Shown here in pieces: positions 1 to 35,776 of a stretch of DNA of 35,776 nucleotides. The first letter of the stretch is position 1. Each line of letters opens with the position of its first letter. This stretch comes from a virus. The stretch covers positions 1 to 35,776 of IMG/VR virus record IMGVR_UViG_3300048839_000561; one strand, given 5' to 3'. Made by a program: the position numbers and the translations under genes. Below the pieces are notes generated by a model that ran no database searches, was not told the DNA's origin, and saw only the letters and a list, made by a program, of their open reading frames with translations.

Positions 1-52
1 GGTATCAAAACTGATCCTGGCCACTTCCGCTCCCTCTAGATGTAAATCCGGC

Positions 53-115
53 GGGTGCGGTTCAGCGGCCAAAACGGGGGATGTACGTCCCGCCCCAGCA
101 CAATGAACCGCACCC
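53..115. repeat. 12-bp perfect inverted repeat, intergenic
   Basis: GGGTGCGGTTCA at 53-64 is exactly complementary to TGAACCGCACCC at 104-115. The 39-base loop can itself fold, for example GGGA 78-81 with TCCC 88-91. It lies just after the stop codon of the leftward annealing-protein gene. No T-run follows on either strand, so a simple intrinsic terminator is not supported. It could be a protein-binding site, an RNA hairpin that stabilises the 3' end, or a processing site. Bases 1-52 hold nothing I recognise. Confidence 0.6.
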
Positions 116-134
116 TATTTCTGATCAAAATCGA

Positions 135-947
135 CTACTGACCTGCGCTTGCAAATGCCTGATTCATGGCCTGCGCCGGTTGGTCCGGTGGGGACATATC
201 CGGGAAGTGCTCATAGGCTTTTGCGAACCCGTCAGTGATCGACTTGTAAATCTTTTGGAACCCGACCAGGTCGTGCTCCGTAATCGCTTCAGCTTTGCGT
301 TTAAGCTTGTTTTCAATGGAGGAGCGGCTAACCCCAAGCTTCTCGAACGACTCAAGCATGGCCTGGATTCGAGCGGCTAGGGGGCGATCGTTGCGGCTGG
401 CTAGTGTCTTCTCGCACTGCTCGATTGCCGCTTCGATAATGTCGCCAGGGATGAGCCCGAGGATGCACGCGCGCAGGCGCCGGGCGCCGTTGTTGGCGAC
501 AAGCTCATAGATATCGCGAACTTCCGTTAGTTTGTAAGAGCCCTTCTTCGTGTTCCGAACGTGCGGTACGGTGAAGATCTTCTCTTGCCGGACGTTGGTC
601 TCAATGTCCCAAGCATATGCCTGCGCCGTAGACTCGCCGTTCTCCTGGCGAAGCTCGCGCACACCAAAGATTAGATTGCCGAACTTTTGCGCGATCGCTT
701 CAGCAAGGCGAATGCTTGGCCCGGTGACGGTCTCATTGCCGCGAGGAAACGCATACATGGCTGACTCAGCAAGTTGAATGCGCTTGCAATCGGCAATGAC
801 AGCGGTCTTCACTCTTTCAATGTCTCGCGGAAACTGGCGGGCGATGATGATTTGCCCCTGAACCTCTTGCACTTCGCGCGAGACGGCAACCTGCATCAAA
901 CCGGTTTGTTGTGGAGCCGCTGGCTGTGCCTGTAGTGTTGTTGTCAT
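135..947 (-). CDS. Predicted phage single-strand annealing/recombination protein
   Basis: A 270-residue protein beginning MTTTLQAQ. I chose the ATG at 947, not the one at 956, because AAGGA sits 8 bases before 947, whereas the 956 ATG would overlap that ribosome site. The protein is soluble, with a central conserved-looking block around residues 60-150 (GPSIRLAEAIAQ, NGARRLRACILGLIPGD) and a basic stretch near residues 200-210. The block resembles uncharacterised phage proteins that travel with nucleases. Its place directly downstream of a PD-(D/E)XK exonuclease, 21 bases away, matches exonuclease/annealing pairs such as Red alpha/beta or RecE/RecT. The annealing role is therefore inferred from context; I do not see a diagnostic RecT, Erf or Rad52 motif. 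Confidence 0.6.
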   Translation of the reverse strand: MTTTLQAQPAAPQQTGLMQVAVSREVQEVQGQIIIARQFPRDIERVKTAVIADCKRIQLAESAMYAFPRGNETVTGPSIRLAEAIAQKFGNLIFGVRELRQENGESTAQAYAWDIETNVRQEKIFTVPHVRNTKKGSYKLTEVRDIYELVANNGARRLRACILGLIPGDIIEAAIEQCEKTLASRNDRPLAARIQAMLESFEKLGVSRSSIENKLKRKAEAITEHDLVGFQKIYKSITDGFAKAYEHFPDMSPPDQPAQAMNQAFASAGQ

Positions 948-968
948 GTCGTACATCCTTTTTGTTGT

Positions 969-1811
969 TTAAACGCCGTAAAACCTCGAGAGCCCCATCG
1001 TGACGAACTCTTGCGGGTAGGCTGGCCAACTCTCTTTCGCTGCGCAGTTGAGAAATGAGGTAAGTGCCGCGCGGTACTCGGCGCGACCGGCTTCGATCAG
1101 AGTGTCGTCGGCGGCGTAGAAGGCGATGGCATAGGGGCTGCTTTTTTCGACGGCTACCCAGCCGAAGCTTTTGACGTCGGAGCCCATGGCCTTGCGAAAG
1201 CCATCGAGATAGAAAGCCGCCGAAAGGTGATACTTGTAGATTTCCGATTGCCGTTGGAAGGCGCGGAACGTGGCGTCGGTTGTCGTCTTGAGGTCGATAA
1301 TGATGCCGGCGTTCAGGTAATCGGCGCGAGCCCTGCAAAGTATCCCAGTCTCTTCGTCGACCCAGTATGCTGACACCTCCGCCTTGCCTCCTGAGAGGAC
1401 GCGGCTTGCGAGAGTGTTGGCCTCGACTGACTTGCGGAGGTTTGAAACAAGGTCGTGGTCTTTCCGGCTGGCGATGTCTTTGCCGGCCGCTTCACGCGAG
1501 AACGCTTCGAATGTTGCCTTGCCCTCTTTGGTTCGCTTGTCGCACTCGGGAGCAACGGCAACCTCGCGCTCGTACCTCTCGGGCTCCAGGATGCCAACGT
1601 GAGCCAGCCGACCTTGACGCAGGGCTTCGCTGTCGCGTTCCTCTGCCATGTACGCCTTGAAGTGAGCTGGCGACGTCAGCATCGCTTTTAGGCCGGTTGA
1701 GCTGAGGCCTGGTCCCCCGTGGTAGAGGTCTATCGGCAAGTCGAACAGGCCAACCAGTTCGCCTTTTGATTCGAGATCCTGAAGTTCTTCAATTGTTGAG
1801 ATCTTGCGCAT
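969..1811 (-). CDS. PD-(D/E)XK exonuclease (DUF3799/YqaJ-like)
   Basis: A 280-residue putative exonuclease that would resect double-stranded DNA ends for recombination. The family signature is visible: a GRLAH segment near residues 67-71, a catalytic glutamate in AEVSAYW (E145), the D-x-K motif in IIDLKTT (D173, K175), and a following helix with conserved polar residues (QSEIYKYHLSAAFY, residues 188-201). Length is normal for phage nucleases of this group. AAAGGAG lies a few bases before the ATG. It is the first gene of a leftward operon, followed by the annealing protein. The operon starts opposite an XRE regulator, so this pair is probably repressor-controlled early recombination. Confidence 0.85.
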   Translation of the reverse strand: MRKISTIEELQDLESKGELVGLFDLPIDLYHGGPGLSSTGLKAMLTSPAHFKAYMAEERDSEALRQGRLAHVGILEPERYEREVAVAPECDKRTKEGKATFEAFSREAAGKDIASRKDHDLVSNLRKSVEANTLASRVLSGGKAEVSAYWVDEETGILCRARADYLNAGIIIDLKTTTDATFRAFQRQSEIYKYHLSAAFYLDGFRKAMGSDVKSFGWVAVEKSSPYAIAFYAADDTLIEAGRAEYRAALTSFLNCAAKESWPAYPQEFVTMGLSRFYGV

Positions 1812-1880
1812 TGGTACATCTCCTTTGCGGGGTTGGTGTGGTGCCCTGTTTGTTTATTGGGCATGTCGTTTTACGCCATG

Positions 1881-1920
1881 TATACTTGATAACTACGGCG
1901 TTATAAAGTATAAACTTTAA
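1881..1920. promoter_or_regulatory. Operator palindrome overlapping a sigma-70 promoter
   Basis: TATACTTGATAAC (1881-1893) and GTTATAAAGTATA (1900-1912) form an inverted repeat with 12 of 13 bases matching and a 6-base spacer. A second hairpin-like repeat, TAAAGT-N4-ACTTTA, covers 1904-1919. A rightward promoter lies on top of it: TTGATA (1886-1891), 17 bases, TATAAA (1909-1914), each one mismatch from consensus. A weaker leftward candidate, TTTATA-N17-TATACA, uses the same DNA in the other direction. The site sits between the exonuclease operon and the HTH gene, so it is the natural binding site for that regulator and a plausible autoregulatory switch. Confidence 0.7.
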
Positions 1921-1954
1921 CTGCTTGCCCATGTATTTAAAATGCATGGGAAAA

Positions 1955-2260
1955 ATGGCACCAATCTTTGCCCGAAATTTGAAGACTTTGCGCGTAGCTC
2001 GTGGGCTTACCCAAGAAGGGCTGGCGCAGCTTACTGATTTGAGCTGGGGCTCAATTGCTCGCATGGAAGGCGGCAAACAATGGTTTGGTTTAAAGACGCT
2101 TGGAAGTCTTGCAAAGGCTCTCGAAGTCGAAGAGTCCGCCCTGTTTTTCGATCCTGATCTAGTTCCCAACAAAGACCTGATTAATCTGATACCGAAACGC
2201 GACCTGTTGAAGGTCATCGCCTCCGCCATGGAAGCCAGCCCGCGCAAAAAGAAGAAGTGA
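1955..2260 (+). CDS. XRE-family repressor-like regulator
   Basis: A small helix-turn-helix DNA-binding protein of about 101 residues. The HTH-XRE domain covers roughly residues 5-60 (NLKTLRVARGLTQEGLAQL, then SWGSIARMEGGK as the recognition helix region). The C-terminus is very basic (RKKKK). There is no peptidase or dimerisation domain, so it is not a LexA/lambda-CI type with self-cleavage. Possible starts are 1925 (TTG), 1931, 1946 and 1955. The promoter predicts transcription from about 1921, and GGGA precedes 1955, so I favour 1955; 1946 is also possible. It faces away from the exonuclease operon across the operator palindrome and is the best candidate for the lysogeny repressor of the leftward early operon. 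Confidence 0.8.
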   Translation: MAPIFARNLKTLRVARGLTQEGLAQLTDLSWGSIARMEGGKQWFGLKTLGSLAKALEVEESALFFDPDLVPNKDLINLIPKRDLLKVIASAMEASPRKKKK

Positions 2261-2297
2261 GAACCGACCCCATGCTTGCCCGATCTGGGGCCGGCTC
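2261..2297 (+). terminator. Candidate terminator after the first HTH gene
   Basis: A GC-rich stem, 10 of 12 positions paired (2261-2272 with 2286-2297, core CCCCA/TGGGG), begins right after the TGA stop. The following bases (CCTTATT) are only weakly T-rich, so termination may be inefficient. Confidence 0.45.
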
Positions 2298-2622
2298 CCT
2301 TATTCTCAGGCCACCCCGAGAAATTCGAAACTAAGTAATTACCCCCAAGCATACGATCCGCCTCAGGTGAGTTTGACTGAGTTTGCGCATGGAGTACGGT
2401 CCCGTACTGTCGCTACAAACCAGGCTATTGCTCTAAAATCACTGCTGTTTTAATTGGGGGCTAGGGAACCCAAACCCCAGCCCCCGCCGAAACCTTTCCC
2501 GCTTCTCCATGAAAAGCTTGAAGAACGAATACAACAGAATAGACTAGTGGTCAACGCACAAATATGGTGACCGCTGGTAACTGTTAACTTTTAGTCAATG
2601 ATATTAGAATGAAGGGCTAGAG
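2298..2622. promoter_or_regulatory. Non-coding control interval between the two HTH genes
   Basis: No convincing gene lies here. It holds a direct repeat TGAGTTTG at 2368-2375 and 2378-2385 (10-bp step), then a short palindrome AGTACGG-TC-CCGTACT at 2393-2408. Further on is a hairpin with GGGGGCT 2456-2462 pairing AGCCCCC 2479-2485, with no T-run after it. The repeat plus palindrome look like operator half-sites for one of the flanking HTH proteins. I could not place a convincing promoter for the second HTH gene. Confidence 0.45.
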
Positions 2623-2985
2623 ATGTTCGGCGCTGGGGTAAACGTAATTTTGATCGCGGTGGCAAAAAAGATCTTCGCTGCGAACCTTGTCAGGCTTCGC
2701 AAAGAGCGAGGTTTGAGTCAGGGCAAATTGGCTGCGATGGCAGGTGTCACGCCGTCTCAAATCTCTTTTTGGGAGAATGAGAACAACGACAAAGGCGCGA
2801 GCTTCGAAAGCTTAGACGCCCTCGCCGACGCCTTGAACGTCTCATATGAAGAACTGTGGAAAACCACTCCCGACAAGCCGCTGCCTCCGCCTCGAATGGA
2901 ACGAAAGCCAACCCCGCGTGAGGTGGTTCGCGCAATCAGGGAAAACCCGGATCTGTATCAGGTCAGCGTGTCTCTCAAAAAATGA
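2623..2985 (+). CDS. XRE-family transcriptional regulator
   Basis: A 120-residue helix-turn-helix protein. The HTH-XRE domain lies around residues 18-75, with RLRKERGLSQGKLAAMAG, then TPSQISFWENE as the recognition helix and LDALADALNVSYEEL closing the domain. The C-terminal third (about residues 78-120) is proline- and charge-rich with no fold I recognise. AAGGG is placed 7 bases before the ATG. It is in the same direction as the first regulator, 360 bases downstream, and precedes the lipoprotein cargo genes. It could be a second switch protein or a regulator of the cargo genes. Confidence 0.8.
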   Translation: MFGAGVNVILIAVAKKIFAANLVRLRKERGLSQGKLAAMAGVTPSQISFWENENNDKGASFESLDALADALNVSYEELWKTTPDKPLPPPRMERKPTPREVVRAIRENPDLYQVSVSLKK

Positions 2986-3008
2986 TCTCATTCTTTCTTA
3001 TTTAGGAA

Positions 3009-3028
3009 CATAGGGTAAACACCCTATG
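3009..3028. repeat. 8-bp inverted repeat, possible operator or weak hairpin
   Basis: CATAGGGT (3009-3016) and ACCCTATG (3021-3028) are perfectly complementary with a 4-base loop. It follows the second HTH gene by 23 bases and lies about 95 bases before the first lipoprotein gene. No T-run follows, so an operator for the lipoprotein transcript is as likely as a terminator. Confidence 0.4.
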
Positions 3029-3123
3029 ACGGATGGTCGTCCTATCCCAAAATCTGGCACTTCTCCCTATTGAGTTTTCCTGCCCTCACTCCGAATGGTG
3101 CTTACATCTTCGGAGGGCATCGC

Positions 3124-3444
3124 ATGAAAATCGCTTTCGCATTCTTCTTCTCTCTTTCATTTTTTGGCTGCGTCACGCCAGCATCTCAAGAAGCACTGAA
3201 CATCAAAGAAGCCGACGAAAATATGATCGAGGATTGCACCTTCAAGGGCGAGGTTCGCGGTCAATCGCATTTCGGCGGAAAGCTGGGAGCCGAGACCGGA
3301 ATATCTAATGCCAAAGATGAGGCGCGCGAGAGGGCGGCGACCAAGAGAGCTACCCATATTGTATGGAAATCAGAAGTAATCGCGGACAAGGATAGGCCGA
3401 CGTCGGTTGTCGGACGTGCTTACCTCTGCGAAGACGAAGAATAA
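3124..3444 (+). CDS. DUF4156-like small lipoprotein (cargo gene)
   Basis: A 106-residue predicted outer-envelope lipoprotein. The signal peptide is short and phenylalanine-rich (MKIAFAFFFSLSFFGC), ending in a lipobox at Cys16. The mature part has CTFKGEVRG early, a middle helix rich in Ala/Arg (DEARERAATKRA), and a C-terminal VVGRAYLC, so two cysteines could form a disulphide. This arrangement resembles the YjeI/DUF4156 lipoprotein family; I rate that as likely, not certain. GGAGGG lies 6-7 bases before the ATG at 3124; earlier in-frame starts would spoil the signal peptide. It and its neighbour sit in the regulatory region of the phage, as lysogenic-conversion (moron) genes often do. Confidence 0.7.
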   Translation: MKIAFAFFFSLSFFGCVTPASQEALNIKEADENMIEDCTFKGEVRGQSHFGGKLGAETGISNAKDEARERAATKRATHIVWKSEVIADKDRPTSVVGRAYLCEDEE

Positions 3445-3464
3445 CTAAAGCGGGAGAGGCCGAT

Positions 3465-4064
3465 ATGAAACGTATTTCGTTAGCACTTCTATTCAGCGCT
3501 TTTTTCACTGCATGCGGCAGCGGATCAGATGACTCATCAACTGCATCGAAGTCATGGCCGGAGCTGGCCGGAACTTGGGTGTCAGATTGCACCATCGCCG
3601 GGCCTTGGAATATTAAGGGGAATCGCGTTTACAATGATGTGTCCACTACGCTCCAGGTGACTTTCTACTATGACAAAACCTGCTTTACCGCTTGGGGGCG
3701 CACTAATTACGAGGATTCCTATTCGGTCGGTGAGAACGTTGCTAATTCCACGACGACAAAAAATGTCGACTTCACGTCACGCTCAGGCACCCTCACGATC
3801 ACCAACGACGCAGAAATCGCTGATGCTAACGAGGGAAGCCTGTATGGTTATACAGATTGGAAGCTGAATGAAGCGAAGGACATTCTCGGTAGAAAGTTTA
3901 ACGTGAATTCAGTAGCTGAGCGCGGCGTTGGTTCCGTTGATTATTCCATCGTCAAAATAGAAGGCAATAAGCTGTATAATGGCGACAATGACACAGGTGA
4001 CGGTACGACCCCAGAAAAAAGACCGACGGCTGTGTCGAACGACCGCGCACTCATCAAGCAATAG
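3465..4064 (+). CDS. Predicted lipoprotein, function unknown (cargo gene)
   Basis: A 199-residue protein with a lipoprotein signal peptide (MKRISLALLFSAFFTAC, lipobox cysteine at residue 17), followed by a Gly/Ser/Asp linker (GSGSDDSSTASK) typical of surface lipoproteins. The mature part is rich in Thr, Asn, Tyr and Gly and starts with a WPELAGTWVSDC segment, which recalls lipocalin-like or other small beta-barrel lipoproteins; I do not assign a family. GGGAG lies about 9-10 bases before the ATG, 20 bases after the previous lipoprotein gene, so the two are probably co-transcribed. It ends four bases before the stop of a convergent gene. Confidence 0.65.
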   Translation: MKRISLALLFSAFFTACGSGSDDSSTASKSWPELAGTWVSDCTIAGPWNIKGNRVYNDVSTTLQVTFYYDKTCFTAWGRTNYEDSYSVGENVANSTTTKNVDFTSRSGTLTITNDAEIADANEGSLYGYTDWKLNEAKDILGRKFNVNSVAERGVGSVDYSIVKIEGNKLYNGDNDTGDGTTPEKRPTAVSNDRALIKQ

Positions 4065-4067
4065 AAT

Positions 4068-4367
4068 CTAATCAAATTGGCGGAACTCTCTCGGGCCAAA
4101 AAGGCTTTCGTCCGCCAATTGATCCAAGGCCCCATTGATAGCTCCAATGATTTGTTTGGGTATTTTGGCCCCACTGCTTTTGGGAACCCCGAGCGTTATT
4201 GTTTTGTTTTCACTCCTGCAAACAATGCAGAAGGCTTTGAAAACTGGATAACGATCAGAGCTAGCCATGTGTCTTGTCATGTTACGACATTTGGGGCAGT
4301 CGAATATTTGACTGCGGCCCCCAAGCCCATTTTGATTCAGCCACACTTGCTGTCGGATGTTGCGCAC
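4068..4367 (-). CDS. Small zinc-ribbon protein
   Basis: A roughly 99-residue protein with two cysteine pairs (CPKC, then CIVC about 25 residues later), a classic spacing for a zinc ribbon, and a helical C-terminus. I prefer the GTG at 4367 because GGGGG lies 7 bases upstream; an earlier GTG at 4400 has a poorer site. It is the only leftward gene between 1811 and 6480 and converges on the second lipoprotein gene. The opposite strand is also open here (4077-4385), but that reading lacks any motif. Function unknown; nucleic-acid binding is a reasonable guess. Confidence 0.5.
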   Translation of the reverse strand: MRNIRQQVWLNQNGLGGRSQIFDCPKCRNMTRHMASSDRYPVFKAFCIVCRSENKTITLGVPKSSGAKIPKQIIGAINGALDQLADESLFGPREFRQFD

Positions 4368-4400
4368 TATGTTGCCCCCATGTAGAGCGCATGTATGCAC

Positions 4401-5177
4401 GCCTTACCATTTGGCTGTCAACTGCATTTCCATTTGACAATTGCAAGATGCAAGAACCCCTTAGATCCCTTAAAAGTCTGATTGATCTCAGGCTTAAGGC
4501 ACCTCTTGAGAGCATCCACCCCTTCTGCAACCTCTCAGTCTCTACTGAGTCTGGCAGTCCACCTCACTCGATTGCGAAGCAATCAACCAGGTGTTCATGT
4601 GGATCTCGGGTATGTCCGACTTCTTGCCAGGGAGGTTGCGGTGCTAGCTGAGAGTCTTCAACTCAGCCTGCGTGGTCAACGCCCATAAGACCATTGGGAT
4701 GTATTGGGAAGGCAATCTGCGAAAAGCTACCCCGGACACGGTCATGTCCTACACCACTTCCACCTTTGTCTGGCTATGAATCGGTTGTCTCGGAGGTCTT
4801 TGGGCAAGTCACGGCATCGGTGTGTTCTATAACCGCAGTTTCCACCTATCCGCGCTCGGGCACCAAAGTCCTCTTAGTGCTGCCTTGCGCTTATGAATTT
4901 ACGCAAAGCATGGCCATCGCTCGGGCACTTCTCCCGATCACTCTTCATTTTTGTTCGCACCGGAAAGAAAGGTAAACCGGTGGCTTTTCTCGGAGATGGG
5001 AAGGTCATCGGGGCATATGATTTGGGTGGCCCCGTGGTGCAATTAGGACGGCAAAGATATTTGAGCAATGAGGCAGTTCGCAGCGACGGTAATAAACCGT
5101 ACTAAGGCGCAATCCAAACTCACCAAAGCGTAATGGAAGGAGTTTGACACCCCCGCCCAGACTGCCATGCTGGGCTA
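4401..5177. other. 0.8-kb interval without a clear gene; dense hairpins, possible structured RNA
   Basis: No reading frame here has a good ribosome site and recognisable protein character. Successive hairpins on the plus strand are: CCTTAA/TTAAGG with inner GTCTGA/TCAGGC (4468-4499); CTGC/GCAG with inner CTCAGT/ACTGAG (4525-4557); CACCT/AGGTG with inner GATTGC-GAA-GCAATC (4560-4593); GCTGAG/CTCAGC (4647-4667); TGGTC/GACCA (4673-4693); GGACA/TGTCC (4734-4749); TTGCG/CGCAA (4885-4906); TCGGG/CCCGA (4921-4937). The first three are compound stems of 10-12 bp placed nearly end to end. A 70-codon frame at 4893-5105 might code, but it has no ribosome site. TTGACA at 4434-4439 has no matching -10. 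Strand and function are open. Confidence 0.4.
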
Positions 5178-5564
5178 ATGATCAAAAGCATCGTCATCCC
5201 ACTTGAGCCCTTTGCTAAAGGCCGCCCCCGGTTCGGCAAGGGGTTCACCTACACGCCGACGAAAACAAGAAACCTCGAAAAGACTCTTACCGCATACATC
5301 AAAAGCCTGTGGAAGGGTGAGCCTTGGCTTGGCGCTCTTGCAGTGACGATACGGTTTACTGTGAAGCGCCCGAAAAGCGTGAAGGCGACGAAGCGGCCTT
5401 GGCCCGCGGTGAAGCCGGACCTCGATAATCTCGCCAAGAGTCTGTTCGACTGTTCCAATGGAATTATTTGGCAGGACGATGCCCAGGTCGTGAGCCTCAG
5501 CGCCGAAAAGTCCTACGGCAAGGCCGGCGAAATCTGGATGGCCGTGGCGAGGTATGAGGGGTGA
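5178..5564 (+). CDS. rusA: RusA-family Holliday junction resolvase
   Basis: A 128-residue endonuclease predicted to cut Holliday junctions during phage recombination or before packaging. The family core is clear: KPDLDNLAKSLFD gives the catalytic aspartates D81 and D83 and lysine K87, and IIWQDDAQV adds D100/D101. The N-terminus (LEPFAKGRPRFGKGFTYTP) is also typical. Length fits the family. The ribosome site before the ATG is weak. It is a rightward single gene ending at a strong terminator, separated from the other recombination genes (135-1811). Confidence 0.92.
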   Translation: MIKSIVIPLEPFAKGRPRFGKGFTYTPTKTRNLEKTLTAYIKSLWKGEPWLGALAVTIRFTVKRPKSVKATKRPWPAVKPDLDNLAKSLFDCSNGIIWQDDAQVVSLSAEKSYGKAGEIWMAVARYEG

Positions 5565-5619
5565 GGATGTTACTTCATGACTCGTTGGGGGCAGGGCTAT
5601 AACCGCCGCATCTCCTTGT

Positions 5620-5653
5620 ACCGCCTCCGGCAATTGTGCTTGGGGCGGTTTTA
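5620..5653 (+). terminator. Rho-independent terminator after rusA
   Basis: A 13-position stem (5620-5632 with 5637-5649, one mismatch and two G-U pairs, core ACCGCC/GGCGGT), an ATTG loop, then TTTTATTA. It lies about 55 bases after the rusA stop. Confidence 0.85.
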
Positions 5654-5726
5654 TTAGGGCATCCGCGGCATGTCACCTGTACCCCCTTAAATTTGCCGCC
5701 GTTTTAATCTAAACAAAACGAATGGT

Positions 5727-5741
5727 TACAATATTCTTGTA
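5727..5741. promoter_or_regulatory. AT-rich control region of the toxin-antitoxin pair with a short palindrome
   Basis: TACAA-TATTC-TTGTA is a 5-bp inverted repeat in the AT-rich stretch (5680-5770) upstream of the toxin gene. A weak promoter fit is TTGTAT (5737-5742), 17 bases, TAAAGT (5760-5765). Toxin-antitoxin operons usually repress themselves at such sites, which is the only reason to propose an operator here. Confidence 0.35.
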
Positions 5742-5811
5742 TTCATCGTATTTTTATACTAAAGTAATTCCAGATTCTGCCGATAAGTCTTCTATAAGGG
5801 GGGCGGGCAGG

Positions 5812-6078
5812 ATGACATACAGGGTTGAAATCAAGCGACAGGCGATCAAACAGCTTAACAAGATCGCTTCGATTTATCAGGGGCCGATCCTGGCGGCGAT
5901 CAAAGGGCTTGAGAATAACCCGAGGTCAAACGGTGACGGCAAAATGTCAGGCGTCGCTGACCAGTATAAGCTGCGAGTGGGCAAGTACCGCATCATATAC
6001 ACGATCAACGACGACGTGCTCTTTGTGGAAGTCATCAAAATCGGCCACAGGAGCCACGTCTACAACGACAACAAGTGA
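5812..6078 (+). CDS. RelE/ParE-superfamily toxin
   Basis: An 88-residue toxin of the RelE fold, which in this family cuts mRNA on the ribosome (RelE type) or blocks gyrase (ParE type). Family marks are the basic N-terminal helix (VEIKRQAIKQLNKI), the strand pair YKLRVGKYRIIYTIND, and the C-terminal GHRSHVY that carries the usual His/Arg/Tyr. I use the ATG at 5812, where a GGGCGGGCAGG purine run is adjacent; a longer frame from 5722 adds a hydrophobic tail that does not belong to the fold. It is followed 8 bases later by the antitoxin, a toxin-first order as in higBA-type loci. Confidence 0.88.
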   Translation: MTYRVEIKRQAIKQLNKIASIYQGPILAAIKGLENNPRSNGDGKMSGVADQYKLRVGKYRIIYTINDDVLFVEVIKIGHRSHVYNDNK

Positions 6079-6086
6079 GGTGCAAC

Positions 6087-6383
6087 ATGGGACGACCAAA
6101 AATGAATGAAGCAAAAAAGAAGACCTCTATTAGCGTGTCACTGAGTCCAGGCGTCATGGCTGAGGTCAGCCGCGTTGATAACAAATCGCATTTTCTGGAT
6201 CAATGCGTCGGTGTTGCCAGCGGCTTAAGCGGAGTAATCAAGGCTTTGCGTGACAAGACCATGAGCTTCGAAGACGCAATGGAAGAGCTTGAGGACTTCG
6301 CCAGCATTTACGATGCACAGTTTGAAGAGAGCTACCCAATCGCAGTTCTTGAAAATCGCGACATCCGCAAAACCGGCAGCTAA
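6087..6383 (+). CDS. Antitoxin partner of the RelE-type toxin
   Basis: A 98-residue protein. Its N-terminus (MGRPKMNEAKKKTSISVSLS) is basic and leads into a short strand then helices (PGVMAEVSRVDNKSHFLDQC), the pattern of a ribbon-helix-helix DNA-binding domain. The C-terminal half is acidic (SFEDAMEELEDFASIYDAQFEES), as expected for a segment that wraps and neutralises a basic toxin. GAGG lies 6 bases before the ATG at 6087. Assignment as antitoxin rests on these features and on being directly downstream of the toxin gene. The stop codon overlaps the T-run of the facing late-operon terminator. Confidence 0.75.
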   Translation: MGRPKMNEAKKKTSISVSLSPGVMAEVSRVDNKSHFLDQCVGVASGLSGVIKALRDKTMSFEDAMEELEDFASIYDAQFEESYPIAVLENRDIRKTGS

Positions 6384-6422
6384 AGAAAAGAAACCTCCCC
6401 GTAGTTTGCTGCTACGGAGAGG
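6381..6422 (-). terminator. Terminator of the leftward late operon
   Basis: On the minus strand an 11-position stem (6412-6422 with 6394-6404, one mismatch, core CTACGG/CCGTAG) with a 7-base loop is followed by TTTCTTTTCTTTA (complement of 6393-6381). It lies downstream of the endolysin, the last late gene, and overlaps the stop codon of the convergent antitoxin gene. Confidence 0.85.
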
Positions 6423-6428
6423 CTTCCC

Positions 6429-6472
6429 GACTCGCGAGTCTTGGCTGGAAGTGCGGGATGGCTTCGCACTTC
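6429..6472. repeat. Perfect 12-bp palindrome and 8-bp hairpin before the late terminator
   Basis: GACTCGCGAGTC (6429-6440) is a perfect palindrome. GAAGTGCG (6448-6455) pairs exactly with CGCACTTC (6465-6472). Both lie between the endolysin stop and the terminator, so the late mRNA would end in three consecutive hairpins. They may protect the 3' end or bind a protein. Confidence 0.5.
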
Positions 6473-6479
6473 TACCATT

Positions 6480-6974
6480 CTAAACCAGATCAGGTTTCAA
6501 CTCAGACATAAACTTCGTGACCCGGTCCACATACCCCTGATTGGTGTATGCGCCGGTAGCGTCCTTGCGCGGTGTGCCGCTGTTGTAAGCCGAGATGACG
6601 GCCGCCATGACAGGATGCTTGGCCATTAGGCGCGAAAGGTGCATCGAGGCGAAGGTCAAATTGATCGACGGCTTGCAAGCCATTGGCAAGTGATCCATAA
6701 AGCCAAGGTCCCTGAGTGTTCCTCCCATGACCTGGGCCAAGCCCCAAGACGTGGCCTGGTGCACACGCTCGGTCTCGGGAGATATCCCAAGGCGCTTGGC
6801 GTGAATTTCCGGGGTCTGGATATATCTATAGCCAGGTTCAAGCCTCGACGTCCAAATCTTGCCACGGCTTTCCTGCTGGACTATTGCCGCCAATAGGTAT
6901 GCCGGGATCTTATGCAGCGCCGCCGCGTCCGAGATGATGTTCCACGGTAGGGTCATGGCCCAGGTTGGTATCAT
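6480..6974 (-). CDS. SLT-type lytic transglycosylase, phage endolysin
   Basis: A 164-residue cell-wall enzyme that would cleave the glycan strand of peptidoglycan at lysis. The SLT core is visible: catalytic glutamate in AAIVQQESRGK, GLAQVMGGTLRDLG, and AVISAYNSGT with the conserved Tyr-Asn. There is no N-terminal signal peptide, so export depends on a holin. The start overlaps the previous gene's stop as ATGA, pointing to translational coupling. It is the last gene of the late operon, directly after two small membrane-type genes, which is the usual lysis-cassette position. Confidence 0.9.
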   Translation of the reverse strand: MIPTWAMTLPWNIISDAAALHKIPAYLLAAIVQQESRGKIWTSRLEPGYRYIQTPEIHAKRLGISPETERVHQATSWGLAQVMGGTLRDLGFMDHLPMACKPSINLTFASMHLSRLMAKHPVMAAVISAYNSGTPRKDATGAYTNQGYVDRVTKFMSELKPDLV

Positions 6975-7288
6975 GCTGCGTTGTCCCCAGGCTTCACCAT
7001 TTCGGGAGGCCGCTGCATTTTGGCGAACTCCTCATAAGCTTTCGCCCACGCCTCAAGCTCGATCTTCTTTTCCGCGTCGGTTTCCTTTTCGAGCTGAAGC
7101 CTAAGCTTCTTTGCCTTCATCTCGGCAGTAATTGTCATGACCGTTCTGATGCCCCGCTCGGTATTGATGTAGAATCCGACTCGGGCGACAACGGGGCTGA
7201 GCACTTGCATGATTGGCTTAAGTACACCGAAGGCAGCTCCAATCTTTAAAAGCACAGGCCACAATGATTTGAGCGTTGCTACGATCAT
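6971..7288 (-). CDS. Small membrane-associated lysis-cassette protein (holin or spanin candidate)
   Basis: A 105-residue protein with a hydrophobic N-terminal half (about residues 8-40: LWPVLLKIGAAFGVLKPIM and a following apolar segment) and a charged, probably coiled-coil C-terminal half (residues 52-95, rich in Lys, Glu and Ala). This one-anchor plus coiled-coil plan fits an inner-membrane spanin or an unusual holin. No family motif is visible. ATGA overlaps join it to the genes on both sides, so the three lysis genes are translationally coupled. Confidence 0.65.
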   Translation of the reverse strand: MIVATLKSLWPVLLKIGAAFGVLKPIMQVLSPVVARVGFYINTERGIRTVMTITAEMKAKKLRLQLEKETDAEKKIELEAWAKAYEEFAKMQRPPEMVKPGDNAA

Positions 7289-7476
7289 TTGCGTTCTCCT
7301 TTGAAGTTGACACGATTAGCCTTAAGCCTGTGATACCAACGCTTGCGCATCTTGTCGGGACCGCCCCGGTACTTCGCATATAGGATGTCGAGGTCTGTGC
7401 GCGTTCTGAGCAGGCCGATGTAGGCCACGATCAGTGGAGCAAGGACTTTCGCTATCTCAAGCAAAGTGTCTTCCAT
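7285..7476 (-). CDS. Small membrane protein, holin candidate
   Basis: A 63-residue protein with one strong transmembrane segment (about residues 5-23, LLEIAKVLAPLIVAYIGLL) and a basic C-terminus (GGPDKMRKRWYHRLKANR). One TM and a positive tail are common in small phage holins, but the class cannot be assigned. Its ATG directly abuts the stop codon of the preceding gene (TAAATG). Confidence 0.65.
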   Translation of the reverse strand: MEDTLLEIAKVLAPLIVAYIGLLRTRTDLDILYAKYRGGPDKMRKRWYHRLKANRVNFKGERK

Positions 7477-8778
7477 TTAGAATCCCGTATTGAAAGACGC
7501 ATATCGATCCCAGATCTTGGCCTCTGATGCAGAAGCGATTACCTTCGCACCCGATCCGGCGGTCGTTATCCTCAAGAGGCAACGGTAATATTTTGTTGGG
7601 TGATAGTAGCCCTTTTTGTGCATCGAATATTTGTTCGGAATTTTTTTGCTGAACTCAAACGAGCCATCGCTTTTCAAATAGAGGAAATACACTGTCGAGA
7701 AATCTAAGGTTTCGCCGGAAGCCAGGTCGGTCAAAAGTGACGCACTAACCCCAGTATCAAACCTAACTTCAGTACCTTGAACATTGGCAAAGCTGCCGCT
7801 CATAATATTAACAACGTAAGATCCTGCCCCGTACCCAGATTCAAACTCGACATTGGCCTCATCGCTCCATGCGCGTCGAAAGTCAGCCGGATGGACGCCA
7901 ACGCATTCAGTATCATCGGCCACAGCGAAACCTATTATTGTGTAGTCGTAGGAGATCGCTGATCCATTGTCGTAGGCTATGCGACCAGTAGAAGCTTCGA
8001 TGTAGATTTTCCCAGCGGTAGCGGCAGCGGGAACGGTAGACACTGTTTGCGGGTAATAGGTCGAAACGATCCGCGTTGCTCCGTCGTTTTTTTGAAGCAG
8101 GGTGTTTATTTGTAGCAAGGTTACAGTATAGCTGTCGCTCATGTAGCTGCGCGTCGTCCCGCAAAAACCTCTGGATAGAATAATCATTCTGTCATTCGTT
8201 AGGTCGAGCTTGGCAAGAAAAATTTCATCGCTCTCATACTGGAACGCTTGCACCGTGCCGTCTCTTGCTGTTAGGGCTGATCCCCATCCACTGACCCCGA
8301 GGTTTGGGTTGCTGTATTCGAATGTTTCACTATATGGACCGCCACCATCTACCGCGCATGTGTTATTCGTCGCGGGAGCAGCTGTCAGCGACGAAAACGA
8401 GAAATTGCTCGATATTTGGGTATCGACGTTATTGATGACCATGGCCAGTGGCGTGGAGGTGTCTACGTCGGAAGTGAGGCCAGTGCCTACTGCCAGGAAG
8501 TTTGGACCATCGCCATCGTTTGCTTTCCCGGACACGATGTAATGAGTTGGGCGCGATAGTTCAGTCGCGTCGATCAGCGACCCGTCTACCCAGATCTTTT
8601 CAGCCCTGACATTTTGCCACTGATAATCCTGCGTACCGAGGCTACCGCCTTTATCGGCTGGGACACCGTTTGCATCACGTGGAACCAAGTCGAGGCACAG
8701 TACGGATTTCAGATCATTAAACCACGAAGCCAGGATCGTCTGGCTTGCCGCGCGTGTGATTAGTGTTCCAAGTCCCAT
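7477..8778 (-). CDS. Tail fibre/appendage-like structural protein
   Basis: A 433-residue protein rich in Ser, Thr, Gly and Asn. Residues about 40-75 (GSLGTQDYQWQNVRAEKIWVDGSLIDATEL) recall the region that fibre-type proteins use for attachment or folding. The remainder alternates short beta-rich segments and has no enzymatic motif. AGGAG lies 9 bases before the ATG. Its position after the large fibre gene and before lysis genes suggests a second receptor-binding or baseplate appendage protein. I do not recognise a precise family. Confidence 0.6.
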   Translation of the reverse strand: MGLGTLITRAASQTILASWFNDLKSVLCLDLVPRDANGVPADKGGSLGTQDYQWQNVRAEKIWVDGSLIDATELSRPTHYIVSGKANDGDGPNFLAVGTGLTSDVDTSTPLAMVINNVDTQISSNFSFSSLTAAPATNNTCAVDGGGPYSETFEYSNPNLGVSGWGSALTARDGTVQAFQYESDEIFLAKLDLTNDRMIILSRGFCGTTRSYMSDSYTVTLLQINTLLQKNDGATRIVSTYYPQTVSTVPAAATAGKIYIEASTGRIAYDNGSAISYDYTIIGFAVADDTECVGVHPADFRRAWSDEANVEFESGYGAGSYVVNIMSGSFANVQGTEVRFDTGVSASLLTDLASGETLDFSTVYFLYLKSDGSFEFSKKIPNKYSMHKKGYYHPTKYYRCLLRITTAGSGAKVIASASEAKIWDRYASFNTGF

Positions 8779-8819
8779 GGTGCGAATCTCCTCTCAGTTA
8801 AAACAATCCACGCTGCGGT

Positions 8820-11459
8820 CTACCTCATCCGCCTAGCTCGCATAAGATAGCTATATAACGGCGTCGTTCCTGTGTGATTCCCCGCTGCTACTTTTAAGTA
8901 CACAACTTGCCCTGTAGTCGTAAAAGAATGGATGTAGAGAGAAGTTCCATCGCTCCTGACACGGACCGTAGGGGTTGAAACAGTCAAATTGCCGGAGCCG
9001 GAAATATTTTGAAGATAGGAAGTTACTGATGTAGCACTGTAGGCGTAACCAGTGGGGGTGAGACTTGAGGTCCCGGTTATGAATGCATCAAAAGACAGCA
9101 GCCCCCCAGATAATGTAGTGCCGGAGCCGTGCCAAGTAACCGAACCATTTACATCCCAATCGCCAGCGGATAGCGTTAAGCTTCCAGCATTCTCCCAGCT
9201 CCCTGATGCCGCCCAGGGCACGTTGGAGCCGAACACTTCTTTGTACTCTCCTACGTACCCCGCCGGAGCTGATGAATTTGTGGATACGCCCTTCAAACCG
9301 TTGGCCGAGACTAGGCCAGACGAGACGCCGGGGTTAACTTCGCCGAACCCAACAGCTTGGCCACCTGAAGACTTCTTAACGCGCCACCTACTAGATACAG
9401 ATACAGGACCGGCTGACCATGCTTTTCCGGTTGCCCCAAAGGTCGCGCCGTTTGCCCATGAATAAGTCCCATAACGGACGTCAACCTGAGTAGAGCTACC
9501 TGAAACACGCGATATCCCAAGTCCGTACTCAACCGAGTTTTGCACGTCCATCGGCCCAATATCAATGTTCGAATCGATCATTGTGAGGGGTAGCCAAGTA
9601 GTCCCGGATAAGTATTCAAGCTCAATTTTGTCTGTAGCCTGTATGGTAGTTTGAAACTGAACGCGCCTATTCCCGGCTGCTGTCACTGAGTAAAATGGCA
9701 CTCCAGCTGGACCGTACCCAAAGGATGATGTGTCGCTTCCAGTTGTGGCTGTGCTGGTGTTGTACGCATACTCAACATCATTCTGCGCTAGGTTGACAGT
9801 GCCAGATCCGGCCCATTCGGCGATGGGGACTGTGAATGTAATACTGCCCTTATCCCCAGCTGCCCATACAACAGGCACTCCATCTTTCCATAACTGGTTA
9901 GTTGGGGCAGTGTCTACTTGTACAGTAACCCCAGTAGTCGAGCTATAAATGACCGTTCCTGGATAGAAGTTGCCTGTTGATGAATCATACATTGTGGCGC
10001 TCCCCACAACGACGGAAGTAGTGTCTGTGGAGGGAAGTGCTGATGTATCGATTGTGAGTGACGGTGTTGTCGGTAGCTTGAATGTTACCGTCCCGCCCAT
10101 CTCACCGGAAGCGGTGAATGCAATACTAAACTCCCCACCACTACCAACACGCCTATATTTATTGGTAACCCCCGCCGCAGTTAGATTTGTGTGGGTTACC
10201 GTATAGCTCTGCCACTCGCCTACAACAGCCCCTTGAGGCTGTATGCCGGGACCGACGATCACTGATGTGATGTTAAGAGCCGTTGTGCCGGCGGTTCGAA
10301 CGAATCGCAGCTCGTAACAATCTGCGCTGTCAGCATCGAACGTGGTCGAAAACCTGTCTGTGATATTTGGGATCGAAGTAACCGACGACGAATCTGTCCT
10401 CAGACTGTAGCGGGTGTAGCTGCCGCCACTGTAGGTGCAGGTTCCGGTGTCCGAATGCTTGTAGACGTCGAACTTGAGATCGCCCGAGGCGTAACCAGAG
10501 AGAGGGCGCTGGTGCCACTCTGACTTCAGCTTTCGATTCTTGAGAGCCTCGGGCATCTTCCAGCGGTAATAGACATAGTCAGTTCCAGAGGCTGGCGTGA
10601 TCTTGATAGCGCTGGCGATTGGGCCTCCTAGTGGTAGATCTGTCGAGGTCGTCGTCGTCGCAACGGCGATGCCTCCAGCCGATGCCGCCCAATTTGTCGA
10701 GTCATTGGGGTTGGTGACGACATTTATCTCGCCGCTTCCTCCCCCTGCCTGTGCCCACTTAATGCCTGCAGCCGCCGCGCTATCGGCTACTAAGGCATAG
10801 CCATCTGTTCCGACAGTCAATGCTAGGTTTGTTGTCCCGTTGTTGACAATGATTTCGCCCTTAGTATCTGTCGGTGCAAGGGCGTCAAATGCCGCATCGT
10901 AGGTTGTCTCGCCAGTCCCTCCCTTAGCGATGCCAAGAGTCCCGCCGATGTTGTCATGGGTGAGGTTTGACTCTGTGACGTCAACGGTTGGATTGCCTGC
11001 GATCCCATCGCCGTTTGAAACCGAGACCTTGGACGAACCAGCGGTAAGCGTCCGCTTGGTAAAGGTATCGGCGGCAGTCTGAGCGACCAGGCCGCCTGTG
11101 GAGTTAAGGCCAGCCAGTGCGGTAAGGGTCGCATCCTCGGCTTGCTTGGACATAAACGACAGCGCGCCCGAACCATCGGTAACAAGGCATTGGTTTGCCG
11201 AGCCGTCTGCTATGGGTAGCGTCAGCGAAAGGGCATCCCCCGACATCTCGCCAGCGCGCAGGCGCATGGTGTTGCCCGAGCCGTCCGCAAAATAGAGATC
11301 TCTCAGCCGGTATATGCTGTTTCTCTGGAAGTCCTCGCCGTTCAGGATCTGCTTGGTGCCAGCCGGGATTGTGACGTCGGCGATCGCGATCCGCTCAATG
11401 GGACACGAGGCGATAACTAGGGCTGCTAGGATTGCGCAAAATCTAATCACTTGTCTCAT
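8820..11459 (-). CDS. Large tail fibre protein with an N-terminal signal-peptide-like segment
   Basis: An 879-residue protein that probably forms the host-contact fibre. The middle N-terminal part has fibre hallmarks: LTHDNIGGTLGIAKGGTGE at about residues 165-185, then repeats of Gly/Thr/Ser-rich beta structure and a C-terminal domain ending in basic MRARRMR. The surprise is the first 28 residues, MRQVIRFCAILAALVIASC and onward, which read like a Sec or lipoprotein signal (IASC could be a lipobox). A phage structural protein should not need one. GAGG lies 7 bases before the ATG, and the start overlaps the hub gene stop as ATGA, so this start is well supported. Confidence 0.75.
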   Translation of the reverse strand: MRQVIRFCAILAALVIASCPIERIAIADVTIPAGTKQILNGEDFQRNSIYRLRDLYFADGSGNTMRLRAGEMSGDALSLTLPIADGSANQCLVTDGSGALSFMSKQAEDATLTALAGLNSTGGLVAQTAADTFTKRTLTAGSSKVSVSNGDGIAGNPTVDVTESNLTHDNIGGTLGIAKGGTGETTYDAAFDALAPTDTKGEIIVNNGTTNLALTVGTDGYALVADSAAAAGIKWAQAGGGSGEINVVTNPNDSTNWAASAGGIAVATTTTSTDLPLGGPIASAIKITPASGTDYVYYRWKMPEALKNRKLKSEWHQRPLSGYASGDLKFDVYKHSDTGTCTYSGGSYTRYSLRTDSSSVTSIPNITDRFSTTFDADSADCYELRFVRTAGTTALNITSVIVGPGIQPQGAVVGEWQSYTVTHTNLTAAGVTNKYRRVGSGGEFSIAFTASGEMGGTVTFKLPTTPSLTIDTSALPSTDTTSVVVGSATMYDSSTGNFYPGTVIYSSTTGVTVQVDTAPTNQLWKDGVPVVWAAGDKGSITFTVPIAEWAGSGTVNLAQNDVEYAYNTSTATTGSDTSSFGYGPAGVPFYSVTAAGNRRVQFQTTIQATDKIELEYLSGTTWLPLTMIDSNIDIGPMDVQNSVEYGLGISRVSGSSTQVDVRYGTYSWANGATFGATGKAWSAGPVSVSSRWRVKKSSGGQAVGFGEVNPGVSSGLVSANGLKGVSTNSSAPAGYVGEYKEVFGSNVPWAASGSWENAGSLTLSAGDWDVNGSVTWHGSGTTLSGGLLSFDAFITGTSSLTPTGYAYSATSVTSYLQNISGSGNLTVSTPTVRVRSDGTSLYIHSFTTTGQVVYLKVAAGNHTGTTPLYSYLMRARRMR

Positions 11460-12943
11460 GCCTGAACCTCCACGACGAGAATCCTGATGGTCTTGGTGAT
11501 GGCCACGCCGGTCGTGAGCCTGATGGTGCCGCTGCTGGGGCGCTTCACGTCGAGCTCTATACTCGCGTAGTCGTCGCCCGTGTCGAGCAGCTCGACCATG
11601 GCCCTCTGTGCGTTGATCCCGTAGGCCGATGTGTCGACGTCTTTGGTAGACTCGGCAGTGAACGTGACCGAAAGTGTCTGCGTAATTGTCATATCTAGAT
11701 ACCCGTCGGTTAAGGTTTTGCCGATCTCCCTGAGTTTTAGTTCTGTCTTTAAATTTCGCATGTCGTGCTCGATCCCGAGCACCTTGAATCCAAGGTTGTC
11801 TGGGATCAAAAGCCCCGAGGCGTAGTCGACCGCCGCGTCAGAATCCGCAACCGCATAGTCAGCGAGCGGGTACGCCGACCCGCTCACGCGCGGGCGCACG
11901 TCCAGGCGCACGGTGTCTAGAATCCCGATCGTTGAGCCGAGGTAGTCGGTTTCAAGGGACAGCTCCATTTTGGGGAACTGCCATTCTTCTAGCATCCCGT
12001 CCAGGATCTGCTGCTTTACGGTGTTGTTCGTAATGGAATCGCTGGAGATTGACTTGCGGGTCACGCCGTAGCGCTTCAGGTGGTGCTCTTCCGACGTCGC
12101 GTATAGGGCTGAACTTCCCCAATACCAAGCGTTTTTAACGCGGTGCCGTCCGCTGTTAAAGTCGCTTATAGAATAGACGTTGGTGCTATCGCCGCTTTCA
12201 GGGTTTCGGTAAAGCACCGAGCTGACGGTTGAGGCATGTGCTCGGCTTTTTATAATGAGGTTTGCCGACGAATCGACGTACATCACGGAATTGGTGAGCA
12301 GCATGATCTCATTTAAGACCTGATCGAGTTTCTTTCCCGCGAATTCCGTGGGGCTATCGATCGTGACGTTGATCCCCGGGTTGATGTTGCCAGGGTCAAC
12401 CGTGATGTGCTCTAAAACTTCGCCTCTATAGCAAAGGATGTAGAGGGCAGAGGAGGCGCTGATCGATGAGGTGATTGCCCCAGCCGTCACCACGATTGAT
12501 GAAAAGATAGAGTCGAGCGATAGGACCGTAGCCGTCGCAATATCGTCGTCACCGATACGGATGGTTCTGTCGTCCAGAGTCCCGTTAAAAGCGATCTCAG
12601 TGATCTTATCGTCCGATGAATCGATGTAGCCGCACTCAACCTTGATCTTGCTCAGATGCCTGGATTCGAACGCTGACCAAAGCGAGCGGCTGTCGTATGG
12701 GAGATTGAAAGCCCCCGTCCGGTTGTTGAAAGACATTCTCAGGTTTGACGCACTAAAGATCCCGACGTCGTAGTCGTCCGAGTCGAGCCGGTAGGAGACG
12801 CGGTCAATGCCGCTTCCGGCGACCAGCCGGGAGATGTCCAGCCAATCGGTCTCATAGGTTCCGTCGGCAAAGCGGCGCTTCAGGTACACGTCCGTGTATA
12901 CCCGATTGACCTTCTTTGCTGCCTCTAGCGCCGTCGTGGACAT
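11456..12943 (-). CDS. Predicted tail hub/baseplate protein
   Basis: A 495-residue protein. The N-terminal third has beta-rich segments of the kind seen in hub proteins (YLKRRFADGTYETDWLDISR, then the SASNLRMSFNNRTGAF block near residues 65-80). The middle (about residues 195-240) has a helix-strand region with KKLDQVLNEIMLLTNSVMYVD, similar to gp27-like or tail-associated hub folds. Assignment is mainly by position between the distal-tail protein and the fibre. The start is 7 bases from the previous stop, with a weak ribosome site. I see no catalytic domain, so tail-tip lysozyme activity is not supported. Confidence 0.6.
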   Translation of the reverse strand: MSTTALEAAKKVNRVYTDVYLKRRFADGTYETDWLDISRLVAGSGIDRVSYRLDSDDYDVGIFSASNLRMSFNNRTGAFNLPYDSRSLWSAFESRHLSKIKVECGYIDSSDDKITEIAFNGTLDDRTIRIGDDDIATATVLSLDSIFSSIVVTAGAITSSISASSALYILCYRGEVLEHITVDPGNINPGINVTIDSPTEFAGKKLDQVLNEIMLLTNSVMYVDSSANLIIKSRAHASTVSSVLYRNPESGDSTNVYSISDFNSGRHRVKNAWYWGSSALYATSEEHHLKRYGVTRKSISSDSITNNTVKQQILDGMLEEWQFPKMELSLETDYLGSTIGILDTVRLDVRPRVSGSAYPLADYAVADSDAAVDYASGLLIPDNLGFKVLGIEHDMRNLKTELKLREIGKTLTDGYLDMTITQTLSVTFTAESTKDVDTSAYGINAQRAMVELLDTGDDYASIELDVKRPSSGTIRLTTGVAITKTIRILVVEVQA

Positions 12944-12950
12944 AGCGTGC

Positions 12951-13775
12951 TTATGCGACCTCCACGAGCTTTATTTGGTAGTTCATGCCCAAGGAATAGA
13001 CGTTGCTGGTGAAGTTCGGGCTGAAGTCAGAGTCGAACCAGACCAGGAAGACGTCCTCTAGGCGGGTGCCCTTACGCGGGAACCTAAACTGCGCTGTATT
13101 GCCGCCGCATGGGTAGATGAGAAACTCCTCGTTCCCCTCCCAAAGCGTCTGGATCAGGGCATGGTCTTCCGTGGTCGGGTAGTTCGAGAAGTCGAGAGTC
13201 GTCGAATAGGACTCATCGAGAATCGAAAACTTAGGCTTACCGCCAAGCGTTTCTTTTTTGACCTGGATCTTTTCAAAAGTTTGAGACTGGTTCGGGTAGC
13301 CGGTCATCGTCCCAATCTCTTTGGTCGCTATGACCTCGCCCACGTACTTTTCGGCGTTGGCCGTCTGCGTCGTAGTGACGGTGATCTTGATCTTGTCGGT
13401 GGTTACCTCGGTGAACTCGTAGTAGTTCGTTGTTTTGGCGTTGGTGGTTTCCTCTACCTTTGCCTGCGAGCCTTCCTTGGTGACGACTGTTGAGAAATCC
13501 GTCCAAGCTGAGCCGTTCCAGTAAGTGACCGAGAACGCTTTGAAGTTGTTTTTGACTAGGATCAGCCTATTGATGGCATGACTTGCTCCGAAGTCGACGG
13601 TGATGGTCTCGGTGGTTGCGTCACTTGAGCCCGAAGACTCCCAGCGGGTGTATGTCTTGCGGTCGCGGAGACTTCCTCTCAACGCCGACCCCGTCGAGCA
13701 GCTTACAAGGCACGAAGCATTATCGATGTCGGCATAGTTTTTGTAAAAGAATTTGATCCCGCCTGTTACTGCCAT
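12951..13775 (-). CDS. Distal tail protein with a discoidin-like (F5/8C) domain
   Basis: A 274-residue protein. Residues about 15-150 look like a discoidin/galactose-binding beta-sandwich: ALRGSLRDRKTYTRWESSG, VDFGASHAINRLILVKNNFKAF, a WNGSAWTDFS turn, then a long strand pair. The C-terminal part (FSILDESYSTTLDFSNYPT, LIYPCGGNTAQFRFPRKG) is the type that docks onto the tail tube. It follows the tape-measure gene, the usual place for a distal-tail adaptor. The sandwich may bind a surface sugar. Residue-level ligand prediction is not possible here. Confidence 0.65.
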   Translation of the reverse strand: MAVTGGIKFFYKNYADIDNASCLVSCSTGSALRGSLRDRKTYTRWESSGSSDATTETITVDFGASHAINRLILVKNNFKAFSVTYWNGSAWTDFSTVVTKEGSQAKVEETTNAKTTNYYEFTEVTTDKIKITVTTTQTANAEKYVGEVIATKEIGTMTGYPNQSQTFEKIQVKKETLGGKPKFSILDESYSTTLDFSNYPTTEDHALIQTLWEGNEEFLIYPCGGNTAQFRFPRKGTRLEDVFLVWFDSDFSPNFTSNVYSLGMNYQIKLVEVA

Positions 13776-13779
13776 GTGC

Positions 13780-16656
13780 CTAGGCCTCGCTTCCGACGGC
13801 CACGCGAATGCGTCCCGTTCCGAGTGCGGTCATTTCGACCAGTGAATTCTCGATGAGGTCTTTCATGAATCCGCGCCCTTCGAGGACGACCTTGATGACG
13901 CCTCCTGCGCCGCCTAACTTACTTGCAATGTTCGCTTGCTGCGCCTCATTCATGATTAGCTCGCCAGGCTTCGTCATTACCGGGACCGTGTCTCCACCAC
14001 GCGGGATATAGGGGACGATCATTCCGGTCGCTGCATAGAGCGGCTGTACGATCCCGCCATTCGCGAATCCAGGAATACTAACCCCAGGAATCTCAGAAGC
14101 TCCGCCTGTGAGTATTGCTTTTTGTAACCTCTTAGCTGTATCAACACCGCTGCCTCCTCCAGTGACGCCCTTAACAGCTTTACTCGGTGCGCCGATGAAA
14201 TCTTCCACGGCTTTTTTGAAGACGGCGATGGCATCCGTGAAAGGCTTGAATAGGCCAGAGATTGTCTTGGAAGCCTCAGGGAATGTGTCTTTGAAGAAGG
14301 TTTGGACTGATTCCAAAGCTCTAATTAAGCCATTAAATGGGGCTGTGAATATCTCTGTCAGGTTTCCCACGGTAAAGAAGTCGGTGACGAATTTGAAAGA
14401 AGCAGCAATATAGCCAGGGAGATCTTTCGCAAAGAATTGCCCAATCGCTGTGACACCAGACTGAATACCTCCAAACAAAGCCGCAGCACCGTCTGTGAGT
14501 GTTTTGGCGAGATCTTGAATGCCCTGGGCAAACACAGTGAACCCACCAGAGATTTTTTCCGCCACGACGTCGCCATTGAAGGCGTTGCCCATGTCGATCC
14601 CGAGCTGCTCCCCGAGGTTTTTCAGGATGCCTTCGCCTGCCATCGCCCGAACAAAGGCAAAACTAATCCTCTCAATACCGCCCTCGTTTATGAGCGTATC
14701 GACTAAGACCTCGACGACGACCGGGAGAGACTCGGCAACGGCGTCCATGATGTCAGGGATCGCCTCGACAAACTCCTTGATAAACTTCTTGGTTGCCTCT
14801 GGTCCCTCGGCGAGCTTACCGATTACGGTCCCGGCTATGGCCCCGGTTCCAGGCGCGAATGATTCCGAGATGCCAGCCCCAATGGATGAGGCCATAGAGA
14901 TTGCGCCCGACCTGCCAGATAGAACCTTCGACAGACCGCCAAGTCCGGCGGCATACCCTGCCTGCTGGCCTTCGCTCAGAGGGCTCTCAAAACCATCAGA
15001 CGGAAACAGCGCGCTTGTCGGGTCCGACGATAGCTGTTTGTTGTAGGCCTTGACCCGTTCGAGACGCTTCTTTTCTGCTTCCTCAGCCTTGTCGCGCAGG
15101 GTCTCGATTGATGCGGCCAGCTCTTCTTCGGCGGTTTTCTTTTTCTCGATCTTTTCAAGGTAGCCGATCTTTTCTTTGTCGATATGCTCTAAAGCCGCCT
15201 TGTGCATCGACTCCAGAATGATGATCTGATCGGCCAGGGCGTCTTCGATTTCCTGGCTGGAATCAGCTTCTGCGATCCGCTCGTCTTCGATGTTCTTAAG
15301 CTGGAGTTCCAGGCCCTTTTGCTCACGCTTGGCCCGCTCGTCTTCAGCCTTAATGGCGTCGTCTTCAGCCGCTTTTTGGAGTTCCTTCTTTTCGGCAAAG
15401 GTCTTTCTCTGAGCCGCCGCCTTTGCGCGTTCGGCATTGGCCGCACTTTCGGCTTCCTTCTTCTTGCCCTCAACATCGGCCGTCTTTTCGGCTTCGATCT
15501 GAGCAAGGCGCTCGTTGTGGCCCTCTCTGTAGGCTTTGGTTACTCCGCTAAATTGAGTGGTGATCGCCTCTTTGAGCTGCCGGTAGCCCTCGGTGATACT
15601 CGCCCTGTCGAATGTAAGGGCTCCGATCAGAATCTTGCCGAACCCGCTCATGACGTCCCCGGCACTCGCGGCAAAGGCAAAAATGATTTCCTTGGTTGCC
15701 GCGAGGACGCCAGCCGTAATCTCCTGGATGCCGAGGAAGTTGGTGTTCCAGGCAATGGCAAGGCCAGCGATGACTGCGATCACCCCGCCAACGACAGCGG
15801 TTATGCCGAGTAGCGGGATTGAAAGCGTTGCGGCGGCCGTGGCAACGGTCGAAAACATAACGACAGCACCGGCGCCGGCCGCGACCAGGCCAGCGAAGGC
15901 TGTCGCTGCAGCAATGAGGATCGCTCCGATCTTAAACAGGGCGGGGTTTTCATTGATTTTGTCGACGAAATCCTTGAACATCCTGGCCGCTGCTTCGGCG
16001 GCGGGAGCAAACTGTTGGCCGAGGTTTTCGGCCACATCTCCGAGTGAGTTTTTAAGCTGGGCAAAAACACCTAGTCCACGGGTCACAGCCTCAGCCTGGC
16101 CGCTGAACTTGTCATTAACACCTTGAATGATTTGCGCGAGTTTCTCTTGCTTGGTTCCGGTGGTATCGACGTCGATACCGTACTCTTTCATTGCGTTCTT
16201 GCTGGTGCCAACCGTCTTTGCAACGATCGCAGCGGCGCTATCGTAGTCGCCAGTTTTGACGGCGAGGTTTGCGACTGCGTCTGCGAGCTCACCAGTGATT
16301 TCTATCTGCCCAAGCTGCGCCTGTAGGGTCGCAAAACCCTTTTTGACGGAGTCGTCATCCATCTTAGTCTTGTCTTGGATCGAACTAGCCAGCTCGTCGT
16401 AGCGTTGGCGCAAGGCGGTCGTAAAGACACCCTGATTTACCAGGGCCTGGTCAAGGCTGTTGCTGACCTCTTCGGCCTCGGCAAATGAGGCAACAGAAAG
16501 CGCAATGGCCCCGCTCAGTGCGGCAAAAGCTATGCCGGCCGTTTTGCCAAACTTCGCGGCCTCGTCAGCGGAATCCTTGATGCTGGTCGAAAACTCTTTA
16601 AGAGCCTGCTGCGCCTGTTCGGTCTTGGCTTTGATCGATATGACTGTCTCCGCCAT
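13780..16656 (-). CDS. Tail tape measure protein
   Basis: A 958-residue protein that sets tail length and is ejected with the DNA. It has the expected parts: an N-terminal helical region, a strongly hydrophobic block (about residues 240-310, many Ala/Val/Ile/Gly), a long charged coiled coil (about residues 385-545), further Gly/Ala-rich apolar segments, and a compact C-terminal tail with GGDTVPVMTKPGELIMNEAQ. That last motif is frequent near the end of tape measures. The start lies inside the end of the frameshifted chaperone frame (about 59 bases overlap), a common arrangement. GAGGGAG precedes the ATG. Confidence 0.9.
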   Translation of the reverse strand: MAETVISIKAKTEQAQQALKEFSTSIKDSADEAAKFGKTAGIAFAALSGAIALSVASFAEAEEVSNSLDQALVNQGVFTTALRQRYDELASSIQDKTKMDDDSVKKGFATLQAQLGQIEITGELADAVANLAVKTGDYDSAAAIVAKTVGTSKNAMKEYGIDVDTTGTKQEKLAQIIQGVNDKFSGQAEAVTRGLGVFAQLKNSLGDVAENLGQQFAPAAEAAARMFKDFVDKINENPALFKIGAILIAAATAFAGLVAAGAGAVVMFSTVATAAATLSIPLLGITAVVGGVIAVIAGLAIAWNTNFLGIQEITAGVLAATKEIIFAFAASAGDVMSGFGKILIGALTFDRASITEGYRQLKEAITTQFSGVTKAYREGHNERLAQIEAEKTADVEGKKKEAESAANAERAKAAAQRKTFAEKKELQKAAEDDAIKAEDERAKREQKGLELQLKNIEDERIAEADSSQEIEDALADQIIILESMHKAALEHIDKEKIGYLEKIEKKKTAEEELAASIETLRDKAEEAEKKRLERVKAYNKQLSSDPTSALFPSDGFESPLSEGQQAGYAAGLGGLSKVLSGRSGAISMASSIGAGISESFAPGTGAIAGTVIGKLAEGPEATKKFIKEFVEAIPDIMDAVAESLPVVVEVLVDTLINEGGIERISFAFVRAMAGEGILKNLGEQLGIDMGNAFNGDVVAEKISGGFTVFAQGIQDLAKTLTDGAAALFGGIQSGVTAIGQFFAKDLPGYIAASFKFVTDFFTVGNLTEIFTAPFNGLIRALESVQTFFKDTFPEASKTISGLFKPFTDAIAVFKKAVEDFIGAPSKAVKGVTGGGSGVDTAKRLQKAILTGGASEIPGVSIPGFANGGIVQPLYAATGMIVPYIPRGGDTVPVMTKPGELIMNEAQQANIASKLGGAGGVIKVVLEGRGFMKDLIENSLVEMTALGTGRIRVAVGSEA

Positions 16657-17307
16657 GGGCTCCCTCGTTCAGGTATTCAAGATGCCTTTTCGTCGCACCC
16701 TTCATGGCGGCGCTTTCTGGCCTGTCTTCGAAATCTTCGTCGTCGTCCGGCTCTTGGGGTTTCTCTGTAACCTTTGCCCCAAGCGCTCCAGCAACGACTC
16801 GCACCAGCACGTCAATCAGGTCGCTGCGCTCTCTCACGTAACTACTAACCAGGACCGACGCCTGCCGGGGCGTCAGATCCAGAACGTTGTCTAAGTTGTA
16901 GGCGGGGTAGTGCCGGCAGATCGTCGCGATCCAGTCCGCCCAGTTGGCTTTTTTGACGGGACATCCCCCGGCTTGGCTTTCACGGGCTTTGGCATTGATT
17001 CAGCCGCCACGTTCATAAGGCCCGTGACCGAGTTGATGAGGCTCATGATGTCGACTGATTCCATGAAATCCTCGAAGTCGCTGAAGTCGGCGCGGTTGGT
17101 CAAGACCTCCCACATGAACTCAGCCATGACCTCAATATCTGGATCGTTTGAGCCGATCTTGTGCAACACCTGATCGATACCGCCATACTTTTTCGCCCAG
17201 CGCATGGTTCGAAGGGTGATCGGGCCCACTTTGATCGCCTTGCCACAGGCGAGTTCAAAAACCTTTCCCGTTGGACGCTCAACGTCCTGAATCTCTTTCT
17301 CTTTCAT
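16598..17307 (-). CDS. Tail assembly chaperone, frameshifted form (gpGT-like)
   Basis: This is the -1 frameshift product, roughly 236 residues when started at 17307. Ribosomes read the short chaperone to its Ser-Lys-Lys at the slippery site (16954-16948), slip back one base, and continue for 116 codons in the new frame. That extension begins ANWADWIATICRHYP and includes NVLDLTPRQASVLVSS, an acidic DDDEDFEDRPES segment and a C-terminus inside the tape-measure start. The extension is open from the slip to the stop with no stop codon, which would be unexpected by chance. In lambda-like phages the G and GT proteins coat and load the tape measure. Coordinates span both frames. Confidence 0.8.
16891..17307 (-). 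CDS. Tail assembly chaperone, short form (gpG-like)
   Basis: A 138-residue protein when translated from the ATG at 17307. AGGAG is 6 bases before this ATG but directly abuts an earlier one at 17313, so the later start is better. The sequence (KVFELACGKAIKVGPITLRTMRWAKKYGGID) is the TAC-type N-terminus that follows the tail tube gene in siphoviruses. The final 18 residues after the slippery lysines are only made when no frameshift occurs. It lies between the tail tube and tape-measure genes, exactly where this pair is expected. Confidence 0.82.
   Translation of the reverse strand: MKEKEIQDVERPTGKVFELACGKAIKVGPITLRTMRWAKKYGGIDQVLHKIGSNDPDIEVMAEFMWEVLTNRADFSDFEDFMESVDIMSLINSVTGLMNVAAESMPKPVKAKPGDVPSKKPTGRTGSRRSAGTTPPTT
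16948..16954 (-). promoter_or_regulatory. Programmed -1 ribosomal frameshift site
   Basis: On the minus strand the heptamer A-AAA-AAG is in the correct register (TCA AAA AAG in the zero frame). After slipping, the ribosome reads GCC AAC TGG and stays open to 16598. A-AAA-AAG is one of the most slippery sequences in bacteria. Confidence 0.85.
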
Positions 17308-17395
17308 TGCCATCTCCTAGTAGTGTTATCCATCATGCTTTCGTAGGCCGAGCCAGCACTTAAGCCGGCCCGGCCATACGTCTCCCCCGAAACTC

Positions 17396-18280
17396 TTACG
17401 CGCCGGTTATGTGCCGGAACGTTGCAACCTTGTTCTCGGTCGAGTCGTAGAGGCACTCGATCGTGATGTCAGAATTCATGAAGTTCTTTTCTTGCAGCGG
17501 GATTGGCACACCAAACCCACGGCAGCGATAGAGCTGCATGTCGAAGAGCGTGCCGGACGACTGTTGCTGCGAGGTGACGAAGGCCCCGAACTCTGGGAAT
17601 GTCACCGGGCTTGCGCCGAGGTCAACGATCACGTTGCCGGCGTTGATCTTTCTGACCAGGAAGTAAGCGGAATCGCCGGCCGTCATGCCGATGGTTCCCG
17701 AGCCGCCCGTCAAGCGGACGCCTATACCTGCGAGGTCGTGGGTCCCTGCCGTGGTAATGGTCTGCTCCGAATCTACCAGCAAATTGTCGTCGACAAACGT
17801 CAGGTCAGTGCCCTGGGCGAAGTCGACGTCTGACATCCCGTAGACCTTGACCTTGGTCGCCTCAGTGCAGACAACGGCATACAGGCCTGACTTGAGGTTT
17901 GCCGCGCCCGTGGCCGGGATTACAGTCGCACTCGCGATACCGGTGGTAGCGCTCATGACCGACGTGCCCTTGCAGTTGGTCAAGGTGCCGACGTTGCCGG
18001 ACGTTTCAGCCGAGTTGGTCGTAACTGACGCGCCAAGCAGACGCTGGAGAAGCAGCGGGGAGAACTCTTTGACCGTCCCGGACAAGGCCGATTCGATCGT
18101 TCCGCCTTCAGCTTCCCATGGGAACGGGCTCGACCCGCCGAAAAGCTTCACTGATTGGCCTGAAAGTGCGAACGACAAATTGCCCAGGATCTTCAAAATG
18201 CCATAGGGCTGCTTGGTCGTGCGGTTGTAGAGCGTGAGTGAGTGAGTACCATAAATGACTTTTGGTTGACTCAAGGACAT
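17396..18280 (-). CDS. Major tail tube protein
   Basis: A 294-residue, beta-rich structural protein placed directly before the tail chaperone pair. The N-terminus (QPKVIYGTHSLTLYNRTTKQPYGILKILGNLSF) is typical of tube monomers that begin with a beta strand layer. The interior is rich in Thr/Gly/Ala, and the C-terminal part (SDITIECLYDSTENKVATFRH) closes with a strand. AAAGGAG lies 8-9 bases before the ATG. Assignment is by position and general composition. Confidence 0.75.
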   Translation of the reverse strand: MSLSQPKVIYGTHSLTLYNRTTKQPYGILKILGNLSFALSGQSVKLFGGSSPFPWEAEGGTIESALSGTVKEFSPLLLQRLLGASVTTNSAETSGNVGTLTNCKGTSVMSATTGIASATVIPATGAANLKSGLYAVVCTEATKVKVYGMSDVDFAQGTDLTFVDDNLLVDSEQTITTAGTHDLAGIGVRLTGGSGTIGMTAGDSAYFLVRKINAGNVIVDLGASPVTFPEFGAFVTSQQQSSGTLFDMQLYRCRGFGVPIPLQEKNFMNSDITIECLYDSTENKVATFRHITGA

Positions 18281-18292
18281 GCCTTGTCTCCT

Positions 18293-18763
18293 TTAAATGA
18301 TGTTGAGTTCGACTCCGACCCCTACCGCGTAGTAGAGGCCTCCGGTTTTCACAGCGAACGGGACTGCAGCCAGGGGGATGATCGACACTCGCTGCCGTTG
18401 AAACGTCTCCTCTGCCACTTCCTTCAGCGCGCGGCGGTATCGGGCATTGACCTTGAAAAGATCAAGTGGGTCCGACGCGATAGTGCTGGAGTGAACTAGC
18501 TGGACGAGAATCTCAATACGCTGCGACGTGTGGTCACCGACGGTCCCCGTCGGTTGCACGTTGACGGCAAAGATGACACAGGGGTCGTAGTTCGGGACGG
18601 CTGCTCCCCAAGTGTCGTAATAATAAGCTCCACTCTCGACGGTGCGAAGTGTAATGGAGTCGTTTTTCTCGGCGTTGATCGCGGCGATCTTGGCGTTTAA
18701 GCCTGCTTTGATCGCTTCAATGATCCGTGTACCATGGTATTCATCGTCAAATGGTTTCGCCAT
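18293..18763 (-). CDS. Tail terminator/head-tail joining protein candidate
   Basis: A 156-residue protein with mixed alpha/beta character (RIIEAIKAGLNAKIAAIN, then EILVQLVHSS in the middle and AVPFAVKTGGLYYAVGVGVEL at the end). The strand-helix layout and the position between the gpG-like completion protein and the tail tube fit a tail terminator. The ATG overlaps the previous stop as TAATG, with AAGGAG 7 bases upstream. The family call is contextual. Confidence 0.6.
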   Translation of the reverse strand: MAKPFDDEYHGTRIIEAIKAGLNAKIAAINAEKNDSITLRTVESGAYYYDTWGAAVPNYDPCVIFAVNVQPTGTVGDHTSQRIEILVQLVHSSTIASDPLDLFKVNARYRRALKEVAEETFQRQRVSIIPLAAVPFAVKTGGLYYAVGVGVELNII

Positions 18764-19242
18764 TAGAGGGCTCCTTCGACAAGCTTTTGCACGTACACAT
18801 CAGCGATACGTGCCCATCTACGAATCATCGGGCTGTCTTCTGACTCGTCGAATATCGGACGCCGAGGCATCTTCGAGGTGCCCTTGTGGTGGTATTCACC
18901 TATGGGGTCTGCCGTACCGATGACGAACGATTTTGGTTTGATTTCGTGGACGGCGTCTGGACCTTCCCGTGATAGCAGCGATGCCATGAGCTTGCCGGTC
19001 GCAAAAAGAATCGGGTAGACAAACCCGTGCCGCTTTTCCTTTTCGACCTTGTAGGCTGGCGTCAAGTCAGCGTACTGGCCCGGCCCCTTGAGCATTAAAA
19101 TCTGCTTTTGGGTCTTATAGAAGTCCGAGGCAAACTGCTCAAACATTGGACTAAGGTCGTCCATCGCTTTGCGCAGATAGGCAACACGCGACTGCAAGGC
19201 CTGCAGCGGCTCGTCGTCAATTGTGAACGCCTCTTGTCCCAT
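18763..19242 (-). CDS. Phage virion morphogenesis protein (Mu gpG-like tail completion)
   Basis: A 159-residue protein of the phage virion-morphogenesis family. Telling segments are the N-terminal helix pair (LQALQSRVAYLRKAMDDLSPMF), RHGFVYPILFATGKLMASL, and the conserved C-terminal HHKGTSKMPRRPIF. In Mu the family member works at the head-tail joining step. Its neighbours are the DUF1320-like connector and the terminator candidate, the same order as in Mu-like heads. Confidence 0.8.
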   Translation of the reverse strand: MGQEAFTIDDEPLQALQSRVAYLRKAMDDLSPMFEQFASDFYKTQKQILMLKGPGQYADLTPAYKVEKEKRHGFVYPILFATGKLMASLLSREGPDAVHEIKPKSFVIGTADPIGEYHHKGTSKMPRRPIFDESEDSPMIRRWARIADVYVQKLVEGAL

Positions 19243-19245
19243 CGC

Positions 19246-19683
19246 CTACCATTGCCTCGTATGTTTTTTCCAAATTGGGTCTGACGTCGAAAGGCTTGAG
19301 CTTCTAATTTGACCTGATGATGCGGCTGTTGCGTCGGATAGGAGCATCGTCCCTGAGACAATATCGGCCAGCATCTTGTCGGCGCGTTTGCGCATGTCGG
19401 GCGCGCGAAGGCCGAGGTCTGAATCCTTCTCAGTCAGTGCTCCCGAGGCGATAAGGATCTCGTGGGTTTCAGCAGCGACCAAAAGCGTGCAGATCTCGTT
19501 TAGGATCAGCAGCGCATTTTCCCCCGTAACCGGGACCGTATACACAGACGACAGCTTGCCGTCGATAATGGCGGAGTAATTCGCGATCATCGAAGCCATT
19601 TTTGTCGTGCTGATAGAGCTGTTCGAGTCGACATCAAGTCGCTTGAACTTGCCCTGGACATCACCTGTGGTGCAGTAACCCAT
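19246..19683 (-). CDS. DUF1320-like head-tail connector (Mu gp36-like)
   Basis: A 145-residue protein matching the small connector group found in Mu-like phages. It begins MGYCTTGDVQGKFKRLDVD, has a helical core (MIANYSAIIDGKLSSVYTVPV, ICTLLVAAETHEIL), and a basic helix LRAPDMRKRADKMLADI, all typical for the group. GAGG lies 7 bases before the ATG. It would sit below the portal to join head and tail. Confidence 0.8.
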   Translation of the reverse strand: MGYCTTGDVQGKFKRLDVDSNSSISTTKMASMIANYSAIIDGKLSSVYTVPVTGENALLILNEICTLLVAAETHEILIASGALTEKDSDLGLRAPDMRKRADKMLADIVSGTMLLSDATAASSGQIRSSSLSTSDPIWKKHTRQW

Positions 19684-19730
19684 AAAAGCCTCGTAGCCCG
19701 GGGGACATTAAGCCCCCCAGGCGTTAATCA

Positions 19731-20387
19731 CTATGCAGATGCCATCAGTCCAGCGGTCTTGAGTGCGGCGATAACCCCATTCAAGGTCGTCATGATCTCT
19801 TTGTTCTGCTCGTTGACGCCGGTGACGATCGATGCAACAGCAGTTGCAATCGCGGTATCGACGTCGCTTGCGGCAGGACTAGAACCGCCTGCGCATGATC
19901 CAGCCGTTGCTGCTACGTCAACTAAGGAGCCGTTTGCCGTTCCCGTTAGGGTGCCGGTCAATGCCGCAACCAAAGCCGCTTGCGCAGACGGAGCTGCATC
20001 AAGTGCCAGGGAAACCAACACGGGGATGGTGTCGCCCGAGCTGGAGTTTGGGCCGATCGCATCAGCAACCGCGCAGATCATGTCGCCTTCAGCAGAAGAG
20101 GCCACGCCCTTACCGTCGGAATCGACTTTGATGCGACCACCAGCGGCAACCGCGCCCGCTACTGCAAGGTAAGCGCCTCCGCCGAACATGGCGACTTCAG
20201 CCGCCTCGCCCGTGTTCGGAGCATTCTGAACAATGCCGATTGGCTTGTCAGAAGCGCCTGCGATAACGACCTTTTGCTCCTTGCCGGAGCCAGTGTCGAA
20301 CTTGACGAAGTGGTATTGCTTAGCGGTCAGGTTCCCGCCAGCAACGTAAGACTGCATGTTTGGCTTAATGCAAGGTTTCAGACTCAT
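19731..20387 (-). CDS. Head decoration protein (DUF2190-like)
   Basis: A 218-residue capsid protein. The first 120 residues have the compact beta fold of DUF2190 decoration proteins (AGGNLTAKQYHFVKFD, IVQNAPNTGEAAEVAMFGGGAY, GGRIKVDSDGKG). The C-terminal 90 residues are an unusual Ala/Thr/Val-rich extension (ALVAALTGTLTGTANG and onward), probably a surface or trimerisation segment. The protein is small and lies next to the major capsid gene, which supports cementing of the shell. Confidence 0.78.
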   Translation of the reverse strand: MSLKPCIKPNMQSYVAGGNLTAKQYHFVKFDTGSGKEQKVVIAGASDKPIGIVQNAPNTGEAAEVAMFGGGAYLAVAGAVAAGGRIKVDSDGKGVASSAEGDMICAVADAIGPNSSSGDTIPVLVSLALDAAPSAQAALVAALTGTLTGTANGSLVDVAATAGSCAGGSSPAASDVDTAIATAVASIVTGVNEQNKEIMTTLNGVIAALKTAGLMASA

Positions 20388-20425
20388 TGTTTTTCCCTTT
20401 CGTGGAGGTCGCTAATCGCGCCTCT

Positions 20426-20710
20426 TTATTGTGATTTTTCGACAAGTCCATGCTTGCAAAGGTTTTCAAGAGTCGCCTGATCGAGACCGACGACCTTCTG
20501 CCCCTTTTCAAAAAAATGGGACTTGTTGCCATCGCCATGGCTGAAGCGAGACTTGGCGACGTAACCGACTCCGCTGCTTTCCGGGGCTGGAGCTTCCGCT
20601 ACAACCTCCTGGGCAGCTTCATCGTTTACTTCCGCCGCATGCTCGACTTCATCCTTTGGCGATTCTGTGTTGGGTAGCAGTGACGCTACGCCTCTTGGTT
20701 TCTTTGCCAT
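20426..20710 (-). CDS. Small head-region protein, function unknown
   Basis: A 94-residue acidic protein between the major capsid and the decoration genes. The N-terminal half is rich in Glu, Ala and Pro (a disordered region), and the C-terminal half carries FEKGQKVVGLDQATLENLCKHGLVEK, a short fold of the kind seen in small head-completion or HI1506-type proteins. AAAGGATG lies 4-6 bases before the ATG. I cannot assign a function. Confidence 0.6.
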   Translation of the reverse strand: MAKKPRGVASLLPNTESPKDEVEHAAEVNDEAAQEVVAEAPAPESSGVGYVAKSRFSHGDGNKSHFFEKGQKVVGLDQATLENLCKHGLVEKSQ

Positions 20711-20751
20711 CTCTCATCCTTTCAAAAAAATGCCATCCAAAACTCTGCTGG

Positions 20752-21672
20752 TTACTCGACCGCCGCATCGATCATGTAGACGCCTTTTTCGTTCAAGACG
20801 TACTGATCGTATTCGTCGGTTGAGCGAACCCACCAACCCTTGACGTCTTCGTCACGCCACTTGTCGACGACCGGACCCGTGCGACGCTTAACCGTGTAGC
20901 CGAAGCAGTGCTCTTTGAGTTGTGGGCTTTGTGGGATGTAAACCGCCCAGCAGTGCTTGCCCCACAGGTCACCATATGTGTCGGTTTGACCCAAGGCGGC
21001 CGTGTTGTAGCGGCCAAGCCCAACCAGGACTTGCTTGATGCCAAGGCGCTTGGCGATCATTTCTTCGCTGATGTATGCAAAGCTGGTGTACTTGAACAGC
21101 TCCGAAACCTCAGAGAGGGAAACGAACTTGTCCCAAGCTGCACGGCCGAAGACAAGGGTGACCATTGAGCGCGGAACGTTCATGGCGCTGGCGCATGTGG
21201 TGATCGCCGTTTCGACGTCCGTGATAGGCGCGTCAGTCGATTCGCCCCACTGGTCGGTGCCGGACTTCGTGACGTAGTTGGTGAAGTTCCCAACCGTGTT
21301 CATGAAGTTTGCGAGACCGTACTCGCGCGAAATGCTGAGCAAGTCCATAACCAGCTCGGTCTTGTCCTTCTGCTCATCGAACGGTGCCTCTTGGTTTTCA
21401 GCGGCCTTGTCCGAAGCCATGGCCTTCAGTGCATGCTCTTCGAGGGTGTAGGCATCGGCCTGGCTGACGTTGGACGTGATGGTCGGCGTGCCGCCTTCAG
21501 GTGCCTTGATCGTCGAGACGATGCGCATGTTGTGACCGCCGTAATCGGCAATCTTGCCCGTTGGCTTGTTCACCAGCAGGGGCGGCATGATGAGTTCGTT
21601 GATGTGAAAGCGTGGGCGGTAGCCCTTAGCGATGTTGGTCAACAGTTGGTCTTGATAGTTCTTTCCACTCAT
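20752..21672 (-). CDS. Major capsid protein
   Basis: A 306-residue protein that should form the icosahedral shell (HK97-like fold). It has an N-terminal arm, MRIVSTIKAPEGGTPTITSN at residues 49-68, a spine helix region (ELVMDLLSISREYGLANFM), SMVTLVFGRAAWDKF and a C-terminal YTVKRRTGPVVDKWRDEDVKG segment. The length suits Mu-type and E-type capsids. AGGGAG lies 8 bases before the ATG. It is between the protease/scaffold and decoration genes, the expected place. Confidence 0.85.
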   Translation of the reverse strand: MSGKNYQDQLLTNIAKGYRPRFHINELIMPPLLVNKPTGKIADYGGHNMRIVSTIKAPEGGTPTITSNVSQADAYTLEEHALKAMASDKAAENQEAPFDEQKDKTELVMDLLSISREYGLANFMNTVGNFTNYVTKSGTDQWGESTDAPITDVETAITTCASAMNVPRSMVTLVFGRAAWDKFVSLSEVSELFKYTSFAYISEEMIAKRLGIKQVLVGLGRYNTAALGQTDTYGDLWGKHCWAVYIPQSPQLKEHCFGYTVKRRTGPVVDKWRDEDVKGWWVRSTDEYDQYVLNEKGVYMIDAAVE

Positions 21673-21744
21673 GGAGTGTCTCCCTTATTTTGTTGAGCCT
21701 TCCGATCATCGGGCGGCTGGTTGTGGCGCTCGCTGCATTTGCCC

Positions 21745-22287
21745 TTAGGCGTGCATCGAGTCGTAACGCTTCGCGAGTTCCGGTTCTGCCCGGCGCACTC
21801 TCGCAACGGCATCAGAGATGCTGATGTTGTCTTTTGCCGCCAGCTCGGAGGCCTTCTCAGACAGCTCAACATCGGCAGGCTTGCCGCTGTCACCTTGAGC
21901 GCCGCCGCCATGGCCCTTGCTGTCGGTCGTCATGACCTTAGGCATCGCGTTGACCATGGTCTCAGCGAATTCAAAGCCGTTCTTTTCGAACACTTCCTTG
22001 AGCGGTCCTTCAGAGAACGCTTTGGTGAGCTTGCCGTCGCGCATGCCTTTTTCGACCAGGGCGTCGAACTTGACCTTGGCGGAAGCCTTCTCGGAAGCGG
22101 TCACTTTCTCGGAAAGCTCCGTAACTTTTGCGTTGGCTTCGCTGAGTTTTTGCTCAGTTGACGCCACGAGGCCTTTTGCTTCTGACAACTGGGTTGCCAG
22201 CGTGTCAGCCTTTGCTGCTTTTGCTTGCAGCTCGGACAAAGAGATGCCGAGGCCTGCGAGTTTTTCAGTGAGTTCTGCGAGATTCAT
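21745..22287 (-). CDS. Capsid scaffold from an internal start (nested in protease gene)
   Basis: A 180-residue product, MNLAELTEKLAGLG and onward, in frame with the protease gene. GGAG lies 9 bases before this ATG (22287), an internal ribosome site that the longer reading would not need. Mu I/Z and lambda C/Nu3 use the same design: one gene, a protease-scaffold fusion, and a more abundant scaffold from the internal start. Confidence 0.65.
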   Translation of the reverse strand: MNLAELTEKLAGLGISLSELQAKAAKADTLATQLSEAKGLVASTEQKLSEANAKVTELSEKVTASEKASAKVKFDALVEKGMRDGKLTKAFSEGPLKEVFEKNGFEFAETMVNAMPKVMTTDSKGHGGGAQGDSGKPADVELSEKASELAAKDNISISDAVARVRRAEPELAKRYDSMHA

Positions 22288-22797
22288 GGTTTTTGTCTCC
22301 ATTTCGTGTTGGTTTTCGCTTGCCGCCAGTGGGGTCATCCCTTTGATGACTGGAACATTGGTTAGCGCCCCGCCCGTCAACGCTGCGCCGTGCTTTGTTC
22401 CATTCATGTTGTCCAGGTAGTCGAAAGACAGCTCCGGACTGAAATACCGCCACTCTCTGTTTTTGAGTTCTTCAGACGCTTGCGGCGTCCATTCGATTGC
22501 CGCCCAAAGCTCTTCACCTTCAGCTTCGAGGGTCAGGGATGAGAACCAACCAGATGCCTTCGTCCCATGGGCAGCGGATCTCCCGTGCTCATAGTTGACG
22601 GCAACGTCGATTCCCCTGACGCCTTTGTCAAAGTTGGCCACGATGGCCTTGAGGTCAGCCTTGGTTATCTTTACGCGCTCGCCTGTTGACGTATGAATGA
22701 ACTCGCCAGCTTTTAAGATCTGGTAGTTTTTCTTGGGCGACCCGTCCTCGCCCTCCGACAACGCGACATTCGCGAAAAAATTCTTTCTCTTGCTCAT
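21745..22797 (-). CDS. Prohead protease (Mu gpI-like) with C-terminal scaffold
   Basis: A 350-residue protein made of two parts. Residues 1-165 are the protease (ILKAGEFIHTSTGERVKITKADLKAIVANFD, VAVNYEHGRSAAHG with a likely catalytic histidine, and a following YFSPELSFDY), as in Mu gpI. Residues about 170-350 are a scaffold: a helical, Ala/Lys/Glu-rich coiled coil that ends in DAVARVRRAEPELAKRYDSMHA. GAGG lies 5 bases before the ATG, and ATGA overlaps the portal gene stop. It also contains an internal start for the scaffold alone. Confidence 0.85.
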   Translation of the reverse strand: MSKRKNFFANVALSEGEDGSPKKNYQILKAGEFIHTSTGERVKITKADLKAIVANFDKGVRGIDVAVNYEHGRSAAHGTKASGWFSSLTLEAEGEELWAAIEWTPQASEELKNREWRYFSPELSFDYLDNMNGTKHGAALTGGALTNVPVIKGMTPLAASENQHEMETKTMNLAELTEKLAGLGISLSELQAKAAKADTLATQLSEAKGLVASTEQKLSEANAKVTELSEKVTASEKASAKVKFDALVEKGMRDGKLTKAFSEGPLKEVFEKNGFEFAETMVNAMPKVMTTDSKGHGGGAQGDSGKPADVELSEKASELAAKDNISISDAVARVRRAEPELAKRYDSMHA

Positions 22798-25067
22798 AGG
22801 TTCCTCGACTCCTTAATCTCCTGCAGGGTCGGAGGCTCCTCGCCTCGCGATTCGTACTGGGTGATTAGGTTTGGGTTAGTCGGATCAACGTCGAGCCCGG
22901 TGATCTCAGGCGGTTCCTCGTTGATCGTGATCGGTATCAAGATCGACCGGCACCCGAAGTGGTTCGGCGGCCTAAGCGAGTCGTCTTGCTCACCTGGCGT
23001 GAAGGTCTTGCCGTCGAGTGACAGGCAGATGTCGGTCGTCGCGTCGTCGACAACGGCCGAATACTGGAAAGCCTGAATCTGTTTCAGGTTCTTCTTGTCG
23101 AAAAAGAACTCATTGCGGCCTCGGCTCATCATCTGGGAGGTGAGGATCCGCGCCGCGTGGCCGACTGATGCCGATCCGATATATTCTCCGAGCAACACAT
23201 TGATGCGGGTGATGAGCTGAATATCGGTGAGGTTGCCGTCCTCTGCCGCTGCGACCGCTGCCATGATTCTTTTCCGTATCTCGTTGGCATGCGCCTCGAC
23301 CTGGGCATCCGACTGGGCAATCAGGGCGGACTTTACGTGATCGGGAAGGTACTCGGTGTTTTTCGTGAAGGTTTCAGCAAGCTCGACCTTCTTTTTGAGC
23401 TTCAGGCCGAAGTCTCTCGCCGCCTGCTTGGTTCCTGCCCCGACGATGGCCCCCAGCGCCTTGCGCAGCGTTGCCCGGTACTGGCCGGCCTCAACCTGGA
23501 CGCCTGAGACAGTCTCGGCCCGGGTGATCTTGCCAGGGCTTCTTTTCTCAAGGACCGTCTTGATGCGCCGAACGGTTTTGTCGGCAATCGTGGTGAGTTG
23601 GGATCGCATGGAGGACTCTAAAGTCTCGCCCTCAGATTGAAACTCGGCCTTGATCTCGGCAAAGTTCAGGGGCTGCTCGTACACGGTCAGAGGACGCCAG
23701 GTTTTGCTGTCTGCCAGTTTGATTACCTTGCCATGCGCATGCCCGCATTTGCCCGTGGTCTCGCTAAACTTCGGGGCATCCTCTTTTTGGGCGGGTGCCG
23801 GGGTTGGCTCAGGTGCTTCGCTGACCTCATTCTCATCGCGGTCAGGCAGCGCGTAAAGGTTGCGGGTGAAAGCTTCCAGCTTGGCGTCGTTCTTGATGAT
23901 CCGGCTATCGACAAGCGTTTTGAGGACGTCAGCCATCTCTTTGCCAGCCTTGGAATTGATCCCGTCAGCCTTTGCGACAGGAACCGCAACGCCTGGCCCG
24001 AAATTCATCTCAACCAGCTCTTTGTTGACCTCGTGCATGGCCTCGCAAATGATCTCGCCCACGAAGGTGAGAGCCGATAGGAGGAAGTCAGACTGGTCTG
24101 TGCCTAGGGAATACGACCCGCCGTTGCCGTTCTGACCAAGCTCCATGAACTGAAGCAAGGCAGACTTAGCGATCTGCCCGTCCTCATATACGAGGGCATC
24201 CTTGACCTTGTCGGAGTCGAATTGGTGCTTGATGACTTCAATCTGGTAGACGTCAGGCATGCAGATGTAAGCCTGTTCATGGAGGACGAAGCTTTGCAGC
24301 GAGTCCTCAAAGTCGTCAATGTCCTCGCTTTTGGTTCCGTACTTGAATTTACCCACAGGGGTACTAAGGGCAGACCTCTCGGTCCCGATCGCCATGAGCT
24401 TCAAAAGGAAGTTCTTGCGAGCCCATGCCCCATAGCAAGACCTGAGGAGGCTGACGCCCTCATAGTTGTCGCCCTCGCGCTCAAGCGTTAGGATGACAAG
24501 GTCTTCGACCGGGATGCGCACCATTTGCGCAGATTGCTTGTCTACGGTATCCCCGTAGGCGTATTGCTCGATTGCGGTGAGGCCTTTTTGGCCGTCGACG
24601 ATCCATCTCTCGACCGTTTGCTGCTTGCGAAACCCGATCCGAGGGACGTGAATAGCGCCGAGCTCAGGGTGCTCCGCGACTGCGAAGGCTCTCTCGAAGA
24701 CGGCGTGCCCAAAGTCGAACATGGTGAGGCATTCGGTGAGGAACTGGCTGAATCGGACGCAACCGCCGCCGAACCAGACCCAATCAAGAGCCTTAGCGAC
24801 GGCATGGGCTTCCTCCGACTCGTCCGTCGGCTCGTGGTAGAACTTCGCCGACTTGATTGGGTTTTTGAGTGCGCTCAGGATCATTCTGATCTGGGCGTCA
24901 CTGCGCCGCATTTCGTCGTAAACCGTGTAAGCTTGCCGACCCTGGAGTGCTGCGAGGGTCTCCTCGTTGAAGTATCCGCCAAAAATTGAGGTGCCGGTGG
25001 CGCCACGAAACGCAGCCTGCTCGGACTCTTGAGCAATGGTCTCGGGTTTTTTGGATATACTTGCCAC
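22794..25067 (-). CDS. Portal-MuF fusion (Mu gp29/gp30-like)
   Basis: A 757-residue protein that joins two usually separate functions. Residues 1 to about 410 are the portal (DUF935 type), with YTVYDEMRRSDAQIRMILSAL, RIGFRKQQTVERW and LTLEREGDNYEGVSLLR; the portal ring is the DNA gateway. A Pro/Ala/Glu linker near residue 425 leads to residues about 470-757, a MuF/head-morphogenesis domain ending with ILTSQMMSRGRNEFFFDKKN, DICLSLDGKTFTPGEQDDSL and PPNHFGCRSILIPI. The start is a GTG at 25067, with AGGAG about 9 bases before it. The frame is uninterrupted across the junction. Confidence 0.88.
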   Translation of the reverse strand: MASISKKPETIAQESEQAAFRGATGTSIFGGYFNEETLAALQGRQAYTVYDEMRRSDAQIRMILSALKNPIKSAKFYHEPTDESEEAHAVAKALDWVWFGGGCVRFSQFLTECLTMFDFGHAVFERAFAVAEHPELGAIHVPRIGFRKQQTVERWIVDGQKGLTAIEQYAYGDTVDKQSAQMVRIPVEDLVILTLEREGDNYEGVSLLRSCYGAWARKNFLLKLMAIGTERSALSTPVGKFKYGTKSEDIDDFEDSLQSFVLHEQAYICMPDVYQIEVIKHQFDSDKVKDALVYEDGQIAKSALLQFMELGQNGNGGSYSLGTDQSDFLLSALTFVGEIICEAMHEVNKELVEMNFGPGVAVPVAKADGINSKAGKEMADVLKTLVDSRIIKNDAKLEAFTRNLYALPDRDENEVSEAPEPTPAPAQKEDAPKFSETTGKCGHAHGKVIKLADSKTWRPLTVYEQPLNFAEIKAEFQSEGETLESSMRSQLTTIADKTVRRIKTVLEKRSPGKITRAETVSGVQVEAGQYRATLRKALGAIVGAGTKQAARDFGLKLKKKVELAETFTKNTEYLPDHVKSALIAQSDAQVEAHANEIRKRIMAAVAAAEDGNLTDIQLITRINVLLGEYIGSASVGHAARILTSQMMSRGRNEFFFDKKNLKQIQAFQYSAVVDDATTDICLSLDGKTFTPGEQDDSLRPPNHFGCRSILIPITINEEPPEITGLDVDPTNPNLITQYESRGEEPPTLQEIKESRNL

Positions 25068-25069
25068 CG

Positions 25070-26641
25070 CTAGGCTCTCCTACTCAGGCTGCCGGACATT
25101 GTTTTGCTTGCGGACACGGTCGACTTGCCCCCGCCCCCGCGCGAGAAGGACACTGGGGCATTCCTGCCAAGCCAGGTGACAGCCTTCTCAATGACGTCCG
25201 GGAAGTCGTCATGGGACCAGGCCGGGAAGAACTCCAATTGGGTCATGAGGGTCGGGTACCGGTCCTTGTGGTCGGTGCAAAAAAGCACTTGCCCGCTGTA
25301 GAGCTCGGGCTGGCACATGGAAATGCGCTCGACCTTGTTCCTGGTCTCGTGAATAGGCTCGATGACGCAGGAATGCCCGACGGCATTGAGGGCGTTGGCG
25401 ATGGTCGTCTCGATCCCCATAGCGCCGTTGGTTTCAACGACGAAGGTCCGGACGTTGTGCTCAAGGCAAAGCTTGGCACCAACGCCTATGGTCGCAGTCA
25501 GATCCATCTTGGTATCGATTGCCCCAAAGACGATCCGCCGCTCATTCACATTGACCAGGATGAATGCCGGATAGTCGCTCCCGTCCTTGCCCTGCGAGGG
25601 GTCAAAGAAGGCGAGGTTGGTCCCCAGCTTGGTATTGAATTGCTCAGGGCGCACGTAATGCAGCCGGTCCAGGGTGAAGATCCTGGAGCCCTCTGGCAGC
25701 GGCGAATTGAGGTATTGGCAGGCAAAGAATATTTCGGATATCTGCCTTTTGATTTCCTGGATCTTCGCCTCTGGCATGAGGTCCGGGTACATCGGCCGAC
25801 CGTGCTGGTCGTAAACGCCCTCGACCTCGAAGTGCCAGCCTTCCTTGCTTTGAACGTAGGCGATCACGTCATCCAGGTGCCAGCGGGTCGCAATCAGCAT
25901 GGTTTTCTTGAGCGGAATGACCTTTGCCAAGCCCTGGCCGTCGGGAACCGTCACGTCGATCGGGACTAGCAGTGGGGTGAGGGTGTCAAACCAGCGCTTT
26001 TTGGCCTCGCGTACGGCGCGAGACTCCCGATCGTCCTTGTCGCAAGGGTCGTCTACTATGATGACGTTAGGATGGACGCCGTTAGTGGATCCGCCGGCGG
26101 TCCTAAACGAGAGAGAGAACCCCTTGGCCGACTCGTCGCGGCCGATAATATTGACCGCTACCTCAGTGTTTTTGCATTCAGGGTCTCTTGTGATGCCAAA
26201 GACGAAGGCATAGAGGCTGTCAGACCCTTCGCCGATGTAGTGGTTTAGGTGAGCCGAAACCTCGTCCAACAGGGCCTGGTTCGCCGATGTATAGAGGAAC
26301 CGGATCTTGGGGCTTACCGTGGCCCAGACCCACAGAATGAACGCCTCGCCGTATAGGGTCGTCTTGTAGGTGCCCCGAGGCTTAAGCCTTGCGAAGCGGT
26401 CTTCGGTCCAAAAGTTCGCCTGCAGATCGTCTGCCCACCGCCGGTGCGGGTTAGGCAGCATCTTGTCGAAGCCAAGGACGCACTTTGCGAAAAAATAGAG
26501 GGACTTGGCTGAGGCTTTGCGTACAATTTGGACATAGGTCTGGACGTCAGATGGCTCCAGCCTTACGGTGCCGGCAATGTGCGCGCGCAGGATCCTGCAG
26601 GCTCGCATCCCAAGGGTAAGGAGGTCGGGGCGCTTACTCAA
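25070..26641 (-). CDS. Terminase large subunit
   Basis: The ATPase/nuclease that packages DNA, 523 residues. I choose a TTG start at 26641: GGAGG lies 5-6 bases upstream and the frame overlaps the small-terminase stop by only 8 bases. The ATG at 26698 would give 542 residues but lacks a good site and overlaps by 65 bases. Numbered from the TTG, the Walker A-like KPRGTYKTT is near residues 87-95, the Walker B NVIIVDDPCD near 192-201, then the IATRWHLDDV coupling region. The nuclease half has FFDPSQGKDGSDYP and VETNGAMGIE. All expected motifs are present. Confidence 0.88.
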   Translation of the reverse strand: MSKRPDLLTLGMRACRILRAHIAGTVRLEPSDVQTYVQIVRKASAKSLYFFAKCVLGFDKMLPNPHRRWADDLQANFWTEDRFARLKPRGTYKTTLYGEAFILWVWATVSPKIRFLYTSANQALLDEVSAHLNHYIGEGSDSLYAFVFGITRDPECKNTEVAVNIIGRDESAKGFSLSFRTAGGSTNGVHPNVIIVDDPCDKDDRESRAVREAKKRWFDTLTPLLVPIDVTVPDGQGLAKVIPLKKTMLIATRWHLDDVIAYVQSKEGWHFEVEGVYDQHGRPMYPDLMPEAKIQEIKRQISEIFFACQYLNSPLPEGSRIFTLDRLHYVRPEQFNTKLGTNLAFFDPSQGKDGSDYPAFILVNVNERRIVFGAIDTKMDLTATIGVGAKLCLEHNVRTFVVETNGAMGIETTIANALNAVGHSCVIEPIHETRNKVERISMCQPELYSGQVLFCTDHKDRYPTLMTQLEFFPAWSHDDFPDVIEKAVTWLGRNAPVSFSRGGGGKSTVSASKTMSGSLSRRA

Positions 26642-27074
26642 AGCCACCTCCCTCGTCTGTTTCGAGAAGCTTCCCAATTGCCTGCTCGATTTGGTCATCC
26701 GTCAGAGGTGCGATCAAAACCGGTCCGCCGTCTCGCCCGGTGTGCTCGAGGCGCTGCACGTCACGCCATTCTTTAGGGCGCCGGTTCTTGAGCCAAAAGA
26801 TCGCGGCCGTTGTGTTGCCCGCCATCGCTTGCTGGAACAGAGACGCCTCAACGAGGTCATCAGCTACAGATTTCGCCTCTTTTAGGGCCGGAAGTAATTC
26901 AGGGTGTTTACCCTTCCACAGCCTGAGCGTTCTGTCTGAAATGCCAATGTTTTCAGCTATTTCAAGGTCGGTTAGGCCTTCGGTTGCGAGCCGAATAATT
27001 ATTTCCGCTACGCTCTCGTTGAAAGACGATGGACGGCCGACTGATGTGTGGTCCTTTTTCGTCATAGTCAGCAT
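26634..27074 (-). CDS. Terminase small subunit
   Basis: A 146-residue DNA-recognition subunit. The N-terminus holds an HTH (EIIIRLATEGLTDLEIAENIGISDRTLRLWK), followed by a helical region (ADDLVEASLFQQAMAGNTTAAIF) and the family-typical WLKNRRPKEWRDVQ. AGGT lies a few bases before the first ATG at 27074. It overlaps its neighbours on both sides by 7-8 bases, so it is tightly coupled to the large subunit. Confidence 0.88.
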   Translation of the reverse strand: MLTMTKKDHTSVGRPSSFNESVAEIIIRLATEGLTDLEIAENIGISDRTLRLWKGKHPELLPALKEAKSVADDLVEASLFQQAMAGNTTAAIFWLKNRRPKEWRDVQRLEHTGRDGGPVLIAPLTDDQIEQAIGKLLETDEGGGFE

Positions 27075-27349
27075 GCCACCTGTGGCCTAGAGTCGGCCTT
27101 CGTGGGTCTGACATAACGACGTCTTGCCGGCTTGAGGGCAGCGAGACGCTGCAGAAGTGCGCTCTGGATTTCGTCCATGAAGTCCGCGCGCATTTCTTCG
27201 TCGAGAGAATCTAGGTGTGATGTTGGAATTACCTCTTGAACGAGGATCCGACCGGATGAGAGGGCAGCGATTACTATGTCACGACGTCCTTCGGGACGAA
27301 TGACCGAAAAAATGACTTGGCCGTTGTCATCTTTATGGATGAAACCCAA
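27068..27349 (-). CDS. Small protein at the start of the late operon, function unknown
   Basis: A 93-residue protein from a TTG start at 27349, with GGGG about 6 bases upstream. It has a beta-rich N-terminal part (MGFIHKDDNGQVIFSVIRPEG), a helix (DEEMRADFMDEIQSALLQRLAALK) and a basic C-terminus (ARRRYVRPTKA). It overlaps the start of the small terminase by 7 bases, which supports it as the first gene of the late operon. No family recognised. Confidence 0.5.
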   Translation of the reverse strand: MGFIHKDDNGQVIFSVIRPEGRRDIVIAALSSGRILVQEVIPTSHLDSLDEEMRADFMDEIQSALLQRLAALKPARRRYVRPTKADSRPQVAC

Positions 27350-27429
27350 GCTGCTGCCCCGACGTTGTGTAGTGTTGGTCCTGAACCAAGAGTCGGGCTG
27401 GATGAGGAGATACTCAAGTGGCTGTTTAG

Positions 27430-27704
27430 AGGGAACCGTAAGGGAACATAGGCTGCCGTAATATGACGTTATCCACAGTACTAGAGCGTAAGGTTAAATG
27501 GACTGTAAGCTTTGAGGTGTTTGGCTGAGCAGGAGAATCACTGAGGCTTTTAAAACACCGAATTGTATTTTCTAATCCGGCGGTCGCATGTTCGAATCAT
27601 GCAGGGGTCGCCAACCTATTTTTCTAAACATATTTGCTTGTTACAAAACTCATCCTAAAATTCCCCGAGCCTATTGTAAATGACTTCGGGAACATATAGG
27701 GAAC
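27430..27704. other. attP region: tRNA-derived core flanked by integrase arm-type repeats
   Basis: Beside the integrase stop lies the core (separate entry), flanked by two pairs of direct repeats. On the left AGGGAAC is at 27430-27436 and 27441-27447; on the right CGGGAAC is at 27687-27693 and AGGGAAC at 27698-27704. Each pair is 11 bp apart, one DNA turn, as expected for arm sites bound by an integrase. A perfect DnaA box, TTATCCACA, is at 27469-27477. The remaining 27350-27710 is non-coding; I see no certain late promoter in it. Confidence 0.65.
27569..27613 (+). other. attP core: 3' half of a tRNA-Arg(UCU) gene
   Basis: Read on the plus strand: anticodon loop TTTCTAA (27569-27575, anticodon TCT), stem TCCGG, variable bases, T-arm GCATG-TTCGAAT-CATGC (27586-27602), acceptor strand AGGGGTC, discriminator G and encoded CCA (27611-27613). 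The 5' half of a tRNA is absent: the bases upstream cannot pair with TCCGG. Phages often recombine inside the anticodon loop and restore the 3' half of the host gene, as at argU. So this is a phage copy of the target, not an intact tRNA gene. Confidence 0.85.
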
Positions 27705-27711
27705 GTTTCGT

Positions 27712-28746
27712 TTAGTCTCCAGAAAGGAGCAGCAGGTCTGTAGCCGAGGACAGTGAACTCGGGACCAGGTGAGAGTACCGGCTGGTCATCTTAATATCGG
27801 TATGCCCAAGTAGGTCTCTGATCGTGGTAATCGGGACGCCGGCGATTGCCAGGTGCGAGGCGAATGTGTGCCGTAGGTCATGGAACCGTATCTGTCTGAC
27901 TTCGGCGACCTTGCATGCTGCGCGGAACTTCCTCCTGATATTTTCAAACGATATTTTGAAGATCGGCGCATCGAGCTTGTCTCCTGCGCGGCTGCTCAGG
28001 ATATCCATGACGATGCCATTCATCGGGACATGGCGGATCAGCTTCGTCTTTGTAGCCATTTGTAGCGTCCTAGTCCGGCAACAAAAACTGCGCCTGACCG
28101 TTATGAGCCGCCGATCAAAGTCTACCGAGTCCCTCAGAAGGCCACGCAGCTCACCAACTCTGAGCCCTGTGTTGAGGGCAACAGCCACAAGGTCGTGCAT
28201 CTCGGGACTGCTCGCCTTGGTAGCAGACAGGAATTGAGCTGCCTCGTCTCTCGTCCAAAAATCAAACTTCGGTGTTTGCTGCCTGATGGGTGAGAGCTCG
28301 ACGAAGGGGTTTGACTTCACATAGTCCCACGCCAGGGCATCGGCCATGATCTTGCGAGCCATGCCGCAAATCTTGTTGATTGTCCTTGGCGATATCTGAT
28401 CAGTCGTCCGTCTCGCGAGCTCAGACTGCAGAGTAATCAGGTCGCGCAGCTTTAAGTCGCGCAGCGCTTTTTCTCCGAAGGCTGGAATAAGGTGTCTGTC
28501 GAGCGTATAGCGGTCGTCCTGCCACTGAGACGGTGCCTTTTTAACCAGGCAGTGGTCTCGATGCCATATTTCACAGAACTCTTTGAACTTAGTCCGAGAA
28601 AGCTCGCTGACATCAACAAGACCAAGACGCAGCTTCGATTCGAAGCGATCTGCGTCTAGTTTCCGATCGAAATTCTTCGAATGCTGCTTATTGCCGACCC
28701 GCCACTTGACGCGGTAGGTTCCGGCTATGGTTTTGTGAATTGACAT
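27712..28746 (-). CDS. int: Tyrosine-type site-specific integrase
   Basis: A 344-residue recombinase that would insert the phage at tRNA-Arg. Catalytic residues are all visible: R196 in NTGLRVGELRG, K235 in TKTKLIRHV, H289 and R292 in FHDLRHTFASH, H315 in LGHTD, and the nucleophile Y324 in SRYSHLV. An N-terminal arm-binding region (YRVKWRVGNKQHSKNFDRK) and a SAM-like core-binding region (about 55-140) precede the catalytic domain. The gene ends about 100 bases from the tRNA-like core. Its ATG lies 9 bases after the excisionase stop with no clear ribosome site, so it may depend on coupling. Confidence 0.95.
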   Translation of the reverse strand: MSIHKTIAGTYRVKWRVGNKQHSKNFDRKLDADRFESKLRLGLVDVSELSRTKFKEFCEIWHRDHCLVKKAPSQWQDDRYTLDRHLIPAFGEKALRDLKLRDLITLQSELARRTTDQISPRTINKICGMARKIMADALAWDYVKSNPFVELSPIRQQTPKFDFWTRDEAAQFLSATKASSPEMHDLVAVALNTGLRVGELRGLLRDSVDFDRRLITVRRSFCCRTRTLQMATKTKLIRHVPMNGIVMDILSSRAGDKLDAPIFKISFENIRRKFRAACKVAEVRQIRFHDLRHTFASHLAIAGVPITTIRDLLGHTDIKMTSRYSHLVPSSLSSATDLLLLSGD

Positions 28747-28755
28747 AGATGAAAA

Positions 28756-28971
28756 TCAGGATGCTCTGGGCATGTCCTTGATGATCTCAAGAAAATGCTT
28801 CCAGCGAATTCCGATCCTATGCGGTCCAATTTTCGTGCGCGGCAAAACACCCTTGTAAATCCAATCGCGGATTGTTCTCACTTCGAGGCCGGTCTCTCTG
28901 GCCAGATCCTTCACGGGCAGAATTTGTTCGGGGTCAATGTTAGATGGAACGGTTATTCCAATGGTACTCAT
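28756..28971 (-). CDS. Excisionase-like HTH protein
   Basis: A 71-residue protein with a MerR/AlpA-type winged helix-turn-helix (ILPVKDLARETGLEVRTIRDWIYKG, then RTKIGPHRIGIRWKHFLEII). Placed directly upstream of the integrase, it is probably the directionality factor, though an AlpA-like regulator is possible. AGGAG lies 7 bases before the ATG. It has its own upstream promoter candidate (29042-29070). Confidence 0.75.
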   Translation of the reverse strand: MSTIGITVPSNIDPEQILPVKDLARETGLEVRTIRDWIYKGVLPRTKIGPHRIGIRWKHFLEIIKDMPRAS

Positions 28972-29041
28972 GCGCTGTCTCCTAGCGAAGCTGTTTGATA
29001 TCGCGCATTTTCAAGGGATGGGTTGGGTAGGTCTTGGATAG

Positions 29042-29070
29042 CTTATAGCACAGGGCATACGTCAATTCAA
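29042..29070 (-). promoter_or_regulatory. Promoter candidate for xis-int
   Basis: On the minus strand TTGAAT (complement of 29065-29070), 17 bases, then TATAAG (complement of 29042-29047). The -10 has five of six consensus bases, the -35 four. It overlaps the end of a small reading frame and lies about 70 bases before the xis start. Confidence 0.45.
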
Positions 29071-29172
29071 CTGTACAAACTCCGTTAAAGTTCTCATTAG
29101 ATATTCCGACTCGTCTTCAGACCCGGCAACGTGAGACCACTCCTTAAGATGTGACGCTACCTCTTTCTTCAT
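29062..29172 (-). CDS. Small open reading frame, 36 residues
   Basis: Begins MKKEVASHLKEWSHVAGSED and ends in VQLN. GGAGGG lies 7 bases before the ATG. The ribosome site lies inside a possible hairpin (CCGCCC 29177-29182 with GGGCGG 29194-29199) that could limit translation. It fills the gap between the excisionase and the DUF7694-like gene. Function unknown, and whether it is translated is not certain. Confidence 0.45.
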   Translation of the reverse strand: MKKEVASHLKEWSHVAGSEDESEYLMRTLTEFVQLN

Positions 29173-29202
29173 GACTCCGCCCTCCGGGGATATGGGCGGG
29201 GT

Positions 29203-29568
29203 TTATACCCCCACTGTTAAAGGATTAGGCTTAGGGAATGCTTCGCTCCTGCATCTCCATAGGTGTAAGCAGTATGGATGCATGTTCACGTAATCCTCCT
29301 CCGCCGGATGGAACTGGACAACCGTGTCACATTCCTCCCAAAAACTCGATTTTACAAAACACATTTCCTCCCAGATTGGGCAACGGGTTTTCCCAGGGAC
29401 CGACACGCTCACATGCTCCCAGCCGTCCGCTTCACCGTTGTATGCGATGCATCTTAGCGTTGCGCCATTGTGCTTTAGATGGAACATACCCATCGGCTCT
29501 CCTGGCTTTGACCGATACGCACCGTAGGTTCGGCGAAACTGCTCAACTCTCTCAACAGAAAACGTCAT
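29203..29568 (-). CDS. DUF7694-like phage protein
   Basis: A 121-residue protein from the ATG at 29568, which has GAGG 6 bases before it. A longer frame from 29613 lacks a site. The conserved end is clear: WEHVSVSVPGK, RCPIWEEMCFVKSSFW, VVQFHPAEEDYVNMHPYCLHLW. Such proteins occur in many phages next to small early genes. The His, Cys and Trp content suggests a structural or nucleic-acid role, but I do not know the function. Confidence 0.7.
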   Translation of the reverse strand: MTFSVERVEQFRRTYGAYRSKPGEPMGMFHLKHNGATLRCIAYNGEADGWEHVSVSVPGKTRCPIWEEMCFVKSSFWEECDTVVQFHPAEEDYVNMHPYCLHLWRCRSEAFPKPNPLTVGV

Positions 29569-29639
29569 ATAAAACCTCAAGCGTCGCGTTTCGTTGGCCC
29601 ACATATGAACCACAACAATCTCGGTCTACAGGTGGACCA

Positions 29640-29750
29640 CTACTCGGCATCCTGCGTGGGCTTTTGGCCCAGGGTTATATTGTAATTCTGACTCGGCTCT
29701 TCCAGCGTGAACGCCGCCACCATTTTGCGAAGCCACTTCACTTCAGACAT
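29640..29750 (-). CDS. Small open reading frame, 36 residues
   Basis: Begins MSEVKWLRKMVAAFTLEEPS and ends QDAE. It starts 11 bases after the stop of the preceding small zinc-finger gene. The ribosome site is weak, but the amino-acid composition (amphipathic helix first, polar tail) is protein-like and the spacing fits the tiled operon. Function unknown. Confidence 0.45.
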   Translation of the reverse strand: MSEVKWLRKMVAAFTLEEPSQNYNITLGQKPTQDAE

Positions 29751-29761
29751 TAGGGCTGGTT

Positions 29762-29977
29762 TCAAGTGTTACCCCATTCCACTTCCAATCCTATCTTCTG
29801 TGGCGGTGCTTCCTGCTTCGGGGGGCATGACTTTTTCTCAGGCGGCCGCATGTTCCAATCAGAATCAACAAGATTCATCGCAGACATCGGGCATCTTGCT
29901 GGACTTGGGTGCGTTGCCTCGCAATGTTCATTGACGGGGAAAACCTTTCCGCAGAAGGGGCACGTTACGACGCTCAT
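29762..29977 (-). CDS. Small zinc-binding protein
   Basis: A 71-residue protein starting MSVVTCPFCGKVFPVNEHCE. The CPFC pair plus later His and Cys (ATHPSPARC) make a short zinc finger, followed by a Pro/Lys-rich tail. Its ATG overlaps the stop of the upstream gene as ATGA, and GGAG lies 8 bases before it, so expression is likely. A nucleic-acid-binding accessory is the best guess. Confidence 0.65.
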   Translation of the reverse strand: MSVVTCPFCGKVFPVNEHCEATHPSPARCPMSAMNLVDSDWNMRPPEKKSCPPKQEAPPQKIGLEVEWGNT

Positions 29978-30252
29978 TTCAGTTTCTCCAGTGCTTCTTT
30001 GACCCTATTGTAGGACTTGAACCATTTTGGCGGCATGTCTATTCCCGCTTCCAAGTCTTCGGTGAAATACGCTTGAGCCGCCCGCGCCACGTCGATCAAT
30101 GCCCGAATGTTGTTGCGCATGGCGGGGATTAGTTCGGCGTTATACCCATGGGAACAATCAGCAGGAATAAACTCGGTGCCATCTGCGTTCCTCGGCGCGG
30201 TATTCGCGAGGATCTCCGCTAAATTCACGAGACTTCCAATCATACAACTCAC
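29974..30252 (-). CDS. Small early protein, function unknown
   Basis: A 92-residue helical protein with ELIPAMRNNIRALIDVARAAQAYF in the middle and a coil at the end (NRVKEALEKLK). The start is uncertain: the ATG at 30252 lies inside the MazG-like gene, while a GTG at 30228 with GGAAG upstream would shorten the protein by eight residues. Either way it overlaps that gene by 70-95 bases in another frame. No family recognised. Confidence 0.6.
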   Translation of the reverse strand: MSCMIGSLVNLAEILANTAPRNADGTEFIPADCSHGYNAELIPAMRNNIRALIDVARAAQAYFTEDLEAGIDMPPKWFKSYNRVKEALEKLK

Positions 30253-30490
30253 ATACTGCGCGGTTTACCTCGCCCACTTCCTCACCTAAAATCACGCACC
30301 ATTTAAACGGGTCATGGTTCTGCTCGCCCCACTTGGCGTCCTGCCTCTCGCGCTCTGCCGCGATCTCCTCAAAGAGGCCTGCTCTTTTCCAGAACGCCTC
30401 AAACTCAGCATCAAATTGATCTGGGGTCATGGTGGGTCGTCCCTCGTTGTACGCTCTAATCTCGGCTGCCAGTTTGTTTTCCAGACTCAT
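30158..30490 (-). CDS. MazG-like protein, C-terminally altered
   Basis: A 110-residue protein of the MazG nucleotide pyrophosphohydrolase group. The strong part is EEIAAERERQDAKWGEQNHDP and WCVILGEEVGEVNRAV, with the metal-binding EExxE at E70, E71 and E74. After REYRAE (residues 95-100) relatives usually continue into a helix that supplies the last acidic ligands. Here the frame runs on as ERRWHRVYSC and stops, so that helix is missing. The enzyme may be inactive or part of a different partner. GGAG lies 7 bases before the ATG. Confidence 0.7.
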   Translation of the reverse strand: MSLENKLAAEIRAYNEGRPTMTPDQFDAEFEAFWKRAGLFEEIAAERERQDAKWGEQNHDPFKWCVILGEEVGEVNRAVCELYDWKSREFSGDPREYRAEERRWHRVYSC

Positions 30491-30717
30491 CCTTCTTTCG
30501 CTCCCGTCTTTCTTCTCAGTCTCTCCACATCAAGGTGCAGGCGCAGGATATCGACAATCTTGTCCGCGCAATTGCACGCAGCGTTGACGGTGTCCGCTGA
30601 AATATCTGTCTCTGTGACGCGGGTCATTAGGCCCTCGAGGGTTTGGACTACGCGACGGGTGTCGAATATCTCGTCTTTTACCGCGACTTCTGTCTGATTC
30701 TTTTTAACCAACGCCAT
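30487..30717 (-). CDS. Small conserved-looking phage early protein
   Basis: A 76-residue helical protein. LEGLMTRVTETDISADTVNAACNCADKIVDILRLHLDVERLRR is typical of a short, widespread phage early gene of unknown function. GGAGGG is 8 bases before the ATG, and the stop overlaps the MazG-like start as ATGA. The two cysteines in ACNCAD may be structural. Confidence 0.65.
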   Translation of the reverse strand: MALVKKNQTEVAVKDEIFDTRRVVQTLEGLMTRVTETDISADTVNAACNCADKIVDILRLHLDVERLRRKTGAKEG

Positions 30718-31510
30718 TCAGATTTCCCTCCAGTATGTTTTGGATGCTTCTTATGCAATCGCGCCCATGGACCCAACGTTGAAATTTTGCCATTGCATGA
30801 ATTGCTGACGCCAAATGATCAGGCACATCTGGTCGAAGGTGAGCGGCCACATCCACCCACAGCGCTATAGTTCGCCTTTGCTTGGTAAGGCCACGCTCTG
30901 CTACCCAATATCCGGTTTCGTAATAAGGGCAGCTAAATTTGACGAAGTGGCGGGCCATCCAGTGCGACAGTCCATTAATCGACCCACCAGAAGACTTAAA
31001 GATTTTCATCCACGCAGATTTGATTGACCCGGCTTGAGCGTTGGGACGATTGAAAAAGAGCGCCTGGTCTTCGTGAGAAATTAAACCGGCGATCTTGACT
31101 AGCGCAATTAGCTGGCCTGGTTTCCATCTGACCTGGCGGGGTTCATGGGCGTATCGCTCGACAATTGAGCGGACTTTTACATGGGGAAACTTTTTTTGCG
31201 TCTTTATCTTTCCGTGTTTGACGTAATACTCGCAGACATCTTGTACAAGCTTTGGTGGGTATCGAAAGCCATTGATGTCTACCCCGTTTTGTCTGGCCCA
31301 TCGATCGAGGTTCGAGTTCGATGACCCGACCTCCTTTGCTAGCTGATCGATTAGCATCGTCCCGGCCAGGCGCCTGACTTTGCGCTCTTGGCTGGGCGTC
31401 AGCCTGCCTACGGGCTGTTTTTTTAATGCTTCGGCACAAACAGAGCACCATTTCGCATTGAGATGCTTTTTCTTTGGCCTGATGTTGCACTTCGGACAGA
31501 TCGCCTTCAT
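30704..31510 (-). CDS. Zinc-ribbon plus HTH DNA-binding protein, unknown role
   Basis: A 268-residue protein starting MKAICPKCNIRPKKKH. CPKC and CSVC form an N-terminal zinc ribbon. Residues about 45-75 look like an HTH (LTPSQERKVRRLAGTMLIDQL, then AKEVGSSNSNLDRWARQNG). The rest is helical and basic. The ATG at 31510 overlaps the sigma gene stop as ATGA, which fixes the start. Being directly behind the sigma factor, it might help late-gene activation, but that is only inference from position. Confidence 0.65.
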   Translation of the reverse strand: MKAICPKCNIRPKKKHLNAKWCSVCAEALKKQPVGRLTPSQERKVRRLAGTMLIDQLAKEVGSSNSNLDRWARQNGVDINGFRYPPKLVQDVCEYYVKHGKIKTQKKFPHVKVRSIVERYAHEPRQVRWKPGQLIALVKIAGLISHEDQALFFNRPNAQAGSIKSAWMKIFKSSGGSINGLSHWMARHFVKFSCPYYETGYWVAERGLTKQRRTIALWVDVAAHLRPDVPDHLASAIHAMAKFQRWVHGRDCIRSIQNILEGNLNGVG

Positions 31511-32076
31511 ATCGTTATCCAATCCACACACAGCTTTGAGTATTCAGGGTCATCTTGGTATTCGCTCAGCTTCTCCGAAAGGGGGGACACTTTCTCGATT
31601 TCCTTTTTCACAATCAGCAGTCGCTGCGAAACCCGTGATTCCGTGATGTCGAGCATTTCACCGATATCTGCCATCACCATTTCCGCATCAAAATAAAGTT
31701 GGCAAATCATCTCATCGCGCAAACTTAAATCTACGTGATCTCGCCAACCGCTTCTGTCAGGTCTTGAATCTGCTGGAGCATCTCCGAGAGTGTCCAGGAA
31801 AGATGGGCCATCCACTCCATCCTTCGGCGCGTAGATACTGACGTCTCGATGGCGGCAACCTGATCCAGGGTAATAGATGCCATGCCTTGAAGAACCATGG
31901 CGTTCCCGTAGATAGTCGATAAAAAGCTGTTTAATTGTCGCCTTTCGTCCTCGGATAAACGCGATAGCAGCTTCTTGAGCAAAATCGTCTGCTTCATGAG
32001 CGTATCCTCGACTTCCTGCAAACGATCGGCACTGTGCTTGGAACTTTCGAATAGCGTTGTTGTCATAAGCACTCAC
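31507..32076 (-). CDS. Sigma-70-family RNA polymerase sigma factor
   Basis: A 189-residue protein with two sigma parts. Residues about 10-60 resemble region 2 (YAHEADDFAQEAAIAFIRG, KATIKQLFIDYLRER), which opens the promoter and binds polymerase. Residues about 122-165 resemble region 4 (DEMICQLYFDAEMVMADIGEM, then ITESRVSQRLLIVKKEI), with the HTH that reads the -35. The start is a GTG overlapping the previous stop as GTGA. The gene is early and near the replication genes, so a late-gene switch is plausible. A second frame is open across most of it (see findings). Confidence 0.75.
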   Translation of the reverse strand: MSAYDNNAIRKFQAQCRSFAGSRGYAHEADDFAQEAAIAFIRGRKATIKQLFIDYLRERHGSSRHGIYYPGSGCRHRDVSIYAPKDGVDGPSFLDTLGDAPADSRPDRSGWRDHVDLSLRDEMICQLYFDAEMVMADIGEMLDITESRVSQRLLIVKKEIEKVSPLSEKLSEYQDDPEYSKLCVDWITI

Positions 32077-32210
32077 CGCTCGATTTCTTTTATCGCCGCC
32101 ACAATCTGCCTAAGCACCTCGCTGTTATCACCCTTGGCATGTGCTCTCAGCGCTGCATCCAAATGCTCCCGAACTATCATCAGGTTTGCTCGCGTACTTT
32201 CATTGCTCAT
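32073..32210 (-). CDS. Small helical early protein, 45 residues
   Basis: Starts MSNESTRANLMIVREHLDAA and ends IVAAIKEIER. GAGG lies 8 bases before the ATG at 32210, and the ATG overlaps the stop of a 34-residue membrane microprotein as ATGA. A longer frame to 32345 would cross two other genes, so I reject it. It ends inside the sigma start (GTGA). Confidence 0.6.
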   Translation of the reverse strand: MSNESTRANLMIVREHLDAALRAHAKGDNSEVLRQIVAAIKEIER

Positions 32211-32311
32211 ATTTTTCGCCTCATCTCCGCAAACAAGGCCAAGAACAGCGGCAAACAAATGACTACCGCGATTACCCGTAGCGCTATGTCGATCAACTTG
32301 CGGACTTTCAT
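32207..32311 (-). CDS. 34-residue single-pass membrane microprotein
   Basis: MKVRKLIDIALRVIAVVICL and onward, ending in EMRRKI: a basic N-terminus, one transmembrane helix (about residues 7-27) and a basic C-terminus. It is joined to both neighbours by ATGA overlaps (stop of the 82-residue gene and start of the 45-residue gene). GGGGG lies about 3 bases before the ATG. The double overlap is strong evidence that it is translated. Function unknown; it may act on the host membrane or on lysis timing. Confidence 0.7.
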   Translation of the reverse strand: MKVRKLIDIALRVIAVVICLPLFLALFAEMRRKI

Positions 32312-32556
32312 TTCGCCCCCAAATATTTCGCCGTCCATTTTTCAAACCGGTTCAGAAAGTCAACCGCTGCCTGAAACGCCTCTTCGCTCTCTTCCTTTCC
32401 GGCTGTGAAGAGCCAAGCGAACACCTCGCGCCCCTCCGCTGCTAGGATGCGTCCTTCCAGCTCGATGCAATCCAAAAACTCAAGCGCTCTCTCGCGCTCA
32501 ATGATTTCGATGTCGTGTTCTGGTCTGTCAGGGTCGAACATTAAGCTTGTTTTCAT
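32308..32556 (-). CDS. Small acidic early protein, function unknown
   Basis: An 82-residue protein: MKTSLMFDPDRPEHDIEIIE, then a helical region (ERALEFLDCIELEGRILAAEG) and AFQAAVDFLNRFEKWTAKYL. It starts 3 bases after the previous stop and ends in an ATGA overlap with the microprotein gene. No family recognised. Confidence 0.6.
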   Translation of the reverse strand: MKTSLMFDPDRPEHDIEIIERERALEFLDCIELEGRILAAEGREVFAWLFTAGKEESEEAFQAAVDFLNRFEKWTAKYLGAK

Positions 32557-32559
32557 GCT

Positions 32560-32763
32560 TCACCACACGTTGACGATTGAGGTTCGTTTACTTCCGTCCG
32601 GGTTCTTCTTTGTGACTTGGATGCGCTTTCCCCTGTTCGTTCGAGGCGCAAGAATTTCGCATTTTTCGCAGCGTACAAGGTTTATTTCGTCTTTGAAGCG
32701 CCCTGGAGGCCCAGCGTAATAGCGCCTACAGCCGACGCAGTAGCAATTCTCGATTATCTTCAT
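32560..32763 (-). CDS. Small zinc-finger protein
   Basis: A 67-residue basic protein. CYCVGC and CEKC give two CxxC-type pairs about 20 residues apart, enough for a zinc-binding knuckle. The C-terminus (NRGKRIQVTKKNPDGSKR) is Lys/Arg-rich, suited to nucleic acid. Its ATG overlaps the stop of the previous gene as ATGA. Confidence 0.65.
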   Translation of the reverse strand: MKIIENCYCVGCRRYYAGPPGRFKDEINLVRCEKCEILAPRTNRGKRIQVTKKNPDGSKRTSIVNVW

Positions 32764-33101
32764 TCCGCCGCCCCCCTTCTGCGCCCCTCATAGAGCCAAG
32801 CAATCCCGCCTGACTCTTGAAAGATAGAATCATGGAGCTCTTTCTCTGCGGTGCGCAGCTTGGTTATCTCGCCATCCAGGTCGATCAATTGGCTCGACAG
32901 ACGCGCCCATGTGGCGTTGTCATCTACCCACTCGCGCCGCCTGGTCTGAATCGCTTCCTTGCGCTTGATGTAGTCGCGAAGAATGGCGTGCAGGATCTCA
33001 TCAGGCCTAGCCTTGAGCCTCGCGATCGCAGCAAACAGGATCTCGGTCCTCTCAACTTCGTAATCTCCGGGGCTCATACCTTCTTTAGTGCTAGTTTCCA
33101 T
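32760..33101 (-). CDS. Coiled-coil early protein, function unknown
   Basis: A 113-residue, mostly helical, highly charged protein. Residues about 22-105 (AAIARLKARPDEILHAILRD and LSSQLIDLDGEITKLRTAEK) are consistent with a coiled coil. The frame is closed by a stop two codons before the ATG, so the start is fixed. It overlaps a 43-residue frame by 11 bases. No motif for enzyme activity. Confidence 0.6.
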   Translation of the reverse strand: METSTKEGMSPGDYEVERTEILFAAIARLKARPDEILHAILRDYIKRKEAIQTRRREWVDDNATWARLSSQLIDLDGEITKLRTAEKELHDSIFQESGGIAWLYEGRRRGAAE

Positions 33102-33222
33102 TTTTCAGCCTCATCGTTTCGAGTAATTTCTGGTTGTCAACTGTGACCTCTTCAAGTGACCGAGGGTGCCGTTTCAGAATCGATTTAAAGTAAGCTGTGA
33201 TAAGCGCTATTAGCCGCAACAC
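33091..33222 (-). CDS. Small open reading frame, 43 residues, hydrophobic N-terminus
   Basis: From a GTG at 33222: MLRLIALITAYFKSILKRHP and onward, ending RLKNGN. The first 16 residues are apolar, then basic, then a charged helix. AAGGGG is 5 bases before the GTG. It starts 24 bases after the stop of the ATPase gene and fills what would otherwise be a 145-base gap. Membrane association is likely, function unknown. Confidence 0.5.
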   Translation of the reverse strand: MLRLIALITAYFKSILKRHPRSLEEVTVDNQKLLETMRLKNGN

Positions 33223-33245
33223 GGTCGCCCCTTGTCTCGGTATTG

Positions 33246-34136
33246 TTACGGTTCAAGATCTGGCTGAGTGACTAGTTTTAGCTTCGTGCTTACGGTTTGA
33301 GCAGAGGCAGCTTCAGCTGCGTCGAAAAACGCCACGACATCACCAAAAAATTGCTTTGTTGAATCCGGTTTGCGCTTCTCTTTCGCTGTGGAGCGCTGGT
33401 GTTGTGGGCTAGGGGCAATCTCAACAGGGGTCGTCAGGTCAAAGACAGCGCCGCAAGATGCGCGAATGCCCGCCACTAAACAACCATCCACGCCGGTATC
33501 CCGCCCCTTGATGACAATCAGCTCAATCTTGCGGTCGTCGGAACCAAAAACAAGCTCGCTGTGGGTCGCGATAATCACGTCCGAAGCCGATACAGTGGCG
33601 GCAGGTAGATCGCGAATGTGAGGGCGCGGGTCGACGCGTCCGTACTCGGAGGTGTCACGAGCACAGATGACCAGTTTCCCCTCACCAGCAAGCACCTCAA
33701 GGGTATCGGTCTCAATAGGCACATCGAAGATCACGACGTCGGCTTTTGAAACATCCCCAATGGTGTCGAGCGTCCTTGGCGGGACCAGAGTGCGAAAACT
33801 GATGTCTCCGGGATTCCCGGCGAAGGCACGTAGGAACACAGCTATGCGTTGGAGCTCGTCTTCGGTGAACCCATTCATTGTGGCGATGGACTTTTTTTCC
33901 ATCCAAGCGCCAGCGGCAAGGGCATGCAAAATAGATCTCGTCTTGCTAGCCGAGTAAAAGACCACGTTGGCACCCTGCTCGGCAAATTGGAGTGCGAAGT
34001 GCGTTAGAAGCGAGGATTTACACGATCCAACCCTGCCGCATACGGTCACAGCCGAGCCGCTTACGAAGCCGCCTCCAAAAAACTTGTCGAAGTCAGTTAG
34101 GCCAGTTTTAAAAATCTTCATGCTGCTATCTCGCAT
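33246..34136 (-). CDS. RecA/DnaB-like P-loop ATPase with altered Walker A
   Basis: A 296-residue protein of the RecA/DnaB/KaiC fold. GLTDFDKFFGGGFVSGSAVTVCG is the typical lead-in. The P-loop is GRVGSCKSS, with Cys39 where Gly is normal before Lys40. Walker B is VVIFD (D138). There is no N-terminal helicase domain, so it may be a Sak4-like recombinase, a cut-down helicase or a regulatory ATPase. AGGAG lies 8 bases before the ATG. It follows the helicase loader gene by 10 bases, so it belongs to the replication module. Confidence 0.7.
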   Translation of the reverse strand: MRDSSMKIFKTGLTDFDKFFGGGFVSGSAVTVCGRVGSCKSSLLTHFALQFAEQGANVVFYSASKTRSILHALAAGAWMEKKSIATMNGFTEDELQRIAVFLRAFAGNPGDISFRTLVPPRTLDTIGDVSKADVVIFDVPIETDTLEVLAGEGKLVICARDTSEYGRVDPRPHIRDLPAATVSASDVIIATHSELVFGSDDRKIELIVIKGRDTGVDGCLVAGIRASCGAVFDLTTPVEIAPSPQHQRSTAKEKRKPDSTKQFFGDVVAFFDAAEAASAQTVSTKLKLVTQPDLEP

Positions 34137-34146
34137 TTTCCAGCTC

Positions 34147-34887
34147 CTAAAGTTTGCGTCTGTATATTTCGTTTCTAAACGACTCGCCTGGAACGTGGAT
34201 AAACCGCACGAGTTCTTTGAACCTGTCCAGAATTCGGATGTCGTATGTTTCTTTCAAATGTTTTGAGTCAAGGTTCGAAGTAATCATGGTCGGGCGCGCA
34301 TGGCGCAATCTGGCATCGATTACCGCAAGAATTTTCTCCTGCGCCCAGTCGGTAACTTTTTCAGCACCAAAATCGTCAAGCGCCAGTATTCTTGGAGCGG
34401 AAAACATCGAAATAACATCGTGAACCCTACCGCCTGATGTACCTGCGTCACGAAGGACATCGAGGAGCGAAGCGACCGACGTAAACTTCACTGTAAGCTT
34501 GCCATCGCCCCATTTCATGAGCAGGCCCTTTACCAGGTGCGTCTTACCCGTGCCGACTGGTCCGTGAAGCATCAGCCCTTTTTGATCCGGGGTCCAGTCT
34601 TGGACTACTCTTAGCGCAGCGGCCGTCTCTGGCGTTCTTGGGACATAGTGGCAAAGTTGTTTCGAGTAAAACTCCTCTGCCGCGATCCCAGTGCATCCAG
34701 TGGTTAGTAATAGCGCTGGGTTTATGTCGTCATTTAGACATTTTTTGATCGCCTGTTTTGTTGGCTCTAGGTTCTCTTCGGGCGCCCTAAGCCACTTTTC
34801 AAGCATGAGGCTTTTGCCTTCAGCTGGATTTAGCCTATCAAGCGCCTTCAGCGCTTCGTCTAGGGCTGTTCGTGCGTCGACAATCAT
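34147..34887 (-). CDS. DnaC-like helicase loader
   Basis: A 246-residue AAA+ protein that loads the host DnaB helicase. Walker A is GPVGTGKT (109-116), Walker B ILALDDFG (D171, D172), sensor I lies in MITSN (about 201-205), and the arginine-finger region is RILDRFKE (about R222). The N-terminal part carries cysteines (TTGCTGIAAEEFYSKQLCHY) in the place where DnaC-like proteins contact partners. Its ATG overlaps the initiator stop as ATGA. With the initiator it makes an O/P-type replication pair. Confidence 0.88.
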   Translation of the reverse strand: MIVDARTALDEALKALDRLNPAEGKSLMLEKWLRAPEENLEPTKQAIKKCLNDDINPALLLTTGCTGIAAEEFYSKQLCHYVPRTPETAAALRVVQDWTPDQKGLMLHGPVGTGKTHLVKGLLMKWGDGKLTVKFTSVASLLDVLRDAGTSGGRVHDVISMFSAPRILALDDFGAEKVTDWAQEKILAVIDARLRHARPTMITSNLDSKHLKETYDIRILDRFKELVRFIHVPGESFRNEIYRRKL

Positions 34888-35774
34888 GCCCCCACCTCGT
34901 CAAGCACGTCGAACACCGTGCGCTTTTGCTCATCCTGGTACGACTTCGAGGACGACGATGACCCTGATGGCCCGCGCTTCATCCCAGCTACGATGCTGTC
35001 GATTTTTCTGGTACCTCCGGGCTTCGTGATGCGTAGGCCACATGGCGATAGCGCGACTGTGCGCCAAAAGCTGTCGCGTTTCACAAAGTCCAAGACCGCA
35101 CGGATATCTGCCTCCGAGTAGCCGTCAACGCTGCGCAGTATTCTCACTGCGTCCGCCTCACGATCCCGGTTGCACTTTTTCTTCGGGGCTACCGTGAGGG
35201 CGTGCTCATGCCAGGCGTCGGCGATTTCGAAATCAAACTCGCTGGGTTTCTCTTTGGCGGGGCGAGAAGTTTTTGGGTCGGTCGCTGTGGGACCCCCGCA
35301 AGCGTCAGCTTCGGGGTTTATATATTCTCCTGTATTTGTATTTTCTTCTTTAAGAGTAGGAGTAAGAGTAAGAGTAACGTTCGGGTTTGGTTGGTTTTTG
35401 GTTCGGATGTCGTTCGGATGTCGTTCGGATGTCGTTCGGTTTTTCCGAACGGTTCGTTCGGTTTTGGTTCGGATGTCGTTCGGTTTTGGTTCGGATTGGT
35501 TATCCGAATTGGTGGCATTTGCAGGCACAGACGACCCGTATTTTTTCTTGCGAGCATCGGCACTCGCCTTCCCGGCGGCGGAAGCAGCCCCACACCGGGC
35601 GGCGTACCATTCTAGATACTCAGCAGTGCCGCTAACGTAATAGCCATCGTCTCGCCTTTCGACTAAACCGACTGCTTCGGCTTCCGCGAATTCCCCAATA
35701 TCGAATACTTTACTGGGTATAAGCTTCCTGCCTTTCCCCCAATATTTTTGGGCAACCTCCCATAGTTCGATCAT
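34884..35774 (-). CDS. Phage replication initiator (lambda O/DnaD-like), carrying the origin
   Basis: Up to 296 residues. Residues 1-75 look like a winged-helix DNA-binding region (LIPSKVFDIGEFAEAEAVGLV, then VSGTAEYLEWYAARC). Residues about 85-150 are a low-complexity linker of Asn, Arg, Thr and Lys, and its DNA is the iteron array. Residues about 195-290 contain ADIRAVLDFVKRDSFWRTVA and TRKIDSIVAGMKRG, as in phage O-like initiators that bind a helicase loader. The ATG is two bases from the window edge, so the true start may lie beyond it; the N-terminus seems short compared with relatives. ATGA links it to the loader gene. Confidence 0.75.
   Translation of the reverse strand: MIELWEVAQKYWGKGRKLIPSKVFDIGEFAEAEAVGLVERRDDGYYVSGTAEYLEWYAARCGAASAAGKASADARKKKYGSSVPANATNSDNQSEPKPNDIRTKTERTVRKNRTTSERHPNDIRTKNQPNPNVTLTLTPTLKEENTNTGEYINPEADACGGPTATDPKTSRPAKEKPSEFDFEIADAWHEHALTVAPKKKCNRDREADAVRILRSVDGYSEADIRAVLDFVKRDSFWRTVALSPCGLRITKPGGTRKIDSIVAGMKRGPSGSSSSSKSYQDEQKRTVFDVLDEVGA
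35317..35494. other. Predicted replication origin: iteron array and AT-rich unwinding region
   Basis: GTTCGG recurs in an exact 11-bp ladder at 35401, 35412, 35423, 35434, 35456, 35467, 35478 and 35489, with its inverse CCGAAC filling the rung at 35445. The full 11-mer GTTCGGATGTC occurs at 35401, 35412, 35423 and 35467. An outlying copy is at 35379. To the left is an AT-rich stretch (35317-35378) with tandem hexamers GAGTAG-GAGTAA-GAGTAA-GAGTAA (35354-35377). Iterons plus an AT-rich region inside an initiator gene is the lambda plan. Binding by this gene's own product is inferred. Confidence 0.75.
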
Positions 35775-35776
35775 CA

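Follow-up and report, generated by a model that had tools for sequence, protein, structure and literature searches.

A probable replication origin formed by an 11-bp iteron ladder inside the initiator gene of an uncultured phage

Replication genes at the contig end

The window, i.e. the whole stretch of viral DNA that was analyzed, has a length of 35,776 nucleotides. Three genes of a replication module were identified at its end:

34884 to 35774, minus strand: O-like replication initiator, 296 aa readable, N-terminus cut by the contig end (PHROGs phrog_391, 1e-10; similarity to lambda O)
34147 to 34887, minus strand: DnaC-like helicase loader (phrog_50, 5.5e-39; IstB/DnaC-type AAA matches)
33246 to 34136, minus strand: RecA-fold ATPase whose N-terminal half is DnaB/KaiC-like, the third module gene (phrog_19, DnaB-like, 6.4e-13; KaiC, 3.8e-8)

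The last 4 bp of the initiator gene overlap with the loader gene. For the product of the third gene, the phrog_19 match covers residues 6-103 only, and the likeness to DnaB/KaiC is limited to the first hundred residues.

The initiator is composed of a winged-helix-like N-terminal domain, a linker which carries the ladder described below, and a lambda O-like C-terminal domain. The C-terminal domain is 30% identical to lambda O over 69 aa (E 3e-7, pairwise BLASTP). Together with the phrog_391 match, this confirms the original prediction that the ladder is located inside an O-like initiator gene. Outside the C-terminal domain no BLASTP similarity to lambda O was detected, the N-terminus of the window protein being truncated. 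According to the comparison with complete relatives, the start of the N-terminal domain lies beyond the contig end. Since the N-terminus is missing from the contig, the putative DNA-binding domain of the initiator is only partly visible. A circular genome that had been cut within the initiator gene was considered and rejected: the joined contig ends gave no continuous open frame to the homologous start, and a terminal repeat was not found. For the same two reasons, the record looks like a fragment.

For the initiator of a relative (L084), AlphaFold2 predicted a confident small N-terminal domain of the winged-helix type (pLDDT 87). The comparison of this model with the PDB resulted in weak matches with Z under 8, including several winged-helix DNA-binding proteins and the N-terminal domain of DnaD. 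A Foldseek search returned nothing at E below 0.001, and a sequence match to a PDB chain was not found either.

Position and DNA-level constraint of the ladder

In the linker-coding part of the gene, an exact position check located GTTCGG at nine positions (35379, 35401, 35412, 35423, 35434, 35456, 35467, 35478 and 35489). The slot at 35445 holds the inverse core CCGAAC in the 11-bp register and the slot at 35390 the degenerate core GTTGGT. The copy at 35379 is also in register, 22 bp before 35401. All coordinates of the original prediction, including those of CCGAAC and of the extra copy at 35379, proved to be exact. An additional inverted near-copy, CCGAAT at 35504, is off register and had been overlooked. 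The features of the site are:

35379 to 35494, plus strand: 11-bp iteron ladder with 11 slots (nine GTTCGG, one CCGAAC, one GTTGGT); exact positions, far beyond chance, constrained at the DNA level
35433 to 35451: inverted pair CGTTCGG-TTTTT-CCGAACG, opposite half-sites 11 bp apart; hairpin
35490 to 35508: inverted pair TTCGGAT-TGGTT-ATCCGAA, which closes the ladder; perfect 7+5+7, 1 match vs 0.00 expected
35319 to 35378: A+T-rich stretch, candidate DNA unwinding element; 72% A+T vs 46% in the whole gene, next to the ladder towards the part that codes for the C-terminus
35351 to 35377, plus strand: hexamer tract (TAAGAG)4.5 detected by TRF; (TTACTC)n on the coding strand, 81% pyrimidine, directly after the ladder

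The spaced pair GTTCGG-N5-GTTCGG occurs six times in the window, compared to 0.02 expected occurrences, and all six lie within the ladder. In the rest of the window no other 6-mer with a period of 9 to 15 bp reached more than three in-phase copies, and no second GTTCGG ladder was found in the 35.8 kb.

Such a ladder might have no DNA-level function and simply reflect a low-complexity protein linker or recent slippage of repeats. The site does encode an unstructured-looking linker, and one unit occurs three times in a row without change (GTTCGGATGTC x3), as slippage would leave it. Against this stands the relation of the ladder to the codons. Successive copies fall in all three codon phases, which are read as PN, RT and SE in the linker. 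The repeat cycles through the phases because 11 is not a multiple of 3, which would not be the case for a repeat at the protein level.

In addition, the protein sequence was kept fixed and its synonymous codons were re-drawn 20,000 times with the codon usage of the other genes in the window. The re-encoded sequences contained 1.4 cores on average and six at most, so that the observed number of 10 was never attained. CGA accounts for five of the six arginine codons in the ladder, compared to 10% of the arginine codons in the other genes counted. Furthermore, the cores are conserved whereas the spacers are variable, both inside the window and among relatives. The ladder is constrained as DNA. 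This is strong evidence against a neutral repeat in the linker, and a mere by-product of this kind is considered very unlikely. One stretch of DNA is doubly read here, as a protein linker and as a putative binding array.

Ladders in relatives and in other phage initiators

Searches of viral contigs with the single initiator and loader proteins as queries revealed no relatives. With an alignment of the N-terminal domain as query, nine viral contigs were matched; several of these are the same or near-identical contigs that had seeded the alignment and were originally found via the ladder, and the independent ones are L101/L102, L104 and L105. A scan of genome contigs with the N-terminal domain gave no confirmed relative. 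The corresponding linker of L101/L102 and of L104 contains CCGAAC sites spaced by roughly one turn, and that of L105 contains ACCGAAGCCAA every 11 bp. In all of them a short-period pyrimidine tract comes after the ladder, and this order, which is also that of the window, holds for the relatives L097-L105. A search for the ladder in related phages had been proposed, with relatives that have the gene and lack the ladder as counter-evidence. All independent relatives turned out to carry the motif or a close variant in the linker, and no case of the latter kind was found among them. The named relatives Bacillus phage 022DV001, Vibrio phage 199E37-1 and Staphylococcus phage 80alpha have no 11-bp ladder in the initiator gene.

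Next to these homology searches, viral contigs were scanned irrespective of genes for three GTTCGG at 11-bp steps. The pattern was found in 95 contigs with 58 ladder-containing reading frames of useful length. The most common families among the 58 frames (overlapping assignments) were DnaD-like (19 and 12), replisome organizer (7) and O-like (7 and 6). Six of the ten cluster representatives that were checked singly match an initiation family.

The 12-bp control was found in more contigs than the 11-bp pattern, but its matches are in-frame repeats of unrelated proteins, and no initiator family was among those matched most often. Raw match counts were rejected as evidence for this reason. The 13-bp control resulted in 17 contigs and no known family. 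At 10-bp spacing initiators were found again, and the 10-bp and 11-bp steps may be variants of one helical ladder. An arbitrary reversed hexamer, GGCTTG, at 11-bp steps was found in 41 contigs rich in initiators of other phages (DnaD-like in 9 of 24).

A universal GTTCGG core was therefore rejected, since GGCTTG ladders also land in initiators and named phages show other cores. Since initiators are recovered by the GGCTTG and the 10-bp scans, in contrast to the 12- and 13-bp controls, the feature that is shared is a step of about one helical turn, and the core is phage-specific. The concentration of 11- and 10-bp ladders in initiator genes, which is absent from the 12- and 13-bp controls, is a further argument against the ladder as a by-product of the linker.

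Several individual sequences from the scans differ in their details. The 10-bp ladders of GTTCGG lie in initiator linkers (e.g. L298, L312, L297 and L333) and are followed by KEKEKEKTKEK or KDTDKDTDTE tracts. The initiators with GGCTTG ladders (L232, L249, L250, L257, L261 and L263) have the linker SPLQAPCKPLASQ, in several cases followed by EQEQEQEQ, which corresponds to a 6-nt purine-rich tract. A frame of 488 aa (L096:2424-3890) contains at least 16 GTTCGG with steps largely alternating between 11 and 12 bp (23-bp unit) and clusters with no other ladder protein. In L003, L043 and L074, GTTCGG and not CCGAAC is found on the coding strand, in some cases with 5-nt-period tracts (CCCAT)n or (CCGAC)n; judging from these same-strand ladders, the core can have either orientation with respect to the tract.

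The sequences flanking the ladder were compared for 25 de-duplicated initiators from ladder-bearing clusters. The purine/pyrimidine asymmetry was 0.154 in the 3′ flank vs 0.072 in the 5′ flank (P=0.005), and the A+T content was likewise higher in the 3′ flank (P=0.006). This significance appeared only after the later restriction to initiator clusters, whereas the test across all 25 clusters, with non-initiator frames included, was not significant. The flank asymmetry is therefore regarded as secondary evidence. A comparison of the tract with the DnaA-trio was dropped, since the strand on which the tract lies with respect to the core varies among phage groups.

For a broader view, 20 named phage initiator genes were collected on the basis of protein similarity or name, independent of a ladder, and each was compared to 40 codon shuffles. 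In eight of the 20, the strongest non-codon period is 11 or 22 bp and lies above all shuffles (Pony, LmoS_C996, BH1, EH-TP1, pCB2047-A, Vibrio 1.276, F89 g1 and HS2), in a panel which is not a random sample, six of these eight coming from searches seeded by ladder-bearing initiators (L016 and L010). In Vibrio 1.247 the period is 22. For lambda and P22, whose annotated origins lie within the gene, the period is 23. TP901-1, 80alpha, A118, 022DV001 and others differ from this pattern. A helical-turn ladder is common in phage initiators, neither universal nor obligatory.

Two database entries from this comparison should be mentioned. A gene of Listeria phage vB_LmoS_P9 (MZ361825.1, 10204-11109) is annotated as "tail tape-measure protein" and shares 41% identity over 97% with a phage initiator; the annotation is a probable misannotation. 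For the related phage vB_LmoS_C996, the listed host is Hydrogenophilus.

The ladder as a probable phage replication origin

In lambda, SPP1 and lactococcal phages the initiator has been reported to bind repeats in its own gene, and these regions to function as ori (PMC7466680, PMC6316719, PMC8965321). The window shows the arrangement of such origins, with an array of regular iterons in the initiator gene, an adjacent A+T-rich region and an adjoining loader gene, and the element very probably belongs to this known class of initiator-gene-embedded phage origins (lambda/SPP1/Tuc2009).

The ladder had been described as probably the phage origin. This agrees in silico with the O-like initiator, the DnaC-like loader, the constraint at the DNA level, the A+T-rich neighbour and the presence of the motif at the corresponding place in relatives that were identified by protein only. 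The ladder is, with high probability, the initiator-binding part of the phage replication origin, situated inside the initiator gene, where the A+T tract would be opened and the helicase loaded. A probable origin could thereby be located in an uncultured phage without a close relative in the collections searched. The GC skew, which had been proposed as a check, shows no informative switch, since the contig ends within the initiator gene, and is neither support nor contradiction.

By analogy to lambda, SPP1 and the lactococcal phages, the following course of initiation can be proposed. The winged-helix-like N-terminal domain would bind one GTTCGG half-site per helical turn. Several initiator molecules would thereby be aligned on one face of the DNA across about 116 bp, presumably in a cooperative manner, and subunits bound to the two inverted half-sites would face the other way. 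Once assembled, the complex might strain and open the A+T-rich (TAAGAG)n tract at 35319-35378, for which a role as DNA unwinding element, as in the lambda and SPP1 origins, is plausible. Finally, the C-terminal O-like domain and the DnaC-like loader would bring the replicative helicase onto the opened strands.

Plasmid iteron arrays often double in autoregulation and copy control. Accordingly, the ladder could instead be an operator for replication-gene expression or copy number, bound by the initiator or a repressor, with replication starting elsewhere. The N-terminus and the upstream region lie outside the contig, and a second array is possible there. On the other hand, the ladder is located deep in the coding region and not at a promoter, it adjoins an A+T-rich tract, and it is the only GTTCGG ladder of the window. 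In addition, the initiators of Tuc2009 and TP901-1 bind repeat-rich regions in their own genes, and these direct repeats, found in the same place, were reported to serve as ori (PMC8965321). An operator in place of an origin is thus regarded as very improbable.

The array could also be recognised by host DnaA or by another host protein instead of the phage initiator. Phages can use host initiators, and this precedent is the point in favour, as no finding in the window favours host recognition. Only three DnaA boxes (TTWTNCACA) were found in the whole window, a number within chance, and all of them are far from the ladder, which does not correspond to a DnaA-type origin. Moreover, different phages have different units with the same period, which would be expected of initiators that each recognise their own array. 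Recognition by a host protein is therefore extremely unlikely.

For the origin inside the initiator gene, Tuc2009 is the nearest validated precedent with 11-bp direct repeats. Like the window, it has direct repeats inside the initiator gene, here called rep, CAACC being readable in its sequence at exact 11-bp steps (3938, 3949, 3960 and 3971 of L273), and a short-period tract after the repeats, which is a purine tract in Tuc2009. The period of this tract is stronger than the 11-bp period of the four CAACC copies. The two differ in the core and in the DnaD-like annotation of the Tuc2009 initiator, and the window has more copies as well as two inverted ones. TP901-1 differs from the window by a period of 15 bp.

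The lambda ori resembles the window in the central position of its iterons within the initiator gene, an A-rich tract on the 3′ side and a homologous C-terminal domain. In lambda, each of the four annotated 18-bp iterons is a pair of inverted hexamers with an 11-bp step, which gives eight half-sites in steps of 11, 9, 11, 13, 11, 12 and 11 bp on alternating strands. The alternation creates four 18-bp palindromes, whereas nearly all half-sites of the window point in one direction. Inverted 18-bp repeats about 20-23 bp apart, as in the lambda ori, were not found in the window, which has mostly direct 11-bp units and two inverted pairs. In both of these pairs (35433-35451 and 35490-35508), arm, spacer and arm are arranged as in a lambda iteron. 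The loader of lambda is lambda P, that of the window is DnaC-like.

The original prediction had contrasted the ladder with the lambda iterons by its short unit and its single inverted copy. The contrast lies mainly in the orientation and less in the unit length, the lambda half-sites being 9-13 bp apart, and a second inverted copy is present at 35504. The lambda iterons and the direct-repeat ladders may share one half-site geometry.

From these comparisons a wider regularity can be formulated, to which we give an even chance of being correct. One half-site per helical turn (10-11 bp), with a strand-asymmetric A+T-rich short-period tract behind it, would be a common grammar of in-gene phage origins across otherwise unrelated initiator families, in which the core changes and the period is kept. 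The lambda palindromes would be the alternating-strand version of this grammar. If this is true, the origins of many uncultured phages could be read from a non-codon period of 10-11 bp inside the initiator gene, and the present data suggest such a period as a practical sequence signature for phage origins. No description of an 11-bp phage iteron ladder or of its wider regularity was found in the literature searched, in which primary phage-replication papers were thinly covered.

Further known systems show parts of the same arrangement. The initiator gene of Bacillus phage SPP1, gene 38, contains oriL with direct repeats and an A+T-rich unwinding element (PMC6316719). As differences from the window, SPP1 has oriR as a further origin and a loader of another kind, and Bacillus phage 022DV001, which has an annotation for an SPP1-type Gp40 helicase loader, lacks the 11-bp ladder. 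In Staphylococcus phage 80alpha, a putative origin is annotated inside the gp20 initiator gene with an adjoining DnaC-like loader, as in the window, but the periodicity is 15 bp.
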